DNA from: an uncultured Desulfuromonadales bacterium
Lineage (GTDB): Bacteria > Desulfobacterota > Desulfuromonadia > Geobacterales > Pseudopelobacteraceae
Assembly: GCA_903868145.1 (NCBI GenBank)
Contig: CAIPTY010000037.1
Span: 1 to 56,865, forward strand
DNA length: 56,865 bases
Reading direction: 5' to 3'
Part shown: positions 1 to 56,865 of the stretch, piece after piece
Layout of the letters: each line of letters begins with the position of its first letter
Numbering within the stretch: position 1 is the first letter of the stretch
Made by a program: the position numbers and the translations under genes
Notes under the pieces: model-generated
Databases searched by the model: none
Seen by the model: only the letters and a program-made list of their open reading frames with translations
Told to the model about the DNA's origin: nothing

Positions 1-1
1 T

Positions 2-64
2 CTTGGTGTTGTATCCTACCTGCTGTTTGTACTTATCAAAGACCGCGAGAAAAAAACATCATGA
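2..64 (+). CDS. 3' end of an unidentified membrane protein (partial)
   Basis: The first bases read as 20 codons ending in TGA at 62-64. They give a hydrophobic stretch (VVSYLLFVLI) followed by a charged lysine-rich tail, as at the cytoplasmic end of a last transmembrane helix. The next gene starts 46 bases downstream on the same strand. The upstream part is outside the window, so the family cannot be named, and the reading frame is chosen only because it looks like a membrane end. Confidence 0.35.
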   Translation, partial: LGVVSYLLFVLIKDREKKTS

Positions 65-109
65 AACATTTTAGTTTTCGCAATGAATCATAAGCATTGA
101 GGAGATGAT

Positions 110-667
110 ATGAAAACTGACTCAAAGACACAGAATCCAACCCCTGCCAAAGAAGCCCCTGACGATTACTTCCGTTTCCATCTTCCACATGTTCATCTTG
201 GACCTGTATTCGGAAACGATTGGTTCGCACTGAAGGCAGAGGGGTTTGCTCGTTTTTTTGGAACCCCAGTATTTCTAGTTGCACAGACAGTAATAGTTGC
301 CATCTGGATTGCGATAAATGCTTTTGGCTATACAAAGTTCGATGTTTACCCATTTATTCTGCTCAATCTTGCATTCAGCCTCCAAGCTGCCTATGCTGCT
401 CCACTCATCCTACTCGCACAGACTCGACAGGCAGACCGTGACAAGGCACATGCTGATGCCGATGCTCAACATCGGGAGGCTCTTGCCACTGCTGCTGAAC
501 AGCGCCAATTGGTAGCGGCACAACAATCTGAACAGATAATGGAGCTACTTCAGCAGAATACGGAACTAACCGAGCTTGTTAAGGGGTTGAGCCAACGCAT
601 AGAAACACTTACAGTCGAAATGCATGGTAAAGTTTTTCAAGACGCATCCAAAACAGTCCTTACCTAG
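110..667 (+). CDS. DUF1003 family membrane protein
   Basis: This 185-residue protein has two membrane segments at about residues 50-70 and 78-100. They are joined by the family-typical stretch FDVYPFILLNLAFS, then AAYAAPLILLAQTRQADRDK. That layout and wording are characteristic of DUF1003. The tail (about 105-180) is rich in Ala, Glu and Gln and likely a cytoplasmic coiled coil. The biochemical function of DUF1003 is not known. A GAGGAG ribosome site lies 4 bases before the ATG. The next gene (OsmC) follows after 14 bases, so the two are probably co-transcribed. Confidence 0.8.
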   Translation: MKTDSKTQNPTPAKEAPDDYFRFHLPHVHLGPVFGNDWFALKAEGFARFFGTPVFLVAQTVIVAIWIAINAFGYTKFDVYPFILLNLAFSLQAAYAAPLILLAQTRQADRDKAHADADAQHREALATAAEQRQLVAAQQSEQIMELLQQNTELTELVKGLSQRIETLTVEMHGKVFQDASKTVLT

Positions 668-681
668 AAAGGAAAATCAAA

Positions 682-1164
682 ATGTCAGATATTGCTTACA
701 TCTCTAAAATCAAGATTGAACATCTTGCTGTACCCAATAATAAAGCAACTCTTCCCCCTGATGGTGAAACGGTGCTTTTTGGTGTACATGATGAGATAGC
801 AGAACATTACAAGATTGCTCCAAATACTTTTGAGCCACACGCTGCAACGCTTGATTATATTGTTGCCTCAGCAGGTGGCTGTTTAACTGGAACATTCGGA
901 GGTTCACTGGCTGTTCGAGGGGTGGCATTAGGCGAGCACGGGCTGACTGCTGATGTAAATGGAGAGATAGAACGAGAGGACGACAATGTTCTTGTTATTA
1001 AACGGATACATGTTGTCTATCATCTTTCAACCACCTCTGAATTTAAGGATAAGGTTATCCGTGCTTTTGATGTGCATGCTAATAAATGCCCGGTATATCG
1101 TTCTTTGACGCCCGGAATTGCTATCACTACTGAGCTGGATTGGCGTGAAAGAAGCGAACAGTAA
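682..1164 (+). CDS. OsmC family protein
   Basis: A 160-residue OsmC/Ohr-fold protein. Visible family features are the core helix segment HAATLDYIVASAGGCLTGTFGG (conserved Cys after the GG), the central beta strands (VNGEIEREDDNVLVIKRIHVVYHL) and the C-terminal CPVYRSL, where the second conserved Cys sits. OsmC/Ohr proteins reduce organic hydroperoxides through this Cys pair. This member is closer to the general OsmC group than to classical Ohr, so the substrate is uncertain. It lies 14 bases after the DUF1003 gene and 16 bases before the next start. Confidence 0.85.
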   Translation: MSDIAYISKIKIEHLAVPNNKATLPPDGETVLFGVHDEIAEHYKIAPNTFEPHAATLDYIVASAGGCLTGTFGGSLAVRGVALGEHGLTADVNGEIEREDDNVLVIKRIHVVYHLSTTSEFKDKVIRAFDVHANKCPVYRSLTPGIAITTELDWRERSEQ

Positions 1165-1180
1165 ATGGAAGGTATTCGGG

Positions 1181-1606
1181 GTGAATAGAAAGCTTAGAAT
1201 CAAGAACTTCAAGCCATGCCCCGCTGAAGAGGGAGACGAACTGTACCCGAACGGTATCTTCGTCTTCAACATCACCAAGATGATGCAGTTTATCCAAGAT
1301 AACGACATCCCATGCGAAGAGGTGCTAGTTAAAGATTTCAGCAGAGGTTCTTCAAAGTTCACGGATGACTACGTGGAAACCGTCGATGTAACAAAACCGG
1401 TGATTATCGCTGAGATTTCCCCCGGTCGCTTTAACGTGATTGACGGCAATCATAGAATGGAGAAGGCCCGGAGACTGGGAATTGAAAAGGTTATGGCTTA
1501 TAAATTGAGCCCTGAGCAGCACCTGCAGTTCCTGACGACTGAGAAGAGCTATCTGGCATACGTTGAATATTGGAATAGCAAATTGAAAGATTCCAAGCAG
1601 AAGTGA
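1181..1606 (+). CDS. small ParB-like domain protein
   Basis: This 141-residue protein is best started at GTG 1181, because GGAAGG (1167-1172) is spaced 8 bases before it; upstream in-frame starts lie inside the OsmC gene. The middle holds the ParB/Srx-type core: PVIIAEISPGRFNVIDGNHR followed by a helix with RRLGIEKVMAYKL. In ParB-fold proteins the DGNHR-type motif forms a nucleotide-binding site. There is no helix-turn-helix domain, so it is not a partition ParB. A role in nucleotide or peptide modification is possible but not shown by the sequence. Confidence 0.65.
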   Translation: MNRKLRIKNFKPCPAEEGDELYPNGIFVFNITKMMQFIQDNDIPCEEVLVKDFSRGSSKFTDDYVETVDVTKPVIIAEISPGRFNVIDGNHRMEKARRLGIEKVMAYKLSPEQHLQFLTTEKSYLAYVEYWNSKLKDSKQK

Positions 1607-1667
1607 CAGTATCGGCAGTCTGTAGTAACCGGCCAGTCGTAAGTTGGACCACAAGGAGATTCAGTTA

Positions 1668-2363
1668 ATGCTACAAATTCACAGCGAATCCCACAGGTCA
1701 GATAGAATAGGTTGGCTTCGAGCAGCGGTTCTTGGTGCTAACGACGGGACAATTTCGGTAGCAAGCCTTGTCGTTGGAGTTGCGGTTTCTGGAGCGCCAC
1801 AAAATAGTATTCTGCTTACTGGTATAGCCGGTCTTGTTGCGGGAGCAATGTCAATGGCTGCAGGCGAGTATGTCTCAGTTCAATCACAGGCAGACACTGA
1901 ACATGCTGACATTGCCAGAGAAAAACTTGAACTTGAACTTCAACCTGAACACGAGCTAAATGAACTTACTTCAATATATGTGAGCCGAGGTCTCGACCAA
2001 CCGTTAGCGCGTCTAGTGGCAGAAAAGCTAATGTCTGGTGACGCTCTTGGAGCGCATGCCCGAGACGAACTTGGCATTACGGAAACATTACGTGCTCGAC
2101 CGCTTCAAGCAGCACTCGCGTCTGCAATTGCTTTTGTTGTAGGTGCCATTGTTCCAATCCTAGCCGTATTACTCGCTCCCAAAGCCTTGGTTACTGAGGT
2201 TTCATTTGCGACCGCGCTAATAACTTTAGCCGTTTTAGGTGCTACCGCAGCATACGCCGGTGGTGCTCCTATTGCTAAAGGTGCTATGCGTGTTGCATTC
2301 TGGGGTGTACTCGCAATGGGACTAACTGCCGGAGTCGGCAAGTTCTTTGGCGCGGTTATTTGA
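1668..2363 (+). CDS. VIT family (CCC1-like) membrane transporter
   Basis: A 231-residue VIT1/CCC1-family protein. The signature N-terminus (RIGWLRAAVLGANDGTISVASLVVG) and the second helix region (AGLVAGAMSMAAGEYVSVQSQAD) are clear. A soluble helical insert at about 85-135 (EREKLELE-like helix, HARDELGI) corresponds to the metal-binding domain of the family. Three hydrophobic helices close the protein. VIT/CCC1 proteins export Fe2+ or Mn2+ from the cytosol. The start is ATG 1668, because AAGGAG (1653-1658) precedes it by 9 bases. Substrate metal not determinable here. Confidence 0.85.
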   Translation: MLQIHSESHRSDRIGWLRAAVLGANDGTISVASLVVGVAVSGAPQNSILLTGIAGLVAGAMSMAAGEYVSVQSQADTEHADIAREKLELELQPEHELNELTSIYVSRGLDQPLARLVAEKLMSGDALGAHARDELGITETLRARPLQAALASAIAFVVGAIVPILAVLLAPKALVTEVSFATALITLAVLGATAAYAGGAPIAKGAMRVAFWGVLAMGLTAGVGKFFGAVI

Positions 2364-2384
2364 GTAAGGGCCATAGGTGAAGCT

Positions 2385-2504
2385 TTGTATAACCCTTATT
2401 CACGAAAAATAGCTGGGCGCATTACCCGTTGGTCTTTCGCTTTATTCATCCTGCTGCTATTTGTGGTGATGGTCTGGCTTTTAATCGCAAACTTTTCTAA
2501 TTGA
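2385..2504 (+). CDS. putative 39-residue single-span membrane protein
   Basis: A TTG-initiated frame of 39 codons ends in TGA at 2502-2504. AGGTGA lies 4 bases before the TTG. The product has a basic N-terminus (RKIAGRITR) and one strongly hydrophobic helix (SFALFILLLFVVMVWLLIA), a typical small inner-membrane protein. It fills part of the gap between the VIT gene and the next small gene. Short length and a TTG start make it uncertain. Confidence 0.4.
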   Translation: MYNPYSRKIAGRITRWSFALFILLLFVVMVWLLIANFSN

Positions 2505-2559
2505 CCAAAAAGGAATAGAATCAATATTGTTAAGAGACTGTGATTTGTGGAGGCTTGAG

Positions 2560-2703
2560 ATGGAAAATGCGAATCTTATAAAACGGTTCCGGGAAACTTA
2601 CAAAGAGTTATCGGCTAATATGAACGATGACCAAGTTCTTCATTGGCTCGAACATCATGATGAAGAATATGAATACCTTGCGAAAAAACTTCCGAGTAAA
2701 TAG
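2560..2703 (+). CDS. small hypothetical protein, 47 residues
   Basis: An ATG frame of 47 codons with an excellent ribosome site, GGAGG at 2549-2553, 6 bases before the start. The product is strongly charged and helical. It contains two likely helices (LIKRFRETYKELSAN and DDQVLHWLEHHDEEYEYLAKKL), the second rich in Asp, Glu and His. The family is not recognised. Its close spacing between the VIT-type transporter and the FmdB gene suggests it is a real, co-oriented accessory gene. Confidence 0.65.
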   Translation: MENANLIKRFRETYKELSANMNDDQVLHWLEHHDEEYEYLAKKLPSK

Positions 2704-2749
2704 ATTTGTAGAGCCACTGACTGCAAGGAACTAAAATTAAGGATAAGAA

Positions 2750-3133
2750 ATGCCAGTCTACGAATATCGTTGTAACGCATGTAACCACCAGTTTGAACTC
2801 CGTCAGAAGTTTTCCGACCCACCTGCCAACAGTTGTCCAAAATGCGGTGGAGCTGTCCACAAAATGGTTTCCACAGTTGCATTCAGCCTCAAAGGTGGTG
2901 GGTGGTATGCTGAGGGCTATGGTGCGAAAGCTGAAGCTCCCAAAGAAACTGATACCGCAGCAGGAGCCGGGGTTGCACCGGAAGCTACTTCAACTGATTC
3001 AGCACCAAAAGAATCTGCGACAAAAGAGACAACTGAGTCACCAGCTGCCCCTGCACCAGCTGCCAGTCAAGCTGAACCGAAGAGCACTGTTGCTGAAAAA
3101 TCGGCAACTGTTGAAAAAGCCAAGTCGGAGTAA
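2750..3133 (+). CDS. FmdB family zinc-ribbon protein
   Basis: The first 50 residues are a classic FmdB putative regulatory zinc ribbon: PVYEYRC at the start, Cys8-x2-Cys11 and Cys29-x2-Cys32, then AFSLKGGGWYAEGYG. The four cysteines should bind one zinc ion. The rest (about 60-127) is a low-complexity tail of Ala, Pro, Glu, Thr and Lys, probably disordered. Function of the family is unclear despite its regulatory name. It stands alone after a 46-base gap, with the ribosome site AAGGAT about 8 bases upstream. Confidence 0.85.
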   Translation: MPVYEYRCNACNHQFELRQKFSDPPANSCPKCGGAVHKMVSTVAFSLKGGGWYAEGYGAKAEAPKETDTAAGAGVAPEATSTDSAPKESATKETTESPAAPAPAASQAEPKSTVAEKSATVEKAKSE

Positions 3134-3174
3134 TTTAGTAAATTGCCCAAAAATTGAATTTGGAGTAAATCCCC

Positions 3175-3570
3175 ATGGCAATATTGAAGTGGAGCCCAGA
3201 ATATGAACTAGGTCTGGAGGCTATCGACCAACAGCATAAGCAACTGTTTGTTATCATAAATGAACTTATTATTGCTACGGAATACACTCGACCAAATACG
3301 GAACTTCTATCTATTGTTGAGCGTTTAGAATCCTATGCAACTTCACATTTTTTAGCTGAAGAAGAATTATTTTCTCAGTATGGTTTTACTGGCAGGAGCG
3401 AACATGAAGCGGAGCATGCTGTATTTATAGATACAGTTAAATATATCCGTAAACAGTGTAGAATTATTGATGCTCCTATGGCACCGAAAATGAGAGACTT
3501 TCTGCTGAATTGGTTAAGTCACCATATCCTTACCAAAGACAAGGAGTACAGAAAGGCAATGCTGAACTAG
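3175..3570 (+). CDS. bacteriohemerythrin
   Basis: A 131-residue hemerythrin with a complete diiron ligand set: His21 (in DQQHKQLF), His58 and Glu62 (SHFLAEEE), His77 and His81 (HEAEH), His117 and Asp122 (HHILTKD). The N-terminal W-x-P and the four-helix length are normal. Bacteriohemerythrins bind O2 reversibly in the cytoplasm and are thought to deliver or sequester O2 in anaerobes meeting oxygen. It is a single-domain protein, not attached to a chemoreceptor. It sits 41 bases after fmdB. Confidence 0.92.
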   Translation: MAILKWSPEYELGLEAIDQQHKQLFVIINELIIATEYTRPNTELLSIVERLESYATSHFLAEEELFSQYGFTGRSEHEAEHAVFIDTVKYIRKQCRIIDAPMAPKMRDFLLNWLSHHILTKDKEYRKAMLN

Positions 3571-3683
3571 ATTAGCTTGTTGCAAACAATAATATAACAA
3601 GATAAAGATAATCCTTTATATCTTGTACTGATTGCCGATAAGATATACATAACAAAAAATTGAAGGACTCGGGGGTTATCTAT

Positions 3684-3902
3684 ATGTCAGTCTCAGGAGT
3701 ATCATCTGTCACAGCAGCAAACACACCACCACCGGTTCAGCAGTCACAGCCAGCCAAGGCACCTCAACAGGCCCCAAAAACGGATACAGTAAATATATCT
3801 AAACAGGTTCAACAGATGGCATCTGATGGTGACCCCACAGCTTTAGAAGCTCAGGAAGGTTCGGCAGAGAAGGCTGGTGAAAGTGCAAGAGGTAAGGCTT
3901 AA
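3684..3902 (+). CDS. hypothetical low-complexity protein, 72 residues
   Basis: A small protein rich in Pro, Gln, Ala and Ser in its first half (TPPPVQQSQPAKAPQQAPK). A short ordered-looking half follows (DTVNISKQVQQMASDGDPTALEAQE) and ends in GESARGKA. ATG 3684 is preferred over TTG 3660, with GGGGG 8-12 bases before it. No family recognised. A strong terminator hairpin follows 50 bases downstream, which supports it as the last gene of a plus-strand unit. Confidence 0.6.
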   Translation: MSVSGVSSVTAANTPPPVQQSQPAKAPQQAPKTDTVNISKQVQQMASDGDPTALEAQEGSAEKAGESARGKA

Positions 3903-3953
3903 TTTCTATTGTGATTAAGTTACACAACACACCTGTAATATTCCGTATTAAGA

Positions 3954-3990
3954 ACAAACCCCCCACCGAATGTCTTGGTGGGGGGTTTGT
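3954..3990 (+). terminator. strong hairpin terminator
   Basis: A perfect 14-base-pair stem ACAAACCCCCCACC / GGTGGGGGGTTTGT with a 9-base loop. It is followed by a T-rich stretch on the plus strand. It lies between the 72-residue gene and the convergent MFS gene, so it probably ends the plus-strand unit. Confidence 0.75.
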
Positions 3991-4154
3991 GTTGTCTGCT
4001 CTAACCACGGAGCCGTTGCCAAATAAGCTAGCATTTCTTCGGGAGTATTCAAGTGAAGTTTGCAAGTTCTTGGTTGGCTAAGATGTTATGTTCGTGGCAA
4101 ACGACATGCGGCGCTTAAGGGGTCGTCAATAGGTCAGAAACCGGAATAGGCATA

Positions 4155-5477
4155 TCACTTCCGGTTATCAGCCATCATCGGTTGCTCAGCTGCTGTTTCC
4201 ATCCCTTCAGCAACTTCCTTAATTATCCCCATTTTCACGTAAATCGGTCGAACCACTTCCCTGATTTTAGGGAGTTGCCGGGCAAATAATAATGTTGAGC
4301 CGAGACAACAGACCGCTCCTACCAGTAGAGTCTCACGGGGGCCGATAATACCTGACATTGTTCCGACCCCAAAACTACCAAAAGGGGCCATTCCGAGAAA
4401 GGCGACTGCGAAGAAACTCATGACCCGACCTCGCATGTGTTCATCAAGGATGGTCTGAAGAATCGTGTTGCTTGAGGCTATCATTGTAATTCCGCCGAAT
4501 CCGGCAATAACCAGAGATGCAAAGGAGAGGTTGATATTGGTGGAGACAGCAAAAGAAGCAATCCCAAGTGCAAACAAGAATCCTGCAAGGACAATGAGTT
4601 TGCCAAGACCGAGAACACTTTTACGTGATGCAAGATAGATGGTGGCAGCTAATGCACCGCATCCGCCAGCAGTCATAAGAAAACCGAAGGTGTGGGCACC
4701 ACCGTGCAGGATTTCCTTCGCAAATACCGGAATGAGGACTGAGTACGGAATCCCCGTAAGACTGACCAGAGCTACCATCAACAAAATACTCCGGATTGGC
4801 CCAAATCCAAAAGCATAGTTGAAACCCTCTCGCAGTTCATGCAGGACGTTCCGTCGTGGCTTTTCATTAAGAGAGCGAGGAGCAAGTTTCATGGCAACAA
4901 GTGCAAGTAATACCGCCAAGTAGCTGACACTGTTTAGGACGAAACAAATACCCTCACCAACCGAAGCAACGAGTAGACCTGCTATTGCAGGGCCAATAAG
5001 ACGGGCCGCTTGTACAATAGATGAGTTCAATGCGATTGCGTTGCTCAAGTCTTCTCGCTCTGAAACCAGTTCAACGATAAATGACTGACGTATCGGAATA
5101 TCGAAGGCGTTGACCACACCTAAGAGTAAACTTAACACAATAATATGCCAGACCTGGACAACTCCGGTAAGGACAGCTGCAGCAAGTATTGCCGCCTGCA
5201 GCATGGCAAGCGCCTGGGTAGCAATTAAGAGGTGATGACGATTCCATCTATCGGCAAGTACACCGGCTACAGGAGATAGTAAAAACGTGGGAATCTGACT
5301 GGTGAAACCCACAACGCCAAGCAGGAAGGCAGAACCGGTTAGACGGTAGACCAACCAGCTCATTGCCACCGATTGCATCCAGGTTCCGATAAGAGATACA
5401 CTCTGACCAGCCATGAAAAGCTTGAAGTTCCGGGAGCGCAATGCCCGAAGCAGGGTTTTAATTCCAGATATTGCCAT
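4155..5477 (-). CDS. MFS transporter (MFS_3 / EntS-like)
   Basis: A major-facilitator protein of about 440 residues with roughly 12 hydrophobic helices. The N-terminal wording (LRSRNFKLFMAGQSVSLIGTWMQSVAMSWLVYRLTGS) and the loop AGVLADRWNRHHLL (motif A position) match the MFS_3 group of exporters related to EntS. It likely exports a small molecule by proton antiport; substrate unknown. The start is uncertain: an upstream in-frame ATG at 5552 would add 25 residues that are not typical of the family, and none of the candidate starts has a clear ribosome site. It is divergent from the HU gene. Confidence 0.85.
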   Translation of the reverse strand: MAISGIKTLLRALRSRNFKLFMAGQSVSLIGTWMQSVAMSWLVYRLTGSAFLLGVVGFTSQIPTFLLSPVAGVLADRWNRHHLLIATQALAMLQAAILAAAVLTGVVQVWHIIVLSLLLGVVNAFDIPIRQSFIVELVSEREDLSNAIALNSSIVQAARLIGPAIAGLLVASVGEGICFVLNSVSYLAVLLALVAMKLAPRSLNEKPRRNVLHELREGFNYAFGFGPIRSILLMVALVSLTGIPYSVLIPVFAKEILHGGAHTFGFLMTAGGCGALAATIYLASRKSVLGLGKLIVLAGFLFALGIASFAVSTNINLSFASLVIAGFGGITMIASSNTILQTILDEHMRGRVMSFFAVAFLGMAPFGSFGVGTMSGIIGPRETLLVGAVCCLGSTLLFARQLPKIREVVRPIYVKMGIIKEVAEGMETAAEQPMMADNRK

Positions 5478-5541
5478 TGGCGCATTATACATAAAATGGC
5501 TCAAATGCAGGAATATTGATTCGTAAACTGATAGAGTGCGG

Positions 5542-5568
5542 CTGACAATCATTCAAAACTGTGATAAT
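5542..5568 (+). promoter_or_regulatory. candidate sigma-70 promoter of the HU gene
   Basis: CTGACA (5542-5547) as -35 and GATAAT (5563-5568) as -10 are separated by 15 bases; TAATTA two bases further gives the usual 17. The HU start is 45-50 bases downstream. The site overlaps the possible 5' extension of the MFS gene, which is one reason to prefer the shorter MFS start. Confidence 0.4.
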
Positions 5569-5612
5569 TATCGGTCAAAACATAACCATCACCATCAATT
5601 CAAGGAGAAACC

Positions 5613-5879
5613 ATGACCAAAGCAGAATTTGTAGCAGCAGTGGCTGCCGAGCTTGAAGTACCAAAGACCGTTGCAGCAGAGACCGTAGATGCTTTTCTGA
5701 AGGTAACAACTGACCTTCTGAAAGCCGGTGATAAAGTTACCTTTCCGGGTTTCGGAACTTTCGACGTGGCATCACGCGCAGCTCGCACTGGTCGTAACCC
5801 GCAGACGGGAGCAGAGATTAAGATTGCAGCTTCCAAGTCTGGTAAGTTCTCTGCTGGCAAAAATCTCAAGAACCTGTAG
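5613..5879 (+). CDS. HU family DNA-binding protein
   Basis: An 88-residue HU/IHF-fold protein. The signature KVTFPGFGTFDVASRAARTGRNPQTG, covering the DNA-binding arm with the intercalating Pro, is intact, and the C-terminus (KFSAGKNLKNL) is normal. HU forms dimers that bend and compact DNA. AAGGAG is 6 bases before the ATG. It is followed at once by a hairpin terminator, so it is a single-gene unit. Lysine-poor arms suggest a minor paralogue rather than the main HU, but this cannot be proved here. Confidence 0.93.
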   Translation: MTKAEFVAAVAAELEVPKTVAAETVDAFLKVTTDLLKAGDKVTFPGFGTFDVASRAARTGRNPQTGAEIKIAASKSGKFSAGKNLKNL

Positions 5880-5888
5880 TCTAAAGTC

Positions 5889-5928
5889 AATCCGGTTGTA
5901 CGGTGCTACATATTCGTGCAACCGGATT
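5889..5928 (+). terminator. intrinsic terminator after HU gene
   Basis: The stem AATCCGGTTG / CAACCGGATT (10 base pairs, 20-base loop) is followed by TATTCATTTT. It also lies before the convergent minus-strand gene end at 5937. Confidence 0.65.
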
Positions 5929-5936
5929 TATTCATT

Positions 5937-6317
5937 TTAGATACAATTGTTGAGTAGCACCTTTTTTCTTTCCGAAACAGCGGAGCAACCATTTCTGCCC
6001 GTTTCAATCAGGTGTAGTAATTCAAGTTCACCTGGGTCACTAAGCCTTTCAATCTCTTCATCCACAAACTCCATATCAACACCCAGCGACTCAGCAAGTT
6101 CAACTATTGACTGTGGCACGTCTTCATAAGCACACCATAACGATTTAGGCAAAGGTTCTCCATAGACCACGGTAACCAAATCACCATTATAGTCCGCTGC
6201 ATTTTTCAACGCCTTCTCCGGTGACGTCGCATCAACAGTTGCCGATACCAAGCGGGTTTCAAGCCAGCATATTCTGTACTTGCTCACGACCTTGCTGCTT
6301 TCAGATTGTTTACTCAT
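5937..6317 (-). CDS. hypothetical protein, 126 residues
   Basis: A soluble, acidic protein. The N-terminal half (KYRICWLETRLVSATVDATSPEKALKNAADYNGDLVTVVYGE) looks like a small alpha/beta fold of the type seen in short DpnD/PcfM-like proteins. The C-terminal half is helical and rich in Glu (LAESLGVDMEFVDEEIERLSDP). AAGGAG is well spaced before the ATG. No convincing family assignment. It converges with the HU gene on the other side of the terminator. Confidence 0.65.
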   Translation of the reverse strand: MSKQSESSKVVSKYRICWLETRLVSATVDATSPEKALKNAADYNGDLVTVVYGEPLPKSLWCAYEDVPQSIVELAESLGVDMEFVDEEIERLSDPGELELLHLIETGRNGCSAVSERKKVLLNNCI

Positions 6318-6829
6318 TTTGAACTCCTTTTCAGATTATTTGACTTCATGCTCAATATTTACAGTTTTTGTTTTTTTGAGATTATGTAGGAAAAAACAGA
6401 TTTGTTAATTTCACCAAAAGTGCTGTTCTACGCATCTAACTGCCATATCTTTGCATCTAACTCTTGCAATTGCGCATTCTGGACATGAATCGAAACAAGA
6501 CAAATGTGAGTTCAATTTATTTGTGATTGCATTCTTCCACTTTGATTCACCTGCCTGTATCTTCCAAGGTTGAAAATAATTTTCATTCAGCTCAATAAGC
6601 ACTTGACACGTTTTTAGATGGATTTTTGTAATCCAAGCACATGCCCTTGGTGCCAAGACAATCAACATACTGACGGCGCTGTAGCTGGCGTGGCAGGATG
6701 CAGTAGCGGCACTGCATCCCCCTCCGTATATAAATTTTAACAGCGCCATGCGTGGCAATCTTGTGCGAAAATATGGCTCAAAAATACCCGTGTTATAGTG
6801 TTTCATCTTGAAAAATGGGGAGGTAATCA
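6318..6829. other. AT-rich intergenic region with nested inverted repeats
   Basis: About 510 bases with no convincing gene. A nested palindromic block lies at 6675-6747: outer arms GGCGCTGT / ACAGCGCC enclose inner arms GGATGCAGT (6696-6704) and ACTGCATCC (6711-6719) with a 6-base loop. This GC-rich block stands out from its AT-rich surroundings. A minus-strand open frame across the region has a composition unlike the neighbouring genes. Confidence 0.5.
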
Positions 6830-7420
6830 ATGGGTCATTTCTTTACAGCACCAAGTAAAACAAGGCTTCGTGTTATGCGTGACGGGCAAGCCATGACTAG
6901 GGCATGGAAGATACCAAAACCAATTGTGTTAGTAGATTCACGTGAACAGACACCGCTATATCTATTCGAGAATCATCCGAACTGGTTTAGCGGTGAACAG
7001 CGAGCTACACTTAAATCTGGTGATTATTCTGTTTCAGGAATGGAAAATGTCATGGCTCTTGAGCGTAAGTCTATGGCTGACGCTATTGGAAGCAGTATAG
7101 CAAGTAGGGAGCGGTTCATACGTTCATGTGCTAGATTGGCTGAATACCGCTGGAAAGCCATCCTAATAGAGGCCAGTTACGAAGAAATGAAGACACCATA
7201 CTTCAGATTTGATGAGTTGGTGACTGAAGCCCACCCGAATGCGGTTTGCGGAACGCTGGATGCCATTGAAGCAAAGTTTGGCATTCCAATTTTGTATTCA
7301 TCCCGAAATAGAGATTTAGCATCGGAGAAAGCGGCCAGTTGGTTATCAAAACATTTCACGTACTGGTGGCTAGAGCAAAACGGCCATGACCGTGTACTCA
7401 TTGACTCAGACGGATTATAA
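6830..7420 (+). CDS. ERCC4-domain (XPF-type) nuclease
   Basis: A 196-residue protein with an intact XPF/ERCC4 nuclease signature: Asp36 in VDSREQTP, then Gly64-Asp65 (GDYSVSG) and Glu78-Arg79-Lys80-x3-Asp84 (ERKSMAD), the family's GD...ERKxxxD. There is no helix-hairpin-helix domain and no helicase, so it is a stand-alone nuclease core like those on phages and mobile elements. GGGGAGG lies 7 bases before the ATG. The UDG-like gene follows 18 bases later, suggesting a two-gene unit acting on branched or damaged DNA (inference). Confidence 0.82.
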   Translation: MGHFFTAPSKTRLRVMRDGQAMTRAWKIPKPIVLVDSREQTPLYLFENHPNWFSGEQRATLKSGDYSVSGMENVMALERKSMADAIGSSIASRERFIRSCARLAEYRWKAILIEASYEEMKTPYFRFDELVTEAHPNAVCGTLDAIEAKFGIPILYSSRNRDLASEKAASWLSKHFTYWWLEQNGHDRVLIDSDGL

Positions 7421-7438
7421 GCATGAAGGGGGAATTCA

Positions 7439-8068
7439 ATGGACGCAATGGCATTTGAAGATAAAGAGAAGCTTTTCAAAAATGAAAAGGCTGTCCAGAT
7501 AAGACTTGAAAAAATTCGTGAACCGCATATCAGACCGTTAACCGAATATGTTGAGGAACTTCGTTTAGACTGTAGCTCTCGTAGAATACCGTATTTTGAC
7601 CCTTGGGATGGCGGGATAAACGCCACTTGCCTTTTCCTTCTTGAGGCTCCGGGAGGTAAAGCTGTGGAATTTATCTCTCGAAATAATAACGATGAAACTG
7701 CAAAAAACTTCTTCTTGCTCAGTAATGAAGCTGGTTTGCCAAGGATAATGACCATATCCTGGAATATTGTTCCTTGGTATATCGGTGATGAGGCTGAGAG
7801 AAAAATTCGAGCCGCAACCGTGAAAGACATTAGCGAGGGAACTCCGCATCTTCTCCGTTTACTGAAAATCCTTCCAAAACTGCGTGCTGTGGTATTTCTG
7901 GGGAAAAAAGCACAGCGTGCTGAAGAGGACATTAGAAGGTTTAGGCAGGACCTCAGATTTTTTTACTCGCCGCATCCAAGCCCACTTGTAGTGAATCGTC
8001 GACCTGAAAATAGGAATGAGATTCTGAAGGTAATGAAAGAAGTGTCACAATTTATTCTGACACATTGA
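7439..8068 (+). CDS. uracil-DNA glycosylase superfamily-like protein
   Basis: A 209-residue protein with UDG-fold landmarks: FLLEAPGG at about residues 66-73 (the GEAPG motif of family 4/5 enzymes with Gly replaced by Leu), WNIVPWY at about 113, an AVVFLGKKAQ strand, and HPSP near 179, the position of the active-site His motif. Four clustered cysteines of a family 4/5 Fe-S site are not apparent. It could be a base-excision glycosylase or a catalytically changed relative. An AGGGGG ribosome site precedes the ATG. It is coupled to the ERCC4 gene. Confidence 0.7.
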   Translation: MDAMAFEDKEKLFKNEKAVQIRLEKIREPHIRPLTEYVEELRLDCSSRRIPYFDPWDGGINATCLFLLEAPGGKAVEFISRNNNDETAKNFFLLSNEAGLPRIMTISWNIVPWYIGDEAERKIRAATVKDISEGTPHLLRLLKILPKLRAVVFLGKKAQRAEEDIRRFRQDLRFFYSPHPSPLVVNRRPENRNEILKVMKEVSQFILTH

Positions 8069-8082
8069 ACCGATAATTCCGC

Positions 8083-8133
8083 TTGACGTGCCCCCTCACA
8101 GATGAGTATCATTTGATACCCGTATCATTTGAC
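8083..8133 (+). promoter_or_regulatory. SOS-type promoter with tandem palindromic operators
   Basis: TTGACG (8083-8088) and TATCAT (8107-8112) form a sigma-70 promoter with an 18-base spacer. The -10 is covered by the palindrome GTATCA-TT-TGATAC (8106-8119). A second, partly degenerate copy GTATCATTTGAC (8122-8133) begins exactly 16 bases later. Such a layout just upstream of lexA suits autorepression by the LexA encoded next. Confidence 0.65.
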
Positions 8134-8149
8134 AACAACAGAGGCCGGC

Positions 8150-8758
8150 ATGGAACCATTAACCGAACGGCAACAACAGGTACTCGATTTCATCACATTA
8201 TACCTTGATACTCATGGATGTCCGCCGACATTGCGGGAAATATCCGAACACATTCAAGCCAAGGGCACGGTCTCTGCTATCCGGCACCTCGAAGCTCTTG
8301 AGAGTAAAGGTTGGATTCAGCGGCGTGAAGGCAGTTCCCGGAGCATTGTAGTCACTGGCAGAGGTGCTGGTACCATCAGCGTCCCCATCATCGGCAGGGT
8401 CAGGGCTGGACTTCCCACATTGGCAATAGAGGAGATTGAGGGGTACTGCAGCGTCGATAAGAGTTGGGTACCTGACAAAGGATGCTTCTTTCTGAGGGTA
8501 GTTGGCGATTCAATGATTGGTGACCATATCCTTGAAGGCGACCTGGCTTTGATTCGCCCACAGACTAATGCTGATAACAAAGATATTGTTGTTGCGCTGA
8601 TTGACGATGAAGCAACCCTGAAACGGTATGTCTATGATGAAAAACTTGAGCGAATACTCTTACAACCTGCCAACGACGCATATTTGACAATCATGGTTGC
8701 GCCTGAAGACGTTACTATCATCGGAAAATTGTTAAAGACCGTCCGCAACTATTCATGA
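8150..8758 (+). CDS. lexA: LexA-type SOS repressor
   Basis: A 202-residue LexA. A winged helix-turn-helix domain occupies residues 1-68 (TERQQQVLDFI, PPTLREISEHI), followed by the self-cleavage site Ala86-Gly87 (VRAGLP). The serine-protease domain has Ser121 (GDSM) and Lys158 (ATLKRY). ATG 8150 gives the normal LexA N-terminus; TTG 8129 would lie in the operator. The recognition helix reads TVSAIRHLEALESKGW, unlike the E. coli sequence, in line with the non-canonical operator. It heads a cassette with DNA polymerase IV and overlaps the next gene by 4 bases. Confidence 0.92.
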   Translation: MEPLTERQQQVLDFITLYLDTHGCPPTLREISEHIQAKGTVSAIRHLEALESKGWIQRREGSSRSIVVTGRGAGTISVPIIGRVRAGLPTLAIEEIEGYCSVDKSWVPDKGCFFLRVVGDSMIGDHILEGDLALIRPQTNADNKDIVVALIDDEATLKRYVYDEKLERILLQPANDAYLTIMVAPEDVTIIGKLLKTVRNYS

Positions 8759-9000
8759 TGTCAGGCTTACCAATCCGCATAGCAGTTGTGTACCAAGAAG
8801 GCGTCAAACCGAAACCGGTCTGGTTCGAGCTGAACCGCAAACAGCACAAAATTGCCAGGACAACCTATTACTGGAAAGACCGAATCGGTGATGCACCACT
8901 GCTTCACTTTGCCGTAGTAGACGAAGAAGACTCCCTGTTTGAACTGGTTTTCAACTCTTTAGACCAGACCTGGATGCTCTACCCACAAAAAATTGAATGA
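8755..9000 (+). CDS. small protein of SOS cassette, DUF6504-like
   Basis: An 81-residue protein whose start ATG overlaps the lexA stop (ATGA), so translation is coupled. The pattern KPVWFELNRKQHKI...YYWKDRIG...LHFAVVDEEDSLFELVFN...TWMLYP resembles the small DUF6504 proteins found beside Y-family polymerases. The assignment is by eye and moderate. Its position between lexA and the polymerase gene suggests a role in translesion synthesis (inference from context). Confidence 0.6.
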   Translation: MMSGLPIRIAVVYQEGVKPKPVWFELNRKQHKIARTTYYWKDRIGDAPLLHFAVVDEEDSLFELVFNSLDQTWMLYPQKIE

Positions 9001-9019
9001 TATTGTCACTGGATGAACC

Positions 9020-9580
9020 ATGACCGAAGTAATTCCTGCCACAAATATGCTGTCAGTACTGAAACTGTTTCTTATCCCGGTCGGTGGCGGAATCCCTGCC
9101 GGTGTTATGTTGGCACAAGCTAAAGGCTTGGCATGGCCTGTCACGGCATTGCTCTACCTGTTTTCGGATATTGTACTGGCAATTGCCTTTGAACCAGTCC
9201 TTCGTCTTCTTTCGGTCATCTGCGGGAAGGTATCATTTTTGAGCCGATTTGCTGCTGCCATGAAAGCCGCAACAGCCCGTAGTGTCTCCCATTTCAGTGG
9301 TACGGGAGCTGGTCCGATTGGGTTAATCATGATTGCATTCGGTGTTGACCCTATGACTGGCAGAGCTTCGGCTCACGCTGCCGGTCACGGATTCATTGCT
9401 GGTTGGGCAATCGCTATTGCTGGTGACATGCTTTACTTCGCCGTAATCGCAATTTCAACGTTACGCCTGAACTCGTACTTCAAAGACCCGAATACTACGA
9501 TGCTGATTATTCTGGGTGCAATGTTCAGTGTACCTCTACTCGTACGCTTCATCCGCTCCAAACGCCTACAAAGGGCTTAG
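9020..9580 (+). CDS. hypothetical membrane protein in SOS cassette
   Basis: A 186-residue protein with about five hydrophobic segments (near 12-30, 38-62, 98-112, 122-145 and 155-175). It has glycine-rich turns (PVGGGIPAGVMLA, FSGTGAGPIGLIMIAFGVDP, HAAGHGFIAGWAIAIAGD). No family was recognised with confidence. It is embedded between the lexA-linked small gene (19 bases before) and the polymerase gene (4 bases after), so it should be SOS-controlled. A membrane protein in such a cassette is unexpected. Confidence 0.7.
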   Translation: MTEVIPATNMLSVLKLFLIPVGGGIPAGVMLAQAKGLAWPVTALLYLFSDIVLAIAFEPVLRLLSVICGKVSFLSRFAAAMKAATARSVSHFSGTGAGPIGLIMIAFGVDPMTGRASAHAAGHGFIAGWAIAIAGDMLYFAVIAISTLRLNSYFKDPNTTMLIILGAMFSVPLLVRFIRSKRLQRA

Positions 9581-9584
9581 GACA

Positions 9585-10817
9585 ATGGAACACCGCCAGT
9601 TTATGCATATCGACATGAACGCATTTTTTGCCTCAGTCGAGCAACAGGCCAATCCGGAACTGCAGGGTAAACCGATTGCAGTAGTCGGCGGCGGTGGTAG
9701 AACGGTTATTACTACTTCCAGCTACGAGGCACGGGCTCATGGCGTTAAGACCGGCATGGCAAAGTGGGAGGCGCTGCGATGTTGCCCGGAACTGATTATA
9801 GTCATCGGTGACAATCGCAAGTACACCTACACATCCAGCCGCATCATGGAGATGATGAAGGAATATACTCCCCTGGTTGAAGTATTCTCAATCGACGAAG
9901 CATGGCTGGATGTCACGCATTCCCTGTCAATCTTCGGTACTGCGGAGCGAATAGCTTATCTGCTCAAAGCCCGCATCAAAGAGTCATTCGGAATCACCTG
10001 CTCTGTAGGCATTGCGCCAAATAAGCTTTTAGCCAAACTTGCATCAGATATGCAGAAGCCGGACGGGTTGACTATAATCAAGCCGGAAGACGTGACAAGG
10101 ATACTGGAGCGGATGCCGATTAAGGAGTTATGCGGTATCGGCAAGAACATGGAACGACATCTGAACATGATGTCGATTTATACCTGCGGGGAGCTTGGAC
10201 GCTGTGATGAAGCGAGACTGACTCGAAAATTCGGAATTATCGGCTCAAGACTGAAACAAATGGGTTTGGGGATTGACGATTCTCCCGTCACGCCCAATGA
10301 AGAAGACGATGAGGTTAAATCAGTCGGCCATTCCATGACTCTAAGACAAGACGTATCCAAGCGGGAGGATATACTCAAATATTTACTACAACTCTCGGAG
10401 ATGGTTGGACGGAGGGCTCGAAGGTATGGCGTATCTGGTCGAACGATTACACTGCATGTACGGTTCGCTGATTTCTACAGTTCATTCGGCAAACAGAATA
10501 CATTGAAATCGTACATCAATCAGTCAGATGAGATTTACAAAGCAGCAATCGCCATTCTGGACACGACGGAGCTGCCGCAACCAGTACGCCAGCTTGGGGT
10601 GAAATTATCCAACTTGAAGTATCAGACAGAACAACTGTCACTATTCCAAGAGGTACAGAAGAAGTCAGATGCTGTCAAGGCAATGGATTCTGTCAATGAC
10701 CGGTTCGGGGAGTTCAAGGTGACGTTCGGCAGTCTTCTGTCAAATGAAGATAAAGGTTCACATGTAATCAGTCCAGCGTGGAGACCAGATGGAATAAGGA
10801 ATGTCGATGTTAAATGA
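9585..10817 (+). CDS. dinB: Y-family DNA polymerase IV (DinB)
   Basis: A 410-residue error-prone polymerase. Catalytic motifs are intact: DMNAFFASVEQ near the N-terminus, the YEAR finger motif, SIDEAWLDVT (catalytic Asp-Glu) and the thumb GIAPNKLLAKLASDMQKPDG with helix-hairpin-helix LCGIGKNM. Near the C-terminus QLSLF is a canonical beta-clamp binding motif. It copies damaged DNA at stalled forks. The start is ATG 9585, with AGGA just upstream and only 4 bases after the previous stop. It is the last gene of the lexA-led SOS cassette. Confidence 0.93.
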   Translation: MEHRQFMHIDMNAFFASVEQQANPELQGKPIAVVGGGGRTVITTSSYEARAHGVKTGMAKWEALRCCPELIIVIGDNRKYTYTSSRIMEMMKEYTPLVEVFSIDEAWLDVTHSLSIFGTAERIAYLLKARIKESFGITCSVGIAPNKLLAKLASDMQKPDGLTIIKPEDVTRILERMPIKELCGIGKNMERHLNMMSIYTCGELGRCDEARLTRKFGIIGSRLKQMGLGIDDSPVTPNEEDDEVKSVGHSMTLRQDVSKREDILKYLLQLSEMVGRRARRYGVSGRTITLHVRFADFYSSFGKQNTLKSYINQSDEIYKAAIAILDTTELPQPVRQLGVKLSNLKYQTEQLSLFQEVQKKSDAVKAMDSVNDRFGEFKVTFGSLLSNEDKGSHVISPAWRPDGIRNVDVK

Positions 10818-10871
10818 ATCAAGACTCTTAGGTCACTGTAGTATTTAACTTTCAGCAAAAAGGGAAATCAT

Positions 10872-11420
10872 ATGAATTTGGCATGGCATTACACAACAGG
10901 CGAAAAATTTGATTTAATATTGTTTTGTGGGTATCTCATAGTAACTTCATCATCACACGAACTCCGTGAAAACGAAAGGGCCGTGTCGTGGTTTTCAATG
11001 AACCAGAAGTGGGAGCAAACAGCCAGTTATAGAGTCGTTAAAGATGGAAAAGAGATTAAATTGCCGATGCTGGAAAACAAGGAAAAGGTGCGAGGACTGG
11101 TGCGTTTAGGGTATCCGCATTCTCAGCTATTGCCGTGGATAGAACTTTGGAAAGCAGCTGGCATAATACCTCAAATGAAAAGGTTACTTGAAAAATGGGG
11201 ACGAGAGGATGGCTCGAATCCTTTTCATTGGATGGGCTCATTCAATAATATTCCGCTTACTGACTTGGTTATTGAAACTATGAACGACCGCAACCAATGG
11301 GAACCGGCGCAGTTGTCTTCGTTTACGAGGATAACCTTGGAACAAGCAGTAAAAAAGGCTGAAGAAATGAACTTAAATCCCAAATATATATCAGCCCTGA
11401 AAAAATCCTCTCGGATTTAA
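10872..11420 (+). CDS. hypothetical protein, 182 residues
   Basis: The N-terminus reads AWHYTTGEKFDLILFCGYL and later AVSWFSMNQKWEQTAS, a pattern found in uncharacterised bacterial proteins beginning with HYT-x-G and containing a WFS...WE motif. Such a layout can occur in ADP-ribosyltransferase-like folds, but the catalytic residues cannot be assigned here. The rest is helical and rich in Trp. AAGGGA is spaced 7 bases before the ATG. It follows the polymerase gene by 54 bases and may or may not be part of the SOS unit. Confidence 0.6.
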   Translation: MNLAWHYTTGEKFDLILFCGYLIVTSSSHELRENERAVSWFSMNQKWEQTASYRVVKDGKEIKLPMLENKEKVRGLVRLGYPHSQLLPWIELWKAAGIIPQMKRLLEKWGREDGSNPFHWMGSFNNIPLTDLVIETMNDRNQWEPAQLSSFTRITLEQAVKKAEEMNLNPKYISALKKSSRI

Positions 11421-11582
11421 GACACGTCGCTCAATTGTGAATGCTCAGTTAAGCGTGGCGACCGGACGGGATTCGGAATGCGGATGCGCAGTGATTCAAT
11501 ACTCAATAATCAACCTGCTATCGCATACAGTTTCACGTCGTTTCAGAAATTTATTACGGCATATACTACGGCATGACAAAAA

Positions 11583-11612
11583 AAGGACTTACCAATTATC
11601 GGATAAGTCCTT
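11583..11612 (-). terminator. terminator downstream of tRNA-Arg
   Basis: The stem AAGGACTTA / TAAGTCCTT (9 base pairs, 12-base loop) is followed on the minus strand by TTTTTTT. It lies 8 bases beyond the CCA end of the tRNA gene and terminates its transcript. Confidence 0.8.
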
Positions 11613-11620
11613 GTTTTTAT

Positions 11621-11697
11621 TGGCGCCCCCGAGTCGATTCGAACGACCGGCCCCTTCCTTAGGAGGGAAGTGCTCTATCCTGCTGAGCTACGGGGAC
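11621..11697 (-). tRNA. tRNA-Arg (anticodon CCT)
   Basis: The minus strand folds into a full cloverleaf of 77 bases. The acceptor is GTCCCCG / CGGGGGC, the D arm GCTC...GAGC and the anticodon stem CTTCC / GGAAG with loop CTCCTAA (anticodon CCT, reading AGG). The T arm has loop TTCGAAT. Discriminator G and an encoded CCA are present. It sits at the boundary between AT-rich accessory genes (left) and GC-rich core genes (right). Confidence 0.95.
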
Positions 11698-11756
11698 GTG
11701 AGGTCATTGTATACCCTGCCGCGTGGTAAAAAGCAACAAGCACAACCGCACCGGCG

Positions 11757-12539
11757 TCAAACCATCTTCATTTCATCGCGGGTATGACGCTCCTGCTCTT
11801 CCATCACCAGCCTGCCCAACTCCCGTTTGAGTTCGTTAAACTCAACACCGGCAGGATCACGGGGATATTCCATGGTAACCGTCTGATCATGCTTGATTGT
11901 GCCGGGACGATAGGTCATGACAACAATCCGGTTGGCCAGGTAGAGCGACTCCTCGATGCTATGGGTTACAAAAAGGATCGTTTTGCCTGATTCGCGCCAG
12001 ATTCTTAGCAGTTCGTCCTGTAGTGTCCGCCTGGTCAGGGCATCCAGGGCGCCGAATGGTTCGTCCATCAGCATGACCGGGGAGTCGATAGCCAGTAGCC
12101 GGGCAATGGCAACCCTTTGGCGCATGCCACCCGACAGGTCTTTGGGAAAACGATCCCGGAACTCGCGCAAACCAAGCTTGTCCAGCAGTGCATCCACTCG
12201 CCCGGCAGTCTCGGTTGCAGAGGAACCCTGTATCTCCAGGCCGAAGGCGATGTTCCGGTACACCGTCATCCAGGGAAAGATGGCATATTCCTGAAACACG
12301 ACGCCCCGCTCCGGTCCCGGCTCAATCACCGGCCGCCCGTCAACTACGATCTCGCCTGAACTGGGCTGTATAAATCCGGCAACGGCGTTCAACAGGGTAG
12401 ATTTGCCGCAACCCGACGGACCCAGCAAACAGGCGAATTCACCGCGAGACAGGGTCAGATTGATACCCTGCAGCGCAGGTACGATCTGACCGTTGCCCTC
12501 AAATTTTTTGGAGAGATTGGTGATCGAAATGTAATCCAT
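11757..12539 (-). CDS. ABC transporter ATP-binding protein (SsuB/TauB type)
   Basis: A 260-residue ATPase with Walker A GPSGCGKST, signature LSGGMRQRVAIAR, Walker B VMLMDEPFGALD and the switch His (FVTHSIEES). The sequence style (AIFPWMTVYRNIAFGLE) matches importers of nitrate, sulfonate, taurine or pyrimidine-like compounds. ATG 12539 lies directly after the permease stop, so the genes are coupled. The substrate cannot be read from the ATPase. Confidence 0.9.
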   Translation of the reverse strand: MDYISITNLSKKFEGNGQIVPALQGINLTLSRGEFACLLGPSGCGKSTLLNAVAGFIQPSSGEIVVDGRPVIEPGPERGVVFQEYAIFPWMTVYRNIAFGLEIQGSSATETAGRVDALLDKLGLREFRDRFPKDLSGGMRQRVAIARLLAIDSPVMLMDEPFGALDALTRRTLQDELLRIWRESGKTILFVTHSIEESLYLANRIVVMTYRPGTIKHDQTVTMEYPRDPAGVEFNELKRELGRLVMEEQERHTRDEMKMV

Positions 12540-12540
12540 T

Positions 12541-13308
12541 TCAGGTATCCAGACCGCGGTGCCAGCGTAGAAGATAGTTATTGAGGGCATTCATGATCTG
12601 ATCAATGGCGAGTCCCAGCAGACCGATGGTGACCATGCCTGCAATGATCTTGTCGGACCACATGAATTCACGAGCTTCCAGGATGCGATAGCCGAGACCG
12701 TTATTGACGGCAATCATCTCGGAGACAATGACGACAATGAAGGCCGTGCCAATCCCGATGCGAATACCGGCAAGAATATAGGGAGTTGCGGCGGGCAGGA
12801 TTACACGGCGGAACATGGTTCCGCGTCCCGCACCCAGATTGCGGGCTGCGCGCAGGTAGATGCCGTCCACATTCTGAACACCGGCGATGGTGTTCATCAG
12901 AATCGGGAAAAAAGCACCCAGTGAGATGAGAAAGATAGCAGGCGGATTGCCAAGACCAAACCAGAGTATGGACATCGGTATCCAGGCGATGGGGGGAATT
13001 GGTCGCAAGACCTGGACAATTGGGTTAAAATATTCGTAGATACGGGGAGATGCACCCATAAAGAGCCCCAGCGGTAGAGCCAGCACGGCGCCCAGCAGGA
13101 AACCGCCCGTAACCCGGCCAAGACTGCCCAGCACATCCACCAGCAATTCACCCGAACGAAGCCACTCCACCCACTTGATGACAATGGCGCTGGGTGAAGG
13201 CAGCATGATCGGAGAGACAACCCCGGCCCGGCAGGTTGTCTCCCAGATGATCAGCAGTATGAGCGGCATGGCCACTCCCCGTAACAGGGATCTCAATCCG
13301 GAAGACAC
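12541..13308 (-). CDS. ABC transporter permease (SsuC/TauC type)
   Basis: A 255-residue inner-membrane protein with about six helices. The EAA loop reads AARNLGAGRGTMFRRVILPAATPYILAGIRIGIG, as in the BPD_transp_1 permeases of sulfonate/nitrate importers. It lies 2 bases after the binding-protein gene and 1 base before the ATPase gene, in the usual three-gene importer order. Confidence 0.9.
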   Translation of the reverse strand: MSSGLRSLLRGVAMPLILLIIWETTCRAGVVSPIMLPSPSAIVIKWVEWLRSGELLVDVLGSLGRVTGGFLLGAVLALPLGLFMGASPRIYEYFNPIVQVLRPIPPIAWIPMSILWFGLGNPPAIFLISLGAFFPILMNTIAGVQNVDGIYLRAARNLGAGRGTMFRRVILPAATPYILAGIRIGIGTAFIVVIVSEMIAVNNGLGYRILEAREFMWSDKIIAGMVTIGLLGLAIDQIMNALNNYLLRWHRGLDT

Positions 13309-13310
13309 GC

Positions 13311-14282
13311 TTACTTGACCTTGAGGGCTGCTTTGGCCTTCTGCAGCAGGTCGAGTTTAACCCAATCGGCTGCCTTGGGCGGTTTGGCCATTCTCCCGAC
13401 ACCGTATTTCTGCATCAATCTGGTGGTGATGTCGATGTGACTCACACTGATGTCGTAGGTATACTGGGCATTATCCATGGCATCCTGGAAATCATCGGAA
13501 CTGATCTGACCCTTGAACATGCTTTCACGCACATATTTTTCAGCCAGTTTCATATCTTTCCTGAAAAGGCTGGTCGCCTCCACAAAACAGGCCATGGTCC
13601 GTTCGGCCACATCACGTTTTTCCCTGTACATCTTCTCAGTCATCACCAGGGCGCGAACCGGCTCGCCCATGGGGGTGTCGTAAGGTTTGATTATTTCTAC
13701 ACCAAACTTTTTGTTGATCGCCTGGGACGACTGTGGTTCAGACTGGCACATGGCGTCGATCTGCTTTGCCGCCAGAGCCTGATTGAGATCGGCAAAGGCC
13801 AGATAGACCAATTGAACATCCTTGCCCTGCTTGTCGGACCACGTCAACCCCGCCTTTTCCAGTTCGGCCATCAGCAGCAGTTCCTGTGCGCCGCCGCGGG
13901 CTACTCCAACCTTCCTGCCCTTAAGATCTTTGATGCTCTTGATGCTGGAACCGGACTGGGCGACTATCCTGGCGCCCCCTTTGGCAAAACCGGCCACGAT
14001 AAAGACCGGTGCCCCGCTGGCACGACCAGCAATGGCTGCATCGGCGGCGGACGCTGCAATGTCGATTTCTCCCGCGATGATGGCAGGAATAATATCGATG
14101 CCTTTGGGAAAGACCCGTTCCTCCACCTTGAGGTTGTACTTGCCGCACATCTCCTTCATGTAGGAAACAGCACCATAGTGAGCAAATTTCAGGTTGCCGA
14201 GGCGTACAACATCGGCAGCAAAAGCAGGAACTGCCGTGAGAACAACAAGAAACACCATCAAGCGTGCGATATGCATTTTCAT
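13311..14282 (-). CDS. ABC transporter substrate-binding protein (NMT1/SsuA-like)
   Basis: A 323-residue periplasmic binding protein with a signal peptide (residues 1-22, cleavage after PAFA). The body follows the NMT1/THI5-like pattern: GEIDIAASAADAAIAGRASGAPVFIVAGFAKGGARIVA, then IKDLKGRKVGVARGGAQELLL. Relatives bind sulfonates, taurine, nitrate, aromatic acids or thiamine precursors, so the ligand is open. GGGAGG precedes the ATG. It heads the importer operon, 37 bases after apt on the same strand, with no terminator between. Confidence 0.88.
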   Translation of the reverse strand: MKMHIARLMVFLVVLTAVPAFAADVVRLGNLKFAHYGAVSYMKEMCGKYNLKVEERVFPKGIDIIPAIIAGEIDIAASAADAAIAGRASGAPVFIVAGFAKGGARIVAQSGSSIKSIKDLKGRKVGVARGGAQELLLMAELEKAGLTWSDKQGKDVQLVYLAFADLNQALAAKQIDAMCQSEPQSSQAINKKFGVEIIKPYDTPMGEPVRALVMTEKMYREKRDVAERTMACFVEATSLFRKDMKLAEKYVRESMFKGQISSDDFQDAMDNAQYTYDISVSHIDITTRLMQKYGVGRMAKPPKAADWVKLDLLQKAKAALKVK

Positions 14283-14319
14283 ATATTCCTCCCGGGATAC
14301 TGTGAGCTACTGCTCCAAA

Positions 14320-14835
14320 TCAGAAATTCAGCAGAGAAAACACCTTGCCTTCCGGCAATTTTTTTCTGCCGTTCAAAAAATCCAGTTCCGCCATGAAGCA
14401 ACATTCCACAATCTCGCCCCCCATGCTCGTTACCATATCGACCACCGCCTCCATGGTGCCGCCGGTTGCCAGGAGGTCATCAGCTATCAGGATCCGCTCG
14501 CCCGGTTTGATGGCATCTTTATGGATCTCAAGGGTGTCGGTTCCGTATTCAAGATCATAGGTCTTGCTGAAGGTCTCGGAGGGGAGTTTACCCGGCTTGC
14601 GAACCAGAACTATGCCGGCTCCAAGCTTGTAGGCCAGAGCCGATCCGATGATGAAACCGCGAGCCTCCACGCCGACGACCTTGTTGATTCCCTGTCCGAC
14701 GTAGCGGTGTGACAAAAGATCGATCATGCGCTGATAGGATTTGGCGTCCTGCAACAGCGTGGTGATGTCCTTGAAGATGATGCCCTTCTTGGGAAAGTCA
14801 GGGACGTCGCGGATGATGTTTTTCAGGTCTTCCAT
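14320..14835 (-). CDS. apt: adenine phosphoribosyltransferase
   Basis: A 171-residue enzyme converting adenine and PRPP to AMP plus pyrophosphate (purine salvage, cytosol). Family landmarks are [16 protein letters not shown] at the N-terminus, [27 protein letters not shown] and the PRPP loop [13 protein letters not shown]. Length is normal. It follows rpoS by 29 bases on the minus strand. Confidence 0.97.
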
Positions 14836-14864
14836 GGATCACGGCTCCTTTAGCGAAACGTAGA

Positions 14865-15827
14865 TTAGTGCTGCAGAGAATTTTTCCGGATTTTTTCCAG
14901 TGATTTCGCCTCGATCTGACGAATCCGTTCACGAGTGAGGCCAAATCTCTGACCAACCAAATCAAGCGTCATGGGGTCGCTGTCATCCAGACCGAAACGC
15001 AGGGTAAGGATCTTCTGTTCGGTCTCCGTAAGAGTGTCAAAGTGCCGGGCAATTTGTTCGTAACTGTTCATGTTTTCAGCATGGACAGACGGAAGAGTCT
15101 CCGAAGTGTCCTCAATCGTGTCGATCAGCAGAAAATCGTTTCCCTCTCCGATGGGTGTCTCCATGGAACAGGTTTTACGCAGCAGGGTCATGAGACGGCG
15201 GACATGAGACAGTCTGGCCTTCATGGCGTCGGCTATTTCCTGCGCACCCGGCTCACGGTTCAGTTCATGGGAAAGGGCGCGCGTAACCCGCAACATGCGG
15301 CTGATGTCATCGGAAACGTGCACCGGCAGGCGGATGGTTCGAGATTGATTTACCAGGGAGCGTTCGATAGACTGGCGTATCCACCAGGTGGCATAGGTGG
15401 AGAAACGACACTCCTTGGCCACGCTGAAACGCTCAACCGCTTTGATCAGTCCCAGATTTCCCTCTTCGATCAAATCCAGAAACGGCAGACCCCGGTTGAC
15501 GTAGCGTTTGGCAATTTTGACCACCAGCCTGAGATTCGCCTCAATCATTGCAGTGCGGGCGGTCTTGTCACCCTTTTCCACCTTCTGTGCCAGTTCCTTC
15601 TCGGATTCAGCGTTCAGGAGCGGAGTGCGCTGGATGTCACGCAGGTAAATCTTGAGCGCGTCGTCAAAACTCCCCGGCTCAGCGGGGGCTAATTCCTCAT
15701 CCGGCGGTTCATCGACATCCTCGTCATCAGGAAAGAAGAGCGGTTCCTCAACCCCGTCAAGTGGCACAACGGCAGACTGCAGTTCTTCCTCAATGAAACC
15801 GTCCTCCGGCAAGACGTCAGGCTTCAT
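14865..15827 (-). CDS. rpoS: RNA polymerase sigma factor RpoS
   Basis: A 320-residue group 2 sigma-70 factor. Region 1.2 is [16 protein letters not shown], region 2 is [27 protein letters not shown]...[13 protein letters not shown], and region 4 is LTLRFGLDD...[18 protein letters not shown] short acidic N-terminus replaces region 1.1, as in RpoS. ATG 15827 is preferred because AGGGGA precedes it by 6 bases. The pcm gene is just upstream, the conserved surE-pcm-rpoS linkage. It directs general stress and stationary-phase transcription. Confidence 0.93.
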
Positions 15828-15860
15828 GAGGTTTCCCCTGTGCTTCCGCATTGCAGGTTT

Positions 15861-16526
15861 CTACCACCCCTGCCTCCCGATGAGCGGAACAAAACGACAA
15901 CCGATTGACAATACGGTTTCCAGTTCGCCCGTGGCGGTCTTGACAATCTTAACCAGCCGCTGCTCTGACTCGCTCCCCACCGGGATCACCAGACGACCGC
16001 CAACGGCAAGCTGGTCCGTGAGTATCTGTGGAACTTCAGGAGCGCCTGCAGTCACGATGACGGCATCGAAAGGCGCCTCCTCCTCCCAGCCCACCGGGCT
16101 GTTATCTCTGTCGTTAATCCTGAGCATGATATTGAACAGCCTGAGCGAATCAAGGCATTTACGGGCACGCAGCGCCAGCGGTCTGATGCGTTCCGCCGTG
16201 CAGACCCGGTCTGCGAGCATTGCCAGAATGGCTGTCTGATAGCCGGAGCCGGTGCCGATCTCCAGCACCTTTTCACTGCCGGTCAGGGCCAGCATTTCAG
16301 TCATCAAAGCAACTATGTAGGGCTGGGAGATGGTCTGCTTTTCCCCGATCGGGAGCGAGGTGTCGTTGTAAGCCTGAAGGGCAAAGGCCTCCTGCACGAA
16401 GATGTGGCGAGGGATCTTCAGCATGGCGTCGATCACCCGACGGTCGGTGACCGGCTGACGATCGCCGGATACCGGCTGGGCGATCTGTTCCTGCACCATC
16501 TTTTTTCTGGCTACGTCAAAATTCAT
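15861..16526 (-). CDS. pcm: protein-L-isoaspartate O-methyltransferase
   Basis: A 221-residue SAM-dependent enzyme that repairs isoaspartyl residues. The SAM motif [16 protein letters not shown], the upstream [14 protein letters not shown] (family signature) and the post-motif [14 protein letters not shown] are clear. ATG 16526 has GAGGAAG upstream. It sits between surE and rpoS, and all are minus strand. Confidence 0.95.
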
Positions 16527-16584
16527 CGGCTTCCTCGCAAGAAGGCGGAAATATACCAAAAGTTTCCCGCAATGTCCAGAAACG

Positions 16585-17328
16585 TCATAGTGTCCAACCG
16601 CCCAGGATCCTGATTGATTCGTAGTTGGTCAGATCGAGATGCAGCGGAGTGATGGAGACGTGCCTGCGATTGATAGCGTGGAAGTCGGTGCCGGGTTCGT
16701 CGTTGAAACCCGGTTCATCACTGCCGATCCAGTAGTATTTGCGACCTCGTGGGTCGGTTTTGTCGATGATGTTGCCGATAAAGGAACGGGTGCCCTGACG
16801 CGTGATCAGTGGCGGCAGCATATCTTCAGCCGCGCAGTCGGGAATATTGACATTGAGGAAGGTATCTGCAGGCAGACCGTTCGCCAGTACCTGACGGGCA
16901 ACCCTGACAGCCACCTGCGCGGCGGCATCGAAATGCCCCTGACGATCGAAGGTCCCCAGGGAGACCGCAATTGCCGGGATACCCATCAGATTGGCCTCCA
17001 TGGCGGCGGCAACGGTACCGGAGTAGGTGATGTCATCGCCCAGGTTGGGGCCGTGGTTGATCCCTGAAACCACCAGATCCGGCCTGACGGATAAGAGGCT
17101 GTGGATCCCCATGTTGACGCAGTCGGTCGGCGTGCCGTCCACGGCGTAGAATCCTTCGCGCAGTTCGTAGACCCGCAGGGGTGAGTGCAGCGTCAGGGAG
17201 TGCCCGGCGGCGCTTCGCTCACGGTCGGGCGCGACCACGGTGACCGTGCCCAGAACCCGCAGAGCCTCTGCCAGGGCAAGAATACCGGCGGCATGAATGC
17301 CGTCATCGTTAGTGACCATGATATGCAT
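16585..17328 (-). CDS. surE: 5'/3'-nucleotidase SurE
   Basis: A 247-residue metal-dependent nucleotidase that hydrolyses nucleoside monophosphates. The N-terminal metal site TNDDGIHA is intact, as are [15 protein letters not shown] and [24 protein letters not shown]. Length is normal. It begins the surE-pcm-rpoS-apt series. Confidence 0.96.
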
Positions 17329-17444
17329 GAGTTCCGAGCCTGGCTGTCCCGAGTTGGAAAATCTCGCTTGTTATGGCAGAAAACGAGCTATAAATCAAGG
17401 TGGATGGGGAACTGAAGGCAGAAAAAGGAGAGGCTGGAGCGATT

Positions 17445-17819
17445 TCAGAGTACCTTTGCCGCAACGATCCCGAGCCAGGTGAACAGCAGACAGACACTGA
17501 CACTGATGATTACATTGGAAAAAGCCGCCAGAATGCGACCGGTTTCGAGCAGCTTGAAGGTTTCGTAGCTGAAGGTCGAGAACGTGGTCAGACCGCCCAG
17601 GAAACCGGCCACCAGACCGATGCGCAGGTTGGCCGGGATAGTTGTGTTGCGCAATCCCAGTTCCATGATAAGACCGATGACAAAGGCCCCCAGCACATTG
17701 ACCGAGAGTGTCCCCCATGGGAAGCCCCATCCCAGCTTCTCGTAGACCCAGCCCGACAGATAATAGCGCGCAATACACCCCAGCGCACCGAAAACGGCTA
17801 TGTAGATGACGGTCTGCAT
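17445..17819 (-). CDS. crcB: fluoride channel CrcB/FluC
   Basis: A 124-residue four-helix membrane protein that forms the dual-topology fluoride channel. Visible marks are GALGCIARYYLSGW at the N-terminus, GTLSVNVLGAFVIGLIME and GFLGGLTTFSTFSYE, which carries the conserved Phe and Ser/Thr lining the pore. It is a single gene between surE and the divergent kinase gene. No fluoride-riboswitch consensus was found in the 130 bases upstream. Confidence 0.94.
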   Translation of the reverse strand: MQTVIYIAVFGALGCIARYYLSGWVYEKLGWGFPWGTLSVNVLGAFVIGLIMELGLRNTTIPANLRIGLVAGFLGGLTTFSTFSYETFKLLETGRILAAFSNVIISVSVCLLFTWLGIVAAKVL

Positions 17820-17950
17820 GACTGAGATGTACCGCGTGCCCCGGCAAAAAACAACCCAAAATAATCACGGAACTGGACAAATCACGGTAAAATTGCTTCA
17901 CATCCGGTGCGTAAACCGGTAATACTGCGACGTATCGAGGAAATCATCTG

Positions 17951-19717
17951 ATGGTACTGAAAATACGCACCATACCACGAACCCTGATGTTCAGAACTCT
18001 CTGTGCTGCTTTCCTGCTGATCCTGTGGGCATGCCCGGTCACGGTATCTGCCATGGTGGAAGTGGATGTGGCGCCCCCGGTCACTATTGTTGTGGGGGGG
18101 GGTGATCGTGATTATCCCCCCTACGAATTCCTGGACAAGGACGGCAAACTGGCCGGCTATAATGTTGATTTGACCAGGGCTATCGCTGAAGTAATGGGTA
18201 TGCAGGTCGAATTCCGATCCGGCGGCTGGTCCGAGATGCGTAACGCCCTCCAGGGCAGAACCGTGGATGTCCTGCAGGGAATATCCTATTCCGATGACCG
18301 CACCAAGACGCTCTCCTTTTCCCCTCCTCACACAATTATCAACCACTCCATCTTCGCCCGCAAAGAGACGCCCCCGGTCGGTTCGATCGAGGAGTTGCGC
18401 GGCAAGGAGATTGTCGTTTTCCGTGACGGGATCATGCACGACTACCTTACCTCGCTCGGTTTCAGCAAAAATCTGGTAATGACCGATACGCCGGCCGATG
18501 CACTGCGGCTTCTGGCCTCCGGCAAGCACGACTATGCCGTGCTTGCCATGCTGCCCGGTATGTACATCATCCGCGAACATAAGCTTTCCAATCTGGTTGT
18601 CGTCGCCAGAACCATCTCTACCCAGCGCTACTGTTATGCCGTTAAAAAGGGGAATGAAGAGCTGCTGGCACGATTTAACGAGGGGCTGGCCATACTCAAG
18701 AAAACCGGCAAATATCAGGAGATCTACGACCGGTGGCTGGGGGTGCTGGGACCTCCAAAGGTTGCCTGGGAAAAGGTGGTCTGGTACGGGGTCATGGTGT
18801 TGGGGCCCTTGCTTCTTATCCTGGCCGGAACGGTAATCTGGTCGCGAACCCTCCAGAAACGGGTCGCCCAGCGGACCGGGGAACTGGCACTGGAGGTAGT
18901 CGAGCGAAAGCGTGCCCTCGATGAGCTTAAGCTCCATCAGGACAAGCTGATCCAGGCTGACAAGATGGCTTCGCTTGGTATTCTGGTGGCGGGTGTCGCC
19001 CATGAGATCAACAACCCTAATGGCCTGATACTCCTGAACATGCCGATCCTGAGAGAGGTCTATCAGGATGCTGAGGAGGTTCTGGAGACTCGTTACCATG
19101 AGCAGGGAGATTTTACGCTCGGAGGACTCCCCTATTCACGGATGCGAAATGAGGTTCCATGCATGCTGGAGGAGATGCAGGAAGCGGCCAACCGCATCAA
19201 ACGGATTGTGGAGGAGTTGAAGGATTTTGCCCGTCAGGACACCTCGACGACAACTGAACCGGTTGACCTGAACAACGTCGTTAAAGCTGCCATCCGTCTG
19301 GTGGATTCGTCGATCCGCTCCGCCACCAGATACTTTGAAACGTGCTATTCGCCGAGCCTGCCCATGATCCAGGGGAATGCCCAGAGGATCGAACAGGTGG
19401 CGGTGAACCTGATCCTGAATGCCTGCCAGTCGCTGCCGGATAGTGAGCACCGTATCTCCATCACGACCCTGTACGACCAGGAGAAAGACTCCGTTATGCT
19501 TAAGGTTTCAGATGAAGGTATCGGGATCAGCCCGGAAAATATCCCCCATCTGACCGATCCGTTCTTCACTACCAAGCGCGAAACCGGCGGCACCGGTCTT
19601 GGACTTTCGGTATCGGCCTCCATCGTCAAAGAGCATGGTGGTTCGCTGGAATTTGATTCCGAACCCGGCACCGGTACTATCGTGGCACTGACTCTCCCCT
19701 GCTGCAGGAGGACATGA
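17951..19717 (+). CDS. sensor histidine kinase with SBP_bac_3 periplasmic domain
   Basis: A 588-residue membrane kinase. A signal-anchor (about 12-34) is followed by a family-3 solute-binding domain at about 42-268 (RDYPPYEFLDKDGKLAGYNVDLTRAIAE), a transmembrane helix at about 278-298, a coiled coil, then the kinase core. H-box His351 lies in GVAHEINNPN, the N-box is NLILNACQS, G1 is DEGIGI and G2 is GGTGLGLS. It should sense an amino-acid-like or organic-acid ligand in the periplasm. The regulator gene follows 3 bases later. The targeted gene is probably dctA downstream, making it functionally DctB-like with a different sensor. Confidence 0.9.
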   Translation: MVLKIRTIPRTLMFRTLCAAFLLILWACPVTVSAMVEVDVAPPVTIVVGGGDRDYPPYEFLDKDGKLAGYNVDLTRAIAEVMGMQVEFRSGGWSEMRNALQGRTVDVLQGISYSDDRTKTLSFSPPHTIINHSIFARKETPPVGSIEELRGKEIVVFRDGIMHDYLTSLGFSKNLVMTDTPADALRLLASGKHDYAVLAMLPGMYIIREHKLSNLVVVARTISTQRYCYAVKKGNEELLARFNEGLAILKKTGKYQEIYDRWLGVLGPPKVAWEKVVWYGVMVLGPLLLILAGTVIWSRTLQKRVAQRTGELALEVVERKRALDELKLHQDKLIQADKMASLGILVAGVAHEINNPNGLILLNMPILREVYQDAEEVLETRYHEQGDFTLGGLPYSRMRNEVPCMLEEMQEAANRIKRIVEELKDFARQDTSTTTEPVDLNNVVKAAIRLVDSSIRSATRYFETCYSPSLPMIQGNAQRIEQVAVNLILNACQSLPDSEHRISITTLYDQEKDSVMLKVSDEGIGISPENIPHLTDPFFTTKRETGGTGLGLSVSASIVKEHGGSLEFDSEPGTGTIVALTLPCCRRT

Positions 19718-19720
19718 CCC

Positions 19721-21145
19721 GTGAACTCGTCCCTGTATCCTCATTTCGGAGTACTGCTGGTCGATGACGAACCGGCCTGGCTCCGCTCCCTGAGTCTCAC
19801 CCTTGAACGTTCTGCCGGTATAACCAATATCAGCACCTGCCAGGATAGCAGCAAGGTAATGGCGATGCTTGAAGAAAAAGAGACGGGACTGATTCTGCTC
19901 GATCTCAACATGCCGCATCTTGCCGGTGATGAACTGCTCGGTATGATCGCCGAACGGCATCCGGGGATCGCGGTAATCATCATCAGCGGCATGAACCAGA
20001 TCGAGAGCGCGGTAAACTGCATCAAGCTGGGGGCCTTTGACTACTTTGTCAAGACCGTGGAGGAGGATCGCCTCCTCAGCGGCGTACTGCGGGCAATACG
20101 GGTGCTGGAGCTTGAACGGCAGAACCGCGAGATGTCGAGCCGGATGCTCTCGGGAGAGCTGAAGTGCCCGGAGGCATTTTCCGGCATTGTCACCACCGAT
20201 CGCGCCATGCAGGCTATTTTTTCCTATATCGAGGCGGTGGCCACGAGTTCGGAACCGCTGTTGATCATGGGAGAAAGCGGCGTCGGCAAGGAACTGATCG
20301 CGAAGGCTGCCCATACCTTGAGCGGCTGCTGCGGACAACTGGTGGCGGTCAACGTGGCCGGCCTGGACGATGTGGTATTTGCCGACACACTCTTCGGACA
20401 TACACGCGGCGCGTTCACCGGCGCAGATCAGCCACGGCGCGGCATGATCGAAGAGGCAGCGGACGGCACCCTTTTTCTGGATGAGATCGGCGACCTGAGC
20501 ATCCCCTCCCAGGTCAAACTCCTGCGTCTGCTTCAGGAGGGGGAGTATTTCCCTCTGGGCAGTGACCGCCCCAAACGCCTCAAGGCGCGGGTGATCGTGG
20601 CAACCCATCAGGATCTGTCGATCAAGCAGGCCGTCGGCACGTTCCGGCGCGATCTGTACTACCGGCTCTGCACACATCTGGTTCTCATCCCTCCCCTTCG
20701 TGAACGGAAAGCTGACTTGCCGCTGCTGCTGGATCATTTCCTGGAGGAAGCCGCCCGCACCCTGTGCAAGAAGAAGCCGACCCCCCCCCGGGAACTCTCC
20801 CAGCTTCTCGGCACTTATAGCTTCCCCGGCAACATCCGTGAGTTGAAGGCCATGGTGTTCAACGCCGTCAGCGTTCATCGTGACCGGGTCCTCTCAATGG
20901 ATACATTTCTCAAAACGATCGGGCGACCGGAACCGAAGCAGAATCAGGAGATGGCCAAACAGCCCGAGCAGAACCTCTATGCCACACTTGAGCGGCTGCC
21001 GACCTTTGGCGAAGCGGCCGAACTGCTGGTGGAAGAGGCCATGTCCCGGGCCAACGGTAACCAGACCATCGCCGCCCGCCTGTTGGGGATATCGCAACCG
21101 GCACTCAGCAAGCGCCTCAAGCTCCGCGGGATTGTTTCTCTCTGA
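19721..21145 (+). CDS. sigma-54-dependent response regulator (NtrC/DctD type)
   Basis: A 474-residue regulator. The receiver domain (1-125) carries Asp61 as phospho-acceptor (LLDLNMP). The AAA+ domain (about 160-400) has Walker A GESGVGKE, the sigma-54 contact loop GAFTGA and the Walker B region GTLFLDEIGD. A Fis-type helix-turn-helix lies at the C-terminus (ANGNQTIAARLLGISQPALSKRL). The GTG start at 19721 has GGAGG about 9 bases upstream. It is paired with the preceding kinase and stands before a perfect -24/-12 promoter. Confidence 0.95.
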   Translation: MNSSLYPHFGVLLVDDEPAWLRSLSLTLERSAGITNISTCQDSSKVMAMLEEKETGLILLDLNMPHLAGDELLGMIAERHPGIAVIIISGMNQIESAVNCIKLGAFDYFVKTVEEDRLLSGVLRAIRVLELERQNREMSSRMLSGELKCPEAFSGIVTTDRAMQAIFSYIEAVATSSEPLLIMGESGVGKELIAKAAHTLSGCCGQLVAVNVAGLDDVVFADTLFGHTRGAFTGADQPRRGMIEEAADGTLFLDEIGDLSIPSQVKLLRLLQEGEYFPLGSDRPKRLKARVIVATHQDLSIKQAVGTFRRDLYYRLCTHLVLIPPLRERKADLPLLLDHFLEEAARTLCKKKPTPPRELSQLLGTYSFPGNIRELKAMVFNAVSVHRDRVLSMDTFLKTIGRPEPKQNQEMAKQPEQNLYATLERLPTFGEAAELLVEEAMSRANGNQTIAARLLGISQPALSKRLKLRGIVSL

Positions 21146-21194
21146 TTCCCCGAAAATCCGTTTTCCGCTCTTCCCGTCCGCCCCGCCCTGTCAA

Positions 21195-21232
21195 AGGGTC
21201 ATAACCCTGGTTATGGCGATAACCGGAGTTAT
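21195..21232 (+). promoter_or_regulatory. array of ATAACC/GGTTAT half-sites (probable UAS)
   Basis: Overlapping palindromes occur in 38 bases: AGGGT-CATA-ACCCT (21195-21208), CATAACC-CT-GGTTATG (21200-21215), GGTTAT-GGCG-ATAACC (21209-21224) and ATAAC-CGGA-GTTAT (21219-21232). They lie about 150 bases upstream of the sigma-54 promoter, the normal distance for enhancer sites of an NtrC-type activator. Binding by the adjacent regulator is inferred. Confidence 0.65.
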
Positions 21233-21378
21233 AACTTTGCAACACATTGATAACGTAGAATAAATTCAATAATATGTATACTGGCCCTTTCTCCCGTTAT
21301 ACCTCTTCCAAAACTGCACAAATGCAGATTCGACATAATAAGTAAACAAAAACAGCATGTTGATAATGTATACATTTC

Positions 21379-21394
21379 TGGCACCCCTATTGCT
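21379..21394 (+). promoter_or_regulatory. sigma-54 (-24/-12) promoter
   Basis: TGGCAC (21379-21384), five bases, then TTGCT (21390-21394) match the sigma-54 consensus TGGCAC-N5-TTGCW exactly. The DUF551 gene starts 82 bases and dctA 350 bases downstream on the same strand. Confidence 0.9.
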
Positions 21395-21475
21395 ATAACC
21401 TCGTTTACGTGGAACGAAGTTCACATATTCTTGCAGATCTGGCCCCGGCAAGGGAGTCCAGGAAGGAGATTAACG

Positions 21476-21676
21476 ATGGCAAGGGAATGGATTGATGCAC
21501 AGGTGAGGTTACCGGACGAAAGGGAGCGGGTGCTGCTCTATACCCCCTATGAGGTATTCGGCGAGGATTATACCTGTGTCGGCAATTTTGAGAGCATCAA
21601 GGCCTGTACAAAAAGAGTCGGTAGTAAAAACGTCCGCATATTTACCCATTGGATGCCGCTGCCGGCCAGACCCTGA
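21476..21676 (+). CDS. DUF551-like small protein
   Basis: A 66-residue protein with the DUF551 outline: an N-terminal EWIDAQVRLPDERERVLLYTP and a C-terminal FTHWMPLPARP. The role of DUF551 is unknown; it is frequent in phages. ATG 21476 has GGAAGGAG 7 bases upstream. It is the first gene behind the sigma-54 promoter and would be co-expressed with dctA, an unusual pairing. Confidence 0.75.
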   Translation: MAREWIDAQVRLPDERERVLLYTPYEVFGEDYTCVGNFESIKACTKRVGSKNVRIFTHWMPLPARP

Positions 21677-21743
21677 TTTCAGGCCAGTTGAGCGTTTGTA
21701 AAAAAAGATTCCACCATACAATTATTTGACAAGGAGCCACACC

Positions 21744-23063
21744 ATGAACGGAAAAAAGTTTTACCAGCATCTGTACTTCCAGGTCTTGGCCGCCATCAGC
21801 ATCGGAATCTGCCTTGGCTACTTCTACCCTGAAACCGGTACCGCCATGAAGCCCCTTGGTGACGGATTCATCAGGCTTATCAAGATGATCATCGCACCTA
21901 TCATCTTCTGTACGGTGGTCACCGGCATTGCCGGCATGGAAGATATGAAAAAGGTTGGCCGGGTCGGTGCCAAGGCGCTTCTCTATTTTGAGGTTCTCAG
22001 CACCATCGCACTGTTTATCGGTCTGGTAGTGGTCAGCGTTATTCAACCGGGTGTCGGCATGAATGCCGATGTTACCAAGCTTGACGCCAAGTCTGTTGCA
22101 GTCTATGCGGCCAAAGCGTCGCAGGGACATAGCACGGTTGATTTCGTGATGAATATCATTCCCAGTAGTGTCGTGGACGCCTTTGCCAAGGGGGATATCC
22201 TCCAGGTGCTACTCTTTGCGATCTTGTTCGGAGTTTCGCTTTCCAAGATGGGTGAGCGCGGCAAAGTGGTATTCAAGTTTATCGACTCGGTTTCGCACGT
22301 CCTGTTCGCCATCATCGGTTTCATCATGAAGGCAGCCCCCATCGGTGCCTTTGGCGCCATGGCCTTCACGATCGGTAAATTCGGCCTCGGTTCACTTGCC
22401 AAACTGGGCCTGTTGATGGGCAGCTTCTACCTTACCTGCCTGCTCTTCATCGTTATAGTGCTCGGCGCTGTTTGTAAAATGGCAGGGTTCAGTGTGTTCA
22501 AATTTATCAGATACATCCGCGAAGAGCTCCTGATTGTCCTCGGCACGTCATCATCCGAATCGGTGCTGCCGCGCATGATGGCCAAACTTGAAAATCTCGG
22601 CTGCAGCAAATCGGTTGTCGGTCTGGTCATACCGACCGGCTACTCGTTCAATCTGGACGGCACTTCGATCTACCTGACCATGGCTGCGGTTTTCGTTGCC
22701 CAGGCCACCAACACGCCGCTGACTATTACGCAGACATTGACGATTCTTGGCGTACTCCTGCTGACATCTAAGGGAGCAGCAGCGGTCACCGGCGGAGGTT
22801 TCATCACCCTGGCCGCCACCTTTGCGGTTATTCCGACCATTCCGGTTGCCGGACTGGCGCTGATTCTCGGCATCGACCGCTTTATGTCTGAAGCACGCGC
22901 CCTTACCAACCTGATTGGCAATGGTGTGGCAACGGTAGTCGTCTCACGATGGGAAAACGAGCTGGATATGGACAGAATGGCACGGATGCTTAGCAACGAC
23001 ACAGATATTGAAGCGGAAGAACCGGAGCGGGCTATGGATGCGGGGCAGGCAGCGACGGAATAA
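21744..23063 (+). CDS. dctA: C4-dicarboxylate:cation symporter DctA
   Basis: A 439-residue DAACS-family transporter (sodium/proton:dicarboxylate symporter, inner membrane). Hallmarks are [25 protein letters not shown], the re-entrant loop [15 protein letters not shown] (serine-rich stretch), [21 protein letters not shown] and [16 protein letters not shown]. It should take up succinate, fumarate or malate. ATG 21744 has AAGGAG at normal spacing. It lies under the sigma-54 promoter with the kinase/regulator pair upstream. Confidence 0.95.
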
Positions 23064-23105
23064 ATAGCCGCCTTTGCAATCAGGAGTACGGGAATTTCAG
23101 GCGAG

Positions 23106-23134
23106 ACCTCCGGGGTTTTGAAAACCTCGGAGGT
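23106..23134 (+). terminator. hairpin between dctA and the KAS III gene
   Basis: A 14-base stem ACCTCCGGGGTTTT / AAAACCTCGGAGGT with one non-Watson-Crick pair is followed by TTTG. It lies 43 bases after dctA and 41 before the next start and probably separates the two units. Confidence 0.6.
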
Positions 23135-23174
23135 TTGATCGAGTTCGACTTTACCAGAGGAGAATTTAGAATTC

Positions 23175-25112
23175 ATGAAACCATTCAGACTGAACAAACA
23201 CGGTAAACTGGTATTCCCCTGCAGCATCTTCGTCGAGCTCGACTTCTCGATCATCTCCGGTCTCGACCACCTGCAGGCCATTATTCGTCGGGACTTTGAG
23301 GGGAAAGCTCCGACCGGCACCGAAATTGCCAAGCGGGCTGCCGCCGGATCCTATACAACACGCTATGACCTGTTGCGTGACATCGGCCTCAACCTCTTCT
23401 GGGCGAACCGTTTCGCCTTGACCATGTACGACAAGCGACCGACCCGCTGGCGGGACGTCCCGCGAAACCGTGAAGACGTCTTCGTCCCGCTCCTGCAGCC
23501 ATGGACTGACAGCAAGGTAAAGGTTGCCAGCGTTCGCGATGCCTACGGACAACTTAAGGCCAAGTGGAACAAAACCTCAGAGGATCAGCTGTTCGAGATG
23601 CTCTTCGATGTCTTCTCAAACAAACTCTATCGCGCTCAGGAACTCCCCGCGATCAAAGCCACCATTACCGAGGCGCTCGCCGCTCCCGATGCCATGACGA
23701 CCACCCTCGGGAAATTCAATCCCGACTACCGGCAGTACAGCAGCGTTGAAATACTCGACGCATCAGAGAAGCAGCCCGAACTCGAAGCGCTCCGGCGGTG
23801 GGCCATGGTGCTACACAACCAGCACCCCTGGGATCGAAGCCGGGCAAAACTCAAAACCTTCGACGAAATGGAAGATGACGACGTGGTCGTACTGTTCTAT
23901 CCCAAAAATCGGGACGTACTTGACTTCATCAATCACGTAAAAAGCGGAGCCACACCCACATCGCAGTCACCGAAGCCAGACCCTGCCATAGCACCGGTGA
24001 AACCGCTCCTGCCGATCGTGCTCGGCGACGATTATCCGGTCCAGCCGAAGCTCGAAGGCCTGGCGATCCGCAAAGGTGAAGTCATCTGCAGCAACGAAGA
24101 CGTCGTCCGGAACTCTCCACCCTCCTGGTCCCCCATGGGCGCCGATGAAATCACGGAAAAAACCGGAATTGAGCGTCGCCGCTACACGGCGGAGCCATTG
24201 GAGAACATCGCCCTTGAAGCGGCACGGGCAGCAATGAAACACTCAGGCCGAACCCCCGGAGAGATCGGTGCGGTACTCTTCTGTTCCTGCACCTCCAGCA
24301 GGTTGATCCCCTCCACCGCCACCTGGCTCTCGGGACAACTGGGTATCATGCAGACCCACTGCTCCGCCGACATCATCGCCGCCTGCGCCGGCTTCCCCTA
24401 CGGCATGGCCGAAGCGGTCCGCCTGATGCGGGAGGTCGAACGTCCGGTGCTGCTGGTCATGGCCGAAAAGTTCTCGGACAAGATTGGGAACGCGCGTCCA
24501 TCACGGATGATCTTTGGGGACGGCGCCGCTGCCATGGTTATCGCACCGAGTGAGGGAAAACGTGATATTGAAGTGGTTCAGACCTACGCCAGCGGCCCCT
24601 TCAGCCAGGTCAACTCGATCATCTGGCCGAACCATGACTTTGACAACGACATCACCGTCTATGGCCCCGAAGTCAAGTCGCTGGTCAAACGCTACCTCGA
24701 CCAGATGATGGGCGAACTTTCCGAACTGAAGAGTATAAAAGGCGGCAAGGCGCTCATTGACGACATCGACGTAATCGTCCCCCATCAGGCAAACAAGACC
24801 ATGATCATCGACATCGCCGTACCTCAGGGCATAAAGGCCAGTGACATCTATTTCAACATCGCCGAGGTTGGCAATGCATCGGCGGCGAGCAGTCCGATCG
24901 CCATGGCAGATGCCGTGTATGACAAGGCGGTCACCAAACGATCCCTGATCTTTGCTCCGGGCTTCGGTGCCGGTGCTGTCGGTGGGTATGTTGTGATGTG
25001 GCTCGACCCGGCGGTCGTTGCTCCAGAGGTTACAACCAGTCTCACCATGCGCCCTTCTCCAACTACGGCGCACTCGTCAATTGAAGATGTCAAGGAGGCG
25101 TTCGGTGGCTAA
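23175..25112 (+). CDS. fusion of unknown N-terminal domain with KAS III (FabH-like) ketosynthase
   Basis: A 645-residue protein. Residues 1 to about 265 form a domain I do not recognise (YDLLRDIGLNLFWANRFALTMYDKRPTRWRD). A Pro/Ser-rich linker (about 266-290) follows, then a complete beta-ketoacyl-ACP synthase III domain (about 295-615). The catalytic triad is intact: Cys404 in AACAGFPYG, His537 in PHQANK and Asn567 in GNASAASSP. KAS III enzymes condense an acyl-CoA with malonyl-ACP or malonyl-CoA. The downstream carboxylase-like gene overlaps by 8 bases, so both products probably work together: carboxylated acyl-CoA made by one, condensed by the other (inference). FabH itself is about 320 residues, so the N-terminal half is extra. 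Confidence 0.8.
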   Translation: MKPFRLNKHGKLVFPCSIFVELDFSIISGLDHLQAIIRRDFEGKAPTGTEIAKRAAAGSYTTRYDLLRDIGLNLFWANRFALTMYDKRPTRWRDVPRNREDVFVPLLQPWTDSKVKVASVRDAYGQLKAKWNKTSEDQLFEMLFDVFSNKLYRAQELPAIKATITEALAAPDAMTTTLGKFNPDYRQYSSVEILDASEKQPELEALRRWAMVLHNQHPWDRSRAKLKTFDEMEDDDVVVLFYPKNRDVLDFINHVKSGATPTSQSPKPDPAIAPVKPLLPIVLGDDYPVQPKLEGLAIRKGEVICSNEDVVRNSPPSWSPMGADEITEKTGIERRRYTAEPLENIALEAARAAMKHSGRTPGEIGAVLFCSCTSSRLIPSTATWLSGQLGIMQTHCSADIIAACAGFPYGMAEAVRLMREVERPVLLVMAEKFSDKIGNARPSRMIFGDGAAAMVIAPSEGKRDIEVVQTYASGPFSQVNSIIWPNHDFDNDITVYGPEVKSLVKRYLDQMMGELSELKSIKGGKALIDDIDVIVPHQANKTMIIDIAVPQGIKASDIYFNIAEVGNASAASSPIAMADAVYDKAVTKRSLIFAPGFGAGAVGGYVVMWLDPAVVAPEVTTSLTMRPSPTTAHSSIEDVKEAFGG

Positions 25113-28100
25113 ATTATCTTTCAGAAAAACTGACGAGTCGGTGCTTCTGCGCCTGCTGAATCTTCCCGAACTGCTTGCCGACACGACCCTGCTTGACCGG
25201 CTGACCGCAGATGAGGATCATGCCGACATTGCGGTACTCGTCGCTGCAGCCCAAGCCTACTTCTCGGCAGCCGTATTTTCCCGCACGTCGTTCTTTGCAG
25301 CAGCGGGTCGCGGACGTCCCAAATCCACCCACGAGTCACTGGTGACGGTCGATTGCCGTTTACGCGGCGAAAAATACCGTCTGGCGGTGCAACGGATTTC
25401 TCCCGGCAGGTACCGTTTTGAGGTTGAGGGAAAGGTTCTCGCGATCTCAATCGACACCGTGAGCGACTATGAGTCCCGAGTCACGGTCGGAGACCGAAGC
25501 CACCGGGTTGTGTCCGTAACGCAAGGAAAGGATCACCTCGTTGAGGTAGACAACGTCATTCACCGGATCGGTCGGGGGGACGTGGGAATGGTTCGCTCTC
25601 CGTCACCGTCGCTGGTCGTCGCCGTCAAGGTCAAACGGGGCGATCTCGTTGCCAAGGGAGACACGCTGGTCGTGCTTGAGGCGATGAAGATGGAAACCGC
25701 AATCACGGCGCCGTTCAACGGCACCGTTGTCGATGTACTCACCGGTCCGAGCATCCAGGTCGATGCCGGTGCCGGTCTCATCAGACTGGAGGCGCTCAGC
25801 GAGCAGGAAACGGGGGGAGCAACCGGGAAACGCATCGATTTCGCCGCTATCGCCGGTGAACGGGCAATCGCTCCCAACGGGCGCGAACAGTGCCTCGAAC
25901 TTCTCGACGCCATCCGTTGGACCATTCTGGGCTACGATACCCAGAGCGGCGTGGTGCGTGATCTTGCGAAACGACTGCTCGACGCCCATAAAGCAACCGA
26001 TGTACACGACCCCCAGGTTGTCGCCGCCGGTCTTGCAGTGCTTGCGGCGTTCAGCGACGTCTGTTCACTGGCGCGCAACCGCCGGGTCGGCGATTCGGAC
26101 GACGAAGTGACGCATAACCCCCGGGAGTATTTTCACCATTACCTTCGCTCGCTCGATCTCGAAGCAGAGGGGATGCCGGAGTCCTATCGACCCAAGCTCG
26201 AGCGCGCTTTCGCCCATTACGGAGTCGATAGTCTCGAGCCCTCTGTCGCCCTCGAACGCGCCGCGTTCCGGCTCTTCGTCGCCCAGCAGGAGGCAGCACC
26301 GCGCGAACCGCTGCTCGGCGCTGTACTGAGTGGCCTGCGCCTTGATCCCGCACGACTTGATGCTGACGCCGCAAAACGGTTACTGAAGACCCTCGACGAT
26401 TTCGTGATTGCCACCGAGCTGCGCTTTCCCAATCTCGGCAACAAAGCCCGTAGTGTCCGCTACCAGAACTTCGAACAGCCGGGCGTGGAGGCTCGCAAGG
26501 TGGCGGTGCTGAAGGAAATGCGCGGCCACCTTGCCGCACTCCGTTCTGCGGGCGCTTCAGCATCGCACTTCGATGCACTGATCAACTGTCCCGAGGCTCT
26601 GATTGAGCTCCTGGCGGATCCACCGGGATCGGACGGTTCAGGCGGCGATCCGCTGCTCGATGTCATGTTCCGGCGCTTCTATCGTGTAAAGACCCTGCAC
26701 GACGTACAGGAAATCGAGGGAGGACTTCGCTCCGCCGGCTATAACACCGACGGAGAGCGCCGATACGTTGTTGCTGCTATCACAAACCAGGCTCAGGCCG
26801 CTGAAACACTGAGAACAGCACTGGCCCACGGTCGGACGGTATCGGGCAGTGCCCCCCTTTCGATCGATCTTTACACCCGCTGGGACGGTTCTATTTCAGC
26901 GGGCGATGTCGAAACCTGGGCTCACGGCATCGTCGCCATCGCCGCTGCGCCGGAGAATATTCGCCGGATAACCTTCTCGGGTGCCGCCCCCGACGGTAAC
27001 GTGTTTCACCACACCTATCGGCTCTCTGACGGGACATTCACGGAGGATCTGATTATCCGTCATTGCCACCCGATGATCGCTGCCAGATTAAAATATTACC
27101 GGTTCAGGAACTTTACGTCTGAACGTCTCGATTCACCAAATGGCATCTACTCCTACAAGGTAATCGGTGTCAATAACCCTCGCGACGTGCGCCTGATGGC
27201 CGTGGCCGAGGTTCGTGATCTGACGCCGAGCCACGACGAATCGGGGAGGATTTCCGGCTTACCCACGACTGAACGGCTTATTGCCGCCTGCGCCAATGCC
27301 ATTCGCACCGCACAGGCGGAGCACGACCCGCGCCGCCAGCTTATGATGAACCGGATCGTGCTCTATGCCTGGCCAACCTTCGATCTTCCGCTCGAAGTGA
27401 TGAATATGGTAGCCAGACGGCTTGCGGCGCTCACCTCCAACCTCGGACTGGAGGGGGTCGAAGTCATCTGCTCGCCGACCGCCAACAGCGAAACAGGGGA
27501 TGCCATTTTACGCTTCGGGTTCGACTCGGGCGACCATACAACCTTCGAAATTACAGATGCCACCGACGAACCCATCCCTGTGCTTGATCGCTACCGCCAG
27601 AACGTCATCATGTCGCAGCAGCGGGGATCAATCTACCCCTATGAACTGATCGACCGCCTTATCAGAGGCGGCGGTTCATTCATTGAATATGCCGTGACCC
27701 CGGATGGTTCCTTTGAACCTGTCGACCGGCCAAAAGGCAACAACGACAACGGCTTTGTGGGCGGCATCCTGACAACGCCATCCGAACGCTACCCGGAAGG
27801 GATCTCACGGGTGGTGCTGCTCGGGGATCCGACAAAAGAGCTGGCCTCGCTCGCAGAGCCGGAGTGCCGCATGGTCATTGGTGCCCTCGCCCTGGCGAAA
27901 CAACGCTCCACTTCTCTCGAATGGTACGCAGTGTCGGCTGGTGCCCGGATCTCCATGACCAGCGGCACCGAAAACATGGACTGGATTTCGATCGTGCTGC
28001 GACGACTGATCGAGTTTACCCAGGGTGGGGGCGAAATAAACATCGTCATCACCGGCATTACCGTCGGCGGACAGCCGTACTGGAACGCCGAAGCCACCAT

Positions 28101-29298
28101 GCTCATGCATACCAAGGGCATTCTGGTCATGACCCCCGACGGCACCATGGTGCTCACCGGAAAACAATCGCTCGACTTCTCGGGGGGCGTTTCAGCGGAA
28201 GATAACTTCGGGCTCGGCGGCTACGACCGCATCATGGGGCCAAACGGCCAGGCGCAGTACTGGGCGCCCGATCTCGAAGCTGCCTGCGAAATCATGCGGC
28301 AGCACAACGAACATGCGTATCGGGCGCCGGGTGAACGTTTTCCGCGACGTGCGAAAACCTCTGACGATCCGGAACGTGACGTCAGATCGGCACGGCATGA
28401 CGGACCCGAGTTCGAAACGGTCGGCGAGGTATTTGCCGAAGCCACCAACCCCGGCCGGAAGAAGCCGTTTGACATCCGTTCCATTATGCGTGCTGTTGCC
28501 GATCAGGATCTTAAACCGATGGAACGGTGGGCCGACATGCGTGATGCCGACACCGGTGTGGTCTTCGAGGCCAATCTTGGGGGGTATCCGGTTATGATGC
28601 TCGGCATCGCCTCGCGGGCAATTCCCCGCAAAGGGCTGCTCCCGGCGGACGGCCCCGATGTCTGGACATCGGGCACACTCTTCCCCATGTCGTCGAAAAA
28701 GCTGGCGCGTGCCATCAATAGTGCCAGCGGTAGTCGCCCCCTGGTCGTCCTGGCCAATCTGTCAGGCTTTGACGGTTCACCCGAATCTCTGATCAGATGC
28801 CAGCTTGAGTATGGCGCCGAGATCGGCCGGGCCGTGACCAACTTCGACGGCCCGATCGTGTTCTGCGTTGTGTCGCGCTATCACGGCGGCGCGTTCGTCG
28901 TATTCTCGAAGGTCCTCAACGACAACATGGAGGCTTTAGCCGTAGAAGGCACCTTCGCCTCGGTGCTCGGAGGGGCACCGGCCGCAGCCGTTGTCTTCAC
29001 CCGGGAGGTTGATCAACGCACCGACGCCGATGAGCGCATTGTCAATCTTCGCACTCGCATCAGTGCAACGACGGGATCGGAACGGGTTGCTCTTCAGGCC
29101 GAACTTGCCGAACTGCGGCCAGTAGTTCGCGCCGAGAAGCTGGGGCAGAAAGCGATCGAATACGATGCGGTTCACACCATCCAGCGTGCCCGCGAAATGG
29201 GCTCGGTGGACGCCATCATCCCGGCACAACGCCTACGCCCTGAGCTTATCGCCGCTCTCGAACGGGGCATGGCACGAACCCTTGCTGCAGCGAGCTGA
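25105..29298 (+). CDS. eukaryotic-ACC-like biotinyl/carboxyltransferase protein lacking biotin carboxylase
   Basis: A 1397-residue protein started at GTG 25105, with AAGGAGG 6 bases before it. Residues about 85-155 look like the BT beta-barrel (YRLAVQRISPGRYRFEVEG). A biotinyl domain follows with Lys195 in EAMKMET. The long middle (about 250-850) resembles the central region of eukaryotic-type acetyl-CoA carboxylase. A carboxyltransferase domain fills about 880 to the end (GARISMTSGTENMDW, GGQPYWNAEATML, CVVSRYHGGAFVVFSK). No ATP-grasp biotin carboxylase is present, so that subunit must come from elsewhere. It probably carboxylates acetyl-CoA or another acyl-CoA for the ketosynthase encoded just upstream. 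Confidence 0.8.
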   Translation: MAKLSFRKTDESVLLRLLNLPELLADTTLLDRLTADEDHADIAVLVAAAQAYFSAAVFSRTSFFAAAGRGRPKSTHESLVTVDCRLRGEKYRLAVQRISPGRYRFEVEGKVLAISIDTVSDYESRVTVGDRSHRVVSVTQGKDHLVEVDNVIHRIGRGDVGMVRSPSPSLVVAVKVKRGDLVAKGDTLVVLEAMKMETAITAPFNGTVVDVLTGPSIQVDAGAGLIRLEALSEQETGGATGKRIDFAAIAGERAIAPNGREQCLELLDAIRWTILGYDTQSGVVRDLAKRLLDAHKATDVHDPQVVAAGLAVLAAFSDVCSLARNRRVGDSDDEVTHNPREYFHHYLRSLDLEAEGMPESYRPKLERAFAHYGVDSLEPSVALERAAFRLFVAQQEAAPREPLLGAVLSGLRLDPARLDADAAKRLLKTLDDFVIATELRFPNLGNKARSVRYQNFEQPGVEARKVAVLKEMRGHLAALRSAGASASHFDALINCPEALIELLADPPGSDGSGGDPLLDVMFRRFYRVKTLHDVQEIEGGLRSAGYNTDGERRYVVAAITNQAQAAETLRTALAHGRTVSGSAPLSIDLYTRWDGSISAGDVETWAHGIVAIAAAPENIRRITFSGAAPDGNVFHHTYRLSDGTFTEDLIIRHCHPMIAARLKYYRFRNFTSERLDSPNGIYSYKVIGVNNPRDVRLMAVAEVRDLTPSHDESGRISGLPTTERLIAACANAIRTAQAEHDPRRQLMMNRIVLYAWPTFDLPLEVMNMVARRLAALTSNLGLEGVEVICSPTANSETGDAILRFGFDSGDHTTFEITDATDEPIPVLDRYRQNVIMSQQRGSIYPYELIDRLIRGGGSFIEYAVTPDGSFEPVDRPKGNNDNGFVGGILTTPSERYPEGISRVVLLGDPTKELASLAEPECRMVIGALALAKQRSTSLEWYAVSAGARISMTSGTENMDWISIVLRRLIEFTQGGGEINIVITGITVGGQPYWNAEATMLMHTKGILVMTPDGTMVLTGKQSLDFSGGVSAEDNFGLGGYDRIMGPNGQAQYWAPDLEAACEIMRQHNEHAYRAPGERFPRRAKTSDDPERDVRSARHDGPEFETVGEVFAEATNPGRKKPFDIRSIMRAVADQDLKPMERWADMRDADTGVVFEANLGGYPVMMLGIASRAIPRKGLLPADGPDVWTSGTLFPMSSKKLARAINSASGSRPLVVLANLSGFDGSPESLIRCQLEYGAEIGRAVTNFDGPIVFCVVSRYHGGAFVVFSKVLNDNMEALAVEGTFASVLGGAPAAAVVFTREVDQRTDADERIVNLRTRISATTGSERVALQAELAELRPVVRAEKLGQKAIEYDAVHTIQRAREMGSVDAIIPAQRLRPELIAALERGMARTLAAAS

Positions 29299-29404
29299 CC
29301 GGGCAGGCGTATTTAAAACCGGGCCCGAAACGGATGAACCGGAGCTGGCCATGGAACCGGAGCCTCTCCCGGGAGAAAAATTGTAGACAGGATGGAGGTG
29401 ATGT

Positions 29405-29581
29405 ATGTCAAACAGTAAAAATAATCCGCGTTACAATGTAGTCTCTCTCAGGGTTACCGATGAGGAGAAGGCGGTGATCGATCTGGCCACGCGCCGCACC
29501 AGAAAGAGTATTTCAAGACTGATGCGCGAAGCGATACAGATGTATATCCCGCATCTGGAAGTTTCGATAAACAAGAGATAA
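29405..29581 (+). CDS. ribbon-helix-helix (CopG-like) small protein
   Basis: A 58-residue protein with an RHH outline: a beta strand (NVVSLRVTDEEK), helix 1 (AVIDLATRRTRKS) and helix 2 (SRLMREAIQMYIPHL). Such proteins bind DNA as dimers and are often autoregulators or antitoxins. GGAGG (29394-29398) is 6 bases before the ATG. It follows the carboxylase gene by about 105 bases, so it could regulate that unit. No toxin gene is beside it. Confidence 0.7.
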   Translation: MSNSKNNPRYNVVSLRVTDEEKAVIDLATRRTRKSISRLMREAIQMYIPHLEVSINKR

Positions 29582-29605
29582 TACAGTCACGGTGTCATAG
29601 GTGTT

Positions 29606-29664
29606 GGACGAGCACATACTGCCATGTGTGCTCCTTTCAGAGCCGGGAGAGCGATCTCCCGGCT
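29606..29664 (+). repeat. two-hairpin element, copy 1
   Basis: GGACGAGCACA is followed by the loop TACTGCCATG and TGTGCTC (7-base-pair stem 29610-29616 / 29627-29633), then CCTTTC. A second perfect 10-base-pair stem AGCCGGGAGA / TCTCCCGGCT has a GCGA (GNRA) tetraloop. A close relative with the same order lies at 42109-42171. The Cache-protein ribosome site AAAAGGAG is 10 bases downstream and is complementary to CTCCTTT of the element. On the minus strand AAAGGAG stands before an ATGGCAGTA that would give a 12-residue peptide. Confidence 0.7.
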
Positions 29665-29688
29665 TAAGTGAAAAAAGGAGAATGAATC

Positions 29689-30165
29689 ATGAAAAAAAGC
29701 ATTATGGTCTCACTGGTAATCGGATTAGTTGGATTATTTGCATTCGCAGGTCTGTCGCATGCCTCCGAAAAGGACAAGGCAAAGGATCTGGTAAAACATG
29801 CGGCTGCGTATGTGAAATACCAGGGCAAGGGTAAGGCACTGGCAGAGATCGGCAAGGCAAAAGGGTCATTCGATAAGGGCGAGCTGTACGTCTTTGCCTA
29901 CGACCTTCAGGGTGTCATGATTGCCCATCCGAAAAATCCGGCATTGGTCGGGAAAAACCTGATCGACGTTCCGGACAGCGAGGGTAAGCTGTTCCGCAAG
30001 CAGATCGTTGAAAGGGCAAAGACCAAGGGTTCCGGATGGGTCGATTACAAGTATCTGAATCCCGAAACCAATGACTTGGAAGACAAGACAACCTACCTTC
30101 TGAAGGTTGGTGACATTATTTTATGCTGCGGTGCATACAAGGAGTACAGCCACGATGGCGATTAG
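29689..30165 (+). CDS. secreted single-Cache-domain protein
   Basis: A 158-residue protein with a signal peptide (residues 1-25, KKSIMVSLVIG...SHA). A single Cache domain follows, with the typical wording GELYVFAYDLQGVMIAHPKNPALVGKNLID, FVERAKTKGSGWVDYKY-like and KTTYLLKVGDIILCCGAY. Cache domains bind small ligands such as organic acids outside the cell. No output domain is attached, so it may be a periplasmic ligand-binding partner. AAAAGGAG precedes the ATG and may be masked by the upstream element. A strong terminator follows. Confidence 0.85.
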   Translation: MKKSIMVSLVIGLVGLFAFAGLSHASEKDKAKDLVKHAAAYVKYQGKGKALAEIGKAKGSFDKGELYVFAYDLQGVMIAHPKNPALVGKNLIDVPDSEGKLFRKQIVERAKTKGSGWVDYKYLNPETNDLEDKTTYLLKVGDIILCCGAYKEYSHDGD

Positions 30166-30197
30166 GCCATAGCTCCGCAGTTTCAAGATGTTCATGC

Positions 30198-30220
30198 AGG
30201 GCCGGTCGCGTACCGGCCCT
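30198..30220 (+). terminator. intrinsic terminator after Cache gene
   Basis: The stem AGGGCCGGT / ACCGGCCCT with a 5-base loop is followed by TTTTT. It is 33 bases after the stop codon. Confidence 0.9.
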
Positions 30221-30622
30221 TTTTCATCTTTGATGACATTGGCACTATGCCTCGAACGTCACTTTTTAACCTGAAAAAGTAGTGTTCCGGCGATTCACGC
30301 TGCCAGAATTAGGCGCTTTAAGCGAGAAATCAAAGGCTTGGAACAAACCCTGGTTAAACCAAAAAGGTTAGTCGCTTTTCAGTCTGCAGCTTGGTTTTGT
30401 CTGCGTTAACCGGCGTGTTCGGCGCTTCAAATACCGTTTTCAGTATAGATAATCCTGAAAGAGTGTTGACGGTGGTTGATTTGGGGTGATATTGTCGCCC
30501 GGCTGAAAAAGAAATTCCTATTCATGAGCAGCATATCGCCGAAGCAATTCAGTACCGGAGTCTGGGCAGAAAGCCTGAAGAGTGCCGATCAGGAAATATT
30601 TTGAGGCATGGAGGTCGGAAGT
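30221..30622. other. intergenic region before cytochrome gene
   Basis: About 400 bases without a supported gene. A short hairpin ACTTTTT-AACCTG-AAAAAGT lies near 30258-30278. TTGACG at 30466-30471 could be a -35 of the cytochrome gene, but no good -10 follows at the right distance. Nothing else was seen. Confidence 0.4.
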
Positions 30623-31180
30623 ATGAAAAGACATTCCATCATGATCATTGCCGGTGCAGTGGTTGTGATTGTGCTTCTGGTTGTGGCCGTGCGACGCCAG
30701 ACTTCTGACCGCGGGATAACGTTCAGCACGCACCTGTACCCGAAATTTCAGTCGAAGGGATGCACAAACTGCCACGACTTCTTCGAGAAAAGGCTGGACG
30801 GGCTCGCGTTCACGACCCACAGGGAGCGTACGACAGAAAAGTGCGTCGAGTGTCACGATCGGGAAGTTACCGGGTTTGCCAATGCCGATGAATGGTTCGC
30901 ACGGCCCGGACTGTATACTTCGGATATGAATGCACAGCAAACCTGCGAAACCATCAAGAGGGAAATGCACATACAATTTAAACACAAAGGCAAGGCAGCG
31001 CGAGACATGGCTGCCCACCTGTTTGAGAGTCCCCGTGTGCTGTGGGGCATAGCGGGTGCCACACCCAAAAGCGGAAGGCTGCCCGAAGAAAAAGTTGAGA
31101 CCGACCTCGTCCAGGGTGGCATGGAGCAATGGAGGATGGAGGTCAACACCTGGATTCAAGGGGGGATGCTGTGCAAATGA
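30623..31180 (+). CDS. membrane-anchored diheme c-type cytochrome
   Basis: A 185-residue protein with an N-terminal membrane helix (about 5-24, SIMIIAGAVVVIVLLVVAV) and two heme-binding motifs, CTNCH and CVECH, in the first 85 residues. The C-terminal half (HIQFKHKGKAARDMAAHLFESPRVLWGIAG) has no further CxxCH. It should be held at the periplasmic side of the inner membrane and carry electrons. ATG 30623 is preferred over 30608, with GGAGG 7 bases before it. The partner is unknown. Confidence 0.85.
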   Translation: MKRHSIMIIAGAVVVIVLLVVAVRRQTSDRGITFSTHLYPKFQSKGCTNCHDFFEKRLDGLAFTTHRERTTEKCVECHDREVTGFANADEWFARPGLYTSDMNAQQTCETIKREMHIQFKHKGKAARDMAAHLFESPRVLWGIAGATPKSGRLPEEKVETDLVQGGMEQWRMEVNTWIQGGMLCK

Positions 31181-31267
31181 AATAGTGACGCTTTATTCAG
31201 ATGTTGGAGATGATCGTTTCGTTGAGGCCTGCCCCATTTGCTTCCGCGATTTTTCAAGGAGTCGATC

Positions 31268-32014
31268 TTGAAGCTATTTAATAGTGCAAAAATTAATCTC
31301 TTTAGAATGGTTCTGGTCGTTTCAGTTGCCCTCATATCTTTTTCAACTGTCTGCAAGACAGGCCACGCGGCCTACGGCGAAGATCCTAACGCATCGAAAC
31401 TTCTGGCAGAAGGCATGAGTACTCTGAAATCTCGAAAGCCTGCTGACGCTATAGGCTATTTCGATAAAGTCATCGCAATATTTGAAGCGAAATTCAAAGG
31501 TGACCATACAAAATTCTTCTGTGTGCGAACCTCGGCCGAGACTCTTGTGTACCTTACCCAGAGTTTGAGCAACAAGAGCAGTGAAAAAACTGTTGCGAGA
31601 GTTGTTTCAAGCGATTGGGCATATGCTCACTATTTCAAGGCCTATGCTCTGATAGAGCTTGGCCGGCTCCGGGAAGCCAAGTTATCTCTGGAACGTGCGC
31701 TTGCATTTTCGCCTCGTAACGCCCAATTCCTTCTGGAACTGGCGAACGTTTATCATCGGGAAAAAAACTGGACACAGGCTTTGGAGACATTAAGGTTTGC
31801 GGAAACCTCTGCGAGGGAATTTTCACCACCAAAGATAAAGGACACCGAACTGGCACGTTCCTGGAGAGGCATAGGATACGTATTTATCGAATTGAATCGC
31901 CTTGATGAGGCAGAGAAAATGTATCAGCAATGCCTGGAACTGGACAAGAATGATTTAAAAGCACTGGCTGAACTTGATTATATTCGAAACTTGAGGGCAA
32001 AACAGAGGCCATAA
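31268..32014 (+). CDS. secreted TPR-repeat protein
   Basis: A 248-residue protein started at TTG 31268, because AAGGAG lies 6 bases before it. A signal peptide ends near GHA (about residue 34). TPR-like helix pairs follow: ASKLLAEGMSTLKSRKPADAIGYFDKVIAIFE, AYALIELGRLREAKLSLERALAFSPRNAQFLLELANVYHREKNW and GIGYVFIELNRLDEAEKMYQQCLELDKND. TPR proteins mediate protein-protein contacts. It follows the cytochrome gene by about 90 bases; a shared role is possible but not shown. Confidence 0.8.
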   Translation: MKLFNSAKINLFRMVLVVSVALISFSTVCKTGHAAYGEDPNASKLLAEGMSTLKSRKPADAIGYFDKVIAIFEAKFKGDHTKFFCVRTSAETLVYLTQSLSNKSSEKTVARVVSSDWAYAHYFKAYALIELGRLREAKLSLERALAFSPRNAQFLLELANVYHREKNWTQALETLRFAETSAREFSPPKIKDTELARSWRGIGYVFIELNRLDEAEKMYQQCLELDKNDLKALAELDYIRNLRAKQRP

Positions 32015-32164
32015 GCGGGATTACTTATTCCAAGCGCAGCCAATTCCATCGTATATCGCCCCAGCGTAACGCTTTTCGCCAGCTCCAGACGGGATCGATA
32101 TATACCGACCAGACGAATTAATGAAGAATAATGGTGAGTACCAGTGCCGTGAGAACCCCGATAA

Positions 32165-32262
32165 CCGGTTGATGCAGACCCTGCCCGGTCATTTCAGCCT
32201 GAGGACGACGATGATATATGCTCACTGGATCCCTGTTAGAGCGGTGAGGGACCGAAGAGTCC
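32165..32262 (+). pseudogene. tyrosine recombinase remnant (C-terminal fragment)
   Basis: A short stretch reads LMQTLPGHFSLRTTMIYAHW followed by a basic tail. This resembles the LLGH...TTMIYTH box of integron-type and XerC-like tyrosine recombinases, which carries the conserved His and the catalytic Tyr. Only this fragment is recognisable; the rest of the catalytic domain is missing and the frame has no credible start. Read as the eroded end of an integrase gene. Confidence 0.45.
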
Positions 32263-32286
32263 GCCGGATTTTTGAGATCAGTCAGA

Positions 32287-34419
32287 TTACTTCAGCCGCT
32301 CCGCCAGCAGCTCCACGGTATGTTTCACCTGAATCGTAGCCCCGTCCTGATCCATCCCCCCTCTGATCTGCATGACGCAGCCCGGGCAGTCCATGGCAAC
32401 AGTTTTAGCACCGGTCTCCTTGATGTTATTCAGTTTTCTTCGCAGGATCGGTGCCGATATTTCAGGCAGCTTCATCGAATATGAGCCCCCCATGCCGCAA
32501 CAGGTATCACACTCAAACATCTCTTTCAGCTCATAGCCCGCCTTGTGCAGCAGTTCCCGTGGCTGTTCCGAGACCTTCAACGTCCGCTTCAGGTGGCAGG
32601 AGTCATGGTAGGTGATGGCGCCAAGTTGCTGCCCCTCCTTCAGCGTCAGACGTCCTTGGTCCAGCAGTCTTTTGACCAGGGTTGAGAAATCAACCGTTTT
32701 GGCGGCCAGCTCCCCGGCCTTTGGCAGCCATTCGGTCTGCCCAAGGCTTTCAAAGGTGCTGATGAATTCGTGATCCAGCGCTACCGTGCAGGTGGGGCAG
32801 GCCGAGATAACGTAGTTCACATCTTCAGCCAGCAGGGCCTTTATATTGTCAACCGCATTGCCGGCCGCCACCTCGTAGGCTCCGTTGTAACGGGCCGGAG
32901 CGCCGCAGCAGGTCTGCTCTTCCGGGAAAATCACCTCGATGCCGGCCTTGTTCAGAATCTTCACCAAAGCCTCTCCCATCTCGGGATAGGCAAAATCGAT
33001 CAGGCATCCGGCATAGAAGGCAGCTTTCTCTCTGCACTTCGACTGCGTGATATTTTTAAACCGATCCCGGAACGGTTCGCCTGCGATGGCTGGCAGACTG
33101 CGCCCGTCGGTCAGATCCGCCAGAAAGAGCGGCAGGTGACGTAAGAACTTGCCGGTGGCAAAAGGCTTTCCCGCCACCGAGGCCGCCCGCAGCATGCCGT
33201 GGAAGAGCTTGCGGTTATTCACCACGCTGTAGATCGCACTCTGCAGCAGCGGCAACCCCTGATCCTGCACCAGGCGGCGCCTGATCTCCATAATCAGTCC
33301 GGGAATATCAATTTTGCCGGGGCAGACATCGGTACAGGCACCGCACTGGATACAGAGCCCCTGGATATCCTCCGATTTTTTCAATTCGTCAAACCAGGCG
33401 GTCAGAATTGTGCCGATGCCGCCGGTATAGACCTTCCCGAAGACATGCCCCCCCACCAGCCGGAAAATCGGGCAGACGTTCAGACAGGAGGCGCAGCGTA
33501 TGCACTGCAACGCCTGTTTGAATTTGGGATCGGCAGCCATCTCGCTGCGTCGGTTGTCCATCAGGATGATGTGCAGATCCTTCAGGGAGCCGTCGGTGTT
33601 GGGTGTCGGACCGGTGATGATCGATACGTAGCTGGTAAGGAGCTGTGCTGTGGCGCTCCGCGGCAGCGCTTTCAGGATCGTGGCCACGTCGGCATAGTTG
33701 GCGATCAGCTTCTCGATGCCGACCAGAGCGATGTGAATTTTTGGCAGTGAGGTCACCAGGCGTGCATTGCCCTCATTGGTCATCAGGACGATGCTGCCTG
33801 TTTCCGCCACGGCGATGTTGCCGCCGGAGATCCCCATATCTGCTGCAAGGAACTTCGGACGCAGTTCGTTGCGGGCTACGCTGACCAGCCGGGGGATGTC
33901 CGAGGTCAGGCGCTCATTGACCTCCTTGCTGAACAGATCGGAGACCTCCTCCTTGGTCATATGGATAGCCGGCATGACCATGTGCGAAGGAGTCTGTCCG
34001 GCCAATTGGATGATCCATTCGCCCAGATCTGTTTCACCAACCGCGATGCCTGCTTTTTCCAGATACGGATTGAGATGGATCTCCTCCGTCGCCATGGACT
34101 TTGATTTGACAACGGTTTTGACACCGTTTTCCTGGGCCACCTTCAGGATATACTCCCTGACCCTGGCCGGATCGCTCGTTCTGAATACCTTGGCGCCCCG
34201 CGCTGTTGCGTTCTTTTCAAACAGGTCGGAAAGTTGGTCAAGGCGCGAAGCGGCGTCCGATTTAACTTCAGCGATGCGGCCACGCAGCTCTTCAAAATCG
34301 ATACCTTCGTAAGCTTTGGCGCGATTGACCTTGTAAGCCTCGGAAAACTTGCCCAGCGCACCGGTCAGATTGGCGTTGTTAACCGCCTTGGATACAGACT
34401 CCCGGAATTCAGTTCCCAT
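32287..34419 (-). CDS. L-lactate oxidation Fe-S protein, LldF-LldE (LutB-LutA) fusion
   Basis: A 710-residue fusion. An N-terminal LUD domain (about 60-285) is followed by a ferredoxin-like region with C306-IRCASCLNVCP and CIQCGACTDVCP, which bind two [4Fe-4S] clusters, and a C-terminal pair of CCG domains (AAFYAGCLIDF...CCGAPARYNG and CHLKRTLK...CDTCCGMGGSY). In B. subtilis and Shewanella these are separate LutB/LldF and LutA/LldE proteins of the quinone-linked L-lactate dehydrogenase. The start overlaps the lutC stop (TAATG). It works with LutC and is divergent from lldP. Confidence 0.92.
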   Translation of the reverse strand: MGTEFRESVSKAVNNANLTGALGKFSEAYKVNRAKAYEGIDFEELRGRIAEVKSDAASRLDQLSDLFEKNATARGAKVFRTSDPARVREYILKVAQENGVKTVVKSKSMATEEIHLNPYLEKAGIAVGETDLGEWIIQLAGQTPSHMVMPAIHMTKEEVSDLFSKEVNERLTSDIPRLVSVARNELRPKFLAADMGISGGNIAVAETGSIVLMTNEGNARLVTSLPKIHIALVGIEKLIANYADVATILKALPRSATAQLLTSYVSIITGPTPNTDGSLKDLHIILMDNRRSEMAADPKFKQALQCIRCASCLNVCPIFRLVGGHVFGKVYTGGIGTILTAWFDELKKSEDIQGLCIQCGACTDVCPGKIDIPGLIMEIRRRLVQDQGLPLLQSAIYSVVNNRKLFHGMLRAASVAGKPFATGKFLRHLPLFLADLTDGRSLPAIAGEPFRDRFKNITQSKCREKAAFYAGCLIDFAYPEMGEALVKILNKAGIEVIFPEEQTCCGAPARYNGAYEVAAGNAVDNIKALLAEDVNYVISACPTCTVALDHEFISTFESLGQTEWLPKAGELAAKTVDFSTLVKRLLDQGRLTLKEGQQLGAITYHDSCHLKRTLKVSEQPRELLHKAGYELKEMFECDTCCGMGGSYSMKLPEISAPILRRKLNNIKETGAKTVAMDCPGCVMQIRGGMDQDGATIQVKHTVELLAERLK

Positions 34420-34967
34420 TAGTTGCTCCCTCCCAGATCATCAACGAAAATAATCACCAGCCGTTCCGGGCCATGCACGCCGATGGTCAGCACCCGCTCG
34501 ATGTCCGCTGTCCGGCTCGGGCCGGTAATCATGGCAATATAACCGCTATTGGCCGGTGTAACCCTGGTCAGTAGCGTCGGCATGTCTGGCAGAATGCCGG
34601 ATGTGGGGGCAATAGCGATATGGAGAGTGGGGAGTGAGGATACCAGGCGTTGCTCGATGGCTGTGGAGTCCTGCACCAGCGTACCGGTATCCGCCAGGGC
34701 CCAATCCACCTGGCTGATACCGAAGCGGGCATCGGCCGACAGCTCCCGGGTGATCTGGAATTTCAGCCCGTCAAGCCCGAAAAGCAACTGGCGATCAGTT
34801 TCGTTCAGGAATGGACCATCAGCCCACACGGCGTAGGAACCGGGTATATTGCTAACTCCCTCATCCTTTAAGAAACGGACCAGAAATTCCAGCGCGGCCC
34901 CCTTCGTCTCAAAGCGGTGTACTTCAGCGCTAACCCCTTCGGCTCGTACTTTGAACTGTTCATACAT
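34419..34967 (-). CDS. lutC: LUD-domain protein LutC/LldG
   Basis: A 182-residue LUD-domain protein, third component of the LutABC/LldEFG L-lactate dehydrogenase. Typical parts are QVDWALADTGTLVQDS, LVSSLPTLHIAI and the C-terminal ITGPSRTADIERVLTIGVHGPERLVIIF. ATG 34967 is preferred, with AAGGAG about 11 bases upstream. Its stop overlaps the start of the fused lldEF gene, so the two are translated in step. Confidence 0.9.
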   Translation of the reverse strand: MYEQFKVRAEGVSAEVHRFETKGAALEFLVRFLKDEGVSNIPGSYAVWADGPFLNETDRQLLFGLDGLKFQITRELSADARFGISQVDWALADTGTLVQDSTAIEQRLVSSLPTLHIAIAPTSGILPDMPTLLTRVTPANSGYIAMITGPSRTADIERVLTIGVHGPERLVIIFVDDLGGSN

Positions 34968-35045
34968 TGGTTTCGAATCTCCTTTTCGTTCCAGCGCGAA
35001 AGACGTTTGATTAAGCTGTTTACCGCTTGCCAGGTGTATTGTAAT

Positions 35046-35058
35046 ATTGTTTACCAAT
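35046..35058 (-). promoter_or_regulatory. candidate operator at the lutC promoter
   Basis: On the minus strand TAAAATTGGTAAACAAT occurs about 85 bases before lutC. A -10-like TAAAAT runs straight into TTGGTAAACAA. The lldP promoter on the other strand has the same arrangement (GATAATTGGTAATACAA), suggesting one repressor controls both sides. Confidence 0.45.
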
Positions 35059-35157
35059 TTTAGCCTTGTTTTAACTTGTAAAACCAGATGACGACTCAGG
35101 GTAAACCATAGAATAAAGCCATGTCAACAAGCATTTACATTTTTTTTAAAAAAAGTA

Positions 35158-35195
35158 TTGACAGAAGATTTGCAATAGGATAATTGGTAATACAA
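35158..35195 (+). promoter_or_regulatory. lldP promoter with GntR/FadR-type operator
   Basis: TTGACA (35158-35163) is followed by GATAAT/TAATTG around 35179-35186. The sequence TGGTAATACAA (35185-35195) matches the FadR-subfamily operator pattern TNGTNNNACNA, used by LldR-type lactate regulators, and overlaps the -10. The regulator gene itself is not in the window. Confidence 0.55.
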
Positions 35196-35330
35196 ATTTA
35201 CAGAACCCGTTTATATTTTGAAGATTATGCATCCGGTACAACAGGGTTCCAGCACCAACCGACACTATGCGCTATCAGAGCAGCTATACAAGCGTTTGCA
35301 GTATCCCCCACCATGGAAAGGAGAAAAATT

Positions 35331-37283
35331 ATGCCCTGGATTCAAACGTACACACCCGCTGGAGGAAGTCTCGGATTGTCGGCGCTTATCGCCGCCATCC
35401 CTCTCGTCGTCATCTTCGTCTGTCTCGCAGTACTGAAGATGAAGGCTCACAAAGCCGGCCCCCTGGCGGTCGCTTCGGCCATCGGCATTGCCATTATGGT
35501 CTGGGGCATGCCGGCCAAACTGGCGGGACTGGCCTTTATGCAGGGCGCCGCTTTCGGTCTCTTTCCCGTTTTCTACATCGTTATCACAACCCTCTTTCTC
35601 TACAACATCACCGTCAAAGGGGGCCAATTTGAAGTCATCCGCGCCTCACTGGCCGGTGTCACCGGTGACCGCCGTATCCAGGCGCTGCTGATAGCCTTCT
35701 GCTTCGGCGCTTTTATTGAGGGTGCTGCCGGCTTCGGCACTCCGGTTGCGATTGCCGGTGCTACCCTGGTCGGACTCGGCTTCCGACCGCTGTATGCAGC
35801 GGGTGTATGCCTGATCGCCAACACCGCACCGGTCGCTTTCGGTGCCATTGGAATCCCGGTTGTGGCGCTGGCCGGCGTCATGGGCTATGGTGATGATGGT
35901 TTGATGAAGCTTTCTACCATGGTTGGCCGGCAGTTGCCGTTGATCTCGGTATTTATCCCCTTCTACGTAATATTGATCATGGTTGGCTTCAAAAAAACCA
36001 TGGAAGTCCTGCCGGCCATCATCGTCTGCGGTGTAACCTTCGCAGTCGGCCAGTGGGCCACCGCCAGCTACCTCGGCCCGTACCTGCCTGACATTATCTC
36101 TTCGCTGGCCGCCATGGCAGCCCTGGTTGTGCTCCTGCAGGTATGGCAACCGAAAGAAAATTACGTATTTGATCACGAAACACACACCGGTACCAAGGAG
36201 CAACACCATTACACTGCTGGCGAAGTATTCAAGGCCTGGTCTCCCTACCTTGCACTGACTGTCATGGTGCTGCTGTGGGGTATTCCCTCCATCAAGGCTG
36301 AGCTTGATAAGAGTAAAGTCGTCATTACTGTTGCCGGTCTTGACAATATGATCGTCAAAAAAGTCTCCAAACCGGAAGATGGTCTGAAAAAAATAACCGC
36401 TGTCACCGCCGAAGCAGATAAGTTGCTGGCAGCCCTGCCGGCAACTGAACCAAAACTGGCCGGCGTCATAACCATGCTGAATGAGCTGAAGGGGTTGGAA
36501 GAGAAGTTCATGCCGGTTGAGCAGGGCCTGTCCGGCAAAGGTGCTGTGCTGACAGCAGAGCGCAATTCCGGTTTCAATGCCATTGCTAAAAAGAGCGCCG
36601 ACATCCAGAAACTGGTCAAGGACAATCTGGAAAAAAACAAGATCACGGCAAAAGATCAATTCAAGCCACTGGGTAAGGCAACCGCCGACCAACTTCCCAT
36701 CAAACTGCCTGCCAAGTATAACTTTAACTTTATGTCCGCTGCCGGAACCGCCATCCTGATCGCTGCATTCTTCTCGGCACTGCTGTGTGGCGTTGGCTTC
36801 GGCGATGTTGTCAAACTGGCCGGAAAAACGCTCTATGACATGCGGTTTCCTGCGGTAACCGTCGCCTCCGTACTCGGACTGGCCTACGTCATGAACACCT
36901 CCGGGATGACCAACTGTCTCGGCCTGGTCTTCACCAAAACCGGTCACTGGTTCCCCTTCATCTCACCGTTCCTCGGCTGGCTGGGAGTATTCCTGACCGG
37001 CTCCGACACCTCCAGTAACGTCCTCTTCGGCGGACTGCAGAAAGCAACCGCCGAGCAACTCGGTATCAACCCGATCCTGACCGGAGCGGCCAACACCAGC
37101 GGCGGCGTCATGGGCAAGATGCTTTCTCCGCAATCACTGGCAGTTGCCACCGCCGCCTGCGGTATGGTTGGCGAGGAGGGCACGCTGTTCCGCTTTACTT
37201 TTAAACACTCAATTTTCCTTACGGTCATTGTAGGCGTGATTGTCTATCTGCAGGCCTACTACCTGCAGTGGATGATACCGTAG
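35331..37283 (+). CDS. lldP: L-lactate permease
   Basis: A 650-residue LldP/GlcA family transporter (lactate:proton symport, inner membrane). Clear parts are FGAFIEGAAGFGTPVAIAGATLVGLGF, ANTAPVAFGAIGIPV, GSDTSSNVLFGGLQ and GKMLSPQSLAVATAA. ATG 35331 has AAGGAG 9 bases upstream. Usual members are about 550 residues; this one has a long hydrophilic insert at about 320-460, rich in Lys, Leu and Ala, between two membrane segments. It is divergent from lutC-lldEF and followed by the chemoreceptor gene. Confidence 0.95.
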   Translation: MPWIQTYTPAGGSLGLSALIAAIPLVVIFVCLAVLKMKAHKAGPLAVASAIGIAIMVWGMPAKLAGLAFMQGAAFGLFPVFYIVITTLFLYNITVKGGQFEVIRASLAGVTGDRRIQALLIAFCFGAFIEGAAGFGTPVAIAGATLVGLGFRPLYAAGVCLIANTAPVAFGAIGIPVVALAGVMGYGDDGLMKLSTMVGRQLPLISVFIPFYVILIMVGFKKTMEVLPAIIVCGVTFAVGQWATASYLGPYLPDIISSLAAMAALVVLLQVWQPKENYVFDHETHTGTKEQHHYTAGEVFKAWSPYLALTVMVLLWGIPSIKAELDKSKVVITVAGLDNMIVKKVSKPEDGLKKITAVTAEADKLLAALPATEPKLAGVITMLNELKGLEEKFMPVEQGLSGKGAVLTAERNSGFNAIAKKSADIQKLVKDNLEKNKITAKDQFKPLGKATADQLPIKLPAKYNFNFMSAAGTAILIAAFFSALLCGVGFGDVVKLAGKTLYDMRFPAVTVASVLGLAYVMNTSGMTNCLGLVFTKTGHWFPFISPFLGWLGVFLTGSDTSSNVLFGGLQKATAEQLGINPILTGAANTSGGVMGKMLSPQSLAVATAACGMVGEEGTLFRFTFKHSIFLTVIVGVIVYLQAYYLQWMIP

Positions 37284-37293
37284 AGCATACAAT

Positions 37294-37328
37294 CAGGGTA
37301 CAGGGTTCAATGTTAACCCTGTACCCTG
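37294..37328 (+). terminator. large hairpin after lldP
   Basis: A perfect 14-base stem CAGGGTACAGGGTT / AACCCTGTACCCTG with a 7-base loop. There is no T run, so it may be a 3' stabilising structure or a Rho-linked pause rather than a strong terminator. Further GTACCCTGTACC-like repeats follow to 37350. Confidence 0.5.
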
Positions 37329-37377
37329 TACCTGCATCCTGTCACCCGTACCCTTAAAAGGCAGAGAGAAACACGTC

Positions 37378-39104
37378 ATGGAACTACTTAAAGAAATCTA
37401 TGTTTTTCTGGAGAAGAACTTCTTCAACTCCCTGACCAAAAAACTTGCCGGCAACATCTTGTTCCTCCTGTCACTACAAGCGCTGATGCTTGCAACCGTT
37501 CTGCTGAAGGGCACATTCCTGAATGCGTCCTGGCAGTTCGTCATAATCGCCCTTTTTACCGCCTCTACGCTGGCATCAATCGGAATTATTCTCTTTCTGC
37601 GCTACCTGTTGATTAAACCACTGGCGCAATTTGCAGCAACACTGGCAACCAGGATCTCTCCATGGATGCCCCGCTTGTCTCCCATGACGAGATTCGCACG
37701 CTGTCGATTAATTACAACCTGCTTCTGGCCGAACTCCGCGACATCCTGTACGACACCAAACAGATGGCACTGCGCTGCACCCTGGATTGTACAAAAGTCA
37801 AGAAGCAGGTCAGCGACTCTCAGGATAATGCACGAAAGCAGGGTGAACTGGCAGATATGATATTCACGTCAAGCACCGAGGTCAGCCAGGCCATCAATGA
37901 CATCACCCAGAGCACTCATGACATTTCGAGCTCAATCGACAGCAACTATAAGACCGCAGTCGGGTCGCTTACCGAGCTGAATGACGTCACCAACAACATA
38001 GAGCGAGTTGTTTCCAAACTTAACGATTTTGGAATCACGGTTACCAGCCTCAATACCAACTCGGAAAAAATCAAGGACATCGTTTCTTTGATCGAAGATA
38101 TCTCAGACCAGACGAATCTTCTGGCTCTGAACGCGGCCATCGAAGCGGCGCGAGCCGGAGAACATGGGCGGGGCTTTGCTGTGGTTGCCGATGAAGTACG
38201 CGCGTTGGCAAAGCGGGTCAATAGTGCAACGCAGGATATCTCAGGCACTATCGATCAAATGCTCAAAAACGTCAGAAACACCCAACTGGAAACAATAGAG
38301 ATCAACACCTACATCGGACGAACCCGCGAAGTAGTTGAAAAAACATCCCGGCACTTTGAGCAACTTGTTCATGACTCGGAGTACAACAGCGCACAACTCT
38401 CCCGGATAGCCGCCGCTTCGGAGGAGATGTCGGTTACGACCCTTGAGATTAATCGCCAGGTCGCCGACGTTCACACCATGAGCAGTGCAGTCGTGACAAA
38501 TCTTGAGGATTCCAGCCATCTCTCTGTTGATCTTCAGGTGATGACCGAGAAACTGCTTGAAGGCGCATCACGTATCAGGATCGGTCGTGGGAAGATCGAG
38601 GAACTGGTTCAGAAAGCCGCCGATTACCGCGATCTGCTTCAGGCAAAGATTGAGGAAATTTCCCGTAGCGGAATCAATGTATTCGACCACAGCTATCGTC
38701 CGGTACAGAATACAAAACCTCAAAAACTAACCGTAGACTACAACGCTGTCTTTGACCGCGAAATGCAGCCGTTGTTCGACAAAGGACTGGAGGTTTTCCC
38801 GGGGGCGATCTATTCGCTGGTGACAGACACCAACGGCTATGTATCGACTCATCACAGCAAGAATCAAAAACCTATGACCGGCAACTTCGACGTCGATCTG
38901 CTGAACAGCCGCCATCAACGAATTTTTGCCTCAAACACTCTGGAAATACGCAGGGCGAAGAACACGACACCGTTTCTGCTACAGACCTATATCAGGGACA
39001 CCGGCGAGATACTCAACGACCTCTCGCACCCCATAATCATAAACGGCAAACACTGGGGAGCTTTCATCCTGGGCCTCAAACCGGAAATGCTCAGTCTTGG
39101 GTAA
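37378..39104 (+). pseudogene. methyl-accepting chemotaxis protein, frameshifted near 37650
   Basis: The first frame (from ATG 37378) gives a cytoplasmic lead, two membrane helices (about 25-45 and 55-78) and the start of a HAMP domain ending ...[12 protein letters not shown]. The continuation NQDLSMDAP...[11 protein letters not shown] lies in the next frame from about 37647. This runs without a break to 39104 and holds the full signalling hairpin ([40 protein letters not shown]). A second sensor-like domain lies after the signalling part. A one-base indel in the AACCAGG stretch would restore one protein of about 575 residues. Whether it is real or a sequence error cannot be told. It lies between lldP and D-lactate dehydrogenase. 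Confidence 0.75.
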
Positions 39105-39163
39105 CATTGATCGTTTCAAGAAAGCTGTGGATTTTTCTACTAACTTAACAACAGGAGCATGCC

Positions 39164-42070
<2,907 letters not shown>

Positions 42071-42108
42071 GGTAATCAGCTGAAAAGAATTTCGGCATTA
42101 TGAGTGCC

Positions 42109-42175
42109 GGACGAGCACATTACTGCCATTATGTGCTCCTTTCGAGGCCGGGGGAAATTATCCTCCGGCCTTTTT
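42109..42175 (+). repeat. two-hairpin element, copy 2, ending as a terminator
   Basis: Same order as the element at 29606-29664: GGACGAGCACAT, loop TACTGCCATT, ATGTGCTC (8-base-pair stem 42113-42120 / 42131-42138), CCTTTC, then a GC stem GGCCGGGGG / CCTCCGGCC, here followed by TTTTT as in an intrinsic terminator. It is 39 bases after the dehydrogenase stop and overlaps the 3' end of the convergent glycerate kinase gene. On the minus strand AAAGGAG again precedes ATGGCAGTA, giving a 17-residue frame. Confidence 0.75.
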
Positions 42176-43345
42176 ATCTGCAGGCACTGTTGTCCGCAAA
42201 TCCGGTTGAATCTTCAGCGCCAGCTTCACTGCGGCAGCGATATTGCGAGAGGCTGCCCGGACATTTGCTGCGGCATGCGACAATGCTTCATCCACGGTAC
42301 AGGTCTGGCTGAGCACGCTGAAGACCGCATCGATACCGTGCTCATACACCGCGCCGACATCGCTTGACAGGCAGCCGCCGATAGCGATCACCGGTTTTCC
42401 GTGGCGTTTCGCCACCCGTGCCACACCGATCGGCGTTTTACCATGGACGCTCTGGCTGTCGATGCGCCCTTCACCGGTAATCACCAGATCCGCATCCTGC
42501 ACGGCGGAATCAAGCCCGACCGCTTCCATGACGATTTCAATGCCCGGTCTTAACAGAGCACCACAGAAAGCAAGTAAGGCGGCGCCCATGCCACCGGCAG
42601 CCCCGGCTCCCGGTACGGAGTCAACCTGCACGTTCAGATCCCGACTGATAAGGCCGGCGTAGTGCACAAGGTTGTCATCCAGCAGAGTCACCATCTCAGG
42701 CGTAGCGCCCTTCTGAGGGCCGTAGACAGCACTGGCCCCTTTGGGTCCGGTCAGCGGATTATCCACATCGCAGGCCGCTTCAATCCGGCATGACTTCAGT
42801 CGGGTGTCTATGCAGTCAATGTCGATGCGGTCCAGGTTTGCCAGTTCTCCCCCACCAAATCCGATCTCCCGTCCTCCCTGATCCAGCAGTCTTACACCCA
42901 GTGCCTGGAGCATACCGGCGCCACCATCGTTGGTCGCACTGCCGCCGATGCCGATGATCAGGTGATTGATGCCAGAATCCAAGGCAGCCTTGATCAGTTC
43001 TCCGGTTCCGTAGGTTGTGGTCTTCAAGGGGTTGCGCCGATTGGGGGCAACCAAAGCCAAACCACTGGCCGCCGACATTTCGATGACCGCAGTTTTCCCA
43101 TCACCGGTAAGGCCATAGCAGGCTGCAACCGGTTCACCGTGGGGACCGGTCACACCCACCTCTACGAGTGTGCCACCCGTGGCGGCAATCATGGCGGCAA
43201 CTGTGCCTTCGCCGCCATCAGCCATGGGGAGCTTGCGGTACTCCGCATCAGGGAAAATGTGGCGGAATCCGGCTTCAATCTCGGTCGCCACTTCAAGAGC
43301 GGTCAGGCTTTCTTTAAAGGAATCCGGGGCTATGACTATTTTCAC
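42158..43345 (-). CDS. glycerate kinase (GlxK/GarK family)
   Basis: A 395-residue enzyme phosphorylating D-glycerate. The family's N-terminus KIVIAPDSFKESLTALEVATEIEAGF, MADGGEGTV, LIIGIGGSATNDGGAGMLQALG and LVITGEGRIDSQSVHGKTPIGVA are present. Members make 2-phosphoglycerate. The last codons run into the hairpin element (copy 2), so the two features share sequence. It lies 42 bases after the FAH-family gene on the same strand and may form a unit with it. Confidence 0.93.
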   Translation of the reverse strand: MKIVIAPDSFKESLTALEVATEIEAGFRHIFPDAEYRKLPMADGGEGTVAAMIAATGGTLVEVGVTGPHGEPVAACYGLTGDGKTAVIEMSAASGLALVAPNRRNPLKTTTYGTGELIKAALDSGINHLIIGIGGSATNDGGAGMLQALGVRLLDQGGREIGFGGGELANLDRIDIDCIDTRLKSCRIEAACDVDNPLTGPKGASAVYGPQKGATPEMVTLLDDNLVHYAGLISRDLNVQVDSVPGAGAAGGMGAALLAFCGALLRPGIEIVMEAVGLDSAVQDADLVITGEGRIDSQSVHGKTPIGVARVAKRHGKPVIAIGGCLSSDVGAVYEHGIDAVFSVLSQTCTVDEALSHAAANVRAASRNIAAAVKLALKIQPDLRTTVPADKKAGG

Positions 43346-43387
43346 GGGAAGATCCTTGGACCGCAGTGATATCCAGATCTACGACAA

Positions 43388-44059
43388 CTAACCCAATTCT
43401 GCCATCTGGATTATGCTAACCCCAAGTGTGCCGACCTGCGAAATCTCCACGTGGACATCATCGCCATGTTTGAGCTGCCCAACCCCGGCCGGAGTGCCTG
43501 TCAGAATAACATCGCCGGCTTCCAGGGTACATATCCGGGACATCTGGCTAACGAGGTTCGCTATGGGATGAATCATCATGGCTGTGCAGCCGTTTTGCCG
43601 CAGTTCACCATTAACCGTCAGGCGGATGGTCAGGTTTTGCGGATCCTGGACCTTTGCCCTGGAGACAAATGAAGAGAGCGGACAGGCGGTGTCAAAGCCT
43701 TTGGCAATCTCCCAGGGCAGCCCTTTTTTCTTCTGCTCTGACTGCACATCCCTGAGTGTCAGGTCAAGGGCAACTCCAAAGCCTGCCAGATGCTCCATAA
43801 CCTGCTCTGCCGGGATGTTCTTGCCGGTTTTTCCAATCAGCAGGGCCAATTCGGCTTCGTGGTGGCAGTCCCGCGAATAGGGAGGAATTTCAACTGTGCC
43901 GCCGTCATCGACGACCGAACTGGCCGGCTTCATGAATATGACCGGAGCCTCGGGGGTTTCATTGCCCAATTCCTTGATATGATCAACATAGTTTCGACCG
44001 ATACAGACAATCTTTCCAATCGGGAACTCGTACGTCCCGCCGTCCAGTTTCGAATATTT
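43388..44059 (-). CDS. fumarylacetoacetate hydrolase family protein
   Basis: A 223-residue FAH-fold enzyme. Marks are KIVCIGRNYVDHIKELGNE, PVIFMKPASSVVDDGG, the metal ligands in HHEAELALLIG and the closing LTGTPAGVGQLKHGD. The short type is like acylpyruvate hydrolases or oxaloacetate decarboxylases (FAHD1-like). ATG 44059 gives the standard N-terminus. Context with lactate and glycerate enzymes makes a pyruvate-like keto-acid substrate plausible (inference). Confidence 0.9.
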   Translation of the reverse strand, partial: KYSKLDGGTYEFPIGKIVCIGRNYVDHIKELGNETPEAPVIFMKPASSVVDDGGTVEIPPYSRDCHHEAELALLIGKTGKNIPAEQVMEHLAGFGVALDLTLRDVQSEQKKKGLPWEIAKGFDTACPLSSFVSRAKVQDPQNLTIRLTVNGELRQNGCTAMMIHPIANLVSQMSRICTLEAGDVILTGTPAGVGQLKHGDDVHVEISQVGTLGVSIIQMAELG

Positions 44060-44103
44060 CATTGCTGTGACTACCCCCTGTCGAATTCGTTGCCTCATTC
44101 ACT

Positions 44104-44132
44104 TATATAGAATTCCATACCCTGCTGTACAA
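44104..44132 (-). promoter_or_regulatory. candidate sigma-70 promoter of FAH/glycerate kinase genes
   Basis: On the minus strand TTGTAC (-35, 44127-44132) and TATATA (-10, 44104-44109) are separated by exactly 17 bases. The FAH-family start is 45 bases downstream. The rest of the 44060-44333 gap between the divergent genes shows no other clear feature. Confidence 0.6.
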
Positions 44133-44333
44133 CGAATTATTACGATTCGAGCTATTCATCTCCGTGGGATACTTTCATCCATCCCTACACAATTGACAGA
44201 CGATGAAATGCAGTTCATAACAGGTGCAGAATCATCGAACAGAGTATATGGTAGTAATCGAAGATGGGGCTGAAACAGCAGTAATGATATAACAAGCTAT
44301 TTTAAAACGATTATTATGCACGGAGAAGATTGT

Positions 44334-45428
44334 ATGGCAAAAAAAATATTCATCGCCGCAACTGGCCAGAACTGCGGTAAAACGACCACCTGCATCGGTT
44401 TGATGCACCTGGCACAGAAAAAATACGGCAGGGTCGGCTTTATCAAGCCGCTTGGCCCCAAACCGGCTACGTTTCACCGGTGTACGGTAGACAAGGACGC
44501 CGCCCTGATAGCACAGGTCTTTGAGCTGGAAAATGATCTGCGCTGGATGTCGCCCGTTGTGGTACATCCTGAGACAACCCGACGGGTGGTGGATGGAGAG
44601 ATTCCCCCCCACGAGTTTCAGGAACGGATCATGCGGGCATACGGTGAGCTGGAAAAAAGGTGTGATTGCATAATCATAGAGGGATCGGGGCATCCAGGGG
44701 TCGGATCGGTGATGAAGACCTCCAATGCCCATATTGCACGGATGCTGAATGCGCCGGTGTTGATGGTTACGGGTGGCGGACTGGGAAATGTTGTCGATAT
44801 GATCAGTATGGGCTTGGCTCTGTTCGAGAAGGAAGGGGTCGAGGTACGGGCTGTTCTGGCCAATAAACTTATCCCGGAAAAGCGGGATCGTACCCTGGAT
44901 TATCTGTCTCGCGCCCTTGCGGATGAGCAGATGACCGTAATCGGAGGCGTTGACTATCACCCGGTGCTGGCCAATCCGACACTCAGGAGGGTGTCCAAGC
45001 TGCTTGAATTGCCTCTTCAAGGTAACAGGCGCGAAATGGGCAGGATAATCAACCATGTACAAATCGGCGCCGCTTCGACCCAGCGGGTTACGGAGCTGCT
45101 TAAAGAGCCATCACTGCTGATCGTGACCAGCAGTCGCGATGAACTGCTGGTAACTCTGGCAAATCTCTACAAGATTCCGGCATATCGCTCCCGGATTGTA
45201 GGCCTGGTCATTCCTGGCACCTCGCCGGTCAGTACCATTACCCAGATGATCCTGGACCGGAGCAACATTCCCTACATGCGAACCAAGGAATACACAACTG
45301 CAGAACTGTACGGCATCATCACGGAAGATGTATCAAAAATCACCGCTGCCGATACCGAAAAACTGGGGCTGGTACGCAGCCTGGCAGAAACATATATAGA
45401 TTTTGAGCTGCTGGACAAGCTGTTCTGA
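44334..45428 (+). CDS. AAA_26 / DRTGG-domain ATPase-like protein
   Basis: A 364-residue protein. The N-terminal half is a BioD/CobB-like P-loop domain (IFIAATGQNCGKTTTCIGLMHLA as Walker A; IIIEGSGHPGVGSV). The C-terminal half resembles the DRTGG domain seen at the N-terminus of phosphotransacetylases. Such proteins may sense nucleotides or regulate acyl-phosphate metabolism; no precise reaction can be given. ATG 44334 is chosen, with GGAG about 10 bases upstream. Single gene followed by a hairpin. Confidence 0.75.
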   Translation: MAKKIFIAATGQNCGKTTTCIGLMHLAQKKYGRVGFIKPLGPKPATFHRCTVDKDAALIAQVFELENDLRWMSPVVVHPETTRRVVDGEIPPHEFQERIMRAYGELEKRCDCIIIEGSGHPGVGSVMKTSNAHIARMLNAPVLMVTGGGLGNVVDMISMGLALFEKEGVEVRAVLANKLIPEKRDRTLDYLSRALADEQMTVIGGVDYHPVLANPTLRRVSKLLELPLQGNRREMGRIINHVQIGAASTQRVTELLKEPSLLIVTSSRDELLVTLANLYKIPAYRSRIVGLVIPGTSPVSTITQMILDRSNIPYMRTKEYTTAELYGIITEDVSKITAADTEKLGLVRSLAETYIDFELLDKLF

Positions 45429-45466
45429 AGCTGCCACCATTATCTGCCATTATCTGTTAGTGCTAT

Positions 45467-45503
45467 GAAAAATGCCGGCCAGGAACTGTTCCTGAGCCGG
45501 CAT
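45467..45503 (-). terminator. hairpin terminator of quinone oxidoreductase gene
   Basis: The stem ATGCCGGC...AGGAAC / TTCCT...GCCGGCAT is followed on the minus strand by TTTTTC. It lies between convergent genes and may serve both. Confidence 0.75.
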
Positions 45504-45527
45504 CTTGCCGTTCTCATGGGCGGTGTG

Positions 45528-46514
45528 CTACTGAATCTTCAGCACGATCTTGCCAAAGTGTTTGTCCTCTTCCATCATGCGGTGGGCATCCACAACCTGA
45601 TCGATGGAGAATACCTTTTCGATGATCGGAACAATGGTGCGGTCGGCAAACTTCGGGATGGCCCTGCGAGTGAATTCAGCCACGATTTCAGCCTTCTCCG
45701 GTACTGGTCGTGAGCGAAGCACGCTTCCGATGATCTGCTGGCGCTTGACCATCATCAGAGCCAGATTCAGTTCTGCTTTGATGCCGCTGGTGACGCCGAT
45801 GATGACCAGCCTGCCCTTGTAGCCGAGGGAGTTCATATTGGGCGCCAGGTATTTTGCTCCAACGTGATCCAGAATCAGGTCAACTCCCTTTTTGCCGGTG
45901 TATTCCTTGACCAGTTCGGTAAAATCAGGATTTTGAACATAGTCGTTGACCAGATCGGCGCCCAGTTCTTTCACCCGCTCCAGCTTGGAAGTGTGGGCGG
46001 TGACGATCAGTTTGGCATTTGGCGTGAGCGCTTTAGCCAACTGGATTGCAGCCGTGTTGACCCCGCCGCCGCCACCGTGCAGAATGGCGGTCTGTCTGTC
46101 CTTCAGTTCGCCGATCATAAACACGTTCAGGAAGGCGGTAATGTAGGATTCACAGACGCAGGCAGCCTCTTCAAAGCTCATGCTCTCCGGGATGTGCATC
46201 AGATGGCCGGCATATGCCACGGCGTACTCGGCGTAACCGCCGCCGCCGACCAGCGTCATGACCCGCTCTCCAACCTGCCAGCCGGTGACGCCCGGTCCCA
46301 GCTCTTCGATGACACCGGCCACTTCCAACCCGAGGATAACGGAGTCACCCGGAGGAGGGGGATATTTGCCTTCACGCTGCACCAGGTCAGGACGGTTGAT
46401 GCTGGTGGCACATACCCTGACCAGTACCTGTCCTTCTCCGGCGGCCGGACGTTCGACCTCACCCAGACTGAGAACCTCGACGCCACCAAAACCTTCCATC
46501 AATACTGCTTTCAT
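45528..46514 (-). CDS. NAD(P)H:quinone oxidoreductase (zeta-crystallin type)
   Basis: A 328-residue member of the zinc-free medium-chain reductase family (QOR/PIG3-like). Landmarks are MKAVLMEGFGGVEVL, CATSINRPDLVQREGKYPPPPG, GLEVAGVIEELG, the nucleotide-binding loop ILHGGGGGVNTAAIQLAKAL and HRMMEEDKHFGKIVLKI at the end. It reduces quinones or enone-type substrates with NADPH. It follows prfA by 61 bases on the same strand. Confidence 0.9.
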   Translation of the reverse strand: MKAVLMEGFGGVEVLSLGEVERPAAGEGQVLVRVCATSINRPDLVQREGKYPPPPGDSVILGLEVAGVIEELGPGVTGWQVGERVMTLVGGGGYAEYAVAYAGHLMHIPESMSFEEAACVCESYITAFLNVFMIGELKDRQTAILHGGGGGVNTAAIQLAKALTPNAKLIVTAHTSKLERVKELGADLVNDYVQNPDFTELVKEYTGKKGVDLILDHVGAKYLAPNMNSLGYKGRLVIIGVTSGIKAELNLALMMVKRQQIIGSVLRSRPVPEKAEIVAEFTRRAIPKFADRTIVPIIEKVFSIDQVVDAHRMMEEDKHFGKIVLKIQ

Positions 46515-46575
46515 GTTGAGACCTCCGCTTTGGTATGTAAAGAATACGAAACCTTATTCATCAGACTGATCCTGA

Positions 46576-47643
46576 TCAATTAGCCTCACTCTGCGCCTTG
46601 AGGGCCTCCATCTGGTAATGCGCCCGCAGGGCATCTGCAATCTCGGCAATATCGCCTGCCATTATGGAATCAAGACGATAGAGCGTCAGCCCGATACGGT
46701 GATCGGTCATGCGCCCCTGAGGGAAGTTGTAGGTACGGATACGCTCGGAGCGGTCGCCGGAACCGACCTGCTGTTTGCGATCAGCAGCCAGACGGGAATT
46801 CTGCTCCTGAATGATGGTATCCATGATGCGGGTCTTGAGTACCTTCATGGCCTTGGCGCGGTTTTTTATCTGGCTGCGCTCCTCCTGGCAGGCAACCACC
46901 GTGCCGGTCGGCAGGTGGGTGATGCGAACGGCGGAATCGGTGGTATTAACGTGCTGACCGCCTGCGCCGGATGAGCGGTAGACGTCGATCTTCAGGTCGT
47001 CCGGGCGGATGTCGATATCAACGTCCTCGGCCTCGGCCATGATCGCCACCGTGCAGGCGCTGGTGTGGATGCGCCCCTGGGCTTCTGTCTCCGGTACACG
47101 CTGCACTCGATGGGTGCCGGATTCGTACTTGAGTTTGGCAAAAACCCCTTCTCCCTCAACCGATGCAATGATCTCCTTGAAACCACCCCGTTCCGACTCT
47201 GAGGCTGAGATGGTTTCGACCTTCCAGCGGTTGGTATCGGCAAAACGGGAGTACATGCGGAAAAGGTCGCCCGCGAAGAGCGCCGACTCGTCGCCGCCGG
47301 TTCCGGCGCGGATCTCCAGGATAACTCCCTTGTTGTCGTTGGGGTCCTTGGGAAGGAGTAACAGCTGGATATCGGCCTGCAGCTTTTCACGTTCCGCTTC
47401 CAGGGTTTTCAACTCTTCTTCGGCCATCTCCTTCATGTCAGGATCGGACAGCAGTTCCCTGTTTTCCCCAATTTCATCCGATACCTTGCGCCAGCGGCGA
47501 TAGGATGCCACCAGCTCGTTCAGATCAGAGTGCTCCCGAGAAAATTTGCGGAATTCCGGCTGGTTGGAGATAACAGACGGATCGGATAACAGCGCCTCCA
47601 ACTCCTGGTAGCGCCGTTCAAGTTCTTCTATCTTATCGAACAT
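46576..47643 (-). CDS. prfA: peptide chain release factor 1
   Basis: A 355-residue class I release factor recognising UAA and UAG. The GGQ motif ([21 protein letters not shown]) needed for peptide release is intact. The decoding domain and the N-terminal [21 protein letters not shown] are normal. ATG 47643 has AGAGG 7 bases upstream. The gene usually followed by prmC is here followed by a quinone oxidoreductase. Confidence 0.97.
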
Positions 47644-47663
47644 TGCCAAACCTCTTACCATCT

Positions 47664-47753
47664 ACCACAGAGACACGGAGACACAGAGGAAATCAAAAAA
47701 TAGACCTGAGAAAAAAACATGGCCGTCTCCGTGCCTCTGTGTCTCCGTGGTGG
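47664..47753. repeat. CCACAGAGACAC inverted repeat, copy 1
   Basis: Arms ACCACAGAGACACGGAGACA... (47664-47689) and CCGTCTCCGTGCCTCTGTGT...CCGTGGTGG (47723-47753) are imperfect inverted copies with internal GAGACAC/GTGTCTC periodicity, around an A-rich centre. A related copy is at 54439-54527. It lies between prfA and the DUF1385 gene. Confidence 0.8.
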
Positions 47754-47764
47754 ATCTCGATTTT

Positions 47765-48691
47765 TTAAACTACAATCCTGTCATCCGCATACCCGGCATT
47801 AACTTCAAGCGCCTCATTCAGCGACCGGATAGCCACTTCCAACTGCTGCTCGTCCGGTTCGCGGGTCGTCAGACGTTGCAGGGCAAGGCCCGGTGCTATG
47901 ATCATTTTCACCAGGGAATGACTGTCGTTTTTGGCGCTCCACTTGAGAAACTCGTATGAGATACCGGCAATCAGGGGCAGCAGAACAATCCGGGAGCCGG
48001 CCTTGAAGATGAACGGCCACAATTTGGGGATCAGCGAAAAAACGGCAATGCTGACCAGCATCACAATCAGCAGGAAACTGGTGCCGCAGCGGGGATGCAA
48101 ACGGCTGTACTTCTGCACGTTCTCAATGGTCAGCTCTTCGCCCGCCTCGTAGGCAAAGATCGATTTATGCTCGGCGCCGTGATACTGAAATACCCGCTGG
48201 ATGTCGTTCATGCGCGAAATAGCCCATATATACACCAGGAAGACTATAACCCGGATGACGCCATCCACCAGATTAAAAACGACGTTGTTGTCTCCTATAA
48301 CCGGAGTCATAAGCTTGGTCAGATAGAGCGGGAACAGGAAGAACAGGCAGATGCCGAAGCCGAATGCTACTGCCATGGTACCGGCCATGGCCCAGGACGA
48401 CAGTTCGCCTCCGGATTTTTCACCTTCCCTGTCTTTCTCCTCTTCGGTCATGGCCTCGTTGGCAGAGAAGTTGAGCGCCTTGATGCCGATGATCAGTGAA
48501 CTGAACAGTGCAACTGCGCCTCGAACGATGGGGAGCTTGACAATCGGGAATCGCTCTGAGAGCGGCACCACCAGCTCTTTTCTTACCACGATCTCGCCAC
48601 TGGGGCGACGCACGGCAATTGCCACAGAACGGGGGGCACGCATCATGACCCCTTCAATTACAGCCTGGCCTCCCACATTGATTTTTTCCAT
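47765..48691 (-). CDS. DUF1385 family membrane protein
   Basis: A 308-residue protein with the DUF1385 pattern: GGQAVIEGVMMRAPRSVAIAVR, about four membrane segments, YHGAEHKSIFAYEAGEELT and HPRCGTSFLLIVMLVS. Function is unknown; in many genomes it is linked to rpmE and prfA, as here. ATG 48691 is preferred over 48694 by distance from the AGGAAG site; the start overlaps the thyX stop. Confidence 0.9.
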   Translation of the reverse strand: MEKINVGGQAVIEGVMMRAPRSVAIAVRRPSGEIVVRKELVVPLSERFPIVKLPIVRGAVALFSSLIIGIKALNFSANEAMTEEEKDREGEKSGGELSSWAMAGTMAVAFGFGICLFFLFPLYLTKLMTPVIGDNNVVFNLVDGVIRVIVFLVYIWAISRMNDIQRVFQYHGAEHKSIFAYEAGEELTIENVQKYSRLHPRCGTSFLLIVMLVSIAVFSLIPKLWPFIFKAGSRIVLLPLIAGISYEFLKWSAKNDSHSLVKMIIAPGLALQRLTTREPDEQQLEVAIRSLNEALEVNAGYADDRIVV

Positions 48692-49392
48692 CATTCTTCC
48701 TGACTCAACTTTTTGAAAAATTCCCGAACTTCGGTTGTCTGGCCGCAACAGAACTGGCCCTCGGGGCAGGAACCGCCCACGCAGCCCGGCCCGGCGTCAC
48801 GAAAGATAATCGGCGCTGCCCTTCTGGCCAGACTGAGCATTTCAATGCTCATTTCACGAATCTCCCACTGGGCACGCTGGCAGCAACGCAGTGCAAAGAA
48901 GTGACGCAACTCGCGGGCGTTCATGGTCATGATGATCTTGGTCTCGGTTGCATTGGGCAGGATATAGCGAGCGTCTTCCGGTGGAATCCCCATCTCGACC
49001 AGTTGTGCGTAGGCCTTGTGAACGGTCTCGGACATAAAGGCGAAGATCTGTCGCGCTTCGCTGTTTTCGGCAATGGTATCCGGCATGATCGAGGTGAAGT
49101 ATTCCTTATGAGACACATAGCGCTGGGACTGCTGGGAGAAAGAGGCTATGCGATGGCGCACCAGTTGGTGTGTCGTAACACGCGAGACACCCTCGACAGC
49201 AAAGGTAAAGGAAACATGCTCCAGAACCGAGTGGTGTCCCAAGGACATGATCTTGTCCAGATATTTTTCGATATCCGCAGATTCCAGTTTTTCGCGCAGC
49301 TCTCCGATTGAGACGGGCGAGTAGCAGAGGCGTGCCGCCAATGCCACAATCTGTTCGGGGTTGGGTGTGTGTTCAATCAGCGTAACATTCAT
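48691..49392 (-). CDS. thyX: flavin-dependent thymidylate synthase
   Basis: A 233-residue ThyX. The signature RHRIASFSQQSQRYV (RHRxxSxxxxSxR) is intact. The enzyme makes dTMP from dUMP with FAD and methylene-tetrahydrofolate. The C-terminus has a cysteine cluster (CVGGSCPEGQFCCGQ) not usual for ThyX, possibly metal-binding. It overlaps DUF1385 at its stop and lies 84 bases after rpmE. Confidence 0.95.
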   Translation of the reverse strand: MNVTLIEHTPNPEQIVALAARLCYSPVSIGELREKLESADIEKYLDKIMSLGHHSVLEHVSFTFAVEGVSRVTTHQLVRHRIASFSQQSQRYVSHKEYFTSIMPDTIAENSEARQIFAFMSETVHKAYAQLVEMGIPPEDARYILPNATETKIIMTMNARELRHFFALRCCQRAQWEIREMSIEMLSLARRAAPIIFRDAGPGCVGGSCPEGQFCCGQTTEVREFFKKLSQEE

Positions 49393-49418
49393 GGTGAGCC
49401 TTCCGTTGATCAGGATGC

Positions 49419-49454
49419 AAAAAGGGGGATTTGTCCTGACGACAAAACCCCCTT
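49419..49454 (-). terminator. terminator after rpmE
   Basis: The stem AAGGGGGTTTTGTC / GACAAATCCCCCTT (14 positions, one mismatch, 5-base loop) is followed on the minus strand by TTTTT. It lies between rpmE and thyX. Confidence 0.8.
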
Positions 49455-49476
49455 CATGCGGTGAACCGATGGCGTG

Positions 49477-49677
49477 CTACAGCTGGCCGTAGCGTTTCTT
49501 GAAGCGTTCGACACGTCCTGCCGTATCAATCAGTTTCTGCTTGCCGGTAAAAAACGGATGGCAGGCCGAGCAGATTTCCGTGTTGATTGCCTTGAGAGTT
49601 GAACGGGTCTGAAACGTGTTTCCGCACAGACATTTCACGGGAACATCATTGTACATCGGGTGGATTCCTTCTTTCAT
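49477..49677 (-). CDS. rpmE: 50S ribosomal protein L31
   Basis: A 66-residue L31 of the zinc-binding (C+) type: CLCGNTF and [29 protein letters not shown] carry the four cysteines/His. ATG 49677 has AAGGAGG 5 bases upstream. It follows rho by about 95 bases, a common pairing. Confidence 0.97.
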
Positions 49678-49772
49678 TTCTTCCTCCTTCAAATCGGTGC
49701 AACGAGATATCTCTGCTCTTTGTCCAGGAGTTGATCCTAGCGATTCGGATTTTTTTTTGCAACCCATTTTTT

Positions 49773-51020
49773 CTACTTGCTCATGGAGTCGAGAAAATCC
49801 TGATTGCTTTTGGCCTCTGAAAGCTTGTCCAGTAAAAATTCCATGCTGTCAACCACGTTCATGGGATGGATCACCTTGCGCAGGATCCATATACGGTTGA
49901 GGGAAATCTTCTCGATCAGCAGTTCCTCTTTGCGCGTTCCCGATTTGTTGATATCGATCGCCGGGAAGGTCCGCTTCTCGACCAGTTTGCGGTCCAGGTG
50001 CAGTTCCATGTTGCCGGTTCCCTTGAACTCTTCGAAGATGACATCGTCCATCTTACTTCCGGTATCCACCAGTGCGGTGGCGATGATCGTCAGCGACCCG
50101 CCTTCCTCGATATTGCGCGCAGCACCGAAGAAACGCTTGGGTTTGTGAAGGGCGTTGGAGTCCACGCCGCCGGAAAGGATCTTGCCGGAAGGCGGGATGA
50201 CCGTGTTGTAGGCACGGGCCAGACGGGTGATGGAATCCAGCAGGATGACTACATCACGCTTGTGTTCGACCAGGCGTTTCGCTTTTTCAATAACCATTTC
50301 GGCAACCTGAACGTGACGTGTGGCTGGTTCGTCGAACGTCGAGGAGACAACCTCGCCGTTGACCGAGCGCTGCATGTCAGTGACCTCTTCCGGGCGTTCG
50401 TCGATCAGGAGAACGATAAGATATACTTCGGGGTGGTTGGCGGCAATGGAGTTGGCGATATTCTGGATCAGCATCGTCTTGCCGGTACGGGGGGGAGCCA
50501 CGATAAGTCCGCGCTGACCTTTACCTATGGGTGCGACCAGTTCCATGACCCGCATGGGCATATTGTCGGGAGCAGTCTCCAGCTTCAGCTTCTCATCAGG
50601 ATACAGTGGCGTCAGGTTATCGAAGAGGATCTTGTCGCGAGCCGCTTCGGGCGGCTCAAAATTGACCGTCTCTACCTTGAGCAGAGCGAAGTAGCGTTCA
50701 CCCTCCTTGGGCGGCCGAATCTGGCCGGAAACCGTATCACCGGTTCGCAGGTTGAAGCGACGAATCTGACTGGGCGAAACGTAGATGTCGTCCGGCCCCG
50801 GAAGATAGTTGTAATCGGTAGCACGCAGAAAGCCGAAGCCATCCTGTAGCGTTTCAAGTACCCCTTCTCCAAAGATAAGACCGTTCTGTTCCGTCTGGGC
50901 ATTAAGGATGGCAAAGATCAGGTCCTGCTTGCGCAGACTGGACGCCCCCTCAATATTGAGCTCGCGGGCAACCGCATTGAGCTCGTTGATTTTCTTGCCT
51001 TTCAGTTCCTGTAGATTCAT
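49773..51020 (-). CDS. rho: transcription termination factor Rho
   Basis: A 415-residue RNA helicase. The N-terminal domain and RNA-binding fold ([26 protein letters not shown]), P-loop [11 protein letters not shown], Walker B ([17 protein letters not shown]) and Q/R loops ([20 protein letters not shown]) are intact. It ends untranslated transcripts as a hexamer. Length is normal. Confidence 0.98.
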
Positions 51021-51462
51021 CGGTTCTCCTGCGATGTGCGGTGATATGGCATTTACAATGTCCTGCCGACAGAAGCCTGGTGAAATGACAGCGTCGACTC
51101 ATCCCGTCTGAGACAAAAGTCTTTAGCGCGGTCGTGGTGTGAAAATTGCCGTGGCAGGGAATATGCCTTATTGGATTGAGATTTTAGCGCTGGATGTATC
51201 CTGATTTGATTTCGATACTGTACATGAACAAAGAAGGAATTGGGATAAATCTGCTATCGGATGCACGACGAAATATAAGTAGGTTATGCGACGTTACCCC
51301 TATTCTCCCGGGCTTGTCAACAAAAAACATCAAAAATACGTGAGTAAAATTCAGTAAAACCCTGTTTAAATTGTGAATTATCTTGACCATCTCTACAGGT
51401 AAACGCTATACATCCCATCATGATCACGGTTCTCACAGCACACTGGCTTTATGGAGCAGTTC
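51021..51462. other. intergenic region between rho and hyfB-like gene
   Basis: About 440 bases between divergent genes. A good plus-strand promoter lies at 51383-51412. TTGACA occurs on the minus strand at 51314-51319, but no matching -10 is convincing. Nothing else was seen. Confidence 0.5.
51383..51412 (+). promoter_or_regulatory. candidate sigma-70 promoter of hyfB-like gene
   Basis: TTGACC (51383-51388) and TATACA (51407-51412) are 18 bases apart, and 51 bases before the start of the membrane-subunit gene. Confidence 0.55.
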
Positions 51463-53448
51463 ATGACAGCGCTTGAACTTGCGCTGGCTGCCGCCTTGCT
51501 GTGCGGCATTTCCGGCGTTCCCTCCCTTTTTGGAAACATCCCCATGTTCCTTGGCCGCAGGATCGCCTGCTGCTGCATCTCCTCGGGAACAGCCGTCGGG
51601 ATGGCTGCGGTGTGGAATTCTCTCATCCAGCAGGGCACATCTGAGGCCGTTGAGGTTATCTGGCGGTTGCCCGTTGGTTCGCTTCTCTTCCGGCTCGACC
51701 CCCTTTCGGCCTTCTTCCTTATCCCCATTCTGATCGTTGCCGTTTGCGTATCCCTGTACGCCTGCGGCTACAGCAGCACATCTCCACACAATCGCGCCGA
51801 ATCCTGGCTGACTTTTTATTTTGGTCTGCTCGTTGCTTCCATCCTGCTTCTGGTGTTGTCCGCCAGCGTCATATCACTTCTGTTTTTCTGGGAGGCGATG
51901 GCTCTCCTGACGTTTCTTGCCATGTGCATGGATCATTCACGCCCTGAAGTCCGTACAGCCGGCATGCATTATCTGATCGCGAGCCACATTTCGACGCTCT
52001 GCCTGATCGTGATGTCGGCATTACTGTCCATCAATGGAAACTTCCAGTTTCCCGGCACCGGAACGCTTCAACCCTCCGGCATCGCCTCTCTGGGCATCCT
52101 GCTGACCGCTCTGGTCGGTTTCGGCCTGAAGGCCGGCATCATGCCGCTGCACATCTGGCTTCCCGGCGCCCACGCCAACGCCCCCAGCCACATCTCGGCA
52201 TTCATGTCCGGAATCGTCATAAAAATGGGCATCTACGGGTTGCTGAGGATGCTTTCCTTCTTCAGTACTCCACCTCTCTGGTGGGGTGTCATGTTCCTCT
52301 GCTTTGGCATCATTTCATCCATCATCGGGGTTCTGTTCGCTATCGGTCAGCATGATATCAAGAGATTACTGGCCTACCACAGCATAGAGAATATCGGCAT
52401 AATTGTCATGGGGATCGGTGTAGCCCTCATCGGACTTTCAACCGGCAACAACATCCTGTTCGTACTCGGCATGGCCGGGGCACTGCTACATGTTCTCAAC
52501 CATGCCCTCTTCAAGTCACTGCTTTTCCTGGGTGCAGGTGCAGTCATTCATGCCGGCGGGACACGCGAAATTGATCGCATGGGCGGACTTTCGCGCGTTA
52601 TCCCCCTGACATCGCTGGCATTCATGATAGGTGCGGCAGCCATCTGCGGTCTGCCGCCTCTGAACGGTTTTGTCAGTGAATTTCTGATTTATCTTGGAAT
52701 TTTCAAGGGTTTTGGCGTATCTGGCGGCAATGCGGCCATATTTCTTGCGCTGGCCGCACCAGCTCTTGCACTGACCGGAGGGTTGGCTCTGGCATGCTTT
52801 GTCAAGGTGTATGGCATAACATTCCTGGGAGAACCGCGCAGCGCACTGCCTGAATCCCATGAACACCCCGCCATGACGTCGGCTATGGCCGTTCTCTCAG
52901 CCTTCTGTATCCTGATCGGAGTCCTGCCTTTTATTGCCTGCCGACTGATCGAACCGGTCATAACCAGCATCTTCCCGCGCACGGGCGAGTTGTTGCCCTC
53001 CATCCAGACCACTGCCCATCTGTACGGCCTGAGCGCTGCAGCGGCCATCCTGATTCTGATCATAATCCTGCTGGTCATATTCTACGTCTATCGTCTCAAA
53101 TCATCTCCGCTGGGCGAAAGTGATACCTGGGGTTGCGGCTATGCCTCTCCCTCACCGTCCATGCAGTACACCGCTTCATCATTTGCAGAGATGCTGGTAA
53201 GCATATTCGACCGGATCCTGCGCCCCGAGCGGCACGAGCCAGCCATATCAGGACTGTTCCCGGCTCAGGGGAAATTTCATTCCCATGTCCCCGAGGTCGT
53301 ACTCGACCATGGTATCCTGCCGATTTTCCAGGCAATCGACCGGAACCTGGCCATAGTCCGACGACTCCAGAGCGGTCAACTGAACCGCTACATACTCTAT
53401 GTGTTGGTGGTTCTGTTTGTGCTTCTGGCGTTTTCAGCGGGTATGTGA
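51463..53448 (+). CDS. HyfB/HycC-like proton-translocating membrane subunit
   Basis: A 661-residue antiporter-like protein with about 14-16 membrane helices. The Proton_antipo_M core is clear: FWEAMALLTFLAMCMDHS, GFGLKAGIMPLHIWLPGAHANAPSHISAFMSG (key Lys and His), QHDIKRLLAYHSIENIG, LNHALFKSLLFLGAGAV and the C-terminal WGCGYASPSPSMQYTASSFAE of the HyfB/HycC type. Such subunits belong to hydrogenase-4 or Ehr-type complexes. No other subunit gene is nearby, so it is an orphan. ATG 51463 has GGAG 6 bases upstream. Confidence 0.85.
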   Translation: MTALELALAAALLCGISGVPSLFGNIPMFLGRRIACCCISSGTAVGMAAVWNSLIQQGTSEAVEVIWRLPVGSLLFRLDPLSAFFLIPILIVAVCVSLYACGYSSTSPHNRAESWLTFYFGLLVASILLLVLSASVISLLFFWEAMALLTFLAMCMDHSRPEVRTAGMHYLIASHISTLCLIVMSALLSINGNFQFPGTGTLQPSGIASLGILLTALVGFGLKAGIMPLHIWLPGAHANAPSHISAFMSGIVIKMGIYGLLRMLSFFSTPPLWWGVMFLCFGIISSIIGVLFAIGQHDIKRLLAYHSIENIGIIVMGIGVALIGLSTGNNILFVLGMAGALLHVLNHALFKSLLFLGAGAVIHAGGTREIDRMGGLSRVIPLTSLAFMIGAAAICGLPPLNGFVSEFLIYLGIFKGFGVSGGNAAIFLALAAPALALTGGLALACFVKVYGITFLGEPRSALPESHEHPAMTSAMAVLSAFCILIGVLPFIACRLIEPVITSIFPRTGELLPSIQTTAHLYGLSAAAAILILIIILLVIFYVYRLKSSPLGESDTWGCGYASPSPSMQYTASSFAEMLVSIFDRILRPERHEPAISGLFPAQGKFHSHVPEVVLDHGILPIFQAIDRNLAIVRRLQSGQLNRYILYVLVVLFVLLAFSAGM

Positions 53449-53565
53449 TGCAATCGGGCGAATAAATAGAAGCGCTCCATCTTGACCTGACCGGCTATTC
53501 CTGCTATGAGGTACATCTCGTTTCCGCCACATCTCCCACACCCATCCTATTGGAGGACTACTCGC

Positions 53566-54435
53566 GTGACATTTCAGGATCTTATCCTTTCTCTGCAAAC
53601 CTACTGGGCCAAACAGGGTTGCGTCATCCAGCAGCCATATGATACCGAAAAGGGGGCAGGAACCTTCAATCCAGCCACATTTCTGCGTGTGCTCGGCCCT
53701 GAGCCATGGAACGTGGCCTACGTTGAGCCGTCCCGTCGCCCCACTGACGGCCGTTATGGCAACAACCCGAACCGTCTGCAACACTACTACCAGTTTCAGG
53801 TCATCCTGAAACCGAACCCGCTCAACATCCTGGATCTGTACCTGGATTCACTGCGCGCCTTCGGCATCGACCCCAACAAACATGACATCCGTTTTGTTGA
53901 GGATGACTGGGAATCGCCAACTCTGGGCGCCTGGGGGCTTGGCTGGGAAGTCTGGCTGGACGGCATGGAGATTACCCAGTTCACCTATTTCCAGCAGGCC
54001 GGCGGCATCGATCTTAAACCGGTAGCCGGCGAGATTACCTACGGCTGTGAGCGGATCGCCATGTACCTGCAAGGGGTTGATAACGTCTATGACCTGGAGT
54101 GGGTAAAAGGGGTCAAGTACGGTGACATTCACCATCAGACCGAAGTGGAGTTTTCAACCTACAACTTTGAAGAGGCTAACGTGCCGCTGCTGCTTGAGTC
54201 CTTCACAAACTTTGAGAAGGAGTGCATCCGCCTGGCGGAAAAAGGGCTGGTTTTCCCGGCCTATGACTTTGTCATGAAATGCTCGCACACATTCAATCTT
54301 CTGGATGCCCGCGGTGCCATTTCAGTCACCGAACGGGCCTCCTACATCGGCAGGGTGCGCAACGTGGCCAAACTCTGCGCCGAGGCCTACGTGCAGCAGA
54401 GAGAACGGCTGGGGTATCCACTGCTGAAAAAATGA
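53566..54435 (+). CDS. glyQ: glycyl-tRNA synthetase alpha subunit
   Basis: A 289-residue alpha chain of the tetrameric bacterial enzyme that charges tRNA-Gly; it holds the class II catalytic core. Typical stretches are [60 protein letters not shown] and [16 protein letters not shown] 53566 has GGAGG 9 bases upstream; an ATG at 53506 would add an atypical leader. It is followed by glyS. Confidence 0.96.
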
Positions 54436-54438
54436 AAT

Positions 54439-54527
54439 TACCACAGAGACACAGAGGCACGGAGGAATCACAGAGAAAGCCTGAAACAGGTTCTGGTTTT
54501 CTCTGTGTCTCCGTGTCTCTGTGGTGG
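54439..54527. repeat. CCACAGAGACAC inverted repeat, copy 2
   Basis: Arms ACCACAGAGACACAGAGGCA... (54440-54463) and CTCTGTGTCTCCGTGTCTCT...GTGG (54501-54525) face each other around a central GAAAGCCTGAAACAGG. The unit matches the copy at 47664-47753 in arm sequence and length. It fills the gap between glyQ and glyS. Confidence 0.8.
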
Positions 54528-54550
54528 ATTTTGGTTTGAAAGGATTTAGC

Positions 54551-56614
54551 ATGGGTAAAGAGCTTTTTCTTGAAATAGGCAGTGAAGAGATTCCGGCCGG
54601 CTTCATCCCGCGCGCCATGGCCGAGATGGAGGCGATTATCAGACGGGAATTGAGCAATGCCCGCCTCTCGTTCGGTGACATAAAAACACTCGGGACCCCC
54701 CGTCGTCTGGCTCTGGTAGTCAAAGACATCCCTGCGGTACAGCCTGATGCCGAGATCACCGCAACCGGGCCGTCCGTCAAGGCTGCCTACGATGCCGACG
54801 GCAAACCTACCAAGGCAGCCGAGGGGTTTGCGCGTGGTCAGAGTGTGGATGTGTCGTCACTCACCACCATTACGACCGAAAAAGGTGACTATATCGCCGT
54901 TACCAAGCAGGAGACCGGTCGCCCGACCCATCTGATTCTGGCCGAGATACTGCCGAGACTGGTGACTGAGATTCCCTTCAAAAAATCCATGCGCTGGGGC
55001 GATCTGGATGTGCGCTTCGCCCGGCCGATTCACTGGATCGTGGCTCTGTTCGACGGCAGTGTGATTCCGTTCTCATTCGGCAGCATTGCCAGCGGAGCGG
55101 TCTCTCGCGGTCACCGTTTCATGGCGAATACCGTCTTTCCGGTACGGGATTTTGCCCACTATCTGGATGAATGCGAGCGCCATTTCGTGATCCCCGATCC
55201 GGAAAAGCGCAAGGAGATCATCCGCCGCGAGACTCACCGGGTTGCAGAAGCTGCGGGAGGAAAGCTGCTTCCTGATGAGGGGCTGCTGGAAGAGGTCACC
55301 TATCTGGCAGAGTATCCAAGCGCCGTATCAGGCACCTTTTCCCCCGAGTTCCTCAAAGTGCCCAAAGAGGTGCTGATAACCTCCATGCGCAGCCACCAGC
55401 GATATTTTTCGGTGCTGGATGCAGACGGCAAGCTGCTGCCTGCCTTCATCACCATCAACAACACCCTGACTGAAGACCCGTCGGTGGTGGTCAAGGGGAA
55501 CGAGCGAGTTCTGCGTGCACGTCTTTCCGATGCCCGTTTCTTTTTTGATGAAGATCAGAAGGTCACGCTGGAGACCCGTGTAGAGTCGCTCAAGTCAGTC
55601 GTCTACCAGCAGAAACTGGGCACCTCCTACGAGAAAATGCAGCGTTTCCGTGCCCTGGCCAAATCCCTGGCTGATTTCCTCAATCCTGCCATCAGCGAAA
55701 AAGCCCAGCAGGTCGCCTATCTCTGCAAAGCCGACCTGGTATCCGGCATGGTGGGTGAATTCCCTGAGGTTCAGGGGATCATGGGGCGCGAGTATGCCCT
55801 GCTGGAAGGGATTGATCCTGCCGTGGCCAACGCCATCGCCGAGCACTATCTGCCGACTCAGGCCGGTGGAGAGCTGCCTGCATCGGATATCGGCGCCATT
55901 GTTTCGATCTGCGACAAACTGGACAGCATCTGCGGCTGTTTCGGCGTCGGCCTGATCCCGACCGGTTCGGCCGATCCCTATGCCCTGCGCCGCTCAGCAA
56001 TAGGTATCATCAATATAATTCTGGATAAGGGCTATCGTGTCTGCCTGTCCCAGGGGATCGATAAAGCGCTCAGGCTCCTGGGCACCAAGTTGACCCGCCC
56101 TGCCGATGGGGTGAAAACAGATGTGATGGAATTTTTCCGCGCTCGATTCACCAATCTGCTGGCTGAACAGTACCCTGCTGAAGTGGTGGAAGCTGCCGTT
56201 TCGACCGGCTTCAGCGATCTGGTGGAAGCCTCCGACCGTATCAAGGCGTTGTCGGAATTCACCTCTCACCCGGATTATGAAGCGCTGGCGGTGTCATTCA
56301 AGCGTATCGGCAACATCATCAAAGACGGTGTTGATGCACCGATTGATCCGTCACTCTTCCAGGATCCTTCCGAGGGAGGCTTGTACGAGGCCTTCCAGTC
56401 GGCAAAGTGTTCGGTCGAAGCCTGCATCACCGACGGTGCCTGGCTCGATGCCCTGACCGAGATCGCCACTCTGCGCGGCCCGGTGGACACCTTCTTTGAG
56501 AACGTTATGGTTATGGCTGATGATGAGCGGGTCAAGGCCAACAGGCTGGCACTTCTGACCGCCATGGCCCGCATGTTCGGTAAAATTGCCGATTTTTCGA
56601 GGATCGCGGGATAA
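54551..56614 (+). CDS. glyS: glycyl-tRNA synthetase beta subunit
   Basis: A 687-residue beta chain with the expected N-terminus KELFLEIGSEEIPAGFIPRAM, the HD-like region (KADLVSGMVGEFPEVQGIMGREYA) and PTGSADPYALRR. It pairs with GlyQ and contributes tRNA binding. AAGGA is spaced 7 bases before ATG 54551. glyQ lies upstream, separated by the inverted repeat. Confidence 0.97.
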   Translation: MGKELFLEIGSEEIPAGFIPRAMAEMEAIIRRELSNARLSFGDIKTLGTPRRLALVVKDIPAVQPDAEITATGPSVKAAYDADGKPTKAAEGFARGQSVDVSSLTTITTEKGDYIAVTKQETGRPTHLILAEILPRLVTEIPFKKSMRWGDLDVRFARPIHWIVALFDGSVIPFSFGSIASGAVSRGHRFMANTVFPVRDFAHYLDECERHFVIPDPEKRKEIIRRETHRVAEAAGGKLLPDEGLLEEVTYLAEYPSAVSGTFSPEFLKVPKEVLITSMRSHQRYFSVLDADGKLLPAFITINNTLTEDPSVVVKGNERVLRARLSDARFFFDEDQKVTLETRVESLKSVVYQQKLGTSYEKMQRFRALAKSLADFLNPAISEKAQQVAYLCKADLVSGMVGEFPEVQGIMGREYALLEGIDPAVANAIAEHYLPTQAGGELPASDIGAIVSICDKLDSICGCFGVGLIPTGSADPYALRRSAIGIINIILDKGYRVCLSQGIDKALRLLGTKLTRPADGVKTDVMEFFRARFTNLLAEQYPAEVVEAAVSTGFSDLVEASDRIKALSEFTSHPDYEALAVSFKRIGNIIKDGVDAPIDPSLFQDPSEGGLYEAFQSAKCSVEACITDGAWLDALTEIATLRGPVDTFFENVMVMADDERVKANRLALLTAMARMFGKIADFSRIAG

Positions 56615-56617
56615 CTC

Positions 56618-56865
56618 ATGATCGCCATAATTGACTATGGCATGGGCAACCTGCGCTCCGTGCAAAAAGGATTTGAGAAGATTGGAGCTGGGGCGGTCGT
56701 CACCGCTGATCCGCGCTTGCTGCTGGAAGCGGAGCGCGTTGTTCTGCCCGGCGTTGGAGCCTTTCGCGACTGTATGCATAACCTGGAACAGGGGGGCTTT
56801 ATTGAGCCGCTGTTGAAGATTATTAGCGAAGGTCGCCCTTTTCTGGGCATCTGCGTCGGCATGCA
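56618..56865 (+). CDS. hisH: imidazole glycerol phosphate synthase subunit HisH (5' part)
   Basis: The first 82 codons of a glutamine amidotransferase, cut by the window end. IAIIDYGMGNLRSVQKGFEK, VVLPGVGAFRDCMHNL and LGICVGM (nucleophile Cys) are the HisH pattern. With HisF it makes IGP in histidine synthesis. It follows the glyS stop by 3 bases, so it is probably co-transcribed. Confidence 0.92.
   Translation, partial: MIAIIDYGMGNLRSVQKGFEKIGAGAVVTADPRLLLEAERVVLPGVGAFRDCMHNLEQGGFIEPLLKIISEGRPFLGICVGM

Follow-up and report, generated by a model that had tools for sequence, protein, structure and literature searches.

A KAS III Ketosynthase Fusion Paired with a Multidomain Carboxylase Lacking Biotin Carboxylase: A Possible Malonyl-CoA Route to PHA

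Introduction

What would a eukaryotic-type acetyl-CoA carboxylase (ACC) without its biotin carboxylase (BC) domain do beside a ketosynthase, and which BC would charge it? The question is raised by two overlapping genes in the DNA of an uncultured Desulfuromonadales bacterium; the window denotes the whole stretch analyzed, 56,865 nucleotides long. The usual PhaA–PhaB–PhaC route to PHA needs neither a carboxylase nor a ketosynthase. NphT7 is an acetoacetyl-CoA synthase, a KAS III enzyme that uses acetyl-CoA and malonyl-CoA. We propose, with a probability of about 0.52, that the two genes encode a short-chain acyl-CoA carboxylase and a dedicated ketosynthase, which together would feed PHA synthesis via malonyl-CoA.

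Results and Discussion

The Ketosynthase Fusion

The first gene (23175-25112, + strand) encodes a ketosynthase fusion of 645 residues. A strong hairpin between dctA and this gene (23104..23136, +) is likely the dctA terminator: the segment 23095-23145 folds with −24.3 kcal/mol (z −4.0), and 0 of 200 shuffles were as stable. The hairpin was not among the results of the consensus scan, and the sigma-54 pattern was not enriched (16 matches vs 21.5 expected).

The KAS III domain occupies 24048..25004 (+). ACP_syn_III and ACP_syn_III_C score above the Pfam cut-off and are confined to the C-terminal half of the protein, and the domain aligns to solved FabH chains, with 2ebd_A at the top (E 9.7e-44). 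The Cys-His-Asn triad stands in FabH motifs (Cys404, codon 24384-24386; His537, 24783-24785; Asn567, 24873-24875; all +) and is invariant in 22/22 aligned homologues, which bears out the complete KAS III of the original prediction. Such an intact triad is of the decarboxylating-condensation type. FabH proteins, the best solved relatives, share the C, H and N motifs, whereas the window protein is fused and falls below the cut-offs of the NCBIfam FabH-type families (best 164.5 vs 249). The triad is also shared with NphT7; the window fusion differs in its additional N-terminal domain of about 290 residues without known family and in the adjoining carboxylase, and the CoA-thioester route to acetoacetyl-CoA is proposed here from gene context. 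The model of the full fusion is weak (pLDDT 73.4, pTM 0.55). None of the 282 plasmid records that match the ketosynthase exceeds 80% query coverage, and the 15 matches listed all fall in residues 253-640, mostly in the KAS III domain.

The N-terminal domain (approximately residues 1-291; 23175..24047, +), a putative new type of domain, is conserved across an alignment of 24 sequences drawn from three phyla. Even at E values up to 10, Pfam gave no match to residues 1-302 of the window ketosynthase or of two homologues. A domain without known family had been predicted, although its length is nearer 290 than the approximately 265 residues given. Five models of the domain reached mean pLDDT values of 79.1, 76.3, 57.3, 43.6 and 40.9. 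Structure prediction, which had been suggested for this region, thus provided a medium-confidence model but no confident fold match (the best hits had E 1.4 with Foldseek, Z 2.1 in a single row with VIA and E 1.6 against the viral library). This absence does not establish a new fold. A cryptic BC inside the domain was considered and rejected, because the domain is also present where the adjoining carboxylase owns a BC.

The gene ends with a C-terminal tail (SSIEDVKEAFGG) and its stop (25035..25112, +). The Desulfuromonadota homologues and most of the actinobacterial ones have similar tails; the five from Rokubacteria lack one. A role as a carboxylase docking motif is not supported, since the tail is also present at loci without an adjoining carboxylase (L115, L124, L126 and L127; less clearly L129), and since, at the BC-less loci, the DNA that encodes it also provides the Shine-Dalgarno site of the carboxylase gene (in the window AAGGAGG, 25092-25098).

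The BC-less Carboxylase

The second gene (25105..29298, +) overlaps the first by 8 bases, and both open reading frames lie where they had been predicted. Its longest frame, from TTG 25018, has 1426 codons. GTG 25105, with AAGGAGG 6 bases upstream, gives 1397 residues and is the start adopted previously; the four other BC-less homologues (in G223, G241, G163 and G231) have ATG at the identical 8-base overlap. A Pfam scan of the protein found no BC or ATP-grasp domain, in agreement with the prediction. Biotin_lipoyl, ACC_central and Carboxyl_trans are above the cut-off, so that, with ACP_syn_III in the first gene, all four profiles originally named for a search were found.

The chain begins with a short segment (TDESVLLRLLNLPEL; 25129..25197, +) that is a remnant of the last BC helix, with 57% identity over 23 columns to TNKAFLLDLLQRPEL and similar segments of the fused homologues described below. 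It is followed by a BT-like (BC–CT interaction) domain (25198..25557, +), for which ACCA_BT scores below the cut-off (E 8e-4) and which takes the same place in the alignment with yeast and human ACC. The biotinyl domain (25579..25791, +; Biotin_lipoyl E 4.6e-14) carries its lysine in EAMKM (codon 25687-25689). This residue, K195 in the 1397-residue numbering and K224 in the 1426-residue one, is kept in 9/9 rows covering the position, as predicted for Lys195. Part of the ACC-specific central region lies at 26953..27417 (+), where ACC_central (PF08326) matches over profile positions 498-651 with 35.2 bits against a cut-off of 23.2. The carboxyltransferase (CT) domain (27658..29295, +; Carboxyl_trans E 3.5e-26) is 64-71% identical to those of fused homologues.

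Whole-protein dN/dS values of 0.083 and 0.139 against two homologues indicate that the gene is under purifying selection and is not a chance reading frame. For the BT domain, dN/dS is 0.087 against G223; against G241, synonymous sites are saturated. The yeast CT motif NWRGFSGG reads NLSGFDGS in the window protein and in the fused homologues, with Arg replaced by Ser. We take this Arg to have a substrate-related role, and acetyl-CoA may therefore not be the substrate of the carboxylase.

The order BT, biotinyl, central and CT is shared with yeast ACC1 and, by description, with SACE_4237; the window enzyme differs in lacking BC and in being paired with a ketosynthase in Desulfuromonadota. A full multidomain ACC would unite BC, BT, BCCP, central and CT domains within a single polypeptide, and BC is missing from the window protein. 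The prediction of a eukaryotic ACC order minus its first domain holds, as fused homologues with BC exist. Its description as unusual in bacteria needs correcting, in that an earlier report already describes a eukaryotic-type multidomain ACC in actinobacteria, SACE_4237 of Saccharopolyspora erythraea, which carboxylates acetyl-CoA and propionyl-CoA (PMC6491548). The literature searched, outside subscription papers and preprints, yielded no account of this ketosynthase, of such a BC-less ACC or of a natural malonyl-CoA route to PHA. Within that literature, the bacterial multidomain ACC is known, and the BC-less form and its PHA link appear to be new.

Pairing across Genomes

In a class sample of 244 genomes (two contig pieces of G178 being treated as a single locus), the ketosynthase occurs in 11 genomes at 13 loci. 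All 13 adjoin a carboxylase, which is BC-less at 5 loci and of a CTalpha-CTbeta-BC-BCCP type at 8. Conversely, all 5 BC-less genes abut a ketosynthase, with an identical start and 8-base overlap in five genomes from four families. BLASTP gives no alignment between the CTalpha-CTbeta-BC-BCCP carboxylase and the window carboxylase, so the common element of the pairings would be a carboxylated acyl-CoA.

The predicted coupling to a ketosynthase therefore stands for the BC-less genes but is not exclusive, since the ketosynthase also pairs with the unalignable BC-containing carboxylase. The window's own genome holds a second ketosynthase, 86% identical, beside a carboxylase of that type. Nor is the coupling general: Rokubacteria ketosynthases stand alone, with a carboxylase beside 0/5 loci, and in 5/10 ketosynthase genomes a search at E 1e-20 found no homologue of the multidomain ACC. 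Within the order of Pseudonocardia, a fused ACC adjoins the ketosynthase in 11/16 fetched loci; of the 5 loci without an adjoining carboxylase, 3 are covered by about 9 kb of sequence on either side.

In the ketosynthase tree, BC-less-linked copies do not group (3 changes), and the window copy falls among copies adjoining the other carboxylase type (support 94/98), so that partners have been exchanged or lost. The BC-less pairing may nonetheless have a single origin.

Link to PHA Genes

The PHA synthase subunit PhaE is above its cut-off in 12/244 genomes, and 10 of these are among the 11 with the ketosynthase (Fisher p 4e-15, not corrected for phylogeny). Weaker matches that missed the curated cut-off (G188, G029 and G189; 15/244 at E 1e-3) were excluded from this count. 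The two genomes with PhaE and no ketosynthase (G092, G184) have the other carboxylase type inside their PHA cluster.

The gene order in G241 is PhaE-PhaC-ketosynthase-carboxylase-SDR, and the BC-less locus of G223 includes an SDR, a PhaA-like thiolase and a phasin-like gene. A PHA synthase is also linked at the paralogue locus in the window's genome. Among the 16 actinobacterial loci, SDR is present in 13 and PhaC in 7, and SDR, ACC, ketosynthase and PhaC occur together in 5. Homologous loci thus share PhaE, PhaC, phasin-like genes (named by eye, with no Pfam match) and a reductase with class III and class I PHA clusters, to which they add the carboxylase and ketosynthase; compared with NphT7, PHA genes replace mevalonate genes. 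The ketosynthase-carboxylase relatives beside PHA genes in two phyla suggest a malonyl-CoA route to PHA.

In the proposed route, the CT domain would form malonyl-CoA, possibly methylmalonyl-CoA as well. The KAS III fusion would condense it with an acyl-CoA, most simply acetyl-CoA, releasing CO2, and the 3-ketoacyl-CoA (acetoacetyl-CoA in the simplest case) would pass through a FabG/PhaB-type reductase to PHA synthase. Acetoacetyl-CoA had been suggested originally and is the best-fitting suggestion given the PHA genes in homologous loci, but no PHA gene, linked PHA synthase or reductase lies beside the pair in the window. The G231 pair likewise shows none over 7.4 kb of upstream sequence. The separated window copy would presumably feed PHA genes elsewhere in the genome. 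PhaA-like genes lie near PHA genes in the window's genome and others; a thiolase is thus available, which weighs against the proposed route.

The pair could instead supply a starter unit for an unusual lipid, hydrocarbon or polyketide, and its proximity to PHA genes would then be incidental. KAS III enzymes initiate fatty acid and polyketide synthesis, and the window and Rokubacteria copies lie away from PHA genes. The reductases adjoining the pair score above the cut-offs of FabG families and not of PhaB; in G241, the SDR reaches 270 bits for acetoacetyl-CoA reductase, under the 302 cut-off, and exceeds that of a FabG subfamily. We nevertheless regard this as unlikely in view of the PHA co-occurrence (10/11) and of the linkage to PHA or SDR genes seen in two phyla. 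The neighborhoods do not point to the lipid or polyketide starter originally suggested, and no ACP or PKS gene was noticed among the neighbors in a general scan.

Origin of the Carboxylase and Source of BC

Pseudonocardia and Geodermatophilaceae possess the same carboxylase with a BC domain, adjoining the same ketosynthase. These fused homologues are 47-48% identical to the BC-less ACC, and the two scanned with Pfam (L072, L083) contain BC, biotinyl, central and CT domains. Loss of BC from a eukaryotic-type (actinobacterial) multidomain ACC is the likeliest history from these comparisons, considering the fused form beside the same ketosynthase, the remnant of the last BC helix and the purifying selection. 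As to the order of events, the remnant is the only pointer.

A transcarboxylase would need neither BC nor ATP: the protein would shift a carboxyl group between acyl-CoAs via a single CT site, for example, from methylmalonyl-CoA to acetyl-CoA. Known transcarboxylases and decarboxylases combine BCCP and CT without BC, and the biotinyl domain matches, among others, the 1.3S transcarboxylase subunit. A biotin-dependent transcarboxylase would be expected to have two CT types and to use an acyl-CoA donor; Pfam finds one CT domain in the window carboxylase. The shared ancestry with BC-bearing ACC, the constraint on the BC-facing BT domain and the need for one CT site to handle both half-reactions make this reading quite improbable.

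We propose instead that a BC acting in trans, most likely housekeeping AccC, would charge the carboxylase biotin. The helix remnant and the constrained BT domain point in this direction, as do AccC-sized BC frames (398-459 aa) in 5/5 genomes with the BC-less enzyme. AccC is very widespread, however, and finding it says little about the donor. AccD is above the cut-off in the same 5/5 genomes, so the BC-less enzyme would be an additional ACC.

The donor could also be the CTalpha-CTbeta-BC-BCCP carboxylase elsewhere in the genome, the two enzymes cooperating. Both carboxylases are present in G000, G223 and G241 (in G241 in contig fragments), and the window ketosynthase closely resembles the copy beside that carboxylase (86% identity). 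G163 and G231 (86% complete each) argue against such a donor, which we consider distinctly improbable: both encode the BC-less protein, yet nothing in them matches such a carboxylase, and their remaining BC matches belong to frames 1154 and 875 aa long.

Finally, that BC is missing merely through gene decay or assembly error is scarcely credible, even though the BC-less genomes are drafts of at least 103 contigs and some carboxylases of the other type (G208, G223b) are split over two ORFs, given the conserved start and overlap across four families and dN/dS near 0.1.

Conclusions

The N-terminal domain is shared by three phyla yet matches neither a Pfam family nor, with confidence, a known fold, which makes it a well-defined problem to solve. 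The BC-less ACC and its fused homologues constitute a natural experiment for asking if a multidomain ACC can use its BC in trans. Engineering with NphT7 has been reported in several studies. More broadly, and tentatively, at somewhat less than even odds, at least two phyla would have a natural ATP-driven malonyl-CoA route to PHA, in which a carboxylase and a KAS III with a new N-terminal domain form one unit that bypasses the unfavorable thiolase step. In Desulfuromonadota, the BC-less carboxylase would borrow the BC that serves fatty acid ACC, and storage would thereby be coupled to the central ACC. Thiolase formation of acetoacetyl-CoA is thermodynamically constrained (PMC5432608). If our proposal is true, bacteria would naturally use an NphT7-like solution for PHA, with a ketosynthase evolved for that purpose.

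Results and Discussion

Domain content of the gene pair

The ketosynthase fusion gene (23175-25112) encodes 645 residues, with KAS III as the C-terminal half. As originally predicted, Pfam places this domain behind a region without a family, since the first ~290 residues matched none. The carboxylase gene is best started at GTG 25105, which gives 1397 aa and an overlap of 8 bases with the ketosynthase end, so that the coordinates, the length and the overlap all agree with the original prediction. The four further homologues lacking biotin carboxylase (BC) have an ATG at this position, preceded by AAGGAGG or a variant. Pfam also bears out the domain content claimed for the carboxylase: a BT-like (BC-CT interaction) domain below the cut-off, a biotinyl domain (K195), part of the ACC central region and a carboxyltransferase (CT), with no BC domain found.

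The closest solved structures are yeast and other eukaryotic ACCs, whose successive regions, beginning with the BT domain, each align with the window protein. A second comparison is with proteins of 1835-1890 aa adjoining the ketosynthase in Pseudonocardia (loci L072, L073 and L075; L077 was left out, its ORF layout being identical to that of L075) and in a single Geodermatophilaceae genome (L083). In the two proteins scanned with Pfam (L072, L083), BC, biotinyl, central and CT domains were detected; L073 and L075 have a BC match by BLAST. The window carboxylase is 47-48% identical to these four fused proteins (CT 64-71%, biotinyl 52-56%, BT and central 32-37%), and its N-terminus falls within the C-terminal helix of their BC domain. 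The dN/dS ratio is 0.083 against G223 and 0.139 against G241 for the whole protein, and 0.040 and 0.064 for the CT; for the BT it is 0.087 against G223, synonymous sites being saturated against G241. Given this alignment start and the low dN/dS, the window protein is a functioning multidomain ACC, most likely a shortened one. Neither the window protein nor the fused homologues keep the arginine found in the yeast CT motif, and their substrate may therefore be a different one.

The central domain had earlier been described as exclusive to eukaryotic ACCs (PMC4833862). A second source describes SACE_4237 as the first bacterial multidomain ACC, containing BC and having acetyl- and propionyl-CoA carboxylase activity, with orthologues in Pseudonocardiaceae (PMC6491548). 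Both SACE_4237 and the window protein are multidomain ACCs, but the latter is without BC.

Carboxylase partners in the class sample

The carboxylase query matched 16 of the 244 class genomes; 11 of these are short matches around the biotinyl region only, and real BC-less homologues occur in five. The ketosynthase N-terminal domain was found in 11/244 genomes, at 13 loci (two contig pieces of G178 taken as one; L064, a further locus from the named genomes that ends inside the ketosynthase, was left out of the counts). All 13 loci pair the ketosynthase with a carboxylase. The BC-less type stands beside it at five (window, G223a, G241, G163, G231), and a CTalpha-CTbeta-BC-BCCP carboxylase at eight (C71, the second ketosynthase locus of the window's own genome; G042, G178, G208, G238, G181, G215, G223b). 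In G215 the contig stops within the latter, and a reductase (SDR) lies between it and the ketosynthase.

This other carboxylase has 1523-1552 aa where complete and is split over two ORFs in G208 and G223b. Pfam identifies the CTalpha and BC parts, the CTbeta assignment is based on a sub-cut-off AccD match, and that of the biotin carrier (BCCP) on a 27% match to an AccB-like ORF plus a LEAMK motif. BLASTP gave no alignment between it and the window carboxylase; its BC and the BC of the fused ACC share 42% identity. The window and C71 ketosynthases are 86% identical. The ketosynthases beside BC-less carboxylases do not group in the tree, so their history includes the exchange or loss of partners.

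Genomic neighborhood

At C71 the carboxylase (L009 7981-12639, 1552 aa) lies inside a PHA gene cluster, ordered as two phasin-like genes (named by eye, without a Pfam match), PhaE, PhaC, a FabG/PhaB-like reductase, the BC-containing carboxylase, the ketosynthase and a thiolase. The reductase associated with the ketosynthase and carboxylase is over the cut-off for a FabG subfamily, not for acetoacetyl-CoA reductase. Ten of the 11 ketosynthase genomes belong to the 12/244 class genomes in which PhaE exceeds the cut-off (Fisher p 4e-15, treating related genomes as independent). The pattern breaks in G215 (70% complete), with the ketosynthase and no PhaE, and in G092 and G184, with PhaE and the other carboxylase and no ketosynthase; in their PHA clusters that carboxylase adjoins a thiolase and SDR (G092) or an SDR (G184).

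Of the four BC-less loci besides the window, G241, G163 and G223 have the same SDR behind the pair; the G231 contig stops inside the carboxylase. PHA genes adjoin the pair in G241 (PhaE-PhaC) and G223 (PhaA-like thiolase, phasin-like gene). None were found in the 7.4 kb upstream in G231 or on the short G163 contigs, and neither SDR nor PHA genes are adjacent to the pair in the window.

In the window, a two-component system whose response regulator is of the sigma-54 type (17951-21145) comes first, then dctA and then the pair, with a strong hairpin separating dctA from the pair. Some 330-350 bases ahead of dctA is a -24/-12-like site with one mismatch (21379-21393), a pattern for which the window shows no enrichment. 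In G208 (L054 1-3972) a regulator related to that of the window (53%) stands ahead of the other carboxylase and of the ketosynthase. In two genomes, small ORFs with VGF[AG]GI near the start lie directly upstream of the ketosynthase, at L057 (10065-10628, minus strand) and L064 (1850-2605). They had no Pfam or NCBIfam match at E 0.001 and, by eye, resemble the N-terminus of FabY-type ketosynthases.

Occurrence in other phyla

In a scan of named genomes, the N-terminal domain was found at 24 loci in three phyla. The ketosynthase occurs in 18 of 200 genomes of Pseudonocardia's order, and 16 loci were surveyed (G349, on a 3.5 kb contig, and G244 fall outside these). The fused ACC adjoins it at 11/16, an SDR is present at 13/16 and PhaC at 7/16; fused ACC, SDR and PhaC occur together at five. 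The five Rokubacteria loci (contigs of 7-21 kb) gave no match to carboxylase, PhaB or PhaC references. Their fusions (L079, L080, L081, L082, L084) lack the C-terminal tail, and L080 and L082 have an amidohydrolase gene downstream. At the Acidimicrobiales locus, PhaC stands with an SDR and a gene resembling PHB depolymerase, and there is no carboxylase. Among ten ketosynthase genomes searched at E 1e-20, a multidomain ACC is present in five (three Pseudonocardia, one Geodermatophilaceae, one Intrasporangium) and absent from the other five.

Proposed route

The BC for the BC-less carboxylase would have to be supplied from elsewhere. All five genomes with the BC-less protein contain an AccC-sized BC frame (adjoining an AccB-like ORF in the window's genome). 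The alternative donor, the CTalpha-CTbeta-BC-BCCP carboxylase, is present in three and absent from two, each 86% complete; all five are fragmented assemblies. AccD exceeds the cut-off in 5/5, so an ordinary ACC is present as well.

Adjacency does not by itself amount to function. In two phyla, however, one ketosynthase family occurs with carboxylases of differing make-up, with PHA synthases and with one kind of reductase, and from this convergence we propose a common route. Malonyl-CoA (or a short homologue) would be formed by the carboxylase and condensed with an acyl-CoA by the ketosynthase, releasing CO2, and the SDR and then the PHA synthase would act downstream.
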